From the NCBI GenBank assembly GCA_030426085.1, contig JAUHYW010000082.1, forward strand, positions 1 to 43,654: a stretch of DNA of 43,654 nucleotides. The letters are read 5' to 3'. The first letter of the stretch is position 1; each line of letters begins with the position of its first letter. The notes under the pieces are model-generated. The model was not told where the DNA came from, did no database searches, and saw nothing but the letters and a program-made list of their open reading frames with translations. Below, in pieces: positions 1 to 43,654 of this stretch. The DNA comes from a bacterium. Its GTDB lineage: Bacteria; Myxococcota_A; Bradymonadia; UBA7976; UBA1532. A program made the position numbers and the translations under genes.

Positions 1-67
1 TCGACGCAGCGCTCCCACTCCAACGCCTCGTTCAGCCTGGTCCTGTGAGGTCGATCGCTGTGTGAGC

Positions 68-277
68 TCATGCGCAGACGGATCCGTATCGCGTGGGCCA
101 CGGGACGAGCAGGCGCTCGCCGATCCGCTCCGGCTCGGGGTGATACATGATGCTCACGGCGAGCACCGTGGGCCGGCCGGCGCCGGGATCCGGCTCCCGG
201 TCGGCGCTCGTCGTCGACTGCCCGTCCGTGATGGTGGTCTCGGAGAGGGCCGGCAGGGGCGGGCTGGGGTCGGTCAT
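68..277 (-). pseudogene. Truncated N-terminus of an FHA-type (probable sigma-54 regulator) protein
   Basis: The frame opening with Met-Thr-Asp-Pro at 277 codes for 69 residues and stops at 68-70. After an acidic/Ser-Thr-rich start it reads LAVSIMYHPEPERIGERL. This resembles the opening of FHA domains at the front of myxobacterial sigma-54-dependent regulators, which typically begin with a hydrophobic strand, then a His-Pro-Asp/Glu segment and Arg-(Val/Ile)-Gly-Glu. The rest of the FHA domain, the AAA+ domain and the HTH domain are missing: the frame ends about 20 residues into the fold, 67 bases from the window edge. It looks like a gene remnant left by rearrangement near the neighbouring transposase. 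A short unrelated protein is the alternative. The family assignment rests on one short motif. Confidence 0.4.
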
Positions 278-488
278 CGGCGTATCGTATCGGTCATCTG
301 AGCATCGTAACAGCCTCTCGGCGCCGCCGCCCAATCCGAAGGCCCCCGGCGGCGAACCCCCCGCGGGCCCCCGCACGCGCCCGGCCGGCCCCCTGCCGGC
401 GACAAGATCCTTGACGGGAGGGTCGCCAAGCGAGTTGATTGCTCCCTACAGCGATTGGTGCGGCTTTGGATCTAAGGAGGACGATCGA

Positions 489-598
489 GGGCAATCGGTT
501 GACTCAACCGATCGACTGCCCACCGCGCGGGGCAAGGACCGAAAGCGGTCATCGGTAGGCATCGAGATGCCATCTCGAATGGCACCCCGATGCCTGCC
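489..598. repeat. Cluster of hairpin-forming palindromes in a non-coding stretch
   Basis: No gene is supported between 278 and 727. The stretch holds two strong inverted repeats. The first has perfect 9-bp arms ATCGGTTGA / TCAACCGAT at 494-502 and 504-512, extended by GGGCA at 489-493 pairing with TGCCC at 517-521. The second pairs 554-564 with 588-598 (11 bp, one mismatch) and contains a smaller palindrome, GGCATC-GA-GATGCC, at 558-571. The stretch lies between the truncated regulator and the 3' end of the transposase gene, so it may be part of the insertion sequence's non-coding end. I could not define terminal inverted repeats. Confidence 0.5.
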
Positions 599-727
599 GG
601 TGGCTCCGCTCCGCCCGTCGCCGCGAACCATGTGTCCGCGGCGGCCCACCCATCCACACCTCACCCGTAGCCGCCGGGGCGGCGCCCGTCACCAACTCGT
701 CGACCGCTCACGAAGAGCGGCCTCGGT

Positions 728-2359
728 TCACGCCGCGGCCGCCTCCTCTTCGCACAGCGCGCCGAGCGCTTCGATGAGCGCGTCGGCGTCCTTGGGGACC
801 TTGCCGAACCGCTGCTCGACCCACGCCCGGACGTGCACCGCGATGGCGTGGGCGGTGCCCATCACCTGATACACGAACCGCCGCCGATACGGCCGCTGGG
901 CCCACTTGCCGCGCACCTTCAGCACCGAGAAGAAGCGCTCGACCGCGGTCCGCTTGCGATACAGCGCCTCGAAGGTGTCGCTGCCGCGCGGGATGCGCAG
1001 GTTCGCCCGCGGGTTGTCGCCCGGCCGGATGTGAACCAGCGGCCCCAGCTTGCCGTGGGGGTCGCACATGTCTTCCCGTGGCTTCTCCAGCGGGCAGTCA
1101 TCGGGGTGGAAGACCACCAGATGCTCGCCGCCGCGCCGGGTCGGGCGCTTCGCGGGGCAGTTGTAGGTGATGACACCCCGCCGCTTGTTGTAGCCGCAGC
1201 GCCGCATCCGGCAGCCGCCGGGGCACAGCGGCACGCCGTCGGCGTCGGTGTCGGGCGTGTCCCGCACCGGGTTGGCCGGGTTGAGCGCGATGACCGGCGC
1301 GGCGTCGATGGCATCGACCAGCCTGTAGAACGCTTCGGCGTCGTAGGCCGCGTCGGCGATGACCGAGCGAATCCTGCACCCCGGCGCATGCTCGCCGAGC
1401 AGGTGCTTGAGGTCGTGCAGGTCGCGCGCGGCCAGCACGCCGTCGGGCTCGTGGGCGCCATCGATGTCGAGCCGCAGCGGCAGCTCGTGGGTCTTCGTCC
1501 GGACCACGAAGGCATGCGCCTTGTGCCCGAAGTAGTATCGGTCCCGCGTGGCGTCGAAGCCCCAGGTGGCCTCGGGGTCGCTGTAGTGGCGGTGGCCCGC
1601 TTCGACCGGCCCGTCCGGCCGCCGCCCCGCCGGGCGGGCGTGGGTCCGGATGGCCGATCCGTCGGCGGCGACGTCGAGCAGCCGGGGCAGCAGGCCCAGC
1701 GTGGCCGAGCGGGCGACGGCGACCTTGGCCAGGAGCTGCTGCATCCGCCCGGCGAAGCCATGCAGGCGGCTGGTGTGTCCCCGGCCGGCGGCGGCTTCGG
1801 TGACCCGCTTCACGACGGCGCGCATGCGTGTCATCGGCGGGCGGGATGCCTTGCGCTGGCGCTTCTCTTCCTTGATGTGACGCAGGAACTTCGACCCTCG
1901 GCGGCGGATGGACGGTCGGGTCCATCGGGTCCGCGGGCTGCGCGCCGGCGGCGGGCCGTCGAGCAGGCGGGCCATGAAGTCGTAGAAGGTGGCCACGCCC
2001 GGCCCCCGGTCGGGGCGTCCGTCGGGCCGGGTGAGCGAGAATCCACACAGGATGCGCAGCTCGGGGCGGCCGTGCAGGGTCTCGACCCAGGCGTTGATCC
2101 GGTGCTCGCCGAGCAGCGCCATCAGGATGAGCGCCCGCAGCATGCAGACGGGGTCGCGGGGTGTTCGGCCGCCCGGGTGGCCGTCGTCGTAGCAGGCGGC
2201 GAGGTCGGCGCGGGCGGGCTCGAGGTCGAGCAGCGCGAGGCCGAGCACGAGCCCGCTCAACGCTGCGATCCGGCCGCGAGCGTCGGGGTGGGCTTCGATG
2301 TATGGGATCAGGTGTCGGGCGAGGTGCGCTCGGTAGCGCGGTGGTGTATGCTCCGGCAT
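728..2359 (-). CDS. IS-type DDE transposase (DUF772 / IS1182-IS5-like)
   Basis: The product of about 543 residues is a DDE transposase that would catalyse cut-and-paste movement of its own element. The N-terminal part resembles the DUF772 region of IS1182/IS5-like enzymes. The catalytic residues are readable: Asp in DVAADGSAIRTH (about 233), Asp in VIADAAYD (about 336) and Glu in YRKRTAVERFFSVLK (about 474). The last string fits the Y(2)R(3)E(6)K signature exactly. A Cys-rich insertion (CPGGC...C...C) lies between the second Asp and the Glu. I start it at the ATG at 2359 because GGAGGAG sits 3 nt upstream; an ATG four codons earlier (2371) has no good ribosome site. The gene looks intact. Clean terminal inverted repeats or a target duplication could not be identified, so element boundaries are unknown. 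Confidence 0.85.
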   Translation of the reverse strand: MPEHTPPRYRAHLARHLIPYIEAHPDARGRIAALSGLVLGLALLDLEPARADLAACYDDGHPGGRTPRDPVCMLRALILMALLGEHRINAWVETLHGRPELRILCGFSLTRPDGRPDRGPGVATFYDFMARLLDGPPPARSPRTRWTRPSIRRRGSKFLRHIKEEKRQRKASRPPMTRMRAVVKRVTEAAAGRGHTSRLHGFAGRMQQLLAKVAVARSATLGLLPRLLDVAADGSAIRTHARPAGRRPDGPVEAGHRHYSDPEATWGFDATRDRYYFGHKAHAFVVRTKTHELPLRLDIDGAHEPDGVLAARDLHDLKHLLGEHAPGCRIRSVIADAAYDAEAFYRLVDAIDAAPVIALNPANPVRDTPDTDADGVPLCPGGCRMRRCGYNKRRGVITYNCPAKRPTRRGGEHLVVFHPDDCPLEKPREDMCDPHGKLGPLVHIRPGDNPRANLRIPRGSDTFEALYRKRTAVERFFSVLKVRGKWAQRPYRRRFVYQVMGTAHAIAVHVRAWVEQRFGKVPKDADALIEALGALCEEEAAAA

Positions 2360-2367
2360 GTGCTCCT

Positions 2368-2433
2368 CCATGGAGCCGTGGCCGGCCGCTCGTTCAACCG
2401 ATCACCGCTTGGCGAGCGGCCGGCTGTCCATGG
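2368..2433. repeat. Long interrupted inverted repeat just upstream of the transposase start
   Basis: Perfect 12-bp arms GCCGGCCGCTCG (2381-2392) and CGAGCGGCCGGC (2413-2424) enclose 20 nt. Outside them the palindrome CCATGG occurs on both sides (2368-2373 and 2428-2433), giving an extended, bulged hairpin. In the transposase transcript it would lie in the 5' leader, immediately ahead of the ribosome site. Such stems are often used by insertion sequences to limit transposase expression from outside promoters; that role is inferred here. Confidence 0.5.
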
Positions 2434-2449
2434 AGACTAAGAGGGCTCG

Positions 2450-2479
2450 TTGACGTTTTGTCCGAATTACCGGTTATTT
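2450..2479 (+). promoter_or_regulatory. Candidate sigma-70-type promoter of the OmpA/TSP3 gene
   Basis: TTGACG at 2450-2455 and TTATTT at 2474-2479 are separated by 18 bp, inside a locally AT-rich island (about 2455-2485) that stands out in this GC-rich window. The start codon at 2506 follows 26 bases later. The promoter also abuts the right side of the transposase region, so it could have come with the insertion element. Confidence 0.45.
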
Positions 2480-2505
2480 ACGTGAACCGATCGTCCTTGA
2501 CGATC

Positions 2506-4380
2506 ATGGGCATGCGACGCACGTCGCTCTCGCTCATCTGCCCGCTTCTGCTGGCCATCGGGGGTACGACCGCGGTGGCGCAAGAGGGGGGACAGCCGAC
2601 GGAGAACACCGGCGCCGAAGGGGAGGCGGCCGCCGGGGACGAGAAGGCCAAGAAGGCGGCCGAGGCCGCCGGAGAGAGCGCCGAGAAGGCGGAGGAGAGC
2701 GCCGAGAAGGCGGAGGAGAGCGCCGAGAAGGCCGAAGAGAGCGCGGAGGCGGCGAAGGGGGACGCCGCCGACGCGAAGGAGAGCGCCGAAGCCGCGGCGG
2801 CCGCTGCCCGAACCGCCCCCGAGGCGGCGCCCGAGGCCGCCGCCGCCGAAGCCGCCGCCGCCGAGAGCGAGGCCGCTGCGGCCAACGCCGAGGCCGCCGC
2901 CGCCAACGCGGACGCCGCGGCCGCCGAAGCCGAAGCCGCTGCCGCAGAGGCTGCGGCCGCCGAAGCCGCCCAGGCGACGGCCGCGGTCGCCGCCGGCGCC
3001 GACGATGACGAGATCGGGGTCCCCTGGCCTTCGGTCTACCTCGGCCTGTCCGCCGGTGGGCACTTCGTCCTCACCGACTGGGACTTCAGCGAGATCGACG
3101 GCGAGGGCAGGCCGGTCTCGCCCGAGTCGTCCTTCCTCGGCAAGCTGCGCATCGGCTTCCAGGCCGCCGAGTGGCTGGCCCTCGAAGGCTCGGTCGGCTA
3201 CTTCCCGTTCAAGGCATCCACCGAGACCAACCCCGGCTGGCTCTACGAGATCGACGGCCTGTTCTTCCTGAAGAACGCGCCCTGGTCCGGCTTCGTCGTC
3301 GTCGGCGCCGGGCTGTACCACAACGCCGCGCCGGATCTGGTCGAGGACGAGGCCGACATCGACGTGCACCTCGGCCTCGGCACCAAGCTGCGCCTGGGGC
3401 ACTACGTGTGGCTGCGAGGCGAGGTGCGCTACCACTTCGCCGACTCGCTCGATCCCGATCTGCCCTTCGGCAGCAACCTCGAGGCCACCCTCGGGCTCGA
3501 CTTCATGCTCGGCGGCCCCGACCCGAAGCCCGAGGACACCGACGGGGACGGCATCATCGATCCCGACGACCAGTGCCCGACGGTGCCCGGCCTCGTGGAG
3601 ACCGCCGGCTGCCCCGACCGCGATCGCGATGGCATCGTCGACGCCGAGGACGCCTGCCCCGACGCCGCCGGGCCGCCCGAGAACAAGGGCTGCCCCGACC
3701 GGGACGGCGACGGCATCCTCGACAAGGACGACAAGTGCCCCGACACCAAGGGCGTGCCCGAGGAGCAGGGCTGCCCGCCGTCGATCAAGGACAAGGACGG
3801 CGACGGCATCCCCGACGACAAGGACGTCTGCCCCGAGCAGCCGGAGGACATGGACGGCATCGAGGACGCCAACGGCTGTCCCGAGGACGACGCCGACAAG
3901 GACGGCATCCTCGACGCGGTCGACAAGTGCCCGCTGAAGGCCGAGACGAAGAACAACTTCGAAGAGGACGACGGCTGCCCCGACGAGGCGCCCAAGGTCG
4001 TGGTGACCTGCGAGCGGGTCGAGCTCAACGAGTCGGTCTACTTCGACCTGGCCAAGTACTCCATCCAGGCCCGGTCGTTCGGCCTGCTCGATCAGGTCGC
4101 CCAGGCCCTCCAGGACAACCCGCACATCAAGCAGGTGCGGGTCGAGGGTCACACCGACAACCAGGGCAACGACGGCTTCAACATGACGCTGTCGAACAAC
4201 CGCGCCCGCGAGGTCCGGGTGTACCTCATCAAGAAGGGCGTCGACGAGAAGCGGCTGACCTCGAAGGGCTACGGCGAGACCCGGCCCATCGCGACGAACG
4301 ACACCGAGCAGGGCCGGGCTCAGAACCGGCGGGTGGACTTCGTCATCACCGACCAGGAGAAGCGCGAGGGCTGCGAGTAG
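2506..4380 (+). CDS. OmpA-family outer-membrane protein with TSP3 calcium-binding repeats
   Basis: A 624-residue envelope protein expected to anchor the outer membrane to peptidoglycan. In order: a signal peptide (1-25, ending AVA), an Ala/Glu/Lys coiled-coil region (about 45-165), a beta-barrel-like domain (about 172-340), TSP3-type calcium-binding Asp repeats (DxDxDGIxDxxDxCP, about 345-495) and a C-terminal OmpA peptidoglycan-binding domain (about 505-620). The last is marked by VYFDLAKYSI, VEGHTDNQG and NNRAREVRVYL. The coiled coil is encoded by near-identical 21-bp units at 2674-2736, a likely site of length variation. The start at 2506 lacks a clear ribosome site; ATG at 2512 is an alternative. 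The gene stands alone, with a candidate promoter just upstream and GC-rich hairpins downstream. The domain assignment is firm; the exact partner is unknown. Confidence 0.88.
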   Translation: MGMRRTSLSLICPLLLAIGGTTAVAQEGGQPTENTGAEGEAAAGDEKAKKAAEAAGESAEKAEESAEKAEESAEKAEESAEAAKGDAADAKESAEAAAAAARTAPEAAPEAAAAEAAAAESEAAAANAEAAAANADAAAAEAEAAAAEAAAAEAAQATAAVAAGADDDEIGVPWPSVYLGLSAGGHFVLTDWDFSEIDGEGRPVSPESSFLGKLRIGFQAAEWLALEGSVGYFPFKASTETNPGWLYEIDGLFFLKNAPWSGFVVVGAGLYHNAAPDLVEDEADIDVHLGLGTKLRLGHYVWLRGEVRYHFADSLDPDLPFGSNLEATLGLDFMLGGPDPKPEDTDGDGIIDPDDQCPTVPGLVETAGCPDRDRDGIVDAEDACPDAAGPPENKGCPDRDGDGILDKDDKCPDTKGVPEEQGCPPSIKDKDGDGIPDDKDVCPEQPEDMDGIEDANGCPEDDADKDGILDAVDKCPLKAETKNNFEEDDGCPDEAPKVVVTCERVELNESVYFDLAKYSIQARSFGLLDQVAQALQDNPHIKQVRVEGHTDNQGNDGFNMTLSNNRAREVRVYLIKKGVDEKRLTSKGYGETRPIATNDTEQGRAQNRRVDFVITDQEKREGCE

Positions 4381-4387
4381 CCGCCCG

Positions 4388-4430
4388 GCGGCCGCGCCCG
4401 CGGCCGCTCTCCCCCGCCGCCCGCGGCGGC
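4388..4430. terminator. Putative terminator: two GC hairpins between convergent genes
   Basis: Two perfect short palindromes follow the OmpA stop codon: GCGGCCGCG / CGCGGCCGC (4388-4396, 4399-4407) and GCCGCC / GGCGGC (4416-4421, 4425-4430). There is no T-run, so intrinsic termination is uncertain. The site sits between convergent genes and could serve both directions. Nothing else is visible in 4431-4616. Confidence 0.35.
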
Positions 4431-4616
4431 CCGCTCATGTGACCGGGCCGCCGACCTCCCCCTCTCGACCGCTCATCTCCCCCACGCGACCGGCGCCCGC
4501 TGGCGTCGGCTACGCCCGCCGCGTCGACCGCGCGCCCTGGCGCACCGCTCCGACAGACTGGCGGGCTGATCCGGCTTCGGGAGATCGAGTCGGGGGGATG
4601 CGCCGGGGGCGCCGGC

Positions 4617-5219
4617 TCAATTCGGCTCGTCGTTGGACGCGCCGCCGAGCGCCGCGACGGCACCCCGAACGGTCGGGCTACTGTGGTCGTCCTGGGGCGG
4701 CGAGAGCCCCCCTGCCGCCTGGGGCAGCGGGGGTTCGGACGGGCGGGGTTCGCTGGGGCGGGGGGCGAACTCCGCCGCCTTCGGGGGCGCCGAGGTGCGG
4801 GGCCGCCGGGCCGGTTCGGGCGCGTCTGCCGCCTCCTCCTCGGCCGCCGCCATGACCTCCTGAATCGCCGCGCCGAGCACGCGCCGGGTGAAGGGCTTGC
4901 GCAGCACCCGGCTCGCACCGAGCCGCCGGGCCAGATCGAGGTAGTCGACCTGCACCGTGCGCCCACCGCCCGAGATGGCGATGATCGGCGGCAGCCGCTC
5001 CTGACGGCGCAGGCGCCGCAGCAGCTCGATGCCGTCCATGTCGGGCATGTAGATGTCGGTGATCAGCAGGTCGATGCCGCCTTCACGCAGCCGCTCGATC
5101 GCGTGACGCCCGTTGTGCACCACGATCGGCGCATGCCCGTCCGCGATGAGCAGCGCCTGCAATGTGCGGGCACCCAGCACATTGTCTTCGGCGACGAGCA
5201 CCGTGAGCGAGCGGCCCAT
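4617..5219 (-). CDS. Single-domain response regulator with a Pro-rich tail
   Basis: A CheY-like receiver (residues 5-125) followed by an Ala/Glu- and then Pro-rich tail with no DNA-binding or enzymatic domain. The phospho-acceptor is Asp55 (LLITDIYMPDMDG), with acidic-pocket Glu11-Asp12, Ser83 and Lys108 (RKPF) in place. It should therefore be a functional receiver acting by protein contact. The start is the ATG at 5219, where GGGTGGAG precedes it by a few bases; a TTG seven codons upstream (5240) is less likely. No histidine kinase is visible nearby, so its partner is encoded elsewhere. It is separated by 66 bp from the ferredoxin gene on the same strand and could be the last gene of that transcript. 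Confidence 0.85.
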   Translation of the reverse strand: MGRSLTVLVAEDNVLGARTLQALLIADGHAPIVVHNGRHAIERLREGGIDLLITDIYMPDMDGIELLRRLRRQERLPPIIAISGGGRTVQVDYLDLARRLGASRVLRKPFTRRVLGAAIQEVMAAAEEEAADAPEPARRPRTSAPPKAAEFAPRPSEPRPSEPPLPQAAGGLSPPQDDHSSPTVRGAVAALGGASNDEPN

Positions 5220-5285
5220 GTCTCCACCCCCCAATTCCAACGGACGCGACGCACGCGCCGATCAACCATACCCGGTGGGGCGGCT

Positions 5286-5507
5286 TCATGCGACCGTGCC
5301 GTTCGATCGACCGGGCTCTTCGACGAGGCGCAGCGCGCCCACCGGGCAGCCTGCGACCGCCCATCGGATCAGCTGCGCGTCATCCTCGTCGTCCGCATGG
5401 ATCACGACCCGGTCATGCTCATCAAGCGCGAAGGTCCCGGGCGCCTCGAGGACGCAGGTCGCCGCTCCGATGCACCGCGACCGGTCGACCACGACGCGCC
5501 GGGTCAT
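5286..5507 (-). CDS. Small [3Fe-4S] ferredoxin
   Basis: A 73-residue soluble electron carrier. Cys12, Cys18 and Cys54 (CIGAATC ... GCPVGAL) are kept, while the position that would supply the fourth cluster ligand is Ala15. This is the pattern of [3Fe-4S] ferredoxins of the kind that feed cytochromes P450. The start codon overlaps the stop of the upstream lipoprotein gene by 4 bases (ATGA at 5504-5507), so translation is probably coupled. No P450 or reductase is visible in the window, so the redox partner is unknown. Length and motif spacing fit the family. Confidence 0.85.
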   Translation of the reverse strand: MTRRVVVDRSRCIGAATCVLEAPGTFALDEHDRVVIHADDEDDAQLIRWAVAGCPVGALRLVEEPGRSNGTVA

Positions 5508-6190
5508 CGGGCGGGTGCCATGTCGGGCGCGGCGTCCACCGCGAGGTCGGGCGCGGCGTCGACGGCCTGATCGGGGCCGGCGTCGTCCGGCGCTCCCTGG
5601 TCGATCGCCTCACCATCGGGGGCCCCGTCGGGCAGGGTCCCGTCGGGCAGGGTCCCGTCGGGCAGGGCCCCGTCGGGCAGGGGCTCGGCATCGCTCGGGT
5701 CACCATCACCGGGGGCGCCGTCCACCGGCGATCCGTCGGGCGCCGCGTCTCCCCCATCGGCCGGGCCGGCGTCCACCGGCGCGCCGTCGGGCGGCGGCGG
5801 CGCGGCGTCCACGACGTAGTCTTCGCCCACGCACTGCCCGAAGATGCACATCCGGCGGTCACCGCAGTGGGCGTCGGTGACGCACGCCCGGCCGCAGACG
5901 CCCGACTCGCCGCCCTCGTCGAGCAGGCAGATCTCGTCGCGCGCGGTCACGCAGTCGCGGTCGGCGCTGCACTCTCGGAGGCACACCCCGACCCGCTCGC
6001 CGTCATCGCGCACCGCCGCGTCACCGCTCGCCCCGATGACCGGGCGGCAGATCTCCCCCGACTCGCAGTCGGCGTCCTGGCGGCAGTCGCCCCCTTCGAC
6101 GAGGAACTCGGTGGTGCAGGCGGCGCCGACGAGCAGCGCGCCGAGGGCGGCGACGCGCAGGGCTCGCCAGGGCGAGAGCGGGCGATGCAT
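5504..6190 (-). CDS. Cys-rich lipoprotein with Pro-Asp-Gly repeat linker
   Basis: A 228-residue predicted lipoprotein. The signal ends LVGAAC, making Cys25 the lipidated residue. A Cys-rich region follows, with repeated C-x(n)-DxDC-x-GEIC-type patterns (about 30-115) typical of secreted myxobacterial proteins of unknown role. The rest is a low-complexity linker rich in Pro, Asp and Gly with a run of PDGTL units, encoded by four 15-bp repeats at 5625-5684. GGAG at a suitable distance supports the ATG at 6190. It is co-translated with the downstream ferredoxin gene (ATGA overlap), an odd pairing of an exported protein with a cytoplasmic redox carrier. No enzymatic domain is recognised. Confidence 0.75.
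   Translation of the reverse strand: MHRPLSPWRALRVAALGALLVGAACTTEFLVEGGDCRQDADCESGEICRPVIGASGDAAVRDDGERVGVCLRECSADRDCVTARDEICLLDEGGESGVCGRACVTDAHCGDRRMCIFGQCVGEDYVVDAAPPPPDGAPVDAGPADGGDAAPDGSPVDGAPGDGDPSDAEPLPDGALPDGTLPDGTLPDGAPDGEAIDQGAPDDAGPDQAVDAAPDLAVDAAPDMAPAR
5625..5684. repeat. Four 15-bp tandem repeats inside the lipoprotein gene
   Basis: Unit CCGTCGGGCAGGGTC occurs at 5625, 5640, 5655 and 5670, the last copy with one change. On the minus strand it encodes the pentapeptide repeat DGTLP. Repeat number is likely to vary between strains without breaking the frame. Confidence 0.8.
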
Positions 6191-6328
6191 GAGGTCTTCT
6201 CCGGCCGGTCGACCCGGGTTGGTACACCACCCCGACGGTCGGCGTAAAGCGACCCGCGGCCCGGGCCCGGGGTTGCGCCGTCGGGCCCCGCTCGGCAGAA
6301 TCGCGGCCCCGCTGTACAGGAGGCCCCC

Positions 6329-7837
6329 GTGACCGTCCGCACCCGCATCGCCCCCTCCCCCACCGGCGACCCGCACGTCGGCACCGCCTACGTGGCGCTG
6401 TTCAACTACTGCTTCGCCAAGGTCAACGGCGGGCAGTTCGTGCTGCGCATCGAAGACACCGATCAGGCCCGCAGCACCCGCGAGTCGGAGGATGCCATCC
6501 TCGCCGCCCTGCGCTGGGTAGGCCTGGAGTGGGACGAGGGCCCCGACGTCGGCGGCCCCCACGGCCCGTACCGCCAGAGCGAGCGCAGCGCGCTGTACCG
6601 GGAGCACGCGCAGATCCTGATCGACCGGGGGCACGCCTTCCGCTGCTTCTGCACCGCCGAGCGGCTGGCCGAGGTGCGCAAGGCCCAGATCGCCGCCAAG
6701 GCGACCCCCCGCTACGACGGGCGCTGCCTGGGCCTCGACCCCGACGAGGTGGCCCGGCGGGTCGCCGCCGGCGAGACCCACGTCGTGCGCATGAAGATCC
6801 CGTCGGAGGGCACCTGCGTGGTGCGCGACCGCCTGCGGGATCCCATCCACATCGACTACGCCCAGGTCGACATGCAGGTGCTCGTCAAGAGCGACGGCCT
6901 GCCGACCTACCACCTGGCCAACGTGGTCGACGACCATCACATGGGCATCACCCACGTCATGCGCGGCGAGGAGTGGATCAGCTCGGCGCCCAAGCACCTG
7001 CTGCTCTACGGCTACTTCGGCTGGGACGCGCCCGAGCTGTGCCACCTGCCGCTGCTGCGCAACCCCGACAAGAGCAAGCTCAGCAAGCGCAAGAACCCGA
7101 CGAGCATCCTCTACTACCAGCGCATGGGCTTCCTGCCCGAGGCGCTGCTGAACTACCTCGGCCGCATGGCGTGGTCGATGCCCGACGAGTCGGAGAAGTT
7201 CGACCTCACCCAGATGCTCGAGCACTTCGACCTCGACCGCATCTCGCTCGGGGGGCCGGTCTTCGACGTCGACAAGCTGACCTGGCTCAACGGGCGCTAT
7301 ATCCGCGAGGACCTCGACGACGACGCCTTCGTCGACCGGGTCGTGCAGTGGCAGCTCAACCGCGAGGCGCTCGCCGCGCTCATCCCGCTGGTGCGCCCCC
7401 GCATCTCGAAGTGGAGCGATCTGGTCGACGTGGCCGGCTTCTTCCTCCAGGGCATGCCGACCATCACCCCCGACGATCTGGCCCACAAGCGGCTCGAACC
7501 GGCCGAGGTGCAGCGGGTGCTGGTCTGGACACAGTGGCAGCTCGAGGCGCTGCCCGCGTGGCAGGCCGAGGGCGTCGAGGCCGCCCTGCGGGGCGCCGCC
7601 GGGCTGCTCGAGATGAAGCTGCGCGACTCGCTGGCGCCGCTCTTCGTGGCCATCTCGGGTCAGAAGAGCTCGACGCCGCTCTTCGACACCATCGCCATCC
7701 TCGGGCGTGACCTGAGCCTCGCCCGGCTGCGGCACGCGGTGGAGGTGCTCGGCGGGGTCAGCAAGAAGCAGCTCGGGCGGTACAAGAAGGCCTACGATCA
7801 GGCCCGGCGGGCGCAGGCGGCCGAAGCGCAGAGCTGA
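6329..7837 (+). CDS. gltX: Glutamate--tRNA ligase
   Basis: A 502-residue class I aminoacyl-tRNA synthetase that charges tRNA-Glu with glutamate in the cytoplasm. The HIGH-type signature is HVGT (16-19) after APSPTGDP, and the KMSKS-type signature is KLSKR (250-254). Cys106, Cys108, Tyr129 and Cys133 match the zinc-binding pattern of bacterial GluRS. Full length, including the C-terminal anticodon-binding region, argues against the short tRNA-modifying paralogue GluQ. It starts with GTG at 6329, with AGGAGG at 6318-6323 five bases upstream. It is a single gene, convergent with the barrel gene that ends at 7859. Confidence 0.95.
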
Positions 7838-7858
7838 CCCGGCCCTCGAGCGGGGCGC

Positions 7859-8869
7859 TCAGTCGACCGGCAAGCGCAGCTCGGTGGGCGACGAGACCCC
7901 GACGTGGGCCCCCCACACCTTGCCCTCGTCGAACGCGAAGCCGAACGGCTCGTCGACCGGCACGTCCAGCCGCAGCACGAGATCGGCCCGGCCGAGGCGG
8001 ATGCGGAACTCCAGCTCGGCGGCGATCTGGTCGGTCTCGTCGGCGATGATCCAGCCCTTTGCCGTCCGGTCGCTGCCCAGGGCGTAGCCCACCAGCACCT
8101 CGGAGAGCGGCACCGTCACGTAGGTGCCCCGCAGGGCGGTCCGCAGGAACCGGGTGTCGAACCCGACCTCGAGCCGGGTCTGCCCCACGACGTTGTATCC
8201 GCTCTGCCCGAAGAGCTGCGTCTCCCGGCTGTCGTCGAAGCCGTACAGGTTGGCCACCGCCAGCTCGCCGCCGATCACCAGCCCGAAGCTGAACCGCTGG
8301 AAGAAGTCGAAGTAGCCCACCACCGCGCCGGTCTGCGGAGCCCACAGCCACAGGTCGCGCGCCCCGCGCATGCCCGTCGCCGAGTGCAGCGCGATCAGAT
8401 CGTTGATCGTCTGCTGCGGCTGCTCGTCCCGCAGGATGGCCGTCGGCGCGCCCAGCCCCAGCCCCAGGCGGATCTGGCGGGAGAGCGTGCGCCACACCCA
8501 GTAGTGGGCGGCGTAGACGTTGCCCACCTGGAAGGTCTGGGCGTCCTGCTCGCCGAGGGTGCTGTCGAGCCAGATGAAGCCCCACGACAGCTCGACCTCG
8601 TTGAAGCCGACCGGCTGCATCACCCGCAGCTTGGGTGAGAGCGCGAACTGGGACTCCTCGGCCCCCGAGTCGTCCCCTTCGACCGAGGCGAACCAGGTGC
8701 CGATGTCCAGGTGGAACTGCAAGTCCCGACGGCCGTAGCCCGGGCCGAGGCCCAGATCCTCGGCCGGTCGGGTGAGCTCGTGGGGGCTGATGTCGGCGCG
8801 GGCGGGCACCGCGCACAGTCCGGCCAGGGCCGCAAAAGCAGCGGCCGACCGCAGATATCGAGGCTTCAA
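7859..8869 (-). CDS. Predicted outer-membrane beta-barrel protein
   Basis: A 336-residue exported protein of unrecognised family. A signal peptide (1-25, ending PARA) is followed by a mature chain of alternating polar and aromatic/hydrophobic strands, e.g. NEVELSWGFIWLDST, FSFGLVIGGELAVANLYGF and TRLEVGFDTRFL. This is the pattern of a transmembrane beta-barrel, although the last residue is Asp rather than Phe. I choose the rare TTG at 8869 because TCCTCC on the plus strand at 8877-8882 gives GGAGGA seven bases upstream and the signal peptide begins there. Upstream in-frame codons lack a ribosome site. The gene diverges from the MYXO-CTERM protein gene across a 176-bp spacer. Confidence 0.65.
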   Translation of the reverse strand: MKPRYLRSAAAFAALAGLCAVPARADISPHELTRPAEDLGLGPGYGRRDLQFHLDIGTWFASVEGDDSGAEESQFALSPKLRVMQPVGFNEVELSWGFIWLDSTLGEQDAQTFQVGNVYAAHYWVWRTLSRQIRLGLGLGAPTAILRDEQPQQTINDLIALHSATGMRGARDLWLWAPQTGAVVGYFDFFQRFSFGLVIGGELAVANLYGFDDSRETQLFGQSGYNVVGQTRLEVGFDTRFLRTALRGTYVTVPLSEVLVGYALGSDRTAKGWIIADETDQIAAELEFRIRLGRADLVLRLDVPVDEPFGFAFDEGKVWGAHVGVSSPTELRLPVD

Positions 8870-9003
8870 CGGGCTGTCCTCCGAAGCGCCAACGGGCTCT
8901 CTGGTGTACTCTCCCGGTCGCCGTCCACGCAAGCCCGCTCGCCTCGACCCACCGCGGGTGAGCGTTCCCGTTGACACCGCCGCGTCCGATTTGCTGCGCT
9001 GTA

Positions 9004-9026
9004 GACGCCCGCCCCGCGCGGGCGTC
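9004..9026 (+). promoter_or_regulatory. Leader hairpin ahead of the MYXO-CTERM protein gene
   Basis: Perfect 9-bp arms GACGCCCGC (9004-9012) and GCGGGCGTC (9018-9026) with a 5-nt loop lie 9 bases before the ribosome site GGGAGG. An exact TTGACA at 8971-8976 is upstream but has no good -10 at 16-19 bp. The hairpin could protect or attenuate the transcript; this is inference. Confidence 0.35.
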
Positions 9027-9045
9027 CGTCGGCAGGGAGGACACC

Positions 9046-11336
<2,291 letters not shown>

Positions 11337-11340
<4 letters not shown>

Positions 11341-11794
11341 TCCGCGCGACGTCGCTGCTGGCGGCGCTCGTGGCGCTGGCACCTCTGGGCTGCGGGGGCC
11401 CCGAGGCCGAGCCGACCCCCGTCCCGCCCGACGTGCAGCCGCTGCTGACCCGCTTCTCGACGATCGACGGGGTGCTCGACGCCGACACCGCCCGGGCGCT
11501 GATCGACGACGCGGTGACCGACGCGGTGGTGCTGGTCGTGATCGGGGCGCTGCTCGTCGAGCTCGACGCGGCCGCCGACGGCCTCGACCGGGCGCGATCC
11601 AGGGATCGACGCTGCGCCTGGCCCCGGTGCTCGAGTGGCGCCGCTCGCGCAGCTTCGCCTGGGTGGTGGAGGGCTCGATCCTGCTGAGCCAGAGCGCCGA
11701 GGGGCAGGCCAAGACGACCTACACCTACGACGAGGGGCTGTTGTTCGACCAGGTCGTGATCCAGCCGGAGATCAACCTCTACTGGCGCTTTTGA
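11337..11794 (+). pseudogene. Broken gene: lipoprotein N-terminus joined out of frame to a beta-barrel C-terminus
   Basis: Translation coupled to the preceding stop starts at ATG 11337 and gives a good lipoprotein signal (LAPLGC, Cys19). About 65 residues of mature chain follow, to around 11590. Beyond that the frame turns into an Arg/Ser/Trp-rich string with no sense and ends at 11687. The +2 frame from 11591 instead reads like a native protein end: GAIQGSTLRLAPVLEWRRSR, FAWVVEGSILLSQS and, after an acidic turn, INLYWRF. Its final Phe is typical of outer-membrane barrels. So either a frameshift or a deletion has fused two gene pieces near 11585-11595. Whether they came from one gene or two cannot be told from this window. 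A functional 116-residue lipoprotein is the alternative. Confidence 0.6.
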
Positions 11795-11828
11795 GGGCGC
11801 GCCCGAGGGATGCCTGGAGCGGCCCCGA

Positions 11829-12596
11829 TCAGACCGCCAGCTCCAGCTCGAGCGGGCAGTGATCGCTGCCCATGACGTCGTTGTGGATCCGCGCCCCGCG
11901 GACCATGCCCATCGTCGCCTCGTCGACCAGGAACATGTCGATGCGCCAGCCCACGTTCCGCTCGCGCACGCCCTTGCGCGACGACCACCACGTATAGACC
12001 TCGTCCTCGGGGTGCAGCGCCCGCCACGCGTCGACCCAGCCAGCCGCCTCGAACTCGTCGAGCAGCGCCCGCTCGGCGTCGGTGAAGCCCGACGTCTTGC
12101 GGTTGCTCTTGTGGTTCTTGAGGTCGATGTCGCGGTGGGCGGTGTTCCAGTCGCCGCACAGCACCACCCGCCGGCCGGCCTCGCGCAGCCGCCCGCCGAG
12201 GGCCAGCATGGCCCGGTAGAAGTCGGTCTTGAACGGCAGCCGCTGATGCTCGCGTTGGCCGTGCGGGAAGTAGGCGTTGACCACCGTCAGCGGCCCGTGG
12301 TCGGTGATCAGGACCCGACCCTCGGCGTCGAACCGGGCCTCGCCGATGCCGTGCTGCGCCCGATCGGGCGGCTCGACGCTGAAGGTCGTGACCCCGCTGT
12401 AGCCTTTCTTCTCGGCGAGGTGCCACTCGCCGTGCATGCCCCGCGGCGCGCGGGCCGGGCCGGGCACCTGCTCGGGGCGGGCCCGGACCTCTTGCAGGCA
12501 GAGCACGTCGGGGCGGTGAGCCTCGACGAAGGGCGCGAAGTGGCCCTTGCGGTGACATGCCCGCAGGCCGTTGACGTTCCAGGCGAAGATGCGCAC
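11829..12596 (-). CDS. xthA: Exodeoxyribonuclease III / AP endonuclease
   Basis: A 255-residue DNA-repair nuclease of the ExoIII/APE1 family that cuts at abasic sites and removes 3' blocking groups. Visible family motifs: FAWNVNGLRA at the N-terminus, CLQEVRA (catalytic Glu), CGDWNTAHRDID (catalytic Asp/Asn), RIDMFLVD and the C-terminal GSDHCPLELEL (catalytic Asp-His). Length is normal. It starts with GTG at 12596, preceded by GAGGAGGAGG six bases upstream, in the 25-bp gap after the barrel gene. It is the last of three same-strand genes with 25-bp gaps and is probably co-transcribed with the receptor-like gene. The pairing has no obvious functional logic. Confidence 0.93.
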   Translation of the reverse strand: MRIFAWNVNGLRACHRKGHFAPFVEAHRPDVLCLQEVRARPEQVPGPARAPRGMHGEWHLAEKKGYSGVTTFSVEPPDRAQHGIGEARFDAEGRVLITDHGPLTVVNAYFPHGQREHQRLPFKTDFYRAMLALGGRLREAGRRVVLCGDWNTAHRDIDLKNHKSNRKTSGFTDAERALLDEFEAAGWVDAWRALHPEDEVYTWWSSRKGVRERNVGWRIDMFLVDEATMGMVRGARIHNDVMGSDHCPLELELAV

Positions 12597-12621
12597 GGAG
12601 CCTCCTCCTCGGGGCACGGGT

Positions 12622-14826
12622 TCAGAAGCGGGCCCGGACGCCCAGCATCGGCAGGGTGTAGGCCTGGGCGCCGGGCTCGTTGCCGCCGCGGGTCGGCTCG
12701 GCGGCGTGGGGCACGTTGACCACGTCCAGCCAGGCGCTGCCCTCGAACAGATCGGCGACCCAGCGATACTCGACCCGCAGATCGAGCTGCACGAAGCCAT
12801 CGAGCCGGCGGCGGCGGGCGCCGTCGACGAGGCCAGACGCGTCGGCCTCCTCCAGCCGGCCCGAGGTGTAATGCAGCCGCCCGCCGATCGACCACCGCCC
12901 CGGCAAGCGCAGGCTGAGGGCCGCGTTGAGCAGGTGGTTCTGCTCGAGCGCGCTGCGCACCCAGGGGCCGGCGCGGGTCCCCGGCTCGTCGAGTCGCTGC
13001 TCGACGCGCTGCACCGTATAGCTCAGCCAGCCGTGGATCCAGCCCCCCGGGCGGCGGCGCAGCATCAGCTCGGCGCCCTGGATGCGCCGGTCGACCTCCG
13101 ACAGGTGGGAGGCGATGAGCACCCGGTCGCCGTTCGGAGCCCGGAACTCGATCAAGATGGGGTCGAGGCCGCTGGCGTGGGCCCGATCGCTGCGCCGGGC
13201 GAACGCGCTCCATCGGAACCGCAGCCCGAGCGGCAGGCGCTGCTCGATCCCGAGCTGGCCGTGCACCGTGCGCTCGAGCGCGTCGGCGTCGGTGTACTCG
13301 CCGATGCCCGGGATGGGATACGGATAGCGCTGCGGCGCGTGGGTCACCCCCACCCGGCCGACGACGGCGGTGTCCCGCCCGATGCCGACCCGGGCGTCGA
13401 GGCGGGGGTCGACGCCCCAGTGATCGCCCTCCCCGTAGAGGTCGACCCGGACCCCGGGCGTCAGCCGCACCGGCCCCCAGCGCAGGCGGCCGGCGATCCA
13501 GGCGCCGCCCAGCGGCCGCTCGCGCACCCCCAGCGCCAGCACCGGATCACCGCGGTAGGTGTCGGCGTGGTTCTCGGTGCGGATCCAGGCGCCCTCCAGC
13601 CCGGCCTCGACGCGCAGCCAGTCGGCGATCGGCGCGTCGAGCACCAGCCGGGCCCGGGCCGAGACCTCGTCGATGTCGGCCCCCGAGGCGCTGCGGAAGA
13701 AATAGAGGTCGTCGTCCTCATGGCGGGGCAGGTCGAACTGGTCGAAGCCGAGGTCGAGCCCGACCTCCAGCGTGGCGTCGCCCAGCGGCTCGAACCAGCG
13801 CAAGGCCAGCCGGTGGAACGCCATCTCGGTCTGCGCCGCGGTGTCGGCGTCGCCGAAGGTGTCGGTGGCCCCGAAGAGGCTGATCCGGGCCCGGCGGCGG
13901 CCGTCGCGCCATGAATAGCGCAGGTGGTAGTCGGCGAAGTCGATGACCACCGGCTGGTCGAGCAGGCTCAGGATCCAGCCGGGGTAGCCGACGCGACCGC
14001 TGACGGTGAGCCGGTGCCCCTCGCCGAGCGGCGCCGAGACGAGCGCGCCCGACTGAACCAGATCGAGCAGCACGTCGCCCCGCAGGCCGTCGCCGTCGGG
14101 CTCGGCGGTCTCGACCTCGATCGCGCTGGTGTGGCGGCCGAGGGACAGCGGGGCCCCGCCGGGGTGCAGCGTGATGCGGTCGACGAGGACCGCCGGCACG
14201 ACCCCCTGCCCCACCCCCGAGTGGAACAGGAGCGGGATGGGGGTGCCGTCGACGAAGACGCCCGTCTCGCCGGGCGCCGACCCGCGCACGATGGGGAACG
14301 GCACGACCGAGAGGATGGTGCCGACCGAGGGCAGCGACTGCACCGCGCGCAGCGGATCGCCGAGCGTGCCGGCGGCGCTGCCCAGCTCCTCGGCGGAGAG
14401 GCCCACCGTGGTCAGCGGGCGGCGCCCGTAGACCTCCACGGCGTCCTCGCCCCCGGGGGCCGGGGTCAGCGCCCACGCGCCGAGGTCGAGGCCGCCCGGG
14501 GGCAGCTCGATCGCGCGCGCAGCGGGGGCGTAGGCCGGGTCGTCGATCCGCAGCGTGAGCGGGCCCGGCGGCGCCGTCAGCGTGAAGCGGCCGTCGCCGT
14601 CGGAGAACGTGGAGCCCACCGGTGACCCGTCGGGCGTCAGGGCGCGGATCTCGACGCCCGGCGCCGGGCCCCGGACGCCCCGCCGACGCAGCGTGCCCGA
14701 GATGGGCGCCGCCGCCGGCGCGCGGGCCTCGGCCGTGGCCGGCTCGGCGTAGACGGTGAACGGAATCCCGCAGGCGAGCGCGGCCAGCAGCAGGATCGGG
14801 CCATGTCGGGCCGGGCTCGGCGTCAC
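12622..14826 (-). CDS. TonB-dependent-receptor-like outer-membrane protein
   Basis: A 734-residue outer-membrane transporter-like protein. A signal peptide (1-27, ending VYA) is followed by a carboxypeptidase-regulatory-like domain (about 41-110: ISGTLRRRGVRGPAPGVEI ... SDGDGRFTL). Next come a plug-like domain (about 130-230, with VRGSAPGETGVFVDGTPIP) and a long C-terminal barrel ending in Arg-Ala-Arg-Phe. No convincing TonB box is visible before the plug, so energisation by TonB is uncertain. The substrate is unknown. It starts at GTG 14826, with a G-rich ribosome site three to nine bases upstream. It lies in an operon, with 25-bp gaps to both the membrane-protein gene upstream and xthA downstream. 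Confidence 0.82.
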   Translation of the reverse strand: MTPSPARHGPILLLAALACGIPFTVYAEPATAEARAPAAAPISGTLRRRGVRGPAPGVEIRALTPDGSPVGSTFSDGDGRFTLTAPPGPLTLRIDDPAYAPAARAIELPPGGLDLGAWALTPAPGGEDAVEVYGRRPLTTVGLSAEELGSAAGTLGDPLRAVQSLPSVGTILSVVPFPIVRGSAPGETGVFVDGTPIPLLFHSGVGQGVVPAVLVDRITLHPGGAPLSLGRHTSAIEVETAEPDGDGLRGDVLLDLVQSGALVSAPLGEGHRLTVSGRVGYPGWILSLLDQPVVIDFADYHLRYSWRDGRRRARISLFGATDTFGDADTAAQTEMAFHRLALRWFEPLGDATLEVGLDLGFDQFDLPRHEDDDLYFFRSASGADIDEVSARARLVLDAPIADWLRVEAGLEGAWIRTENHADTYRGDPVLALGVRERPLGGAWIAGRLRWGPVRLTPGVRVDLYGEGDHWGVDPRLDARVGIGRDTAVVGRVGVTHAPQRYPYPIPGIGEYTDADALERTVHGQLGIEQRLPLGLRFRWSAFARRSDRAHASGLDPILIEFRAPNGDRVLIASHLSEVDRRIQGAELMLRRRPGGWIHGWLSYTVQRVEQRLDEPGTRAGPWVRSALEQNHLLNAALSLRLPGRWSIGGRLHYTSGRLEEADASGLVDGARRRRLDGFVQLDLRVEYRWVADLFEGSAWLDVVNVPHAAEPTRGGNEPGAQAYTLPMLGVRARF

Positions 14827-14851
14827 CGACCCCCCTTCGACCGGGCCGCTG

Positions 14852-16015
14852 TCACCCGCCGACCTCGACGACGATCTGGTCGACCACCCGCAGCGAGCGC
14901 TCGCACAAGAAGTCGTAGCAGTAGCGCCGGCCCTCGCCTTCCCGCCGGAAGCGCGTCGGCCGGCCCCACGCCTCCCGGGCCTGCTCGGCGCTCATGCCCA
15001 CCTCGACCCGCCCGCCGGCGACCCGCTCGACCACCGGATCGGGCCAGTCGGGGTATTGCAGCTTCAGCGCGCAGAAACGGTCGCCGTAGGCCGGCTTGCA
15101 GACCGCGTCGAAGGCCGCCTCCAGCTCTTCGATCAGGCGGTCGACCTGGGGCAGATCGGGGTGCTCGGGATCCAGCGCCTCGAGGTTGAGCCGGGCGAAC
15201 TCGGCCCGGTGGCGGGCGGCGAGGAGCTGGGCCAGGCGGGCGTCGCCCGGCGGCGGGCGGGGATCGTTCAGGGCCCGCATGCCCTCGGCGGTGTAGCGGG
15301 CGGCGTAGCGCACGCGCTCCTCGGCGGTGGGCTCGACGAAGGCCCCCGGCGCGTCCCGCCGGGCGTAGTCGAACACCAGCTCGGCCGGCGGGGCCACCGG
15401 GCGGCGGGCGGCCCCGGGATCGGCCATCACGTCGGCCGCCGGGGGCTCGGGATCGGCTGGTCGCCCGGCCGCGGTCGCCTCGCCGGGCTCGACCCGCCGC
15501 GTCGGGGCCGCGGTGTCCCCCGCCCCGGGCGCGCCTCCCCCCGGGCGCCCGCCGGCGGACGCCCCCTGCCCGGCCCCGCTCGGCGACCCGCCGCTCTGCG
15601 TCAGCGTGGCGTCGGGCGGCCGGTCCCGGGTCTCGATGAACTCGCTGTACTGCCGCTTGTCGCCGCCGGTGGGCACCATGCGCACCAGGGCCAGGGTGAG
15701 GCCGATGACGGTCAGCAGCGCCAGCGCCTGCAACACGCGCTTGCGGCGTTGACCGCGCCGTTCGAGGCTCAGTCGATCGAGGGTGATCGGCCCCGGGCGG
15801 CTGTGATCCTCGGTGCCCCGGGCCTGCCGCCCGCGCAGCGCGAAGCCGGCCAGCGCCGGCAGGTTGCGGGCGAACAGCCAGCGGTCGTTGTCGGGGTCGA
15901 AGACGAGGTCGTTGGCCCGGATGCGGCCCTGCGCCGCCGCCTCGACCAGCCCGTCGAGGCCGCCGGCGTAGATCTCGCGACCGCTGCGGGTCACCTGGAA
16001 TCGTTCCTCGGCCAT
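14852..16015 (-). CDS. Membrane protein with GYF-like N-terminal and SmpA/OmlA-like C-terminal domain
   Basis: A 387-residue protein with a cytoplasmic N-terminal module (about 5-62: FQVTRSGREIYAGGLDGLVE ... GRIRANDLVFDP ... W). This resembles the GYF_2-like/DUF4339 type seen in many myxobacterial membrane proteins. One transmembrane helix (about 94-112) precedes a long Gly/Pro/Ala linker and a periplasmic part. The last 55 residues (VEVGMSAEQAREAWGRPTRF ... YDFLCERSLRVVDQIVVEV) look like the SmpA/OmlA fold used in envelope assembly lipoproteins. The start is the ATG at about 16015, 76 bp from the divergent DUF1285-like gene. It is first in the operon with the receptor-like protein and xthA. 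The role is unknown; a link to envelope biogenesis is inferred only from the C-terminal domain. Confidence 0.7.
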   Translation of the reverse strand: MAEERFQVTRSGREIYAGGLDGLVEAAAQGRIRANDLVFDPDNDRWLFARNLPALAGFALRGRQARGTEDHSRPGPITLDRLSLERRGQRRKRVLQALALLTVIGLTLALVRMVPTGGDKRQYSEFIETRDRPPDATLTQSGGSPSGAGQGASAGGRPGGGAPGAGDTAAPTRRVEPGEATAAGRPADPEPPAADVMADPGAARRPVAPPAELVFDYARRDAPGAFVEPTAEERVRYAARYTAEGMRALNDPRPPPGDARLAQLLAARHRAEFARLNLEALDPEHPDLPQVDRLIEELEAAFDAVCKPAYGDRFCALKLQYPDWPDPVVERVAGGRVEVGMSAEQAREAWGRPTRFRREGEGRRYCYDFLCERSLRVVDQIVVEVGG

Positions 16016-16091
16016 GCCGCCATCATGCCGCAGTCGCCGCCCGGGCGCGAACGGCGCGGCGATGGCCGGCGCACCCGCCCGAGGAGGCCCC

Positions 16092-16611
16092 ATGAGCCCG
16101 CCCGACGACCCCGCCCCGACCGAGACCGACGACGCCGCCGCCGAGGCGTGGCTGGCGAAGCTCGAGACCCTGCGCCGCAGCGTCGATCTGCGGCTCGACG
16201 GCGAGGGGCGGTGGTTCCACGACGGCGAGCCGTTCGCGCACCAGGGGCTCATCGCCGCCTTCGACCGGGGCATCGACGCGCACCCCGACAGCGGCGAGCC
16301 CATCCTGCGGCTCGGCTCGCGGTGGTGCTACATCCGGGCCGACGACACCCCGTTCGTGGCCCGGCGCATCACCGCCGACGGCGACCGGCTGACGCTGCGG
16401 CTGAACACCGGGGCCTCGGTGACGGTGCCCGCCCGCGGGTTCGAGGCCCGGGGCGCGCGGCTGTACGTGAGGCTGGACGACGGGCGCCGGGTGCGGCTGA
16501 GCCGGGCGGCGCAGGCGAAGGCGGGTGGGTGGCTCGAGGAGGGCGACGGCGGCATGCGCGTCGCGGCGGCCGGGCGGCGCTACCCCGTCCGGCCGGTCGA
16601 CGGGCCCGAAC

Positions 16612-16622
<11 letters not shown>
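16092..16622 (+). CDS. DUF1285-like protein
   Basis: A 176-residue cytoplasmic protein. The segment LRLDGEGRWFHDGEPFAHQG, then F-x-R-G-I and, later, WCYIRADDTPFVARRI matches by eye the pattern of DUF1285 proteins, whose function is not established. AGGAGG lies four to five bases before ATG 16092. The 3' end overlaps the convergent exported-protein gene by 11 bp. No operon partner is on this strand. The family call is moderately firm; the role is unknown. Confidence 0.7.
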
Positions 16623-17313
<691 letters not shown>

Positions 17314-17419
17314 GGCGACTTCCTCCCTTTTCCATGTGTCGGGCCCGGCGTCGCGGGGTGGTCGGTATTCACCTCGACCGCCGCGGCCCGCACCACCGGC
17401 TTTATATGCGGAAGTGCCC

Positions 17420-18277
17420 ATGACGACCAAACTCCCCGCCCGCAGGGGCTACTTCGACAGCGGCGACGGCCTGCGCCTGTACGGCGAGCACGACCCGATC
17501 CCGAAGCCCCGGGCCCGGCTGCTGCATGTGCACGGGTTCGCCGAGCACTGCGGGCGCTACCGGGCGATGCACGCCCGGCTCGGCGAGGCCGGGTTCAGCT
17601 GCCACCGCTTCGATCTGCGGGGTCATGGCAACAGCGCCGGGCGCCGGGGGCACATCTACCGCTTCGAGGACTACGTGCGCGACTTCGAGGCGTTCGTCGC
17701 CCGGGTCGACGCGATCGAGCCCGGCGACAGCCCCCGCGTCCTGCTCGCCCACAGCAACGGCGGGCTCGTCGTCGCCCACGCGCTCTTGCAGCATCAGGCC
17801 CGCTTCGCCGGGGTCGTCCTCAGCTCCCCGTTCTTCGGCTTCGCGGTGAAGGTGCCCTCGTGGAAGGCCTTCCTCGCCCGCACCCTGAGCAAGTACGTGC
17901 CGGCCTTCTCGCTGCCCACCGACATCCCGCCGGAGGACGTCAGCCACGACCCGGCGACCATCGACCAGTACGCCACCGACCCGCTGATCGGGCGGGTGGC
18001 CACCGCCCGCTGGCTCATCGAGACCGAGCAGGCCCAGGCGGGCGCGCTCGACCGGGCCGGCGAGATCGACCGCCCGCTGCTGATCCAGCTCGCCGGGACC
18101 GACAAGCTCGCCGATCCGGGCGCCGCCCGGGCGTTCTTCGACAGGGTCGCCAGCGCCGACAAGACCCTCGAGGAGTACCCCGCGCTGTATCACGAGATCT
18201 GGTTCGAGACCGAGCGCGCGCGGGTCTACGACGCGCTCGAGGCCTGGCTCGACGCCCGCTGGCCGGCCGACGCCTGA
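17420..18277 (+). CDS. Monoacylglycerol-lipase-like alpha/beta hydrolase
   Basis: A 285-residue soluble hydrolase of the Hydrolase_4 (lysophospholipase/monoacylglycerol lipase) type, expected to cleave a carboxylic ester of a lipid. The nucleophile elbow is HSNGG (111-115, Ser112). The upstream HGFAEHCGRY and DLRGHGNSAG strings are family hallmarks. The acid is probably the Asp in AGTDKLADP and the base the His in YHEIW. The ATG at 17420 has only a weak GGAAG ribosome site. A TATATG string at 17404-17409 could be the -10 of a promoter with a very short leader. The end overlaps the convergent flavoprotein gene by 52 bp. Confidence 0.87.
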   Translation: MTTKLPARRGYFDSGDGLRLYGEHDPIPKPRARLLHVHGFAEHCGRYRAMHARLGEAGFSCHRFDLRGHGNSAGRRGHIYRFEDYVRDFEAFVARVDAIEPGDSPRVLLAHSNGGLVVAHALLQHQARFAGVVLSSPFFGFAVKVPSWKAFLARTLSKYVPAFSLPTDIPPEDVSHDPATIDQYATDPLIGRVATARWLIETEQAQAGALDRAGEIDRPLLIQLAGTDKLADPGAARAFFDRVASADKTLEEYPALYHEIWFETERARVYDALEAWLDARWPADA

Positions 18278-19368
18278 TCCGCCGACGGCGCGGGCAGCGC
18301 GTCCGGACCCCGCCCGCCGAGCAGCCGCAGCGCCGTATCGAAGACGACGGGCAGCCGCCGGGCCACCGGCACGATCAGCCGACGCAGGCGCGAGCGGCTG
18401 ATCCACAGCAGCCCCCCGGTCAGCGCGAAGTACCGCCGCGTCGCCCGCCGCCACCCCCGGCGGTAGCGGCCCGGGCGATCGGCGACCACCGCCGCGATCG
18501 CCGCCGCGGCCGTGCCCAGCCCGATGGCGATCCCCTCCCCGGTCAGCGGATCGAGGTAGCCCGCCGCGTCCCCCACCAACAGCACCCGCCCGTCGACGAC
18601 CCGCTTCGCCCGCTGGCGGAACGGCCCCGCGCCCCGGGGGGCGGTGACCGCGTCGGCGTCGCCCAGGCGCTCGGCCAGCAGCGGGAACCGCGCCATCAGC
18701 GCGTCGAAGCGCCCCGGCCGGTCGAAGAGGAAGGCCACCCCCACCCGATCGTCGGCCACCGGGGTCACGTAGGCCTCGCAGTCGGCGGCCCAGTGCACCT
18801 CCACCCGATCTATCCACGGGGTCCGGCGATAGTGACGGCGCACGCCGAAGCGTCGGGCGACCCCGTGAATGGGCCCGTCGAGCCCCAGCATGCGGCGCAC
18901 CGGCGAGTGCAGCCCGTCGGCCGCGATCAGGTACCGCCCGGCGAGCCCGCGCGCGCAGGGCCCCAGCGCCCGGACGCCGTCCCCCGACTGCTCGACCCCC
19001 GTCACCCGGCCTTCGCGCCACTGCACGCCGACCGCCCGGGCCCGCGCCAGCAGCGCCCCGTGAAGCGCCGTCCGCCGGACGCCTCGCCCCGGGTGATGGG
19101 GGAAGTCGCCGTCGGCCACCGCCGCCGGATCGACCGCGTCCCGATAGCGGATGCCCCGGAAGTCGCGCCCCGGCACCGCGTCGATCCCCAGCGCCGCCAG
19201 CCCGGCCAGCGCGCCCGGCATCAGCCCCTCGCCGCACGCCTTGTCGATGACCCCGACCCGCGGCTCGATCACGATCACCGATCGCCCGGCCCCGGCCGCG
19301 CCGATCGCCGCGGCCAGCCCCGCCGGGCCGCCCCCGGCCACGATCACGTCGGCGTCGAGCGGGCTCAC
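18226..19368 (-). CDS. FAD-dependent oxidoreductase (geranylgeranyl-reductase / SrsC-like)
   Basis: A 380-residue flavoprotein monooxygenase/reductase. The Rossmann FAD motif GGGPAG is at 12-17. GDAAGYLDPLTGEGIAIGL, the second FAD motif, is typical of the geranylgeranyl-reductase-like group. Position and neighbours suggest that it oxidises the aromatic ring of a polyketide-derived resorcinol, as SrsC does in the Streptomyces phenolic-lipid pathway. That substrate is inferred, not visible. It starts at GTG 19368, which overlaps the methyltransferase stop by 4 bases (GTGA), with AAGGA upstream, so it is translationally coupled. The C-terminal tail (last 25 residues, Ser/Ala-rich) is antisense to the end of the hydrolase gene. 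Confidence 0.85.
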   Translation of the reverse strand: MSPLDADVIVAGGGPAGLAAAIGAAGAGRSVIVIEPRVGVIDKACGEGLMPGALAGLAALGIDAVPGRDFRGIRYRDAVDPAAVADGDFPHHPGRGVRRTALHGALLARARAVGVQWREGRVTGVEQSGDGVRALGPCARGLAGRYLIAADGLHSPVRRMLGLDGPIHGVARRFGVRRHYRRTPWIDRVEVHWAADCEAYVTPVADDRVGVAFLFDRPGRFDALMARFPLLAERLGDADAVTAPRGAGPFRQRAKRVVDGRVLLVGDAAGYLDPLTGEGIAIGLGTAAAAIAAVVADRPGRYRRGWRRATRRYFALTGGLLWISRSRLRRLIVPVARRLPVVFDTALRLLGGRGPDALPAPSADQASAGQRASSQASSAS

Positions 19369-19889
19369 GCTGGTCCTTCTGCGGCGTCCAGCGCGGCGTC
19401 CTCGCAGCGGATGCGCACGATCATCAGCCCCGCGTTGAGCACGGTGAAGGCCAGCGCGGTGAGCCACGCCCCGTGGATCAGCGGCAGCGCGACGCCCTCG
19501 ACCGCGACGGCGACATAGTTCGGGTGCCGCACGAAGCGGAACGGCCCCCCGTCGATCCGGGGCAGCCCGGGCACCACGATCACCCGGGTGTTCCACCGGG
19601 GGCCCAGCGTCGCGATGACCCAATAGCGCAGGGCTTGGCACAGCACGGCCAGCGCCAGCATCGGCCAGCCCAGCGCCGCCACGAACGGGCGGTCGAGCAG
19701 CCACACCTCGGCCACGCAGGCCACGAGGAACCCGGTGTGCAGCGCCACCATGAACGGAAAATGCCCCCGCCCGTGCTCGACGCCGCCCCGCTCGAAGCTC
19801 CAGCGGGCGTTGCGCCGGGAGATCGTCAGCTCGATCAGCCGCTCGAGGGCCACCGCGACGACGAAGCCGGTGTAGAGCGCCGCGCTCAT
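19365..19889 (-). CDS. ICMT-like membrane methyltransferase (SrsB-like)
   Basis: A 174-residue integral membrane protein with about five hydrophobic helices and the isoprenylcysteine carboxyl methyltransferase signature RHPNY (121-125) followed by Glu131. These enzymes use S-adenosylmethionine to methylate lipophilic substrates at the membrane. Between a type III polyketide synthase and a flavoprotein it most likely O-methylates the alkylresorcinol product, as SrsB does. It starts at ATG 19889, four bases after the polyketide-synthase stop, and its stop overlaps the next start. That makes it the middle gene of a tightly coupled trio. The fold assignment is good; the substrate is inferred from context. 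Confidence 0.85.
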   Translation of the reverse strand: MSAALYTGFVVAVALERLIELTISRRNARWSFERGGVEHGRGHFPFMVALHTGFLVACVAEVWLLDRPFVAALGWPMLALAVLCQALRYWVIATLGPRWNTRVIVVPGLPRIDGGPFRFVRHPNYVAVAVEGVALPLIHGAWLTALAFTVLNAGLMIVRIRCEDAALDAAEGPA

Positions 19890-19893
19890 CGGC

Positions 19894-21015
19894 TCACCAC
19901 GTCAACAGGACGAGCTCGGCGCAGAAGCCGGGGCCCATCGCCATCAGCATCGCCCGCCCCTGCCCGTCCGGCGGCGTCTCGTCGAGGTGATCGGCGAGCA
20001 CATGCAGCACCGAGGCGCTCGACAGGTTCCCGATCGTGGCCAGCGAGCGGCGGGTCGGCTCGAGCGCCTCGGGCGCCAGCCCCAACGCCGACTGCAAGGC
20101 GTCGATGACCTTGGGCCCGCCCGGATGGCAGATCCAGCGGTCGACGTCGGCCCGGGTCAGCCCCTCGCCCGCCAGAAAGGCGTCGACGTCGGCCCCCACG
20201 TTCTGCTCGACGACGTCGGGCACGCCCGCCGAGAGCACGATCTTGAAGCCGCCGGAGCCCATGTCCCAGCCCATGACCCGCTCGGTGTCGGGGTAGAAGA
20301 CGCTGCGGCTGGCCACGACCCGCGGCCGGGGCCGATCGCGCCCGAGGGCCGCCGGCCGGCGGGGGGTCCACTCGGCGCCGGTGGCCAGGACGCAGGCCGC
20401 GCCGTCTCCGAACAGGCCGCTGGCGATGAGGTTGGCCACCGACGGATCCCCGTGCTGGAGCGTCAGCGAGCACAGCTCGACCGCGATCAGCGCCGCGGCG
20501 TGGGTCGGCGCCCCCCGCAGGTAGTCGGCCATGCGGGCCACCCCCGCGGCCCCGCCGACGCAGCCCAGGCCGAAGAACGGGAAGCGCCGGACGTGGCGCG
20601 GCAGCCCCAGGCGGTTGATCACCCGGGCGTCGATGGAGGGGGTGGCGACGCCGGTGACGGTCGTGAAGAACAGCGCGTCGAGGGCCGCGAGCGGGACCCC
20701 GGCCGCAGCCGACGCCGCCTCGAGGGCCTCGCAGGCGAGATCGGTGCCCACCCGGATGAACGCGTCGTTGGTCGCGCCGAAGTCGGTCAGCGTCGGGTAC
20801 TGCTCGATGGGCAGCGCGAGGTTGCGCCCCTCGACCGAGACCGCCCGGTGCAGGCGGTCGACCCGCCGCTCGACCCCCTGCCCGCCCCACAGGGTCCGCA
20901 GCCCGGCGCTCAGCGTCTCCTGATCATAGCGGTGGGGCGGCAGGGCCCGGCCGACGCCGGCCAGCGCGGGGTGCGCGGCGGGCCGGGGCGCGGGTGTGGA
21001 CGAGACGGCGAACAT
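19894..21015 (-). CDS. Type III polyketide synthase (alkylresorcinol/alkylpyrone synthase-like, SrsA-like)
   Basis: A 373-residue chalcone/stilbene-synthase-family enzyme that extends an acyl-CoA starter with malonyl-CoA and cyclises the chain. The catalytic triad is present: Cys152 (FGLGCVGGAAG), His297 (ICHPGGPK) and Asn330 (GNLSSAS). GGAGG five bases before ATG 21015 fixes the start. It heads a three-gene transcript with the ICMT-like methyltransferase and the flavoprotein, in the same order as srsA-srsB-srsC. This argues for a long-chain phenolic lipid or quinone rather than a flavonoid product. The 97-bp divergent spacer with the FGE-sulfatase gene holds an 11-bp palindrome that might regulate one or both. 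Confidence 0.92.
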   Translation of the reverse strand: MFAVSSTPAPRPAAHPALAGVGRALPPHRYDQETLSAGLRTLWGGQGVERRVDRLHRAVSVEGRNLALPIEQYPTLTDFGATNDAFIRVGTDLACEALEAASAAAGVPLAALDALFFTTVTGVATPSIDARVINRLGLPRHVRRFPFFGLGCVGGAAGVARMADYLRGAPTHAAALIAVELCSLTLQHGDPSVANLIASGLFGDGAACVLATGAEWTPRRPAALGRDRPRPRVVASRSVFYPDTERVMGWDMGSGGFKIVLSAGVPDVVEQNVGADVDAFLAGEGLTRADVDRWICHPGGPKVIDALQSALGLAPEALEPTRRSLATIGNLSSASVLHVLADHLDETPPDGQGRAMLMAMGPGFCAELVLLTW

Positions 21016-21076
21016 GAGGACCTCCAGATCGTGGTGTAGAGATACCGCGCCCGGCCCGGCGTCGCGGCGGGGGCCA

Positions 21077-21109
21077 TTGCGCTCCGCCCGCCGCGGCCGG
21101 GATAATCCC
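21077..21109 (+). promoter_or_regulatory. Candidate leaderless promoter and overlapping palindrome
   Basis: TTGCGC (21077-21082) and GATAAT (21101-21106) are 18 bp apart. The predicted transcription start falls within a base or so of ATG 21113, implying a leaderless mRNA; no Shine-Dalgarno sequence is present. The -10 lies inside the perfect palindrome GGGAT-A-ATCCC (21099-21109), which could be an operator. It sits in the spacer shared with the polyketide-synthase gene. Confidence 0.4.
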
Positions 21110-21112
21110 CCG

Positions 21113-22696
21113 ATGCGTCTCGTGCCCGCCCTCGCCCTGGCCCTCGCCCTGCCCCACGCCGCCCTCGGCGCCGAGCGGCTCGCGGTGCTCGAGCTGTACA
21201 ACCCCGCCGGGCTCGAGCAGCAGGCCGCCGACTACCTCACCGATCGCATCCGGGCCGCCGCGCTCGGCGCCCTCGGGGAGCGGGTCAAGGTGCTCACCCG
21301 GGAGAACCTCGTCGCGCTGATGCCGCCGGGGGCCGATCTGGCCGACTGCGCCGGGGCCGACTGCGAAGTCGAGACCGGCCGCCGCCTGGGGGCCCGCTTC
21401 GTGATCAGCGGCGAGCTGGTGCGGCTCGGCGAGACCCTCAAGCTGTCGCTGAAGCTGCACGCCACCGACGACGGCACCCTGCTCGCTGCCGAGGCCGCCT
21501 CGGGGCCCGACGCCGAAGGGCTCGAAGCGGCGCTGCCCCCGGTCGTCGCCGCGCTCGTGCAGCCGGTGAAGCGCCACACCCCGACCCCGATCTTCGCCGC
21601 GCCGACCCCGCTGCCGGCGGTGCCCGCGGTGGACGCGAAGGTCGGGCCGCTGGCGGTGGTCGGCTTCCGGGACATCGACCTCGATCTGCTCGACGCGCTG
21701 CAAGTGGCCCACCGGCTCGAAGCGAACGACCGGGCGACCGCCGCCCAGCGGGCCGCCGCGTGGGCCAGCGTCGCCGAGCGGGCCGAGGGCGAGCGGGCCG
21801 CCGAGGCCACGACCCGGGCCGAGCAGTGGCGGGCGCGGCACGCCGCCGAGGTCGAGCGGGCCCGGGCCGCCCGCGCCGCCTGGGCCCGCTACCGCGAAGA
21901 CGAGGCGAAGCTCGATCGGCTGCTGACCTACGACGCCTCGGTGGTGCCCGAGGCCCGCAAGGCCGAGTGGAAGGCGGCGTTCGAGGCGGCCTACGCCCCG
22001 TGGCAGGCCGAGTTCGCCCGGATGACCGCCGAGGTCGAGTGGGTGCCCCTGCCCGGCGGCGACTTCGAGTGGGAGGCCAGCAGCGGCCCCGCCCGCCTGG
22101 CCCCGTTCGACATCAGCCGCAGCGAGGTCACCGTCGCCCAATACACCACCTGCGTCGAGGCCGGCGCCTGCGCCCCGATCGACTGGGCCGCGTGCCGCGC
22201 CGGGCCCACGCTCGCGCCGGCCGGGGCCGAGCACTACGGCGCGCCGGCCCAGCCCGCCGTCTGCCTCACGCTGGCCGAGGCCCGGGCCTTCGCGAAGCAC
22301 GTCGGCGGGCGCCTGCCGAGCCCCGACGAGTGGATGTTCGCCGCCCGCAGCGGCCGCATGACCGACGGCTACCCCTGGGGCCGCGCGCCGGCGAGCTGCG
22401 AGCGGGCGGTCTTCCTCGACGCGGCGGGCCCCGGGTGCGGGCGCAAGGCGACGTGGCCGGTGTGCAGCCGCCCCGCCGGCCACAGCCGCGACGGGCTGTG
22501 CGACATGGCGGGCAACGCCGCCGAGTGGGTCGAGCCGATCAGCGGCCGGGCCCCCTTCCCCGCCCGGGGCCAGGGCACGGTCATGGGGGGCGGCCTGATG
22601 CACGCCATCCTCGACCCGCGTATCATCGACCACATCGCGCCCACCGACCGCCGGCCCCACATCGGCTTCCGGGTCGCGCGCGACCGGCGGCCGTGA
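21113..22696 (+). CDS. TolB-like / FGE-sulfatase-domain exported protein
   Basis: A 527-residue exported protein. A signal peptide (about 1-20) precedes a TolB/CsgG-like domain (about 22-130: YLTDRIRAAAL, VLTRENLVALM, CEVETGRRLGARFVISGEL). A long Ala/Arg/Glu helical region (about 190-300) follows. The C-terminal formylglycine-generating-enzyme-like domain (about 305-525) is marked by FDISRSEVTVAQYTTC, GRLPSPDEWMFAARSG, YPWG and CDMAGNAAEWV. In myxobacteria such proteins often have the fold without proven formylglycine activity, so the role is open. It appears to lack a ribosome site and may be translated leaderless from GATAAT just upstream. The map gene follows 28 bp later on the same strand and could share the transcript. 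Confidence 0.85.
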   Translation: MRLVPALALALALPHAALGAERLAVLELYNPAGLEQQAADYLTDRIRAAALGALGERVKVLTRENLVALMPPGADLADCAGADCEVETGRRLGARFVISGELVRLGETLKLSLKLHATDDGTLLAAEAASGPDAEGLEAALPPVVAALVQPVKRHTPTPIFAAPTPLPAVPAVDAKVGPLAVVGFRDIDLDLLDALQVAHRLEANDRATAAQRAAAWASVAERAEGERAAEATTRAEQWRARHAAEVERARAARAAWARYREDEAKLDRLLTYDASVVPEARKAEWKAAFEAAYAPWQAEFARMTAEVEWVPLPGGDFEWEASSGPARLAPFDISRSEVTVAQYTTCVEAGACAPIDWAACRAGPTLAPAGAEHYGAPAQPAVCLTLAEARAFAKHVGGRLPSPDEWMFAARSGRMTDGYPWGRAPASCERAVFLDAAGPGCGRKATWPVCSRPAGHSRDGLCDMAGNAAEWVEPISGRAPFPARGQGTVMGGGLMHAILDPRIIDHIAPTDRRPHIGFRVARDRRP

Positions 22697-22724
22697 CGCC
22701 CCCCATCACCCCTCAGAGGCACCG

Positions 22725-23480
22725 ATGAGCATCGAATCCGAAGACGACCTGCGCCACCTCGAGATCATCGGCCGCATCGTCGCCGCCATCCGCGACGCGA
22801 TGCTGGCCCGGGTGCGGCCGGGCATCACCACCGGCGCGCTGGACGCCATCGGCGCCCGCATGCTGGCCGAGGCCGGGGCCGAGAGCGCGCCCATCGGGGT
22901 CGGCTTCCCCGAGGCGACCTGCATCAGCGTCAACGAAGAGGTGGCCCACGGCATCCCCGGCCGGCGGGTCATCCGGGCCGGCGACGTGGTCAACGTCGAC
23001 GTGAGCGCCTCGAAGGACGGCTACTTCGCCGACACCGGGGCCACGGTGCTCGTCGAGCCGGTGCCCCGACGCAAGGCCCGCACGCTGCGCAAGCTCATCC
23101 ACACCGCCCGCGTCGCTCAGGTCGCCGGCATGCGGGCCGCCCGCCCCGGGGCCACCGTGGGCAGCGTCGGCCGGGCGATGGAGCAGGTCGCCAACCGGGC
23201 CGGCTTCCGGGTCATCCGCAACCTGTGCTCCCACGGCGTGGGCCGGGCGGTGCACGAGGCGCCCCAGATCCCGGGCTATGACGACCCCTTCGCCACCCAC
23301 CGGCTCCAGGCGGGCGACGTCATCACCATCGAGCCGTTCGTCTGCACCGCCGGCGACTTCGCCGACGAGGCCGCCGACGGCTGGACGCTGATCAACGAGG
23401 TGCGCCACGCCCGCTGCGCCCAGTTCGAACACACCATGGTCGTGACCCACGACGGGCCTCGGATACTGACAGCGGCCTGA
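22725..23480 (+). CDS. map: Methionine aminopeptidase, type I
   Basis: A 251-residue cytoplasmic metalloprotease that removes the initiator methionine from new proteins. All five metal ligands are in place: Asp92 (VNVDVSA), Asp103 (YFADTG), His170 (SHGVGRAVHE), Glu203 (TIEPFV) and Glu235 (QFEHTMVV). His75 (EVAHGIP) is the substrate-contacting histidine. There is no N-terminal zinc extension. The start at ATG 22725 has a weak AGAGG upstream. It follows the FGE-sulfatase gene by 28 bp and is convergent with the lipoprotein gene ending at 23503. It may be a second copy in addition to a map gene in the ribosomal cluster; that is inferred from the unusual context. Confidence 0.93.
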   Translation: MSIESEDDLRHLEIIGRIVAAIRDAMLARVRPGITTGALDAIGARMLAEAGAESAPIGVGFPEATCISVNEEVAHGIPGRRVIRAGDVVNVDVSASKDGYFADTGATVLVEPVPRRKARTLRKLIHTARVAQVAGMRAARPGATVGSVGRAMEQVANRAGFRVIRNLCSHGVGRAVHEAPQIPGYDDPFATHRLQAGDVITIEPFVCTAGDFADEAADGWTLINEVRHARCAQFEHTMVVTHDGPRILTAA

Positions 23481-23502
23481 CGATGTGGGCGTGAGCCGGC
23501 GC

Positions 23503-24270
23503 TCAGAACCCGCAGACGGTCTCCGTCTCGGGGGCGTCGGGGTTCCAGGGCAGCGCGGGCGTCTCGGGGGTGGCGGGCATGCGCTCGGCGGCGGCGGTCA
23601 GCGCGCGGCAGACGTCCATCTGCCCGTCGGGCGGCATCCAGGTCGAGCCGCCGCCTTCGCCGAGGGGGTGATAGGCGCAGTCGATGGGGGTGATGCCCTC
23701 GCCAGCGAGGGTGTAGGGCCGCTCGGCCCCCGCCGCGTCGAGCCGGCGCAGCACGCCGCCGCCGTCGATCGCGGTGGCGCCGGTGGCGAGGTCGAAGGCC
23801 AGGGTGAGGTCGGGGGTGTCGTCGACGTAGAGGGCGTCGCCGATCGCGACGTGCAGGGTGGCGCCGTCGAAGTCCGACCGGCGCAGCGTGCGGGTGTCAC
23901 CGGGGGCCGGCGCCGCGCCCTGCTCGAACACGATCGCGATGGCGAGGGGATCATCACCGGCGCGGCCGGTCAGGGCGGGCGGCGCGTCGGCGTCGTCGCC
24001 GACCATGAAGGCCAGATCGCCGCTGCCGAACTCCAGCCGGGCCCGGGCGCGGCCGTCTTCGTCGATGTCGATGGCGTAGAGGCCCTCGCCCCAGATGTCG
24101 CCCGGCGCGGTGGCGGGCTGCTCGGTGTCGGGCCGGGCCGGCTCGCTGTGCATGCCCGAGACCGTGAAGCGCACATCGTCCGGCGCGTGGCGCTCGAGCA
24201 TGACCTCCCGGCACTCACACGCCGCGCATGACAGCGCGATGAGTACGAAGCACGGGAAGCGGGGTGACAT
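23503..24270 (-). CDS. Hypothetical exported protein, probable lipoprotein
   Basis: A 255-residue protein with a short signal (FPCFVLIALSCAACECR) that contains several Cys. Lipidation at one of them is likely, but the lipobox is atypical. The mature part is acidic and beta-rich (e.g. LYAIDIDEDGRARARLEFGS, DDTPDLTLAFDLATGATAID) and ends VCGF. No family is recognised. It has no clear ribosome site. An AT-rich island at about 24330-24355 on the minus strand offers GGGACA, 16 bp, AATAAT as a possible promoter for it, with a leader of about 60 nt. Confidence 0.65.
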   Translation of the reverse strand: MSPRFPCFVLIALSCAACECREVMLERHAPDDVRFTVSGMHSEPARPDTEQPATAPGDIWGEGLYAIDIDEDGRARARLEFGSGDLAFMVGDDADAPPALTGRAGDDPLAIAIVFEQGAAPAPGDTRTLRRSDFDGATLHVAIGDALYVDDTPDLTLAFDLATGATAIDGGGVLRRLDAAGAERPYTLAGEGITPIDCAYHPLGEGGGSTWMPPDGQMDVCRALTAAAERMPATPETPALPWNPDAPETETVCGF

Positions 24271-24392
24271 GAGTGTCAGCTTACGCCTTCGAAGGGCGAG
24301 GATCCAGTCATCGGCCCGGTCGAACGCCGAATTATTCCCGTATGACGAATATTGTCCCCGATCGGCGCCCTCCGCCCCGTCTCCGTGGGCCC

Positions 24393-25940
24393 TCAGATCC
24401 CCTCGCCGTCATCGCCCGACCACTGTACGCGGTACAGATCGCGCCGCCGATCGAGCCACGGGCGCACCGTGCTCGACCGCTCGGTCCGCCGCAGCCGATC
24501 CAGCTCCAGGTCGGCGAGCACCATCATCTCGCTGCCGGGCACCGCCTCCTCGGCGATGCCGTCCCGGGCGAACTGCACGTCCGACGGGGTCAGCACCGCC
24601 GCCTGCCCGTAGTGGATGTCGGCCCCGGCGACATGGGGCAGGTTGCCCACCGGCCCGGCGAGCACCGCGTACATGTGGTTCTCGATGCAGCGGGCGGCGG
24701 CGCAGGTCCGCACCCGCAGGTAGCCCGAGCGGATGTCGGTGTTGAACGGCACGAAGAGCAGGCGGGCCCCCCGCTCGCGGGCCACCCGGACGTACTCCGG
24801 GAACTCGACGTCGTAGCAGATGGCGATGGCGACCTTGCCCCGGTCGGTCTCGAAGACCTCGATGCGGTCGCCGCCGGCCACGCCCCACCACTTCGCCTCG
24901 GCCGGGGTGATATGCAGCTTGTACTGCTTGTCGACCCGCCCGTTGCGGTGGAAGAGGTAGGCGATGTTGTACAGCCGCCCGTCCTCGACGGTCAGGTGGC
25001 TGCCGCCGATGATGTTGACCGCGTACTTGATCGCCATGCGGCCGAAGAAGTCGAGGTAGCGCTCGGTGAAGCGATGCAGCCCGCGCGCCGCGCGCCCCGG
25101 GCGGCCGGGCTCGAGCAGCCCGAGGAGCTGGTTGGTCAGCAGCTCGGGGAAGAGCAGGAAGTCGCAGCGGTACTCGGCGGCGGTCTCCATGTAGAACTCG
25201 CACTGCGAGCAGAACGCCTCGAAGTCCTCGACCGGCCGCATGTGGTACTGCACCGCCGCCACCCGGGCCCGCCGCGCCCGCCGGGGGCGATCGGCGGGCA
25301 CGTACTCCGGGTTGGACCAGCGCATGAGCACCGCGTAGCCCTGCGACTCGGTGTCGTCGGGCAGATAGCCGGGCAGGATCTGGTCGACGTGGAAGCCGTT
25401 GGCGAGCTGGGCGAGCAGGCCGCGATCCTCGATGTCCTTGCGCTGCACCCGGCGCACGTAGTCCGCCGGGCCGAGGTCATCGGCGTGCGCGTGGTAGCCG
25501 GGGATCCGGGCCCCGATGAGGATGCCCCGCAGCTCGAGCCGCCGGCAGAGCGCCTTGCGGGCGTCGTACAGCCGCCGCGAGAGCCGCATGCCCCGGGCCG
25601 AGGGATCCACCGCGATGTCGATGCCATACAGCGTGTCGCCGTCGGGGTCGTGGCTCTCCAGCGTGCCGCCGCCGTAGACGTCCTGATACACATGGGGCTC
25701 GGCGTAGTCCGCCGCGTCGACGATCACGCTGCTGCTCGTCGCCACCAGCCGGCCGTCGAGCTCGAGGCCGATCTGGCCCTCGGCGAAGCGGCTCACCTGG
25801 CCGGCGAAGGACCGCTCGGCGAAGGGCTCGACGTCGGGGAAGCAGCGCAGTTGCAGGGCGCGCACCGCGGCGTAGTCGTCCAAGGTCAGGGGGCGGATGC
25901 GCAGGCGCGCGTCGCGCAGCGGCTCGGTCGGATCGCTCAT
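24393..25940 (-). CDS. Fused GNAT N-acetyltransferase and carbon-nitrogen hydrolase
   Basis: A 515-residue two-domain cytoplasmic enzyme. Residues about 10-210 form a GNAT acetyltransferase (LRIRPLTLDDYAAVRALQ ... IDIAVDPSARGMRLSRRLYD). Residues about 225-505 form a nitrilase-superfamily amidase with the full catalytic triad Glu266 (LLFPEL), Lys341 (QYKLHI) and Cys375 (AICYDVEFPE). The hydrolase half should act on a C-N amide or nitrile bond; the acetyl acceptor is unknown. Such GNAT-nitrilase fusions are a known bacterial architecture. The start at ATG 25940 follows GAGGCCCG. The frame stays open upstream only because it is antisense to the next gene, so it was not extended. A 122-bp gap separates it from the lipoprotein gene downstream. 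Confidence 0.88.
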   Translation of the reverse strand: MSDPTEPLRDARLRIRPLTLDDYAAVRALQLRCFPDVEPFAERSFAGQVSRFAEGQIGLELDGRLVATSSSVIVDAADYAEPHVYQDVYGGGTLESHDPDGDTLYGIDIAVDPSARGMRLSRRLYDARKALCRRLELRGILIGARIPGYHAHADDLGPADYVRRVQRKDIEDRGLLAQLANGFHVDQILPGYLPDDTESQGYAVLMRWSNPEYVPADRPRRARRARVAAVQYHMRPVEDFEAFCSQCEFYMETAAEYRCDFLLFPELLTNQLLGLLEPGRPGRAARGLHRFTERYLDFFGRMAIKYAVNIIGGSHLTVEDGRLYNIAYLFHRNGRVDKQYKLHITPAEAKWWGVAGGDRIEVFETDRGKVAIAICYDVEFPEYVRVARERGARLLFVPFNTDIRSGYLRVRTCAAARCIENHMYAVLAGPVGNLPHVAGADIHYGQAAVLTPSDVQFARDGIAEEAVPGSEMMVLADLELDRLRRTERSSTVRPWLDRRRDLYRVQWSGDDGEGI

Positions 25941-26075
25941 CGGGCCTCGATGGTCGGGGGCGTGGATCGCGTCGAACAGGATGCCCGGCGACCAGCCCCC
26001 GTCGCGGCCCTTGCCATCCGCCCGCCGGTGCAGTTCGATGGGCCGCTCGCCACCCTCGACCACCCCGGAGGCCCC

Positions 26076-27044
26076 GTGCTGCGTGCCCTCGCCCTCGCCG
26101 TGCTCCTGCTGCCCGCTGGCGCCCTGCTCACCCCCGCGGCCCTCGCCGCCCCCAGCATCGAGCTGCTCGAGCTGCCCGAGAGGCTCGTCCTGCCGCTGCC
26201 CCCGGGCACCAACCGCCTCTTCGCCGCGCGCATCGGCGGCGAGCCGGAGGCGGTCTGGATGGCCACCGCCGCCGACGCGAAGGCCCGCCTGCCCCTCCAG
26301 CCGGCGGGCGACAAGTGGGTCTTCAACCTCGGCGACCGGCGGGTGGCCGGGGTGATCGCCGGGGGCGGGCAGTTCCAGATCTTCGCCGAGATCGGCGGCC
26401 GGACCATCGAGAGCCTGCCGGTCGTCTTCACCCCGGCCCGGGCCGCCCGCCCGGTCGCCGCGCTCGTCGGCGCCGACGGGGCCCGCCTGCCCCTGGGCAC
26501 CTGGACCGACCCCGCGAAGGTGGCCGCCATCGCCGTGCAGTGGACCGGCTCGGGCCCCCGCAGGCCCTTGACGCTGGTCACCGGCGACGTCGAGCGCACC
26601 ATCACCCCCGACGCCGAGGGTCGGGCCGAGCTGAAGATGGATCCCGCGCTGCGCAAGGCGTGGCGGGCGGCTCACACGCTCGAGCTGAAGAGCGCCGACG
26701 GCCGCCGCCAGTCGCTGGGCCAGTCCATCCCCGATACGCTCGACGACATCGCCCGCCGCCCGTTCCGGGTGACCCAGCGGCGCAGCCTCGAGGTGCCCGG
26801 CAGCCGGCGCTACCTCACGGTGCACCTCGGCGACGTCAGCGGATCGAAGGTGCCGGTCACGCTCACCGGGGCCGACGGCACGACGTTCGTCGAGCAGCGG
26901 TTGATGGGCGAGAAGGGGCGGGCCGAGTTCGCGCTGGGCGGCACCCGCTACGCGCTGGTGATCGAGCGGCTGGTCAACCTGCTGATGGGCGACGACCACG
27001 TCGAGCTGCGGGTCGAGCCGGCCGCCGCGGCATTGCAGAAGTAG
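26076..27044 (+). CDS. Hypothetical exported beta-rich protein
   Basis: A 322-residue protein starting at GTG 26076, with GGAGG at 26067-26071. A clear signal peptide (about 1-25, ending LAA) precedes an all-beta-looking mature chain (about 30-320) with repeated short strand-turn patterns, e.g. WVFNLGDRRVAGVIAGGGQF and RRYLTVHLGDVSGSKVPVTL. It may be periplasmic or surface-attached. No Cys, no transmembrane helix and no catalytic motif are seen. No family is recognised. It diverges from the GNAT-nitrilase gene across 135 bp and is convergent with the lipase-like gene. Confidence 0.7.
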   Translation: MLRALALAVLLLPAGALLTPAALAAPSIELLELPERLVLPLPPGTNRLFAARIGGEPEAVWMATAADAKARLPLQPAGDKWVFNLGDRRVAGVIAGGGQFQIFAEIGGRTIESLPVVFTPARAARPVAALVGADGARLPLGTWTDPAKVAAIAVQWTGSGPRRPLTLVTGDVERTITPDAEGRAELKMDPALRKAWRAAHTLELKSADGRRQSLGQSIPDTLDDIARRPFRVTQRRSLEVPGSRRYLTVHLGDVSGSKVPVTLTGADGTTFVEQRLMGEKGRAEFALGGTRYALVIERLVNLLMGDDHVELRVEPAAAALQK

Positions 27045-27065
27045 GGACCCCGGCGCCGGGCGGGC

Positions 27066-27737
27066 TCAGATCCCCAGCGCCTCGAGCAGCTCGGCGTGCA
27101 CCGCGTCCGACCCCAGCATCTCGGTGTGCCCCAAGCGCCGCAGGTGGCGGGCCCGCACCCGGGGCCCGTCGAACGGCAGCCGCCCGAACGGCGGGGGGCA
27201 CAGCAGATCGGCCCCGCCCGAGATCGACAGCAGCGGCAGCGCCTCGGGCCACGGCAGCCGGTTCAGCCGGCGGATGCGCCGGTTCCACGGTATCAGATCC
27301 AGCGGAGCCCGGGTCAGCGGCCCCAGCAGCAGCCCGAGCCACGCCGACGGGGTGCCCCGGTGGGGCGAGCCGAGCGTGATCAGCCCCGCGGCCGGCAGCG
27401 CCAGGTGCTGGATGGCGTGGCGGGCGATGATCCCGCCCATCGAGTGCCCCACGATCCACGGCGGCGGCAGCCCCGCGGGGCGCGCGGCCAGCCACTCGGC
27501 CAGCGTCGCCGCGCAGCGGGCCACCCGGTGGGTCTGATAGCCCCCGCGCAGCCCGCCCAGCGGGGGCACCGCGCACGACAGCCCGTGCCCCTCGAGCCGG
27601 CGGCGCAGCGGATCGAGCGCGGCGGGCGTCGTCAAGAAGCCCTGCACCAGCACGACATCGCACGCCGGATCGGCGGCGTCGACCGGGGCCGGCAGATAGA
27701 TACGCAGGGGCGAGAAGTTGCGGCGCAGCAGGCTCAT
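27066..27737 (-). CDS. Small alpha/beta hydrolase (lipase/esterase-like)
   Basis: A 223-residue hydrolase with the nucleophile elbow GHSMG (97-101, Ser99) and an oxyanion-side loop VLVQGFLTTPA. The SPHRGT string is typical of triacylglycerol-lipase/PGAP1-like enzymes. The acid is probably the Asp in SGGADLLCPP and the base the His in RLGHTEML. No signal peptide is apparent. The start at ATG 27737 has a poor ribosome site. It diverges from the GDSL lipoprotein gene by 135 bp, and the two hydrolases could be regulated together. Confidence 0.82.
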   Translation of the reverse strand: MSLLRRNFSPLRIYLPAPVDAADPACDVVLVQGFLTTPAALDPLRRRLEGHGLSCAVPPLGGLRGGYQTHRVARCAATLAEWLAARPAGLPPPWIVGHSMGGIIARHAIQHLALPAAGLITLGSPHRGTPSAWLGLLLGPLTRAPLDLIPWNRRIRRLNRLPWPEALPLLSISGGADLLCPPPFGRLPFDGPRVRARHLRRLGHTEMLGSDAVHAELLEALGI

Positions 27738-27800
27738 CGGGCGCAGTGTGCCGGATCCGGCAGAGCGGATCGAGCGCGGCGCGCGCCGGGCGCCGTCCTG

Positions 27801-27831
27801 CTGACACCGGGCCGTCGCTCTGGGGTATAGT
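27801..27831 (+). promoter_or_regulatory. Candidate promoter of the GDSL lipoprotein gene
   Basis: CTGACA (27801-27806) and TATAGT (27826-27831) are 19 bp apart. The start codon is 41 bases downstream and has its own ribosome site. The spacing is long, so the -35 is less certain than the -10. Confidence 0.4.
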
Positions 27832-27872
27832 CCTCGGCGAGCGAACAGCTCGACGGCTCCGGGGGTGGAGGC

Positions 27873-29129
27873 ATGCGGCGACTGCACGGGCTCCTGGTGG
27901 GGCTCCTGACACTGAGCGGCGCTCATCTGATCAGCGGGTGCGACGACGCGGTCGCCCCGCTGGTCGAGGCGCAGGACGAAGGCCGACGGGGCGACCTCGA
28001 CCAGGGCCGGCCCGTCGACGCCGCCCCCGATCGGGCCCCGGCGGAGCTCGACGCCGCGCCCCCGCCGACCCCGGACATGGCCCCGCCGACCCCGGACATG
28101 GCCCCGCCCGCCCCCGACATGGCCCCGCCGGCCCCGGACATGGCCCCGCCCGCCCCCGACATGACGCCGCCCGAGCCGGACGCCATGCCCCCGATGGCCC
28201 CCACCGCCACCGCCTGCTTCGACGGCCTCTTCGCCAGCGAGCTGACCGACGGCCCGGACTACGACCAGTTCGACCCCATCGTCGGCAGCCACTGCATGGG
28301 CACCGACCACCAGCGCATCGAAGGCATCGAGCGGGTCGTCTTCGTCGGCGACTCGGTCACCGTCGGCACCCCGCCCAACCCCACCGCCGACTACTTCCGA
28401 AACCGGCTCGCCGAGCGCCTCTCCGACCGCTTCGGCCTCGCCCGCCCCGATCTGCTGTGGCGCGAGGTCGACCTGATCAACGGCGCCGGCCTCGTGCGCG
28501 AGTCGGGCGACTTCGCCAACTGCGGCCGCTACGGCGCCCGCACCGACGACCTGCTGCGAGACGGCGAGCTGATGTCGGCCTGCGTGCCGCCCGAGACCCG
28601 CGACCGGCGCACGCTCATCGTCATGACCATCGGGGGCAACGACGTCTCGAGCATCACCCAGGACGGCATCGAGGGGGCCAGCGTCGAAGACCTGTGGGCC
28701 GAGACCGAAGAGTTCGTCGGCCTGCTGCGCGACGCCATGCGCTGGGTCCGCGAGCCGGGGCGGTTCCCCAACGGGGTGTATGTCATCTTCGCCAACATGT
28801 TCGAGTTCACCGACGGCACCGGCGACCTGAGCGCCTGCCCCGCCGCGGGGGCCGCCGGCTTCGCCGAGGAGTGGGACGACCCGTCCCTGCTCGCCGACAT
28901 GGTGGTGTGGGCCAACGAGCAGTACATGTCGATCGCCGTCGAGTACGGGGTCGACATGATCTTCATGCTGGAGCACTTCTGCGGCCACGGCTTCAACTTC
29001 GACGACCCCGCCGCGCCCTGCTACCGGGGCCCCGACGCCGAGCTGTGGTTCGACCTGACCTGCATCCACCCCAACAGCATCGGGCACCGGGCCATCACCG
29101 ACATGTTCGAGGCGGTCATCCTCGAGTAA
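27873..29129 (+). CDS. SGNH/GDSL-like hydrolase lipoprotein
   Basis: A 418-residue surface or periplasmic esterase-type lipoprotein. The signal ends LISGC (Cys23 lipidated). A linker of PPxPDMA heptads (about 64-100) follows, and then an SGNH-hydrolase domain (about 150-415). Block I is GDSVTVG (159-165, Ser161), block III is GGND (254-257), and a C-terminal HPNSIGH (His399, His405) supplies the catalytic His region. The acid before the His is not obvious. GGTGGAG precedes ATG 27873. The gene is monocistronic; the kinase gene follows after 100 bp with its own start region. Confidence 0.82.
   Translation: MRRLHGLLVGLLTLSGAHLISGCDDAVAPLVEAQDEGRRGDLDQGRPVDAAPDRAPAELDAAPPPTPDMAPPTPDMAPPAPDMAPPAPDMAPPAPDMTPPEPDAMPPMAPTATACFDGLFASELTDGPDYDQFDPIVGSHCMGTDHQRIEGIERVVFVGDSVTVGTPPNPTADYFRNRLAERLSDRFGLARPDLLWREVDLINGAGLVRESGDFANCGRYGARTDDLLRDGELMSACVPPETRDRRTLIVMTIGGNDVSSITQDGIEGASVEDLWAETEEFVGLLRDAMRWVREPGRFPNGVYVIFANMFEFTDGTGDLSACPAAGAAGFAEEWDDPSLLADMVVWANEQYMSIAVEYGVDMIFMLEHFCGHGFNFDDPAAPCYRGPDAELWFDLTCIHPNSIGHRAITDMFEAVILE
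28062..28166. repeat. Five 21-bp tandem repeats in the GDSL lipoprotein linker
   Basis: Units begin at 28062, 28083, 28104, 28125 and 28146. Each encodes the heptad PP(T/A)PDMA. Units 3 and 5 resemble each other, as do 1, 2 and 4, so recent duplication is likely. Copy-number change would alter tether length without a frameshift. Confidence 0.8.
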
Positions 29130-29229
29130 GGGCTCGTCAGGAAGTATCTCGGGCCCTCGGCGATCCGAGCTATGACCGCCGGGGGGCAACCCGCTGTCCC
29201 CCACCCCGGATTGCTGATACACCGGGGGC

Positions 29230-30687
<1,458 letters not shown>

Positions 30688-30702
30688 CGGCCGGACGTCG
30701 GA

Positions 30703-31923
30703 TCAATCGAGGCCGTGGTAAGCGACCAGATACGGCAGGCGTCGACCCCGAGAGCCCGGCACGTACTCGACCGTGATGCGCGCGGTCTCCCGCAGGTGAT
30801 CCTGCAAGTGATCCTGCCAGTCCGGGTCGAAGCGGCGGATGCGGCGCTGGTCGATCCGCACGTCCATCCGGTGTCCTCGGGGCAGCGCACCGGCGCGCGT
30901 GAGAAGCTCGACGCGCACGATCGGCACCCTCTTGCGAAAGACGAGCCCCACCAGCCGGACGTCCAGCTCCCGCTGATCGGCGTAATCCGCGATACTGGCG
31001 ATCCGCGCGTCGACCCGCGTCCGAACCACCGGGTCGAGGGCGAGCCGGGCCGCGCGAGCGTGCGGCACGCTGGTCTCCATGACGACGCGCCCGACGTCCT
31101 GCCCATCGGCGGCGAGCTGCTTGATCTGACGCAGGACCGGCGTCGCATAGTCCCGGCCCGCTTCGAACCCGAGGAACGGATCAGCCTCACCGGGTGGGAT
31201 CATCGCCCCGGGCTCCTCGGCCTCTGAAGCCGTCCGGCACCACGCCAGGAACGTCTCGATCGCCCCCCGGGCCGTCCCCGCCTCGGACGAGTCCGGCCAC
31301 AGATCGGACTGGGGGCTCGCCGGGAGCACGATCAGATTCAGCCCGTAGCTCGCCGCCTCCGCGGGCCCCTCGTAGATCTCCAAGGGGTGTGCCAGGGCGC
31401 TGCCCGGGGCGCCTTGGGTCCGATAGGGTCGCCCTTCGTTGTACTCTGCCGCCCGCAGGACGAGGCCGGTCACGAGCATCTGCCGCTGCCGGGCGATGCC
31501 GGCCGGCACCAGACCATGTCGGACCCGCCCGTCGACGAGCTTGAGCCGGATGCGACCCACGTCGCGCCGGTCCTGGACGATCGCCTCGACGTCGCCCGCG
31601 CTCCACGCCCGCTCCATCAGCCGGCGGAGCTCCTGGATACCCTCCGGCGTCAAGCTGTCGAGCTGCCCGAGAAAGAACCCTGCCACCCGGATGGCGTCGC
31701 GATGGCGCGCCCCGCGTACCCACAGCGCCGCCGCGCTGACGGCCAACGTCGTGCGGGTGCGTCGCATCTCGAGCGGGACCCCGCAGGCGACGGCCTCCTC
31801 CAACTCGGCCGCCCGGGCGAAGCCCTGCGCCGCCTCGTCGAGGCGACCGGCCGCCTCGGCCCTCTCGGCGGCGAACGCGAGGTTCTGAGCCTCGATCCGT
31901 CGGGGGTCATCGAAGACACCCAT
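30703..31923 (-). CDS. Hypothetical protein, second gene of an unrecognised two-gene module
   Basis: A 406-residue soluble protein with no recognised family. The N-terminus (about 8-90) is helical and TPR-like (AAERAEAAGRLDEAAQGFARAAELE). The middle is mixed alpha/beta, and the C-terminal 150 residues are Arg-rich with alternating strands (DVRLVGLVFRKRVPIVRVEL ... RITVEYVPGSRGRRLPYLV). Its ATG overlaps the upstream stop by one base (TGATG), so translation is coupled and the two products probably act together. Codon use is a little less GC-extreme than in the neighbours. It is convergent with the kinase gene (15-bp gap). The function cannot be assigned. Confidence 0.7.
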   Translation of the reverse strand: MGVFDDPRRIEAQNLAFAAERAEAAGRLDEAAQGFARAAELEEAVACGVPLEMRRTRTTLAVSAAALWVRGARHRDAIRVAGFFLGQLDSLTPEGIQELRRLMERAWSAGDVEAIVQDRRDVGRIRLKLVDGRVRHGLVPAGIARQRQMLVTGLVLRAAEYNEGRPYRTQGAPGSALAHPLEIYEGPAEAASYGLNLIVLPASPQSDLWPDSSEAGTARGAIETFLAWCRTASEAEEPGAMIPPGEADPFLGFEAGRDYATPVLRQIKQLAADGQDVGRVVMETSVPHARAARLALDPVVRTRVDARIASIADYADQRELDVRLVGLVFRKRVPIVRVELLTRAGALPRGHRMDVRIDQRRIRRFDPDWQDHLQDHLRETARITVEYVPGSRGRRLPYLVAYHGLD

Positions 31924-32441
31924 CAACCGACCCACGCCATCAGGACCCGCACATCGCTGAACCGCACGACGAAGGCAAAGCCCGGCCCCGGGCGCCGACG
32001 GAGCTGATCGGCCTTCTCCCCCAGCCTGCGCTCCAAGCCAGCGCCCTCGTTCGTCCCGTGGACCTCCAGGCGGATGTGCTCCTCCTCGCCTGCGCCTTCC
32101 TTGAGCAGCAGCCAGTCGGCCCCCGACCCCTGCCAGGCCCGGCCGAGGACCCGGTATCCCAGCGCGCGCATCACGGCGATCGCGAGCCCGTAGGCCCCGT
32201 GCTCTGCCGCGTCCTTGAGGTTGGCGTGTGTCTGGGGGGCGTAGGGATCAGCCGACGCCGTCCACCAGACCCCGAGGGGCACCGTCGTGTCATTCCAATC
32301 GCGCAGGGTGCCGGTGGTGTCGGGCGGGGACGGCGCATGATGCAGCGCCAGCATGTGGCGCGCCGCTTCGGCCGTGAAGAGCGTCGCGGCCAGCGAAGGC
32401 GGAGCCGACTCCGGCAGCCGGTCGATGTCGATTCGAAGCAT
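31923..32441 (-). CDS. Hypothetical protein, first gene of an unrecognised two-gene module
   Basis: A 172-residue soluble protein. The segment YGLAIAVMRALGYRVLGRAW-QGSGADWLLL, followed by HIRLEVHGTNEGAGLERRLGEK, has a conserved look. A GxGADW turn and a strand with E-V-H/S appear in many short bacterial accessory proteins that I know only as hypotheticals. The acidic/basic spacing is loosely reminiscent of a nuclease-like alpha/beta core, but no diagnostic motif is complete. It begins at ATG 32441 without a strong ribosome site and overlaps the 406-residue partner's start by one base. The upstream FKBP gene ends 27 bp away on the same strand, so read-through transcription is possible. Confidence 0.68.
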   Translation of the reverse strand: MLRIDIDRLPESAPPSLAATLFTAEAARHMLALHHAPSPPDTTGTLRDWNDTTVPLGVWWTASADPYAPQTHANLKDAAEHGAYGLAIAVMRALGYRVLGRAWQGSGADWLLLKEGAGEEEHIRLEVHGTNEGAGLERRLGEKADQLRRRPGPGFAFVVRFSDVRVLMAWVG

Positions 32442-32468
32442 CGCCCCTCGCCCGCTCAGCGCGCGGGA

Positions 32469-33479
32469 TCACTTGCCGCCGAGGATCCCGATCAACTCGA
32501 TGTCGAACACCAGCATGCCCGCCGGGGCGCCGGGCCGCTTGGGCGTCTCGCCGTAGGCCATCTCGGCCGGGATCCAGAAGCGGGTCTTCTCGCCGACCGA
32601 CATGAGCTGCACGCCCTCGGTCCAGCCCTTGATCACCCCGTTGAGGGGGAAGCTCGCCGGCCGCCCGCGCTTCACCGAGCTGTCGAACAGCTTGCCGTCC
32701 GTCGTCCAGCCCGAGTAGTGCACCTTGACCATCGACTCGGCCGTCGGCTTGGGCCCATCGGCCGGCGTCAGCACCTTGTAGGCCAGCCCGCTCGCCGTCT
32801 TCTTCGCGTCGGCCGGCACCGCGGCCACATCGGCCGGCGTCTCGATCTTCGGCGGCTCTTCGAAGCCGAGCAGCTCGACGTCGAAGACGAGCTGACCCGT
32901 CGGCGCGCCCGGGCGCGAGGGCACGTTGCCGTAGGCCAGCTCGGCCGGGATCCAGAAGCGGCGCTTCTCGCCCTTGCTCATGAGCTGCAACCCCTCGGTC
33001 CAGCCCTTGATCACCCGGTTGAGCGGGAACTGCGCCGGCTTCCCGCGCTTGTGCGAGCTGTCGAACATCTCGCCGTCGCTCGACTGCCAGCCGGTGTAGT
33101 GCACCTCGACGACCGCCTCGGCCGTCGGCTTCTCCCCGCCGTCGCCGGCCTTCAGCACCGTGCTCGCCAGACCGCTGGCGGTCTTCTCCGCGTCGGCCGG
33201 CGGCGCGGCCACATCGGGCGGCGCGTCGAACGACGGCGGCGCGGCGGGCGCCGGCGCAGCGGCTTTCTCGGCGGGGGCCTTCGGCGTGGCCGCCTCGTCG
33301 GCGCCCGCCTTCTCCAGATCGGCGGCGGCCTTCTCGGCGGCGGCGCCGGCCTTGGCGCTCGACTCGGCGGCTTTCTCTTCGGCGGCGGCCTCCGGCGCGG
33401 GGGCGTCAGCGGGCTTCTCGCACCCGGTCGCAGCGAGCGACAGCGCGAGGGCGGCAGATGTCATCAGGTGGCTCTTCAT
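32469..33479 (-). CDS. Lipoprotein with two tandem FKBP-type peptidyl-prolyl isomerase domains
   Basis: A 336-residue periplasmic chaperone-like lipoprotein. The signal ends LAATGC (Cys20). An Ala/Glu/Lys-rich helical spacer (about 22-85) leads to two FKBP domains (about 110-205 and 235-330). These are near copies of each other: each has VEVHYTGW/VKVHYSGW, a DSS string, FPLN-VIKGWTEG, RFWIPAE-AYG and a closing strand VFD(V/I)EL. The active-site aromatic and Asp positions are kept, so prolyl isomerisation of exported proteins is likely. The ATG at 33479 lacks a Shine-Dalgarno sequence. A sigma-54-like promoter 200 bases upstream would give a leader with a strong hairpin. The divergent neighbour is a NorR-type activator. 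Confidence 0.9.
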   Translation of the reverse strand: MKSHLMTSAALALSLAATGCEKPADAPAPEAAAEEKAAESSAKAGAAAEKAAADLEKAGADEAATPKAPAEKAAAPAPAAPPSFDAPPDVAAPPADAEKTASGLASTVLKAGDGGEKPTAEAVVEVHYTGWQSSDGEMFDSSHKRGKPAQFPLNRVIKGWTEGLQLMSKGEKRRFWIPAELAYGNVPSRPGAPTGQLVFDVELLGFEEPPKIETPADVAAVPADAKKTASGLAYKVLTPADGPKPTAESMVKVHYSGWTTDGKLFDSSVKRGRPASFPLNGVIKGWTEGVQLMSVGEKTRFWIPAEMAYGETPKRPGAPAGMLVFDIELIGILGGK

Positions 33480-33540
33480 GGGCCACGCATAGCACGCGGC
33501 CCCAGGCGACGCGAGCCGAAAACCGGGGGGTCGTGAGGGA

Positions 33541-33589
33541 CTGCCCGAGGGACGCGAGCGGGAGGAGGTGACCCGCGTCCCCCGGGCAG
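33541..33589 (-). promoter_or_regulatory. Long leader hairpin upstream of the FKBP gene
   Basis: Arms of 16 bp (33541-33556 and 33574-33589) pair with one non-Watson-Crick position. Read as minus-strand RNA that position is a G-U wobble, so the whole stem pairs; on the plus strand it would be an A-C mismatch. This favours function in the FKBP-direction transcript. The 17-nt loop (33557-33573) reads CCTCCTCCC on that strand, i.e. complementary to a Shine-Dalgarno sequence. Confidence 0.5.
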
Positions 33590-33689
33590 AGAGAGCGACG
33601 AGACGGGCAGCGCCTTCGGGGAGGGAGGCGCCGGAACCACCCGGCTCCGGCGCACCCGGCGGCGACCGCCCGGCTCGCCCCAGAGACTG

Positions 33690-33705
33690 AGCACAGCCCG
33701 TGCCA
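33690..33705 (-). promoter_or_regulatory. Candidate sigma-54 (-24/-12) promoter facing the FKBP gene
   Basis: The minus strand reads TGGCACG-GGCT-GTGCT. This matches the family consensus TGGCACG-N4-TTGCW at all positions but one, with the GG and GC doublets 12 bases apart as required. The expected start is near 33679, about 200 bases before the FKBP start codon. A gene for a sigma-54 activator lies immediately on the other side of the spacer. Confidence 0.55.
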
Positions 33706-33768
33706 GCCTCCGAGGCCCCATCCCACCGTCACCCCGGGGCCCGCCGACGCCATTTCGTGCATCGGGGG

Positions 33769-33796
33769 ACCGATATCCGGGTGCGACACCGATATC
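33769..33796. promoter_or_regulatory. Paired ACCGATATC repeats, candidate activator-binding sites
   Basis: Two direct copies of ACCGATATC (33769-33777 and 33788-33796) start 19 bp apart, nearly two helical turns. They lie about 90-118 bp upstream of the predicted sigma-54 transcription start and 55-82 bp before the activator gene. This is the usual place for upstream activating sequences. They do not obviously fit the GT-N7-AC core known for E. coli NorR, so binding by this regulator is inferred from position only. Confidence 0.4.
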
Positions 33797-33850
33797 TCGT
33801 CGGGCATCGTTCATCCCCGAGACCGCCCGCGCGCCACATCGGAGGCCAGC

Positions 33851-35395
<1,545 letters not shown>

Positions 35396-35473
35396 CGCGG
35401 GCCCCTGCCGAGCGCCGGTTGTCCCGCCCGGCCGCGGCCGGCTACCGTCGAGCGCGTCGCCCTGGAGGTCGCC

Positions 35474-37393
35474 ATGCCGCCGCGCCCCGCCCGCCTGATC
35501 CGCACGGCCGTGGCCCTGGCCTGCGCCGCCCTCGCCGGCTGCGACGACCCCTCGCCCCGACCCGCCGCCCGAGACGCCGCGCCGCCCGACGGCCCCCCGC
35601 CGCTCATCGACGCCGCCCCGCCCGACGCGACCCCCGACGCCCACCCCGACGCGACCCCCGAACCCGACGCCGCCCCGCCCTGCGGCCCGACGCTGCGCTA
35701 CGACCCCGCCGGATCCCACTGGCTCGACACCCCGTGGCCCTCGCCCGCCGACCTCACCGCCGGCAGCCCCGACCTCGACCGCACCCCGATGCCCGACATC
35801 GCCCTGACCGCCCCCTACCGGGCGGTCGCCGCCACCCTCGACGGCTTCGGCCTCAACGGCGCGGCCTACGCCGCCTTCGACGGCCCGCTCGACCCCGACG
35901 CCGCCCCGACCCCCGCCGAGACCCTCGCCGCCGACGCCCCGGTGCAGCTCATCGTGGTCGACGGCCCCGAGGCCGGCCGCCGGATCCCGCTCGACGTCGG
36001 CGTGCCCTCCGCAGCCGACGCCTGGGTCGACCCCGCGACCTTGCTCGCCCGCCCGGTGCCCGGCTTCGTGCTGCCCGAAGCCGCCACCGTCTGCGTCGCC
36101 TGGACCGACCGCATCCGCGGAGCCGACGGCTGCCCCGCCCGCCCCGCGCCGGGCTTCCTCGCCGCGCTCGACCGCGACCCGGCCCTGGCCCCGCTCGCCG
36201 CCGACCCCCCGCCGGGCCTCGTCGGCGGCACCTGCTACCCCACCCGGCGGGCCACCCACCGCCTCGACGCCGCCCTGGCCCACGCCCGCGCCGCGCCGCT
36301 GGGCCCGGTCACCCTCATCGGCTACGACGACTACGGCGGCCCGCCCCGGCGGATCCTCGAGCTGGCCTACGAGGCCCCGTCCTACCAGTCGGGCGAGGCC
36401 CCGTGGACCACCGTCGGCACCGGCGGCCTGACCTTCGACGCCGACGGCCCCGTCGCCCGCCGGGCGCTGATCTTCGCCCACATCGCCCTGCCCGACGCCG
36501 ACCCGCCCCCCGGCGGCTTCCCCGTCGTGCAATACGCCGCCGGCACCGGCGGAGACCGGACCGTCTGCCCCGCGATCATGCGCCAGGCCTACGCCAGCGG
36601 GCACGCGGTCGCCTGCATCGACCGCCCCGGACTCGGCCGGCGGGGCGACGGCAGCGAGCCCCCGTGGCCCGACTTCCGCAACCCGTTCGCCTCGCTGGGC
36701 ACGATGGCCCAGGAGGTCGTCGACCACCTCACCCTCTCCCGGATCCTCGGCGCCCTGGCCGCCGGCGAGGTCGACCCCGGCGAGGACGGCCCCCCGCTGC
36801 CCCCGATCTCGACCGACCCCCCGGCGCTGCTCGGCTTCTCCCAGGGCGCGCTGATGGCCGGCATCGCGGCGGGCGTCCTGCCCGAGCTCGACGCGGTCAT
36901 CATCGACAGCGGCGGCGGGCTGGCCATCGAGGGGGCCCTGCTGCGCCCCGACTCGGCCCCGGTCGTCGCGCTCTTCGCCCCGCTGCTCGGCATCGCCGAC
37001 GCCAACCTCGACGGGCGCCACCCGGCCGTCGCCGTCTTGCAGATGCTGGCCGACGAGGTCGACCCCATCACCTACGCCGGCCGCTGGTTCGGCCCCGGCC
37101 TGCCCGACGTGCTCATCCTCTCGGGCACCCGCGACACCAAGACCCTCACCGCCTTCGCCAACGCGCTCGCCGTCGCCGGCCGGATCCCGCTGGCCGAGCC
37201 GATCCTGATCGACAGCCCGGGGCACGCCCTGATCGACCTCCCGCCGGTGACCCTGCCCATCGCCGGCAACCGCGACGGGCGCACCGCCGCGCTGATCCAG
37301 GCCGAGGCGGGCCACGGCCTGCGGCGCGCGCTGGGCGAGGCGATGGATCACTGGCTGCGCACCCGCCTGCCCGGCCCGCCCGAAGCCCGCTGA
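35474..37393 (+). CDS. Alpha/beta-hydrolase-like lipoprotein
   Basis: A 639-residue predicted lipoprotein. The signal ends ALAGC (Cys23). A Pro/Asp-rich linker (about 25-70) with PPDATPDA repeats precedes a large domain. Its C-terminal half reads like an alpha/beta hydrolase: VVQYAAGTGG before a helix, ACIDRPGLGRRGDG, nucleophile elbow GFSQGA, DVLILSGTRDTKT (acid region) and a late His in SPGHALID or EAGHGLRR. It resembles the outer-membrane lipoprotein esterases often seen in myxobacteria; the substrate is unknown. GGAGG lies five bases before ATG 35474. It follows norR by 78 bp on the same strand but probably has its own transcription signals. Confidence 0.75.
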   Translation: MPPRPARLIRTAVALACAALAGCDDPSPRPAARDAAPPDGPPPLIDAAPPDATPDAHPDATPEPDAAPPCGPTLRYDPAGSHWLDTPWPSPADLTAGSPDLDRTPMPDIALTAPYRAVAATLDGFGLNGAAYAAFDGPLDPDAAPTPAETLAADAPVQLIVVDGPEAGRRIPLDVGVPSAADAWVDPATLLARPVPGFVLPEAATVCVAWTDRIRGADGCPARPAPGFLAALDRDPALAPLAADPPPGLVGGTCYPTRRATHRLDAALAHARAAPLGPVTLIGYDDYGGPPRRILELAYEAPSYQSGEAPWTTVGTGGLTFDADGPVARRALIFAHIALPDADPPPGGFPVVQYAAGTGGDRTVCPAIMRQAYASGHAVACIDRPGLGRRGDGSEPPWPDFRNPFASLGTMAQEVVDHLTLSRILGALAAGEVDPGEDGPPLPPISTDPPALLGFSQGALMAGIAAGVLPELDAVIIDSGGGLAIEGALLRPDSAPVVALFAPLLGIADANLDGRHPAVAVLQMLADEVDPITYAGRWFGPGLPDVLILSGTRDTKTLTAFANALAVAGRIPLAEPILIDSPGHALIDLPPVTLPIAGNRDGRTAALIQAEAGHGLRRALGEAMDHWLRTRLPGPPEAR

Positions 37394-37475
37394 GCCCCCG
37401 CTGAGCCTCGCCCCCCTTCACATGGGCCGGCGATCGGAGTAATCAAGGCCCGAGCGGTCGAGACGCGGGGGAGCC

Positions 37476-39041
37476 ATGAGCAACAGCACCTGGAGCGGTG
37501 AGCGGGCCCGGGTCTTCGCCCGCGGTCTGCACCACATCGCCGCCTGCGACGGCCTGCAACGCCGCGAGAGAGCCGCCCTCCAGATCTTCCTCGACGCGGT
37601 CGGCGTGCCCGAGACCCTCGAGACGCTGGCCGCCGAGCCCTTCGACTACGGCGAGGCCACCGCGGCGCTCGATAGCACCTGGCTGCGGCGCACCTTCGTG
37701 CAGGCCTGCCGGCTGATGGTGCAGATGGACGGCAAGATCACCCCCACCGAGCGGGACACCCTGCGAGCGATGGCCGTCGCGCTCGGCATCGGAGAGAACG
37801 TCGCCCTCGAAGACCTCGCCGGCCCCCGCCCCGACCCCGAAGCCCTCGTCGAGTGGGTCGAGGCCCTCGCGGTCGACTTCGTCTCGTGGGACGAGGCCGA
37901 CAAGCGGGCCTGGTTCTGGTTCTTCCCCCACCCCGACCACCCGCTGGCCCACGGCGCCGAGATCCGGGTGTGCCACGGCCAGGTGCTGATGGTGCGCGAC
38001 GAGGGCGAGGTCACCGACGTGATCGAGCCCGGCAACCACACCGCCGGCCCCGAGGTGATGCCCGGCCTCGCCGCCCGCCGCGGGGGCTGGCCCGCCGACG
38101 GCATCGACGCCGACCTGCTCTTCGTGCGCACCGGCCCCTCGCCGATCCTGCGCTGGGGCACCACCTTCCCCGCCGAGGTCCCCACCCGCCGCTGGGGCGT
38201 CGTCCCGCTGCGGGCGTTCGGCCGGTTCAGCGTGCGCATCGAAGACCCCCGGGGCGTCGCCATGCGCTTCGCCCGGACCCGGGTGCCCACCGACGACGAG
38301 GTCGACGGCCGCCTGCGGCGCATGATCTCGGGCCGCTTCGCCGAGGCGCTGTCCAAGCTCGACTTCGAGGACGACGACGCCATGGTCGAGGGGCTCAACG
38401 ACCTCGACGGCCTCACCGAGCGCATCCTGCCGGCGCTCAAGGCCGGGCTGAACCGCTCGGGCATCAAGCTCATCCGCTTCCTCGTCGAGAACCTGACCGG
38501 CCCCCTCGAGGTCGGCCTGCGCCCCCGCTCCCGGCGGGCCGACCAGCTCACCGCCCTCGGCCGGACCCTGCTCGGCGGCGAGCGCCCCAGCGCCACGGCC
38601 GCGGTGCCCCTCGTCACCAGGGCCGTGCCCCGGGCCCGCCCGGTCGGCGCCCCGAGCGGACAGACCCCGAGGCCCGCGCCGAACCCGATCCCGACCCCGG
38701 CCGCCCCCCGCCCGGTCGCCGTGCCCATCCCGACCTCGACCCGCCCGGCCGGCCCGCCGCCCGTGCCCCGGGCCGACACCCCGCCGGCCCCCATCCGGGC
38801 CATCCCGGCCGTCACCCCGATCGCCACGCCGGCCGCCCGCCCCCTGCCCCCGACGGTCACCGCCCACGCCCTGCCCGAGCTGGCCACCCAGCCGTGCATC
38901 GCCTGCCAGGCGCCCATCCCCGCCGCCTCGCGCTTCTGCATGCAGTGCGGCACCCCCCAGACCCGCCCGTGCAACGCCTGCGGCGCCGAGCTGCCGGCGG
39001 GCGCCCGGTTCTGCAGCCACTGCGGCGCGCCTCAGGGCTGA
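37476..39041 (+). CDS. TerB-like / SPFH-domain protein with double zinc ribbon
   Basis: A 521-residue cytoplasmic protein. The N-terminal helical domain (about 9-115: LHHIAACDGLQRRERAALQIFL ... LMVQMDGKITPTERDTLRAMA) looks like TerB. The middle (about 150-360) is an SPFH/band-7-like domain of the YdjI (virion-core-protein-like) type, with VCHGQVLMVRDEGEVTDVIEPGNHT. A Pro/Ala linker (about 385-475) leads to a C-terminal double zinc ribbon with four CxxC pairs (PCIACQ, FCMQCG, PCNACG, FCSHCG). Such proteins are thought to assemble at membranes or stress structures; tellurite or phage links exist for TerB families, but none can be shown here. The start at ATG 37476 has GGGG-rich upstream bases. 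A probable partner follows 91 bp downstream. Confidence 0.82.
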   Translation: MSNSTWSGERARVFARGLHHIAACDGLQRRERAALQIFLDAVGVPETLETLAAEPFDYGEATAALDSTWLRRTFVQACRLMVQMDGKITPTERDTLRAMAVALGIGENVALEDLAGPRPDPEALVEWVEALAVDFVSWDEADKRAWFWFFPHPDHPLAHGAEIRVCHGQVLMVRDEGEVTDVIEPGNHTAGPEVMPGLAARRGGWPADGIDADLLFVRTGPSPILRWGTTFPAEVPTRRWGVVPLRAFGRFSVRIEDPRGVAMRFARTRVPTDDEVDGRLRRMISGRFAEALSKLDFEDDDAMVEGLNDLDGLTERILPALKAGLNRSGIKLIRFLVENLTGPLEVGLRPRSRRADQLTALGRTLLGGERPSATAAVPLVTRAVPRARPVGAPSGQTPRPAPNPIPTPAAPRPVAVPIPTSTRPAGPPPVPRADTPPAPIRAIPAVTPIATPAARPLPPTVTAHALPELATQPCIACQAPIPAASRFCMQCGTPQTRPCNACGAELPAGARFCSHCGAPQG

Positions 39042-39132
39042 CCCCGCCCCATTCCATTTGCGGTCTCCCGCCGGCGGTTGCGCGTCGCCTCACGCCCGAC
39101 CACCATGAAGCCACCCCGCCCCGGAGGACCGC

Positions 39133-40638
39133 ATGAGCGCCGATCCCGCCGACGATCTCTTCTTCGACGACCGCGAGACCCTCGACCCCGACGACATCGC
39201 CGGCGACGCCGCCCTGCCCGACGCCCGCCAGCGGGGCTTCGTCGGCCGGCCGGCGCGCTCGATCTTCACCGACGGGCAGGAGAGCCGCTTCGAAGCCATC
39301 ATCGACGGTGACTTCTTCGAGCTCCTCGAAGGCTCGAGCCCGCTCATCGCGACCACCCCCGACTTCGACGCCGCGCTCGAGGCCGCCCTCGACGCCGGCG
39401 GCGCGGTCGTCATCGGCGACCCGCTCGGCGACGACCCCTTCTCGGTGCGCCACTGGCCCGAGGGCGCCGACATCACCCCGCCCTGCGCGCTCGACCTCCA
39501 GGCCACGCCCGACATCGGCGCCATCGTGATGGGCGGGGCGCCGCTCTTCCCGGCCCACCCGGCGAAGCGCACCGTGCGCTGGGTCACCGTGCCCGGCCTG
39601 CGCGAGTTCTGGGGGCTGCCCGACGACCTGAAGCGCTGGGTCCGGGCCCCGATGGAGCAGGCGTGGAGCCGGGGCGCCGACCTGCCCGAGCTGAAGCACG
39701 CCATCGAAGACATCCCCTTCGCGACCCTGCGCCTGCTCATCGCCAGCCACCCCCACGTCGTGCCGGTCAAGACCGTCGTGCGCAAGGGCGTCGACCGGGG
39801 CGCGGTGGTCTACGGCGTCACCCGGCCCTACCTCACCGCCGACCTCGACGAGCCGGCCATCTACCTGCCCGTCATCAGCATGAAAGAGGGCAACGTCGAC
39901 GCGATCAACGCCTGGGATCTGGACGCCGGCATCAGCCTGGGCCCGGTGCAGTTCAACGTCATCGGGGGCCACCTCTTCTCGGCCCTGCTCACCGCCTGGC
40001 GCGAAGATCCGGCGCTCTTCCGGGCCTGCTTCGGCAGCCTCGGCTGGACCGCCACCGAGGTCGACGGCCGCCCGGCGCTCGTCGTCGAGAAGGACGGCGC
40101 CCAGGTGACGCTGATGTCGAAGCGGGGCGAGGATCGGGACGGCATCCGGCGCAACGCGGGCTACTTCCAGGCCGGCGAGGCGGGCAAGTGGGGGCTCTCG
40201 CAGATCGACGGCGACTTCCGCCGCGACCTCGCCGCCCGCTTCCGCAATCTGGCGCTGTGGCCCCACGCCCAGCGGTGGCTCATGGGCGAGTCGGGGGCCT
40301 ACCTCGACCGCGGCCGGGGCCGCATGGACCGGGCGAAGGTGCCCCCCGTCGACCCCGCGGCCCTCGACGCCGACGGCTACACGCTGCGGGCGCTGCTCAT
40401 GTCGGGCTACGTGCGCTACGGGGCCTCGCTGCGCTACACGCTCGAGCAGCTCGACGGCCTCGGCCGGGACGACGCCGGCGCGCTGCTCGAGCGGCTGCCG
40501 AAAGCGCTGGCCGGGGTGGCCGCGAAGAGCGACGCCTGGGCCACGCGGATCGATCGGCTCCAGGATCGCTACTACGGCAAGGGCAGCAAGCCGGGGCAGG
40601 TCGACCACGCCAAGACGGTGCTGTCGATGCGGGGGTGA
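39133..40638 (+). CDS. Hypothetical protein with a possible lysozyme-like core
   Basis: A 501-residue protein with no signal peptide. The N-terminal 60 residues are acidic and disordered-looking. The mid-region contains ISMKEGNVDAINAWD (Glu252), then AGISLGPVQFN (266-275). A Glu followed by a Gly-Ile-Ser-x-Gly-x-x-Gln string is the arrangement seen in lysozyme/transglycosylase-type folds (catalytic Glu, then GxxQ). This is suggestive but not diagnostic. The C-terminal part (about 410-500) is helical and basic. GGAGG precedes ATG 39133. It follows the TerB-SPFH gene by 91 bp in the same direction, so they may form an operon. The 42-bp repeat array begins 80 bp after its stop. Confidence 0.7.
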   Translation: MSADPADDLFFDDRETLDPDDIAGDAALPDARQRGFVGRPARSIFTDGQESRFEAIIDGDFFELLEGSSPLIATTPDFDAALEAALDAGGAVVIGDPLGDDPFSVRHWPEGADITPPCALDLQATPDIGAIVMGGAPLFPAHPAKRTVRWVTVPGLREFWGLPDDLKRWVRAPMEQAWSRGADLPELKHAIEDIPFATLRLLIASHPHVVPVKTVVRKGVDRGAVVYGVTRPYLTADLDEPAIYLPVISMKEGNVDAINAWDLDAGISLGPVQFNVIGGHLFSALLTAWREDPALFRACFGSLGWTATEVDGRPALVVEKDGAQVTLMSKRGEDRDGIRRNAGYFQAGEAGKWGLSQIDGDFRRDLAARFRNLALWPHAQRWLMGESGAYLDRGRGRMDRAKVPPVDPAALDADGYTLRALLMSGYVRYGASLRYTLEQLDGLGRDDAGALLERLPKALAGVAAKSDAWATRIDRLQDRYYGKGSKPGQVDHAKTVLSMRG

Positions 40639-40718
40639 GCGGGCCGGGCCGGGGCGCCTCCGAGGCGGCCCGAACGTCCCCCTCTCTACTCGAAGGCGCC
40701 GGCGGGGCGGCGGCGATC

Positions 40719-42140
40719 GAGGCGCCCCGATCGACCTGAGCCGCGGGGGCTCTCGACGCCGAGGCCACCCCGGTCGATGGGCCCGCGTGGGCGCCGGGCA
40801 TCACATCCCCCCGGTCGAGTCGGGCTCCACCGGCAGCCGACACCGAGGCCGCCCCGGGTGACATGGACCCATGGGGCCCCGAGCGTATGACCGCCCCGGT
40901 CGATGTGACCCCGAAGGCCCCCGCGCCCATGCCCGCCCCGAATGACACGGACCCATGGGCCCCGGAGTTCATGCCCGCCCCGGTCGATGGGACTCCGGGG
41001 GTACCCGCTCACATGCCCGCCCCAGATGGCACGGACCCATGGGCCCCCGCGCCCATGCCCGCCCCGAATGGCATGGTTCCATAGGCCCCCGGGCCCATGC
41101 GCGCCCCGGTTGATGGGACTCCGAGGGCGCCCGCGCCCATGCCCGCCCTGGTCGATGGGGCCCCGAGGGCGCCCGAGCGCATGCCCGCCCCGGTCGTTGT
41201 GACCCCAAAGGCGCCCGAGCGCATGCCCGCCCCGAATGACACGGGCCCATAGGCCCAGGCGACTATGTCCGCCCCGGTCGACGGGGCCCCGGGGGTGCCC
41301 GAGCGCACGCCCGCCCCGATCGGCGCCGGCTCGGCGGTGGCCGACGCCGAGGGCGCCTCCGTCGTCACGCCCTCATGGGCTCCGACGAGCATGGCCGCCC
41401 CGATCGACTCGAGCCCGTCGGCAGGCGCGCGCATGCCCGACCCGATTGGACCGCGCCTCATCGGCTCCCGAAGGCGAGGCCGCCCCGATCATCGGACCCT
41501 CATGGGCTGTGGCGGTGATGCCCACGCCGATCGAGCTGCGCCCCATCGGCTCCCGAAGGCGAGGCCGCCCCGATCATCGGGCCCTCATGGGCTCCGGCGG
41601 TGATGCCCGCTCCGATCAACGCGTGCCCCCGAGGCTGCGTGAATCGAAGCCGCCCCGGTCGGGCGCGCGCCTCGGGCTTTCATGATCGAAGCCGCCCCGA
41701 TCGACATGCGCCCTGCCGGTCCCAGAAGCCGAAGCCGCCCCGATCGCGCGCGCCCCGCCGGCCCCCGAAGTCGAAGCCGCCCCGGTCGGTCAGCGCCCCA
41801 CAGGACTCCAGAGTCGAAGCCGCCCGAGCAGAACGCACCGCATGGGTCCACGCGACCGGGGCCAGCTCGATGGACACCGACCTCGTGAGCCCTCGAAGGC
41901 GAAGCCGGCCGCCCGTCGCGGGCCTCATGGGCCGCGGAGACCGAGGACGTCCGATCGGCGCGCGCCTCGTAGGCCGTCCCCATCGAAGACACCCGGTCGG
42001 CGTGCACCTCGCAGGCCCCACGGACCGAAGCCGCCTGATCGTTCCGAGCCTCACGGCCCATCTCGACCGCCGCCACCCCATCCGCCGGCACCCCAGGGGC
42101 GCGCCCGACCGAGGCGGCGCCGGTCGACATCGCCCCCGGG
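40719..42140. repeat. About 34-unit degenerate tandem array with a 42-bp period
   Basis: A core like CCGCCCCGGTCGATG recurs about 34 times. Marking the base after the C-run gives 40856, 40898, 40940, 40982, 41024, 41066, 41108, 41150, 41192, 41234, 41276 and 41318: twelve units at exactly 42 bp. Later units step by 42 and 43 alternately (e.g. 41487, 41529, 41572, 41614, 41657, 41699, 41742, 41784), an 85-bp dimer. Bodies fall into a GATGGGACTCCGAGGGCG type and a GACACGGACCCATGGGCC type that partly alternate. No reading frame spans the array and third-position GC is poor in units checked, so it looks non-coding. It is not CRISPR: cores are too short and no cas genes are present. Confidence 0.85.
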
Positions 42141-42377
42141 GCCCTTCACCCCGCGCAGCCCACCCCCGACCGGACCGCCGCGGTCCACGGCGGCGTTCGA
42201 GCGCGGGCCCGGCGTACCCTCGGGGTATGTGCGGCGGATCGACTGTCGGTCAGCTACGCCCCGGCGCCGCGCGCGGGCGCTCGTGCGTGCGCTTTGATGG
42301 CCCCGACCGCGCCGCAAGCCGCCGACCCGTGGGTTTCGCTCGCCCGCGGTGACGACGCCCGAGCCCGGGCCCGGGGC

Positions 42378-43183
42378 TCACTCGCCGGGCGCGCCCTTCG
42401 GGGGCCCGGCGTAGCGGATGGGATCCCGGAAGCCATAGGTCGCGCGCAGGTGGTCGAACGCGTCGACGGCCTCGTAGGACCCGACGACGACCGGCTGGTG
42501 GGACGCCGGCTCGAGGTCGATGACCGCGCCGTCGGCGTCGAGGACGACCGGGTGCAGCAGGTTCGCGAACGGCACCGGCGGATAGCTCAACTGGATCGGC
42601 CGGGCGTTACAGCAGCCGGACATTGAAGATGACCAGGGATCGCGCAGACCGATTCTTCGAGTGCAAGGCGCGAGACGCAGACGCTGCTGGGGGCAACGGC
42701 AAGTCGAGCAACGCCGCAATCGAAGAATCGGGCCAGCGAGCACGGTCAGATTCATTGTCTGGCTGCTGTATCGGCGAAGTCGCGGGCCTCGGCCTGGGGG
42801 ACCTTCTCCGGCGCGGCGAAGAGGATGCGGTTGAGCACGTACAGGTCGGCCGAGAAGACGTCCGCCGGGTGTATCCCCTCGCCGTGCGCCCAATCCATTA
42901 TGAGCTGGTAGGCCGTGCGCACGCTCTCCGGCTCGAGCGCGCGCAGCGCGCGGGCGGTCTCGACGTAGGCCCGGACGTCGGCGTCGGTGAAGTGTCGGCT
43001 GACGTCGAACGTGCGGGTCCCATACCACGACGGCAGCTCGGCGATGAGCTCCAGCGCGCGCTCGACTTCGCCCTCGGCTTCGGTCTCGGAGAGCATCCGC
43101 GACCGGGGACCACCGCACGCGAGGAGCAGCAGCGCCATCAGCGCGTATGGCAGTGAGCGTCGGCGCGCGAGATCAGCGATCAT
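42378..43183 (-). pseudogene. Lipoprotein gene split by a 159-bp mobile element
   Basis: The 5' part (43183 to about 42771) codes for a lipoprotein (signal ending LLLLAC, Cys23) with an all-helical mature part (SRHFTDADVRAYVETARALR ... IHPADVFSADLYVLNRILFAAP). It then runs into the inserted element and stops after six foreign residues (DTAARQ). The 3' part (about 42607-42378) continues in another frame with NARPIQLSYPPVPFANLLHP and ends GAPGE. Deleting 42610-42770 (161 bp: the element plus one TA) joins DFAD to NARPIQ in frame and gives a 214-residue protein, so this was one gene. Its start overlaps the upstream gene's stop by 11 bp. The original function is not recognised. A separate 81-residue gene starting at 42623 is rejected because that Met lies inside the element. 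Confidence 0.82.
42610..42768. mobile_element. MITE-like element with inverted termini and TA target duplication
   Basis: The ends are inverted repeats: reading inward from each side, including the flanking TA, 23 of 27 positions match (42608-42634 and 42744-42770). Both begin TACAGCAGCC and end TGACC. TA occurs on both sides (42608-42609 and 42769-42770), the target duplication expected of IS630/Tc1-type transposition. The 159-bp interior has no coding capacity. It holds a further perfect hairpin, CCGATTCTTCGA / TCGAAGAATCGG (42649-42660, 42720-42731), around the signature GCAAGGCGCGAG ... GAGCAACGCCGCA. The transposase needed to move it would be supplied in trans. The window's own transposase does not look like an IS630 enzyme. 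Confidence 0.85.
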
Positions 43184-43496
43184 GGGTGTCCTCCTCCAGC
43201 ACGGTCACCTGGGGTGGGCAGCAGCGCCAGCCGACGCGGACCCGGCGTTCGAGCGCAGGGCGGTCGTCCGACCGCCAGAACCCGGGCTCGACGAGAGTGC
43301 CGGCGAGCCGGCTGTTCGGCACCTCGGCCGGCGCCTGCCGAAAGGGCCCGTCGGGGTGTTCCGGGTGCTCGTCTCCCATCTCTTCGGCGGTGTAGTACCG
43401 CGCCAGACCCGTGACGGTCATCTCGCCTCGTGGCACGGCCTGCGGGGAGAAGTTCCAGCGATCCGAGCGCGCGTACCGCACGTCGCCCGCTGCCAT
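43173..43496 (-). CDS. Hypothetical protein, 107 residues
   Basis: A small protein of unknown family with no signal peptide or membrane segment. It contains MTVTGLARYYTAEEMGDEHPEHPDGPF, an acidic/His-rich stretch, then GFWRSDDRPALERRVRVGW-RCCPPQVTVLEED. The CC pair near the C-terminus could bind metal or form a disulfide; that is speculative. AGGAGG lies eight bases before ATG 43496, a strong start. Its 3' end overlaps the start of the split lipoprotein gene by 11 bp, so they were co-expressed. A palindromic repeat element lies about 45 bp upstream. The gene looks intact. Confidence 0.7.
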   Translation of the reverse strand: MAAGDVRYARSDRWNFSPQAVPRGEMTVTGLARYYTAEEMGDEHPEHPDGPFRQAPAEVPNSRLAGTLVEPGFWRSDDRPALERRVRVGWRCCPPQVTVLEEDTHDR

Positions 43497-43541
43497 GGGG
43501 AAAGCCTCCTAGCAGTGCCCGGGGAAAGTACACCGTCGCGA

Positions 43542-43639
43542 GCCGGACGAGCGCCGCGAGCGGCAAGGCGCGAGCCCGAAGTCGTGGCAGAGTCACGTCG
43601 AGCGGCGAGCAACGCCGCAGATCGCGGCGCTCGTCCGGC
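43542..43639. repeat. Palindromic element related to the interior of the MITE-like element
   Basis: Perfect 18-bp arms (43542-43559 and 43622-43639, beginning GCCGGACGAGCGCC) enclose 62 nt. The interior carries GCAAGGCGCGAG and GAGCAACGCCGCA in the same order and orientation as the element at 42610-42768, but the arms are unrelated in sequence. Shared interior with different self-complementary arms suggests that the fold is conserved rather than the arm sequence. It lies upstream of the 107-residue protein gene. The window ends 15 bases later, so outer termini may be cut off. Confidence 0.8.
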
Positions 43640-43654
43640 GCAGCAGGGGGACTT

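Follow-up and report, generated by a model that had tools for sequence, protein, structure and literature searches.

Non-coding satellites with long units are rarely seen in prokaryotes. Among 261 prokaryotes surveyed, families of this kind were confined to Leptospira interrogans, with units of 46 and 37 bp, and to Methanocella conradii, with units of 37 bp (PMC6749651). The array described here is located in a window of 43,654 nucleotides (the whole stretch of DNA in which it was noticed) of genome G000, and it is one of many islands in that genome. Like the Leptospira and Methanocella satellites, these islands are dispersed non-coding intergenic arrays with units longer than 30 bp and a length that is not a multiple of 3. 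Those families are sequence-defined (PMC6749651), whereas the arrays in G000 are mostly unrelated to each other, share one monomer length, occur also as dimers and trimers, and number an estimated 12-15 per Mb. The LTRR of Anabaena and Nostoc are likewise bacterial intergenic tandem repeats, but they are sequence-defined as well, and we found nothing there on a length common to unrelated arrays (PMC2408588).

Two further systems offer partial parallels. Borg tandem repeats, about half of which are intergenic, also form many independent, fast-evolving arrays per genome, but their units are perfect and A-rich (PMC9879509), whereas the islands here are GC-rich, often strongly diverged and close to 42.5 bp in unit length. 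Eukaryotic satellites share with the islands their higher-order repeats, homogeneous blocks, species-specific turnover and narrow length class, which in eukaryotes is nucleosomal (PMC8122249); unlike them, the islands are short, intergenic and bacterial, without a centromere or known chromatin partner. In a literature search of mainly freely available papers, we found no report of a common monomer length in unrelated bacterial satellites.

The array and its flanks

The region 40,639-42,377 was delimited by a home-made gene finder as a single intergenic region between two convergent genes, and the island therefore lies between two gene 3' ends. The features are the following.

39133-40638, plus strand: upstream flanking gene (501 aa), 3' end toward the array, no Pfam match
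40705-42145, no strand assigned: non-coding satellite island of about 34-35 units of 42-43 bp, consensus GCCGCCCCGATCGACGGGGCCCCATGGGCCCCCGAGGCCGAT
40848-41436, plus strand: first sub-array, 14 consecutive exact 42-bp steps with 84/126-bp higher-order repeats (TRF, core positions)
41436-41861, plus strand: second sub-array, strict alternation of 43 and 42 bp, giving 85-bp dimers
41861-42145, plus strand: end of the array and its most decayed part, in which lag 42 persists (autocorrelation, profile alignment)
42378-42623, minus strand: terminal fragment of a small lipoprotein-like gene that converges with the 501-aa gene

The original prediction of about 34 units at 42-bp spacing is confirmed by three methods. 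Autocorrelation of 40,701-42,160 peaks at lags 42, 84 and 126 (identities of 0.56, 0.51 and 0.50, with a mean of 0.32), TRF reports arrays of 42/84/126 bp first and of 85 bp thereafter, and a cyclic-profile alignment of 40,705-42,145 yields 35-36 rows with a mean spacing of 42.18 (26 steps of 42, seven of 43 and one of 41). The periodicity z of the array region, 17.8, is far beyond chance (maximum of 6.4 in dinucleotide shuffles of 376 intergenic regions). Identity to the consensus is 70%, while it reaches up to 95% in other islands. The core CGCCC(C/T)(G/A) is found at 12 positions spaced by exactly 42 (40,850-41,312). When mismatches in the core are allowed, all steps from 40,848 to 41,436 fit exact 42, a run that includes one unit inferred across an 84 step, and the exact run that had been noticed earlier thus extends over 14 consecutive steps. 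With these units, the array falls within the size range of prokaryotic satellites, defined as at least four tandem units of 10-200 nt each (PMC6749651). A CRISPR array was rejected, since the entire unit repeats and there are no unique spacers of constant size.

The array is non-coding, as originally proposed. The median codon score of called genes is 0.76 bits/codon, whereas the best open reading frame of the array reaches 0.01. The GC content by codon position is 0.73/0.49/0.97 in the neighbouring gene, a signature that is missing from the array reading frames (0.70/0.85/0.75 and 0.72/0.76/0.75). The stops in every frame on which the proposal had leaned are present for the array as a whole but not locally, as reading frames of up to 250 aa overlap it, which is expected at about 77% GC. 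The flanking genes had been described as an SPFH/lysozyme-like pair; the SPFH assignment is supported, while the 501-aa gene taken as lysozyme-like belongs to no Pfam family.

Two short inverted-repeat elements are present downstream. A MITE-like element of ~165 bp (42605-42773) with 30-bp imperfect inverted ends appears to split the lipoprotein-like gene (42,752-43,183 and 42,378-42,623, minus strand), and further full or partial copies with 82-95% identity are found in the genome. The second element (43542-43639) has 23-bp arms that are 91% complementary and has the words AAGGCGCGAG and GAGCAACGCCGC in common with the first.

One monomer length in mostly unrelated arrays

The original prediction suggested a scan of this and sister genomes for other arrays, and such arrays were found both within and beyond the unit family of the window. 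The family is present at no fewer than five other loci of the genome: C40, C83, C71 and C156, which were found by BLAST and a sequence-only dimer model (R1), and L153, which was found with the family profile. Together with the window, these related arrays at several genome sites make up a dispersed non-coding satellite family. The C40 array lies at 82.6-83.7 kb, and the units at C156 are 43 bp long. In a search of 57 genomes of the class, the family profile matched its own genome and one short related stretch in the sister species G001, and gave no match in the 55 others; BLAST of the array against phages and plasmids was equally without match. The C40 array (L016 821-8342) is situated between a KptA/Tpt1 RNA 2'-phosphotransferase gene and a BREX-like operon (BrxE, BrxC). 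At three places, namely C83 (L039 1-1030), G001 C36 66186-67703 and G001 C20 20-801, satellite blocks of opposite orientation stand side by side.

For the wider scan, we sampled about 1.6 Mb of G000 (about 16%) and analyzed 376 intergenic regions, delimited by the home-made gene finder, by autocorrelation over 126 lags, with TRF in parallel; neither method has a built-in preference for 42. Forty of the 376 regions are significantly periodic, and 28 of these 40 fall on a strict ladder of 41-44, 84-87 and 126-129 bp (binomial p about 4e-20, uniform over 126 lags). With one region per sequence family, 20 out of 32 do so (p about 3e-13). As the window was already known when the ladder lags were set, these p-values serve as guides rather than strict tests. 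The best lags are 41 (two regions), 42 (five), 43 (nine), 44 (two), 84-87 (nine) and 129 (one), the others being scattered or borderline (89, 131). Monomers thus measure 41-44 bp, with array means mostly at 42-43, dimers 84-87 bp and trimers 126-129 bp. TRF likewise detected non-coding arrays with differing units at 41, 42, 43 and 44 bp, as well as at 85-87 and 129 bp; examples are a 43-mer repeated 13 times (L148), a different 43-mer repeated 16 times (L124), a 44-mer repeated seven times (L141) and a 42-mer repeated seven times (L150). The pooled intergenic autocorrelation of G000 is led by lags 42, 84, 43, 129, 168, 126 and 210. At least one of the periodic regions, the 87-bp array at L100, may encode protein, its composition being codon-like. 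On the L141 contig, positions 13701-16241 encode a protein kinase fused to an FGE-sulfatase domain, which has more than 120 matches per genome in each of four relatives.

With a wider set of ladder lags, 30 of the 376 sampled regions are included, and these hold about 21% of the sampled intergenic bases; the genome is a draft of 178 contigs, and contig starts are over-represented in the sample, which enriches arrays. A sample of 400 kb taken only from contig interiors contains five clear ladder arrays and one at 89 bp. Extrapolation from this interior sample (12-15 arrays per Mb) gives an estimate of roughly 120-150 islands per 10-Mb chromosome. Arrays are probably under-counted in this lineage, as they are located at contig ends of the draft assembly. 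Related 87-bp arrays occur at four contig starts (L108 1-406, L111 1-656, L117 1-544 and L081 1-147) and probably belong to a single dispersed satellite family at which the assembly breaks. Perfect 16-bp repeats fill the whole of the small contigs L075, L077 and L082 as well as 1.9 kb of L020 (401-2301); they may represent either a further satellite or an artefact of assembly.

The islands are about 0.1-1.7 kb long and discrete, as other (non-array) intergenic DNA carries no 42 signal. They are mostly unrelated in sequence, yet most have one monomer length of ~42 bp. A comparison of 41 consensus units revealed relatedness only in small groups, such as the four 87-bp arrays at contig starts, and on L124, L125, L150, L090, L148, L141, L113 and most G001 arrays the family profile of the window does no better than column-permuted controls. 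Beyond composition, no k-mer or motif is common to the arrays. A common fold is weak at best: the median folding z of the arrays is -1.2, slightly below the -0.4 of control intergenic DNA (p = 0.03). Dyad symmetry shows a mild excess in 38 monomers (mean z 0.67 vs -0.03 in the control), which the column-permutation test overstates because it ignores dinucleotides.

The same length is found outside G000. In the sister species G001, six out of nine periodic regions are on the ladder, including an 85-mer repeated 12 times, and the leading lags of its pooled intergenic autocorrelation (170, 85, 42 and 213) are multiples of about 42.5. G006, from a second genus of the family, has two out of five periodic regions on the ladder, which is not significant alone. 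A control set of 80 diverse bacteria (1.42 Mb) contained no arrays of 41, 43, 44 or 85-86 bp and one 42-bp array (coding or non-coding). The earlier observation that spacing is kept beyond sequence holds, and applies also to unrelated arrays in this genome and the sister species.

Probable turnover of the islands

Comparison with G001 suggests that the islands turn over fast. The G001 ortholog of the 501-aa flanking gene (72% identity) is directly followed by the next gene and the array is absent. The same was found for the L141 array, so that both orthologous sites compared, in one sister species, have directly adjacent genes without an island; for two further array flanks the orthologs are too distant for the sites to be compared. 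Conversely, the 85-bp family of G001 recurs at several sites of that genome and is absent from G000. When the homogeneous sub-array is removed from the regions that contain one, the remainder is still periodic at 42/43 (aggregate z 12.9) while ordinary intergenic regions are silent, which points to young blocks within older, decayed islands. Sub-arrays inside older arrays of the same period, together with the absence at two out of two orthologous sites, argue for satellite islands with fast turnover.

In the window array there are 0.07 indels per substitution, and other arrays give 0-0.2. Such values are unremarkable for bacterial mutation, and even spacing inside a single array therefore needs no selection. 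Conservation of spacing by selection at this locus is thus not borne out, and what has to be explained is the coincidence of length across arrays.

We propose, at a probability of about 0.74, that the window array is a satellite-DNA island with in-register turnover, in which the length is inherited while the sequence is replaced, the ~42.5 bp deriving from an ancestral satellite or a physical ruler. One to three monomers at a time would be re-amplified in register, again and again, presumably through slippage or unequal exchange, and the islands would decay by point mutation between amplification bouts. As whole monomers are re-amplified, the monomer length would survive while the sequence is lost. 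The initial ~42.5 bp could come from shared descent from one ancestral satellite, or from a physical ruler: a nucleoid protein might hold or wrap a segment of that size, or a duplication machine might have a fixed reach. Re-amplification accounts for the survival of the length, not for why it is 42.5. An inherited length would require a single ancestral satellite, the descendants of which would no longer be recognisable as such. Under a ruler, a DNA-organising protein or a duplication machine would measure steps of ~42.5 bp and any sequence caught would become a satellite, a reading we regard as rather unlikely.

Explanations for the length and the spacing

Among the specific alternatives, a mutational ruler is possible, if unlikely. 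An enzyme would duplicate DNA in steps of ~42 nt, and satellites would be born independently with the same length and without function. This would fit one length in unrelated sequences that have neither fold nor motif in common, the lack of such arrays in the control bacteria, and the placement of the islands where DNA is tolerated (many in convergent gaps, few in divergent ones). The young arrays inside older arrays of the same period, however, suggest that monomers already present are amplified again, rather than new satellites being born, and we know of no enzyme with this activity.

Somewhat more doubtful is a selected, chromatin-like ruler, in which a nucleoid protein would hold or wrap ~42.5-bp steps and tandem arrays of this length and of any sequence would be favoured for positioning it. 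It is compatible with the satellite reading and concerns only what sets the length. The occurrence of one length in unrelated sequences of two species, with traces in a second genus, is consistent with it, as are the mixed 42/43 steps centred near 42.5 and the mild dyad-symmetry excess of the monomers. In eukaryotes, most satellite units either have nucleosomal length or measure 5-10 bp (PMC8122249). Histones occur in bacteria too, Myxococcota included; some have been described as bending or wrapping DNA, and a Leptospira histone wraps ~60 bp (PMC12701072, PMC11390915). In the prokaryote survey, Leptospira interrogans is also the sole bacterium with dispersed long-unit non-coding satellites (PMC6749651). 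On the other hand, orthologous sites lack islands, the arrays have no motif in common, spacing shows no constraint in the indel/substitution ratio, and the period is missing from most intergenic DNA. A screen for histone-like motifs, which covered only the sampled 16% of the genome and is thus weak evidence, yielded no candidate.

The original prediction favoured a helically phased DNA scaffold or partition site with all cores on one face of the helix, which we now consider very unlikely. The length of 42 bp does equal four turns at 10.5 bp/turn, and the first half of the array keeps 14 exact 42-bp steps, but in arrays of exactly 41, 43 and 44 bp the units would shift round the helix from one to the next, and no preference or grouping of arrays is seen at other whole-turn periods, those of three, five or six turns (31-32, 52-53 and 63 bp). 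Autocorrelation of the window array reveals no 21-bp signal within the unit. Phased protein binding would entail a conserved motif and whole-turn spacing in all members, neither of which is seen here. As for a conserved binding or partition site, the arrays have no k-mer in common, the array is missing from the orthologous site of the sister, and there are many copies rather than one locus. A DNA-binding scaffold is possible in another form, as one that would read length rather than sequence.

A structured non-coding RNA or a stack of terminators, the first of which had also been proposed, is highly improbable. Some units of the window array could form GC hairpins (GGGGCCC-CAT-GGGCCCC), and many islands lie directly 3' of stop codons. 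Yet the arrays fold only slightly better than control intergenic DNA, the window array has a folding z of about -0.1/-1.4, and it has no match in Rfam. That the array is the remnant of a gene for a 14-residue repeat protein is extremely unlikely: one plus-strand frame of the first half does resemble repeats of MPAPVDGTPRAPER, TAG standing in for the TGG of sister units, but the codon signal and the codon-position GC pattern are missing from all array reading frames, the 43-bp units of related arrays break the frame and the second half advances in steps of 85 bp.

The satellite-island reading, in which the length outlives the sequence, carries a caution for similar loci, since spacing conserved beyond sequence at one locus need not imply function there. 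The combination of restricted unit length and sequence turnover is a theme of eukaryotic satellites, and its cause is under debate. With islands estimated at a hundred or more, this bacterium offers a small, tractable system in which to ask whether such a length is passed on by descent, maintained by selection or dictated by an enzyme or a chromatin protein. If the ruler were true, these islands would be bacterial "chromatin-length" satellites, analogous to the nucleosome-length satellites of eukaryotes.
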